This document shows positions 1 to 8,015 of a stretch of 8,015 nucleotides of DNA, piece by piece. The notes beneath the pieces are model-generated. The model ran no database searches. It had not been told where the DNA came from and was given only the letters and a program-made list of their open reading frames with translations. The first letter of the stretch is position 1, and each line of letters opens with the position of its first letter. Source of the DNA: Candidatus Aenigmatarchaeota archaeon (GTDB lineage: Archaea; Aenigmatarchaeota; Aenigmatarchaeia; Aenigmatarchaeales; JAHLMR01). The stretch spans positions 1 to 8,015 of the forward strand of contig JAHLMR010000020.1 in assembly GCA_018920255.1 (NCBI GenBank). Direction: 5' to 3'. Position numbers and translations under genes: made by a program.

Positions 1-231
1 GGTAATATAAAGAAAAATATTTTATTAATAAGTTCTTTGATGCCTGTTTTTTCTAAAATAACGTTTGCAAATGTGTTTGAAACTTTAGGCAGAGTTGTTA
101 CAAATGCTGCTATAAAAGGATTTAAAGTCCCTCATTTAATTTCAGGAATATATTTTTCTACTACTATTAGAGTTTGTAAAGAAGTACTTTCTTCAATAAA
201 ACAAAAAATAAACAATTTTAAGAGAAGATAA
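1..231 (+). CDS. C-terminal end of an unidentified protein (5' truncated by window edge)
   Basis: Frame 1 is open from the first base to a TAA at 229-231, giving 76 visible codons, so the gene very likely begins upstream. TTG (37) and ATG (40) are in frame but have no SD-like sequence and nothing marks them as real starts. The visible peptide has a mildly hydrophobic first half (ILLISSLMPVFSKITFANVF), a Gly/Ala/Val-containing middle, and a basic tail ending NNFKRR. I do not recognise a family. The stop is 4 nt before the ATG of the next gene on the same strand, so the two are probably co-transcribed. Codon use is A/T-ending like its neighbours. Coding status is likely but rests only on frame openness and operon spacing. 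Confidence 0.55.
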   Translation, partial: GNIKKNILLISSLMPVFSKITFANVFETLGRVVTNAAIKGFKVPHLISGIYFSTTIRVCKEVLSSIKQKINNFKRR

Positions 232-235
232 AACT

Positions 236-823
236 ATGACAATAGAAAACTTAATTATTTCTGGGCTATTATTTGCTTGTCTAATTTCTTTAATTATTAT
301 AATTTTTTCTATATTATTGAAAATTATAAAATATTTTTATAACCTCTTATTAATTATTTTTAAAAAAATTAGAGTTATTGAAATAAAATTTAAAAGAGAA
401 AAAAATATAAAAAATAATAAAATAAATATAGAAAAAAACTATATTTCTTTAATAATACCCTCTAAGTCGTTTTACTTTTTCATGAAAAAATTAATGCCTC
501 AAAATAATTTAAATAATACTAAAATTAAACTTTTAATAACTTGTGATCTTTTTGAAGAAGAATTAGAAACTACACAATTTACTGAAACAGATAATTATAT
601 TAAAAAAGAATTTCCATATTTTTATACAAATTCTATAAAAGATTATAATGAAGTTGATTTATTTTATTTATTTTTAATTGAAAGAACTAATAAAATTATT
701 GAATCTGAAATGTATAAATTATTTAATTTAAATTTTTTTGAAAAAATTTATAAAACAAATCCCATATTCTCTTTAGATCTATATATTTATAAAAAACATG
801 AAATAAAAATTTATAAAAAATAG
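236..823 (+). CDS. Hypothetical N-terminally membrane-anchored protein, 195 aa
   Basis: A complete frame with ATG at 236, 4 nt after the preceding stop. No family is recognised. Residues about 5-45 are strongly hydrophobic (IISGLLFACLISLIIIIFSI, then a second stretch around KYFYNLLLIIF), suggesting one or two membrane segments at the N-terminus. A Lys/Asn-rich linker follows (about 46-68), then a mixed region rich in Phe, Tyr, Ile, Lys and Asn that is probably cytoplasmic. There is no classical signal-peptidase site. The upstream GAAGAT is only a weak SD candidate, consistent with coupling to the gene before. The composition is extreme even for this window, and part of the protein may be low-complexity. 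It could be a fast-evolving lineage-specific protein. I infer no function. Confidence 0.6.
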   Translation: MTIENLIISGLLFACLISLIIIIFSILLKIIKYFYNLLLIIFKKIRVIEIKFKREKNIKNNKINIEKNYISLIIPSKSFYFFMKKLMPQNNLNNTKIKLLITCDLFEEELETTQFTETDNYIKKEFPYFYTNSIKDYNEVDLFYLFLIERTNKIIESEMYKLFNLNFFEKIYKTNPIFSLDLYIYKKHEIKIYKK

Positions 824-1062
824 CAAAAATACAATATTTACCAGAAAATAAAACTATAAAAATTTTATATTTTAAATGATGAATTAAAAATAATTTTATT
901 AAAGCTTGTGATGTTCATTTATAAGTTTTTCTAAAACTATAAATTATCAAAAAATAAATAAATAAATCTTTAAATAAAAAATAAATATATGCCGGCGTAG
1001 CGAAGCTTGGTTTAACGCGCCAGCCTCGAGAGCTGGTTCCCTTTGGGGAGCACAGGTTCAAA

Positions 1063-1091
1063 GAACCTTCTTTCTTAAAGAAAGAAGGTTC
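1063..1091 (+). repeat. Perfect 14-bp inverted repeat (intron hairpin 1)
   Basis: GAACCTTCTTTCTT (1063-1076) is followed by one base and its exact reverse complement AAGAAAGAAGGTTC (1078-1091). In RNA this gives at least a 12-bp stem with a small TTAAA loop, beginning at the first intron base, so it can stack on the bulge-helix-bulge. Confidence 0.9.
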
Positions 1092-1169
1092 ATCGAGAAA
1101 GACAGTTTTTCTTGCTGAAGCTTCTTTTTTTTTGAAAAAGAAGCTTCGGAGAAGGTTCATCAAGAAAGA
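1083..1169 (+). repeat. 20-nt direct repeat inside the tRNA intron, 19/20 identical
   Basis: AGAAGGTTCATCGAGAAAGA at 1083-1102 recurs at 1150-1169 with a single G to A change, 67 nt apart. Each copy follows a hairpin, so the intron reads hairpin-repeat-hairpin-repeat. This suggests internal duplication. Confidence 0.85.
1117..1147 (+). repeat. Perfect 13-bp inverted repeat (intron hairpin 2)
   Basis: GAAGCTTCTTTTT (1117-1129), loop TTTTG (1130-1134), exact complement AAAAAGAAGCTTC (1135-1147). Its end sequence GAAGCTTC resembles GAACCTTC of hairpin 1, so the two hairpins look like variants of one design. Confidence 0.9.
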
Positions 1170-1210
1170 TAAATTTTGAAAATCCTGTCGCCGGCGCTAA
1201 AGTGATAAAA

Positions 1211-1900
1211 ATGAAATTGAAATTTGTTTTAAATGAGCCAGCAATTTTAATAAATAAAACACTTGTAATAGGAGATATTCATATTGGATATGAATATGAA
1301 TTAGAAAGTTATGGTATTCATATACCAAATCAAACAGAAAGAATAATAAAAAAGATTGAAAAAATAATAAAAGAAACTAAAGCAAAAAAACTTATTCTTT
1401 TAGGTGATATTAAACATTTTTTTAAAGGAATTTCTTTTAATGAATTTAAAGATTTACCAAATTTTTTAGATAAATTGTCAGAAAAAATAGAATTAATTAT
1501 TGTTAAAGGAAATCATGATGGAAATATAGAAGATTTAGTTGAAAATATTAAAGTTTATGATGCATCTGGATTTAGAGATAATAATATATATTATTTTCAT
1601 GGTAATGGAAAACCAAAAGAAGATTACAAAAAATGTAAAATTATTTTAATGTCACATGTTCATCCTCTAATAAAGTTTTCTTCTGGGAACTCTGTTATGT
1701 ATGAAAGATGTTGGATTATTTCTGAAAATAAAAATTCAAAACTTATTATATTACCAGCATTTAATGATCTTTTAGGTGGAGTATCAATTAATTCTGAAAA
1801 AATTGAATTAATAAATGGATTTAAGTTTGAGGAAAGTAAAATTTATCTTTTAGATGGAACATATATTGGAAAAATAAAAGAAATTAAAAATAAAAATTAA
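1211..1900 (+). CDS. Archaeal ICC-like metallophosphoesterase (COG1407 type)
   Basis: A calcineurin-like dinuclear-metal phosphoesterase of 229 aa, the usual size for the family. Metal-binding motifs are in canonical order: GDIHIG (D22, H24), LLGDIKH (D66, H69), KGNHDG (N101, H102), FHG (H130) and SHVHP (H149, H151). The C-terminal LPAFNDLLGG is also typical of the archaeal group. The natural substrate is unknown; related proteins are annotated as SbcD-like or DNA-repair-associated phosphoesterases by similarity. I chose ATG 1211 over the in-frame GTG 1202 because GTGAT (1202-1206) matches the SD core with TAAAA as spacer. The gene begins 14 nt after the tRNA-Ser and ends 3 nt from the convergent SSB gene. 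Its promoter may lie inside the tRNA intron, or it may be co-transcribed with the tRNA. Confidence 0.9.
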   Translation: MKLKFVLNEPAILINKTLVIGDIHIGYEYELESYGIHIPNQTERIIKKIEKIIKETKAKKLILLGDIKHFFKGISFNEFKDLPNFLDKLSEKIELIIVKGNHDGNIEDLVENIKVYDASGFRDNNIYYFHGNGKPKEDYKKCKIILMSHVHPLIKFSSGNSVMYERCWIISENKNSKLIILPAFNDLLGGVSINSEKIELINGFKFEESKIYLLDGTYIGKIKEIKNKN

Positions 1901-1903
1901 AAA

Positions 1904-2206
1904 TTATTCAAAATAGCCAATTATTTTTATAAAACCATTTTTACTAATCCCTAATTGCATTTCACCTTTAAATTCTTTTACAAATGCTCCATTTATTTCA
2001 ACTTCTACACCAGAATCAATTCCATCTGCTTGTTCTCCCCATAATGCACATTTTATAGTTTTTCCACTTCCATCATCTAGAATAGCTGTCGTCACTGTTG
2101 TTTTTATACCGTTTTTTGTTGTAACTTGCTTTGGTTCAGATATATCTATTACTTTAGCTGATAAATTAATATTATTCATTCCGTTTTTTATTTCAGATAT
2201 TTTCAT
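1904..2206 (-). CDS. Single OB-fold ssDNA-binding protein (RPA/SSB-like)
   Basis: A 100-aa protein made of one OB fold (about residues 10-95). Family-typical pieces are an early strand NINLSAKVIDIS, AILDDGSGKTIKCALWGEQA in the middle (aromatic W57), and INGAFVKEFKGEMQLGISKN near the end. This layout matches the short archaeal SSB / RPA32-like / SOSS-B-like proteins that coat single-stranded DNA in replication and repair. It lacks the acidic C-terminal tail of bacterial SSBs, ending GYFE. The start ATG 2206 is preceded by AGGTGG (2216-2211) and AAAA; this SD overlaps the TAG stop of the TRAM gene, implying translational coupling. It is the last gene of the minus-strand block. A related role in RNA binding cannot be excluded. 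Confidence 0.85.
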   Translation of the reverse strand: MKISEIKNGMNNINLSAKVIDISEPKQVTTKNGIKTTVTTAILDDGSGKTIKCALWGEQADGIDSGVEVEINGAFVKEFKGEMQLGISKNGFIKIIGYFE

Positions 2207-2210
2207 TTTT

Positions 2211-2216
2211 CCACCT
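2211..2216 (-). promoter_or_regulatory. SD of the SSB gene, overlapping the TRAM stop codon
   Basis: The minus strand reads TTTTAGGTGGAAAAATG. The TAG stop of the TRAM gene (2217-2215) shares AG with the AGGTGG SD, 4 nt before the SSB start. Confidence 0.75.
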
Positions 2217-2559
2217 AAAATTCTTCATTTTCTTCTTCAAATGACTCTTCTTCATAAGATTCTTCTTGTTCTTCATTGTTTTCTTTTTCTTGTGTATTTA
2301 TAAATTTTCCAGATGCACATCTTCTATGAACTTCTGTTATTTTTATTTTTCCTTTATCTCCTTTATTAGCGCCGGTAACAAAAATAACAAAATTATTAAC
2401 CTTTGCTATTCCGTCACCGCGTCTGCTTATTTCAGATATCTCTACATCATACTCTTCTCCAACTTTTACAGGAGCTAATTTTTGTTCTCCCTTAAAACCA
2501 AATTTTCTTTTAAAATTTCCATATCTTAATTTTTGTCCAAAATCTTTTCTACCTAACAT
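2215..2559 (-). CDS. TRAM-domain RNA-binding protein with basic N-terminus and acidic tail
   Basis: With the start chosen here the protein is 114 aa. Residues about 30-88 form a TRAM domain: VKVGEEYDVEISEISRRGDG, then IAKVNNFVIFV and KGDKGKIKITEVHRR. Stand-alone archaeal TRAM proteins bind RNA and several act as cold-induced RNA chaperones. Before the domain is a basic, Gly/Phe-containing segment (MLGRKDFGQKLRYGNFKRKF). After it is an intensely acidic tail (about 90-114, mostly Glu). The frame extends up to an ATG at 2592, but I prefer ATG 2559: it has AAAGGTGA (2575-2568) with an 8-nt spacer, family members begin M-x-GR, and ATG 2592 has no SD and lies in a hairpin. It may have its own promoter just after the cupin gene. 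The family call is firm and the start moderately so. Confidence 0.88.
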   Translation of the reverse strand: MLGRKDFGQKLRYGNFKRKFGFKGEQKLAPVKVGEEYDVEISEISRRGDGIAKVNNFVIFVTGANKGDKGKIKITEVHRRCASGKFINTQEKENNEEQEESYEEESFEEENEEF

Positions 2560-2567
2560 TTCTACAT

Positions 2568-2575
2568 TCACCTTT
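2568..2575 (-). promoter_or_regulatory. SD that sets the TRAM start at 2559
   Basis: The minus strand reads AAAGGTGA followed by 8 nt and ATG at 2559-2557. It matches AGGTGA of the archaeal SD consensus, whereas the upstream in-frame ATG at 2592 follows CTAATTCT, with no SD. Confidence 0.65.
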
Positions 2576-2588
2576 ACAAGATACCGCA

Positions 2589-2608
2589 CCATAGAATTAG
2601 TTCCATGG
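2589..2608 (-). promoter_or_regulatory. Hairpin in the leader of the TRAM gene
   Basis: On the minus strand CCATGGAA, loop CTAA, TTCTATGG forms an 8-bp stem with one G-U pair. Flanking CCG (2616-2614) and CGG (2586-2584) could extend it. It lies between a candidate TATA box (2648-2641) and the SD at 2575-2568, and buries the upstream ATG at 2592. It is a candidate leader element of an RNA-chaperone gene; a regulatory function is inference. Confidence 0.45.
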
Positions 2609-2640
2609 ACTCTCGGCTGCTTTTATGTTTATTTAATAAA

Positions 2641-2648
2641 TATATAAA
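2641..2648 (-). promoter_or_regulatory. Candidate TATA box for TRAM-SSB
   Basis: The minus strand reads TTTATATA directly after the cupin stop. Transcription from it would be expected near 2618, giving a leader of about 60 nt that contains the hairpin and SD. A/T richness weakens the call. Confidence 0.4.
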
Positions 2649-2653
2649 GATAT

Positions 2654-3052
2654 CTATTCAGTTGTTATTCCGTCAAATTTTTCTGGCATTTTTTCAGCAT
2701 CTTCTTTTGTATGTCTTATTGTTTTATCTTTATGTTCTGGGGGAGAATATATTGTATAAAGTTTTAATTCTTGTTTTTTTGATGTGTTAATAACATTATG
2801 CCATGCACCAGCAGGTACTATTATTGCTGTTCCATCTTTAATCTTATGTTTTTTTCCATCTATTATTACAACACCTTCACCCTTTTCTATTCTAAAAAAT
2901 TGGTCAACATTTTCATGTACTTCATTTCCTATTTCTTCCCCTGGTTTTAAGCTCATTAAAACAAGTTGGCTATGCTTTGCTGTATATAAAACATGTCTAA
3001 AATCTTTGTTTTTAAGTGTTGCTTCTTCTATATTTTTAATAAAACCTTTCAT
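2654..3052 (-). CDS. Small single-domain cupin protein
   Basis: A 132-aa single-domain cupin (COG0662-like). Cupin motif 1 is seen as PGEEIGNEVHENVDQFFRIE followed by KGEG (residues 37-60); H46 is kept, the second His of the usual HxH is N48, and DQ (50-51) follows. Motif 2 is VPAGAWHNVINT with H85. The segment YTIYSPPEHKD (99-109) closes the barrel. This subfamily, with EVHxxxDQFFRIE, is widespread but without an agreed substrate, so only a metal-binding sugar or small-molecule role can be suggested. Start ATG 3052 is preceded by AGGAGGT (3065-3059) with a 6-nt spacer. This SD overlaps the stop codon of the HAD gene, so the two are translated as a coupled pair. Confidence 0.88.
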   Translation of the reverse strand: MKGFIKNIEEATLKNKDFRHVLYTAKHSQLVLMSLKPGEEIGNEVHENVDQFFRIEKGEGVVIIDGKKHKIKDGTAIIVPAGAWHNVINTSKKQELKLYTIYSPPEHKDKTIRHTKEDAEKMPEKFDGITTE

Positions 3053-3058
3053 AGTTAT

Positions 3059-3065
3059 ACCTCCT
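3059..3065 (-). promoter_or_regulatory. SD of the cupin gene, overlapping the HAD stop codon
   Basis: The minus strand reads TAGGAGGTATAACTATG. The HAD stop TAG (3066-3064) lies within the AGGAGGT SD (3065-3059). Confidence 0.85.
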
Positions 3066-3822
3066 ATTTTATTATTCTTAAAATGTTTTTCTCTATAAAA
3101 TTTGGATAGTATTTTTTATTAAGATTTCTAATAATACCTTCAACCCCAGATAATACTAACAATGTTGAAAAACCTAATTTTTTTCCAAAAATAATATCAG
3201 AATGAATTTCATCACCAATAATTAAAGTTTTTCCTTTAAGTTTTGGTATTATTTTCATCATATACTCAGAAGGTTTTCCTATTAATATACCCTCTTTTCC
3301 TATACATGTTTCAATTGCATTTGCTATAGCACCAGAACCTAAAATAAAACTATTTCCCATTATCCATTTTCCACCACAAGCTACCTTATAAAATTTTGAT
3401 CCATTATAAATAAAATGTACCGCCTTATTTAATTTTTCAAAACTTATTTTTCTATCTTCACAAACTAATACAACATTTGGATTATTATCTGTTAGTTCAA
3501 TTTTTGCTTGTTTTAAATCATTTTTAATTCCTTCCCCTATACAATAAACCCGTTTTCCTTTAAAAATTCTTTTAGCCACAAGAGTAGGATTAAATATTTG
3601 TGATGGTTCTGCTTCTATTCCAAATATTTTTAATTTTTTTACATATCCATTAAGTGTTAATGAAGTATTATTTGTAATAAAATAATAATTTTTATTTTCT
3701 TTTTTTAAAAATTCAAAAACTCTTTCAGCACCATCTACAATAAGATTTGTCCATCTCCAAACAGTTCCATCTAAATCAAAAATAAAATTATCAAATTTTT
3801 TATATTTATTTTTTATTTGCAT
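3064..3822 (-). CDS. HAD-superfamily IIA (NagD-like) hydrolase
   Basis: A 252-aa protein with all four HAD motifs: FDLDGT (D16 nucleophile, D18), FITNNTS (T50-N52), the lysine in IGKPSE (K183) and IIGDEIHSDI (D204, D209). The C-terminal STLLVLSGVEG is typical of subfamily IIA, whose C2 cap lies between motifs II and III (here about 70-180). Members dephosphorylate small phosphometabolites such as sugar or nucleotide phosphates; the substrate here cannot be read from sequence. ATG 3822 has no SD but lies 24-31 nt from a palindromic TTTATAAA, so the mRNA is probably leaderless. It is the first gene of the minus-strand block, coupled to the cupin gene. The HAD-cupin pairing hints at sugar-phosphate metabolism, as inference only. 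Confidence 0.9.
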   Translation of the reverse strand: MQIKNKYKKFDNFIFDLDGTVWRWTNLIVDGAERVFEFLKKENKNYYFITNNTSLTLNGYVKKLKIFGIEAEPSQIFNPTLVAKRIFKGKRVYCIGEGIKNDLKQAKIELTDNNPNVVLVCEDRKISFEKLNKAVHFIYNGSKFYKVACGGKWIMGNSFILGSGAIANAIETCIGKEGILIGKPSEYMMKIIPKLKGKTLIIGDEIHSDIIFGKKLGFSTLLVLSGVEGIIRNLNKKYYPNFIEKNILRIIK

Positions 3823-3845
3823 AATTTTATATTTAAAAAATTTAA

Positions 3846-3853
3846 TTTATAAA
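3846..3853. promoter_or_regulatory. Shared palindromic TATA box of a divergent promoter
   Basis: TTTATAAA sits within the 12-bp palindrome AATTTATAAATT (3844-3855). Its centre (3849.5) is almost exactly midway between the start codons of the HAD gene (3822, minus) and the metallopeptidase gene (3876, plus). It lies 23-30 nt from the plus start and 24-31 nt from the minus start, as expected for leaderless archaeal transcripts. Neither gene has an SD. Confidence 0.7.
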
Positions 3854-3875
3854 TTTTAAAAATTTTATTAATTTT

Positions 3876-4301
3876 ATGAAATTTGAGTTTGCAGAAGATA
3901 TAAAGGAAAGAATTTCTAATATTATAGAAAAATTAGATATGAAATATATTGATAAAAATAGAATTTTTTGTATAAGGTCATTTAATTCAAAATCAAATGC
4001 GTATGCAAGAATATGGGCATTATCAAAAGTTTGGCAAAAATGTCTTAATATAAGACCTCATTATATTATAGAAATACTTTCTCAGCATTTTGATAAACTT
4101 TCTGAAGAAGAAAAAGATAAAATTTTAATACATGAACTTATGCATATACCAAAAAATTTTTCTGGTGCAATTCTTTCACATAATTCATCTCATTTTGATG
4201 GTCGTGGTGGAAGAAAAATAAGAAAAATAAATAAAAAAGAAGTAGAAAATTTATATAAAAAGTATATAAGTGAAAAAAATGCAAAAGACTGGAATTACTG
4301 A
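3876..4301 (+). CDS. Putative zinc metallopeptidase (HELMH motif)
   Basis: A 141-aa protein with the catalytic signature ILIHELMHIP (H86, E87, H90) and a downstream SHNSSHFDGRGGR, whose H102 or H106 would be the third zinc ligand. It resembles the small 'putative phage metallopeptidase' family (PF18894-like, HELxHIP then a His near Gly/Arg), which is also found in archaeal chromosomes. The N-terminal half contains a conserved-looking AYARIWALSKVWQ segment. There is no signal peptide or membrane segment, so it is probably cytoplasmic; no substrate is known. Start ATG 3876 has no SD and sits 23-30 nt downstream of TTTATAAA, suggesting a leaderless mRNA. Its end overlaps the DUF763 gene by 23 nt. 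Confidence 0.82.
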   Translation: MKFEFAEDIKERISNIIEKLDMKYIDKNRIFCIRSFNSKSNAYARIWALSKVWQKCLNIRPHYIIEILSQHFDKLSEEEKDKILIHELMHIPKNFSGAILSHNSSHFDGRGGRKIRKINKKEVENLYKKYISEKNAKDWNY

Positions 4302-5304
4302 ACTACCATTACACTATGGACATGCACCACCTTGGCTTTTTAATAGAATGATAGAATTAGGAAGGCTTATTTCTAAATTTATAGTTTTAGAATACGGAGA
4401 AGATGAATATTTAAAAAGAATCTCTAATCCATTTTTCTTTCAAAGCTTATGTTGTGTGCTTGGTTTTGACTGGCATTCAAGCGGAACAACAACAACTGTA
4501 TGTGGTGCATTAAAAGAAGCCTTTAATAAAGAAGATATAGGTATAAAAATTGCTGGTGGTAAAGGAAAAGTTTCATTCGATACCCCAAACGAAATTGAAA
4601 AAATTTCTAAAATTTATGATTTAGATAAAGAAAAATTTATTTATGCTAGTAGAATGTCTGCAAAAGTAGATTCTGCTGCAGTACAAGATGGATATGATCT
4701 TTATCATCACTGTATTTTTATTTCAAGAAATGGAAATTGGAGTGTTATACAACAAGGAATGAATAAAAATAATAATATGGCAAGAAGATATCATTGGCTT
4801 TCATTTGAAATTAAAAATTTCACTTTAGAACCACATTCTGCAATTTGCTGTGATATTAAAAATAATAATACTTTAGATTTAACTTGTAATGAAAATAAAG
4901 AAATACAAAATGCAAGTTTGGAAATTTTAAAAGAAAAGAATATTTTAAAATTACCTAAAAGCCATGAAATAAAAATAAATCAGAAAATAGAAAAAAAACT
5001 AAAAGAATTGTCTGAAATACAACCAAAAAACTATACTGAATTAGTTGAAATTAAAGGTGTTGGTGCATCGACTCTTCGTGCTCTTACATTATTAAGTAAT
5101 ATAATATATGGTACAGAAATAAAATGGAAAGATCCGGAAATTTATAGTTTTGCACATGGTGGAAAGGACGGACATCCTTTTCCAATACAAAGAAAAGAAT
5201 ATGATAAAAGTATACAAATTCTTAAAGAGTCATTGGAAAATATTAAAAGCAAAAAAGAAAAAATCAATGCACTTAAGAGACTTGAGAATTTTTTAAAAAT
5301 TTAA
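4279..5304 (+). CDS. DUF763 family protein with helix-hairpin-helix (COG1415)
   Basis: A 342-codon frame (341 aa) matching DUF763 over its length. Hallmarks in order are MQKTGITELPLHYGHAPPWL (1-20), LGFDWHSSGTTTTVCGALKE (61-80), SRMSAKVDSAAVQDGYDLYH (125-144), NWSVIQQGMN (153-162), RRYHWLS (169-175), a helix-hairpin-helix VEIKGVGASTLRAL (256-269) and SFAHGGKDGHPFP (290-302). The HhH implies DNA or structured nucleic-acid binding; the invariant His/Asp/Gln residues suggest an enzyme, but no activity is known to me. I chose ATG 4279 rather than GTG 4270: family members start at MxKTG, and GTGA at 4270-4273 with a 5-nt spacer looks like an SD. The 23-nt overlap with the metallopeptidase gene indicates coupled expression. 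Confidence 0.92.
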   Translation: MQKTGITELPLHYGHAPPWLFNRMIELGRLISKFIVLEYGEDEYLKRISNPFFFQSLCCVLGFDWHSSGTTTTVCGALKEAFNKEDIGIKIAGGKGKVSFDTPNEIEKISKIYDLDKEKFIYASRMSAKVDSAAVQDGYDLYHHCIFISRNGNWSVIQQGMNKNNNMARRYHWLSFEIKNFTLEPHSAICCDIKNNNTLDLTCNENKEIQNASLEILKEKNILKLPKSHEIKINQKIEKKLKELSEIQPKNYTELVEIKGVGASTLRALTLLSNIIYGTEIKWKDPEIYSFAHGGKDGHPFPIQRKEYDKSIQILKESLENIKSKKEKINALKRLENFLKI

Positions 5305-5356
5305 ATTAATATGTATTTTTATTATAAAATTATTGAAAGAATAAATAATAAAACTA

Positions 5357-5364
5357 TTTATAAA
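5357..5364 (+). promoter_or_regulatory. TATA box for the DUF429 gene
   Basis: TTTATAAA lies 26-33 nt before ATG 5390 in the 85-nt gap after the DUF763 gene. No SD is present, so a leaderless or very short-leader transcript is expected. Confidence 0.55.
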
Positions 5365-5389
5365 AATTTATTTTCTAAATAAATTAATT

Positions 5390-5989
5390 ATGAGAAAAAA
5401 TAAAATAAAAATTCTTGGAATAGATTTAGCTGGATCAGATAAAAGAAGAACCGGTATATGTATTTTAAATGAAAAATTAGAATCAAGATGTTTTTCTGTT
5501 CTTAAAGATATTGAAATTTTTGATATAATAGAGAAAGAAAAACCGGACTTAATAGCAATAGATGCTCCTTTAAGTTTGCCTATAGGAAGAAAATCAATAG
5601 ATATTAAATCTAATATTCATTTCAGAAAATGTGATATTGATTTATGGAAATATAAAATAAAATTTTTTCCAATTACTTTAGGTCCGATGAGAAAATTAAC
5701 AAAAAGAGGGATTAAGTTAAAAGAGAAATTAAAAAAGAAATATAGAATCATTGAAGTATATCCGGGTGCAACACAAGATATATTAAAAATACCAAGAAAG
5801 CAATATGGCTTAAAAAAATTAAAAAATAATTTAAAAAAATTAGGTATTAAAATTTTAAATAAAAATCCTAACGGAGACGAATTAGATGCAATAACATGTG
5901 CATATACTGGGTTTTTGTTTTTTAAAAATAAAACAATAAGTTTAGGAAATAAAAAAGAAGGAGAGCTTATTATTCCAAAACCTAAATAA
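5390..5989 (+). CDS. DUF429 family protein, predicted RNase H-fold nuclease
   Basis: A 199-aa protein of the DUF429 / COG2410 family. The acidic positions expected of an RNase H-like active site are present: ILGIDLAGS (D12), LIAIDAPLSLP (D58), IIEVYPGATQD (E122) and NGDELDAITCAYTG (D163, E164, D166). The conserved FRKCDIDL (78-85) and FFPITLGPM (92-100) are also family features. It is predicted to be a nuclease, with no characterised substrate that I know of. It follows the DUF763 gene on the same strand but after an 85-nt gap with its own TATA box, so it may be separately transcribed. Its last 8 bp overlap the end of the convergent Trm5 gene. The Lys-rich, A/T-driven sequence is like its neighbours. 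Confidence 0.85.
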   Translation: MRKNKIKILGIDLAGSDKRRTGICILNEKLESRCFSVLKDIEIFDIIEKEKPDLIAIDAPLSLPIGRKSIDIKSNIHFRKCDIDLWKYKIKFFPITLGPMRKLTKRGIKLKEKLKKKYRIIEVYPGATQDILKIPRKQYGLKKLKNNLKKLGIKILNKNPNGDELDAITCAYTGFLFFKNKTISLGNKKEGELIIPKPK

Positions 5990-6752
5990 ACATTAAATCA
6001 AATCTAACCTTCCATTTATATGGCGCATATTCTGAAACTTTTTGTTTTTTTAAAATTTTTATTTTAAATCCAAATCTCTTTGCGGTTTCTTCTATTTTTT
6101 CCTTTAAATCTGAAAAATCTGATTTTTCTGAGATTCCATAAAGATGAACTATTGCTTTTGGTTTAGCTACTTTATAAGCTACATCTAAAAACTGATAAGC
6201 TGATTCTGGTAGTGGCATTAAAATCCTATCAAATTTTCCTAAACCAGTTGCCTCTCTTACATCCCAACAATAATTTTTTATTTTTCCTTCAAGTTTATTT
6301 AGTTTAACATTTTCCTCTGCATATTGAACAGCAGTTAAATTTATATCAACACAAACTATTTCAGAAACTTTAGGTTGAGCTTTAGCAATAGCTATTGCAA
6401 ACGGGGCTACCCCAGAAAACATTACAAGAACTCTTTCATTTGGCTTTATAAGTTTTGAAATTCTTTTTCTTTCTTCTGCTTCTCTTGGTGAAAAATAAAC
6501 TCTTAAAGGATCTAATTTTAATAAATAACCATATTCTTTATGAATAACTTCTGTATTAGAATCTCCCCAAATAAGTTTTGTTGAATAAATTCTATATATT
6601 CCTTCTCTTCCACCAAGTTTTAAAAGAATACTTTTAACATGTTTATATCTTTTTTTGATTTCATTAACTGCATCTTCAATTTTTTCTTCAGGAACATCTA
6701 TAATTGCCACAGCTTTTTCTTTTGAACCTACTATATCCATTGGTATTCTCAT
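5982..6752 (-). CDS. Trm5/TYW2-family tRNA (position 37) methyltransferase
   Basis: A 256-aa Met-10+ class I SAM-dependent methyltransferase. Residues 1-75 resemble the Trm5 D2 domain (MDIVGSKEKAVAIIDVPEEK at 5-24). LKLDPLRVYFSPREAEERKR (78-97) is the family signature preceding the Rossmann domain. SAM motif I is MFSGVAPFAI (111-120), the acidic strand VDINLTA (135-141), and the catalytic loop LMPLPESAYQFL (178-189). KVSEYAPYKWKVRFDL closes the domain. Trm5 makes m1G37 on tRNAs, while relatives act in wyosine synthesis at the same base. The N-terminal D1 domain found in longer Trm5b proteins is absent, and the NLP motif I recall from Methanocaldococcus jannaschii Trm5 is PLP here. So the exact subtype (Trm5 or a Taw2/Taw22-like enzyme) is open. 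It lies 53 nt downstream of the Dph5 gene on the same strand. Confidence 0.85.
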   Translation of the reverse strand: MRIPMDIVGSKEKAVAIIDVPEEKIEDAVNEIKKRYKHVKSILLKLGGREGIYRIYSTKLIWGDSNTEVIHKEYGYLLKLDPLRVYFSPREAEERKRISKLIKPNERVLVMFSGVAPFAIAIAKAQPKVSEIVCVDINLTAVQYAEENVKLNKLEGKIKNYCWDVREATGLGKFDRILMPLPESAYQFLDVAYKVAKPKAIVHLYGISEKSDFSDLKEKIEETAKRFGFKIKILKKQKVSEYAPYKWKVRFDLMFI

Positions 6753-6805
6753 GCTACCACACTTTAAAATTTATTATATTTTTTAAAATTTATATTTAAC
6801 GGTTT

Positions 6806-7540
6806 TTATATAGTTATAGAATCTAAATATTCTTTTTCTGAAAAATGTAAATTAGAAGGAATAATAATAACTGCCGGGACATCAGAGTCATTAAAATAGT
6901 TTAAAATACTTGAAATGCTACCATATGCTATTTTTTTATTTTCTGAGCCTATTTTAGACATAACTATTAATTTTTCATCATTTTTAATAATTTTATAATT
7001 TAAAAGAGATTCAATTGCATTTTTAACAGTTAAATATCTTTTATTTTCAAAATCCAAATCTAAAAGTAGTAAAGTATGTGCATTTATAGATTTGTTTTCA
7101 TATATAGTATTTTTTACTGCTTCTAAATGCCTAGTAAACGGAATTGTTGCACACTTTCCAAATTTATAAATATGAAGACCACTTTCTCCAATTGCAGAAA
7201 ATATAGAAGAGTTATGCAAAATTAAAGTATTTATATTTCTTTTTTTAGCTTCTATCAATAAATTTATATGAGTTGTTGCAAGTAAAGGATCTCCTGGAAT
7301 AAAAATTAAAATATTTTTATCTTTAGATAATTCTAAAATATTTTGTGAATTTTCTTCTAAATCATATCGATTTAATGTCTTTATTTTTTTATTTATCATT
7401 TTTTCAAGGTTTTCAATATTTCCTTCCCATTTTGAAGTATAAAGTTCAATAAAACACTCATCTACTTGTTTTGCTAATTCTAAAGCACGAATTGTTATAT
7501 TTTTTTCATCTCCTAAACCTAATCCTGCAAGTATAAGCAT
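6806..7540 (-). CDS. dph5: Diphthine synthase (diphthamide biosynthesis methyltransferase)
   Basis: Dph5/DphB is the SAM-dependent tetrapyrrole-methylase-fold enzyme that methylates the diphthamide precursor on elongation factor 2. At 244 aa it is near the usual 250-270. Signature segments are MLILAGLGLGDEKNIT (1-16), FIPGDPLLATTHINLLIEAK (80-99), ILHNSSIFSAIGESGLHIYK (107-126), FGKCATIPF (127-135) and LLLLDLDFENKRYLTVKNAI (157-176). I chose ATG 7540 over in-frame GTG 7549: family members begin at this Met, and GGTGA (7550-7546) followed by AGAAA makes a good SD. The gene heads a probable two-gene unit with Trm5, both modifying the translation apparatus. Its promoter probably lies in the repeat-bearing region upstream, which is shared with the divergent gene at 7732. 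Confidence 0.93.
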   Translation of the reverse strand: MLILAGLGLGDEKNITIRALELAKQVDECFIELYTSKWEGNIENLEKMINKKIKTLNRYDLEENSQNILELSKDKNILIFIPGDPLLATTHINLLIEAKKRNINTLILHNSSIFSAIGESGLHIYKFGKCATIPFTRHLEAVKNTIYENKSINAHTLLLLDLDFENKRYLTVKNAIESLLNYKIIKNDEKLIVMSKIGSENKKIAYGSISSILNYFNDSDVPAVIIIPSNLHFSEKEYLDSITI

Positions 7541-7545
7541 TTTCT

Positions 7546-7550
7546 TCACC
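7546..7550 (-). promoter_or_regulatory. SD of dph5, deciding start 7540
   Basis: The minus strand reads GGTGAAGAAAATG. GGTGA with a 5-nt spacer makes the in-frame GTG (7549) part of the SD, not the start. Confidence 0.7.
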
Positions 7551-7558
7551 GTATTTAA

Positions 7559-7594
7559 AAATTTTACTAATAAACTAAATTTTACTAATAAACT
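7559..7594. repeat. Perfect 18-bp tandem direct repeat in the dph5 / right-end divergent region
   Basis: AAATTTTACTAATAAACT occurs at 7559-7576 and again immediately at 7577-7594 with no mismatch. On the minus strand each unit contains TTTATTAG; the copy nearest dph5 places it 26-33 nt before ATG 7540, where its TATA box would be expected. On the plus strand the second copy runs directly into TTTATAAA (7594-7601). It is a candidate operator or duplicated promoter element between two divergent genes. Confidence 0.8.
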
Positions 7595-7601
7595 TTATAA
7601 A
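7594..7601 (+). promoter_or_regulatory. TATA box upstream of the right-end gene
   Basis: TTTATAAA immediately follows the tandem repeat. A start site about 25 nt downstream would fall near 7620-7625, giving the gene at 7732 an unusually long leader of roughly 110 nt ending in a GGAGGT SD. Confidence 0.5.
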
Positions 7602-7721
7602 ATAAATATATTTAAATAATTTATGCAAGAATTGGTGAATATATATTTTAAAGATTTATCCCTTTCATTAATTTCAACATTACAAAATTTTTATATATCA
7701 ACAAATCAAACTATTTATCAT

Positions 7722-7727
7722 GGAGGT
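7722..7727 (+). promoter_or_regulatory. Strong SD for the right-end gene
   Basis: GGAGGT followed by AAAA and ATG at 7732. It is one of the two fullest SD matches in the window, the other being the cupin gene's AGGAGGT, and it decides this start over overlapping frames. Confidence 0.85.
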
Positions 7728-7731
7728 AAAA

Positions 7732-8015
7732 ATGCTTGGCAAGCGCCAATTTCTTTTTATTTTCTTATCTATAATTTTATCCTTTTCTATCCCAAGCTTT
7801 GCAGTACCTTTTAATCCGGATTTTGGGATTTCGGATTTGTTTCTTGTTCTCTTTTCAATAGTTATTTCAAATATAATACCAGGATTATTGATTATAATTT
7901 CAGGTTTATTACTTTCAAATGAAAATACAAGGAAAGGAATTATTAATTCATTAATTGGCTTTGGTAATGGAATTATTAATGCTATTAATAGCTTTATTGA
8001 TGATTTAAAAACTGA
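7732..8015 (+). CDS. N-terminal part of an exported or membrane protein (3' truncated by window edge)
   Basis: The frame runs from ATG 7732 to the window end with no stop (94 codons plus 2 nt). Residues 1-24 look like a signal peptide: n-region MLGKR, hydrophobic core FLFIFLSIILSFSI, and a PSFA cleavage-type end before VPFN. A second hydrophobic stretch (about 35-63, DLFLVLFSIVISNIIPGLLI then IISGLLLS) is a probable membrane segment. It is followed by a polar, Asn/Gly-rich segment with a repeated GIIN pattern (GIINSLIGFGNGIINAINSF). No family is recognised. The strong SD at 7722-7727 and the membrane topology support coding. It is transcribed divergently from dph5 with a long leader. It could be a small pilin-like or channel-like membrane protein, but nothing visible fixes that. 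Confidence 0.75.
   Translation, partial: MLGKRQFLFIFLSIILSFSIPSFAVPFNPDFGISDLFLVLFSIVISNIIPGLLIIISGLLLSNENTRKGIINSLIGFGNGIINAINSFIDDLKT

Follow-up and report, generated by a model that had tools for sequence, protein, structure and literature searches.

The nearest precedent for the introns described here is the intron transposition of Thermoproteales (Fujishima et al. 2010, as summarized in the reviews PMC4033280 and PMC4090602), in which very similar introns are found in tRNAs for different amino acids, at both canonical and non-canonical sites and by a mechanism that these reviews give as unknown. Archaeal tRNA introns range from 11 to 129 nt, position 59/60 is among their known sites, and the mechanism of their multiplication is 'still unknown' (PMC4090602). 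The named record for intron number is held by Pyrobaculum calidifontis, with 71 introns in 46 tRNA genes (PMC8450103). A literature search that covered few subscription papers gave no match for tRNA introns in Aenigmatarchaeota.

The serine tRNA gene analyzed here lies in a window of 8,015 nucleotides, by which we mean the whole stretch of DNA under study, and its intron belongs to a family that can be set against these systems. As in Thermoproteales, so far as the reviews describe them, similar introns occur across tRNAs for different amino acids; unlike there, the host is probably related to Aenigmatarchaeota, and a single family of long introns (53-129 nt), built of several hairpins, is concentrated at site 59/60 of 16 among 39 tRNA genes. 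The position and the BHB-type splice sites are those of other non-canonical archaeal 59/60 introns, which the reviews place mainly in Crenarchaeota and Nanoarchaeota, whereas in the present genome no other intron site is as common as the T-loop. The tRNA set is intron-rich, with up to three introns per gene, as in P. calidifontis, from which it differs in its T-loop bias, in its 0.55-Mb genome and in the number found, about 52 introns in 39 genes. The new features are the lineage, the size of the family and its concentration at a single position. The initial annotation had assigned archaeal 59/60 introns mainly to Thermoproteales; the site is indeed known, but the present host appears to lie outside that order. 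Endonuclease relatives were mostly named Candidatus Aenigmatarchaeota, and the host appears to be related to that group (DPANN).

The tRNA-Ser(CGA) gene, taken as the full precursor including discriminator G73, occupies positions 991-1196 of the plus strand, to which all coordinates below refer. Its T-loop is interrupted at 59/60 by 120 nt, and the gene is thus divided into (i) a 5' exon at 991-1062 that covers tRNA positions 1-59, i.e., acceptor strand, D arm, anticodon arm, variable arm, 5' strand of the T-stem and TTCAAA (1057-1062), (ii) the intron at 1063-1182, and (iii) a 3' exon at 1183-1196 that consists of T60, the T-stem strand CCTGT, the acceptor strand CGCCGGC and G73. The cloverleaf is complete once the intron is taken out: the acceptor stem is GCCGGCG/CGCCGGC, the anticodon arm CCAGC-CTCGAGA-GCTGG has its anticodon CGA at 1027-1029, the variable arm is long, and the T-stem is ACAGG/CCTGT. 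ARAGORN called tRNA-Ser(CGA) on the spliced sequence and no tRNA on the unspliced window, and the unspliced gene scored 20.5 bits against the Rfam tRNA model, under the 29-bit cut-off; standard finders do miss the gene, as had been anticipated. The split gene read from the sequence is confirmed, and its intron, already noted as long, stands near the top of the published length range. A DNA search of the same genome found no second tRNA-Ser(CGA) in the assembly, the sole other exon match being tRNA-Ser(TGA). Rfam matches in the window to PyrR (E 0.15) and IS009 (E 0.51) were under the family cut-offs and were rejected as reflecting hairpins.

The initial annotation had proposed a bulge-helix-bulge (BHB) motif with a TTCA/TGAA central helix and the bulges AAG and AAT, of which the helix and both predicted cut sites stand, with one refinement on the 5' side. 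The 4-bp central helix is formed by TTCA at 1057-1060, which is the universal tRNA sequence T54-A57, and by the intron-derived TGAA at 1177-1180. The 3' bulge AAT (1181-1183) contains the predicted cut 1182/1183 and the 5' bulge AAG (1061-1063) the predicted cut 1062/1063; cutting two bases into each bulge restores TTCAAAT. Alternatively, hairpin 1 can begin with a G1063-C1091 pair, in which case the 5' side consists of AA and a stacked hairpin. The outer helix of a strict BHB on the intron side is missing or replaced by this hairpin, which begins at the 5' cut, and the motif is a relaxed BHB that lacks a full second helix.

The same pairing recurs beyond this gene. The 3' end of the intron can pair by at least 3 bp with T54-C56 in 18 of the 19 T-loop inserts of the genome (shuffled mean 1.0, maximum 5), although these inserts are not independent because copies are homologous. 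Unrelated inserts in relatives keep the TTC pairing rule (17/18 and 15/15). Altogether, 40 of 46 inserts from the five relatives with more than one insert conform, compared with nulls of about 1, although the fraction differs widely among these five; failures come mainly from genome G004, in which only 4 of 9 inserts keep the rule in the register tested.

The main finding, which the one-window view of the initial annotation could not show, is that this intron has 15 homologous counterparts elsewhere in the genome. The genome, assembled in 25 contigs, spans 552 kb and is 94.6% complete, and 39 tRNA genes were found in it by searches, genome stretches and inspection, a set that may be incomplete. 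An insert is present at the same point of the T-loop in 19 of these genes. Sixteen inserts form one homologous multi-hairpin family and reside in the tRNAs Ser CGA/TGA/GGA, Leu TAG/TAA/CAA, Arg TCT/CCT, Gly CCC/TCC, Thr GGT, Asn, Lys, Met, Trp and Phe; the remaining three inserts are short ones of unrelated sequence (Thr CGT, 24 nt; Cys, 15 nt; Gly GCC, 15 nt). ARAGORN found none of the 19 genes unspliced and called a tRNA in all 19 after insert removal, a few of these recoveries being mis-named owing to mis-spliced canonical introns. Many essential tRNAs of DPANN genomes accordingly escape automatic annotation.

In each of the 19 genes, both the acceptor stem and the T-stem are intact. This makes it scarcely credible that the inserts are retained in mature tRNAs as expanded T-loops or that the genes are pseudogenes, as does the lack of a second tRNA-Ser(CGA); moreover, given established tRNA structure, contact between the D-loop and a T-loop of 120 nt should be blocked. 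Splicing of the T-loop introns is very likely, since it is required for essential tRNAs that serve ten amino acids and are encoded by single-copy genes. A mis-joining of a repeat into tRNA genes during assembly or binning is the least probable explanation of all: the assembly is fragmented and the inserts are repeats, yet the copies differ from each other, with paired compensatory differences, and sit in unique flanks at exactly the same T-loop junction, and in genomes of other families the same site holds other sequences.

A DNA search of the genome with the insert yielded more than 12 strong copies, every one within tRNA genes and at one nucleotide position. Multiple copies with several inverted repeats might recall a mobile DNA element (MITE-like, or the remnant of an integrase, given that 3' parts of tRNA genes are frequent attachment sites; PMC3293823), for which splicing would be a by-product or absent. 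Such an origin is very improbable, and we rejected it: the copies are confined to a single site in tRNA genes, neither the target site nor the tRNA 3' end was seen to be duplicated (the partner strand of the acceptor stem occurs once, beyond the insert), most insert ends can adopt the same short pairing with the exon, and single-copy tRNAs for at least ten amino acids would be disabled. We regard the insert as a genuine tRNA intron that belongs to a spreading or homogenized family exploiting the universal T-loop sequence. In its full form, the reading of the insert as a protein-spliced, BHB-type intron at 59/60 and as one copy of a family spread to the T-loop site of 16 tRNA genes is one that we hold with high confidence.

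Comparison of introns with their host tRNAs supports a transposed intron family, as near-identical introns occur in tRNAs of differing identity and without relation to exon similarity. The mean identity of the 16 introns is 84%, versus 57% for their mature tRNAs, with a correlation of -0.02; the introns are more alike than the exons in 118 of 120 pairs, and the Lys and Met introns are 100% identical over their aligned length. Mantel tests gave no overall link of intron similarity to T-stem, acceptor or body similarity. The pattern of the intron start had no match in collections of genome contigs and viral contigs, among which the present genome is possibly not included.

The intron of tRNA-Ser(CGA) contains three hairpins: hairpin 1 at 1063-1091 (13 bp, GAACCTTCTTTCT..AGAAAGAAGGTTC), in which other copies retain the pairing with altered bases, hairpin 2 at 1094-1114 (9 bp), and hairpin 3 at 1115-1149 (16 bp, CTGAAGCTTCTTTTTT..GAAAAAGAAGCTTCGG). 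Nearly all long copies of the family are strings of strong hairpins built from four stem types, GAACCTTC/GAAGGTTC, GAAACTTC/GAAGTTTC, GCAACTTC/GAAGTTGC and GAAGCTTC/GAAGCTTC. All four keep their pairing, and the paired positions therefore change together; this was judged on extracted stem arms, because gaps were wrongly placed within the stems when the introns were aligned with MAFFT. Identical stem types occupy different hairpin positions among the copies, so that the copies are mosaics of stem modules, which suggests that modules may have been exchanged.

Mosaic structure is also what would be left if older T-loop introns of the order had been overwritten by one sequence through gene conversion, with no new sites invaded. 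We regard this concerted replacement as a serious possibility, somewhat short of even. Other families of the order often have T-loop inserts, and the G001 orthologs of seven tRNAs (Asn, Thr-GGT, Met, Arg-CCT, Gly-TCC, Ser-CGA and Ser-GGA) also carry one, several of them short and of other sequence. In addition, the three short unrelated inserts (15-24 nt) persist in the genome itself, and similarity over the last 16 nt of the introns shows a weak relation to that of the T-stem (r 0.20, p 0.025, uncorrected). On the other hand, long gene-conversion tracts should leave a link between intron and flanking-exon similarity, which is absent overall, and the state of the site is not uniform in the order: no T-loop insert was found among 22 tRNAs of G002, and only 2 of 20 genes carry one in G013. 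Seen from one genome without a close sister, new insertion and replacement of older T-loop introns would look alike.

The counts for the remaining relatives vary in the same manner, with inserts in 18 of the 25 G001 genes inspected, 9 of 13 in G004, 2 of 18 in G003 and 1 of 23 in G008. G006 has 15 T-loop inserts, most of them 10 nt long with the consensus AATCCGGAAT; the fractions for G001, G006 and G003 are not genome-wide because regions were chosen partly for broken-looking tRNA hits. The detector of tRNA genes gave 0 hits on reversed sequence. T-loop inserts thus recur across the order, each intron-rich genome having a different family, and their presence differs among the relatives compared, which belong to the same order but to other families.

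A splicing endonuclease of broad specificity had been predicted from the intron position, and genes for a candidate were found: two overlapping tandem paralogs, beta followed by alpha. The second gene (alpha) keeps the catalytic Tyr and His, and the first (beta) is devoid of the catalytic His; hence the genome encodes two separate subunits, one catalytic-like and one structural, as expected of an (alpha-beta)2 enzyme. The same division of subunits and the same fold are seen in the (alpha-beta)2 endonuclease of Nanoarchaeum equitans (3IEY), which also has a lysine-rich insert before the catalytic His of alpha. The predicted model of alpha (mean pLDDT 90) matched known endonucleases throughout, with Z 18.7 to 3iey_A and 23.5 to 1a79_A. 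When aligned to 1a79, alpha shows no insertion in the N-terminal loop, the place of the Crenarchaeal specific loop (CSL) or ARMAN loop (ASL) with their conserved Lys, and has instead a conserved KRGPK insert before the His, with K122 invariant in 30 sequences (alignment numbering). Unlike in the usual (alpha-beta)2 endonucleases, the Tyr-His-Lys triad is incomplete, with Ala in alpha at the position of M. jannaschii K156. The protein probably works like an (alpha-beta)2 enzyme, but this activity is putative because the lysine of the usual triad is absent. The T-loop introns point to an endonuclease variant without this lysine. RtcB is also encoded in the genome. Taken together, these findings support the interpretation of the initial annotation, all of whose testable inferences held.

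The following scheme accounts for removal of the intron. The pre-tRNA would fold with its T-stem closed, and the last bases of the intron (TGAA or a different pairing-competent stretch of 3-4 nt) would pair with T54-A57, leaving the 3' site with a 3-nt bulge and placing the 5' site next to the first hairpin of the intron. Cuts by the (alpha-beta)2 endonuclease would follow at 1062/1063 and 1182/1183, and RtcB would ligate the exons to TTCAAAT; cutting and joining are both predicted steps. The motif TTCRA is present in the T-loop of nearly every tRNA. Therefore, an intron that carries its complement should be removable from almost any tRNA it entered, which would allow a copy to spread at low cost.

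The direction and mechanism of this spread, and any advantage in it, can only be proposed. A search for the reverse transcriptase domain RVT_1 found none in the genome, and since no reverse transcriptase was found, spread probably proceeded at the DNA level, by conversion or recombination between T-loop regions. More speculatively, and in our estimation improbably, the T-loop introns of the whole order may be active selfish elements with a TTCRA complement, for which any tRNA is a target and of which each lineage has its own family, the Lys-less endonuclease with the KRGPK loop removing them and perhaps helping to insert them. With 16 close copies at one site of a small genome, mosaic modules and other families in relatives, the question of intron multiplication becomes testable.

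Among all 39 tRNA genes found, only five are free of introns. By hand count, the introns comprise the 19 in the T-loop and others in the D arm, the anticodon arm and the variable arm, as well as one at 53/54; the canonical introns were counted by eye, as ARAGORN misplaces some of them. The intron at about 53/54 belongs to tRNA-Leu(GAG) (C18:42429-42544, L016) and contains the hairpin AAACTTTCTTATTAAGAGAAAGTTC, which is like the stem modules of the T-loop family. Short D-arm introns also form look-alike sets, found in Thr GGT (C1), Thr CGT (C23), Met (C23), two Glu and two Val tRNAs; for example, CAAATGCAGAAAA and CAAATGCAAAAAA occur in the two Thr tRNAs and introns beginning with ACAAAAAGCCG in the two Val tRNAs.

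Several further features were observed in relatives. Ala in place of the catalytic Lys156 is found in nearly all alpha subunits of the class (C11, L031/L032 of the present genome and an alignment of 30 relatives). Among G000-G015, the endonuclease genes form a beta-alpha tandem in most families of the order, and searches of several f3 genomes yielded alpha alone. Two of these alpha-only f3 genomes were checked and have few T-loop inserts, but G002 and G003, with both genes, also have few, and an association of alpha-only endonucleases with few inserts is suggestive only. In G004, four tRNAs (L092/L154, L100/L147, L149 and L150) have Ser-like bodies, with long variable arms and G73, and show the apparent anticodons GCG, GAG, GTG and CCT, each with a T-loop insert of 19-24 nt; they seem to resemble the idea of allo-tRNAs. 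In the same genome, a related module, a hairpin plus TCAAG..AAAGA, recurs in introns at D-arm, anticodon and T-loop positions (L048, L080, L096, L151, L152 and L153), as if a single family used all these sites.
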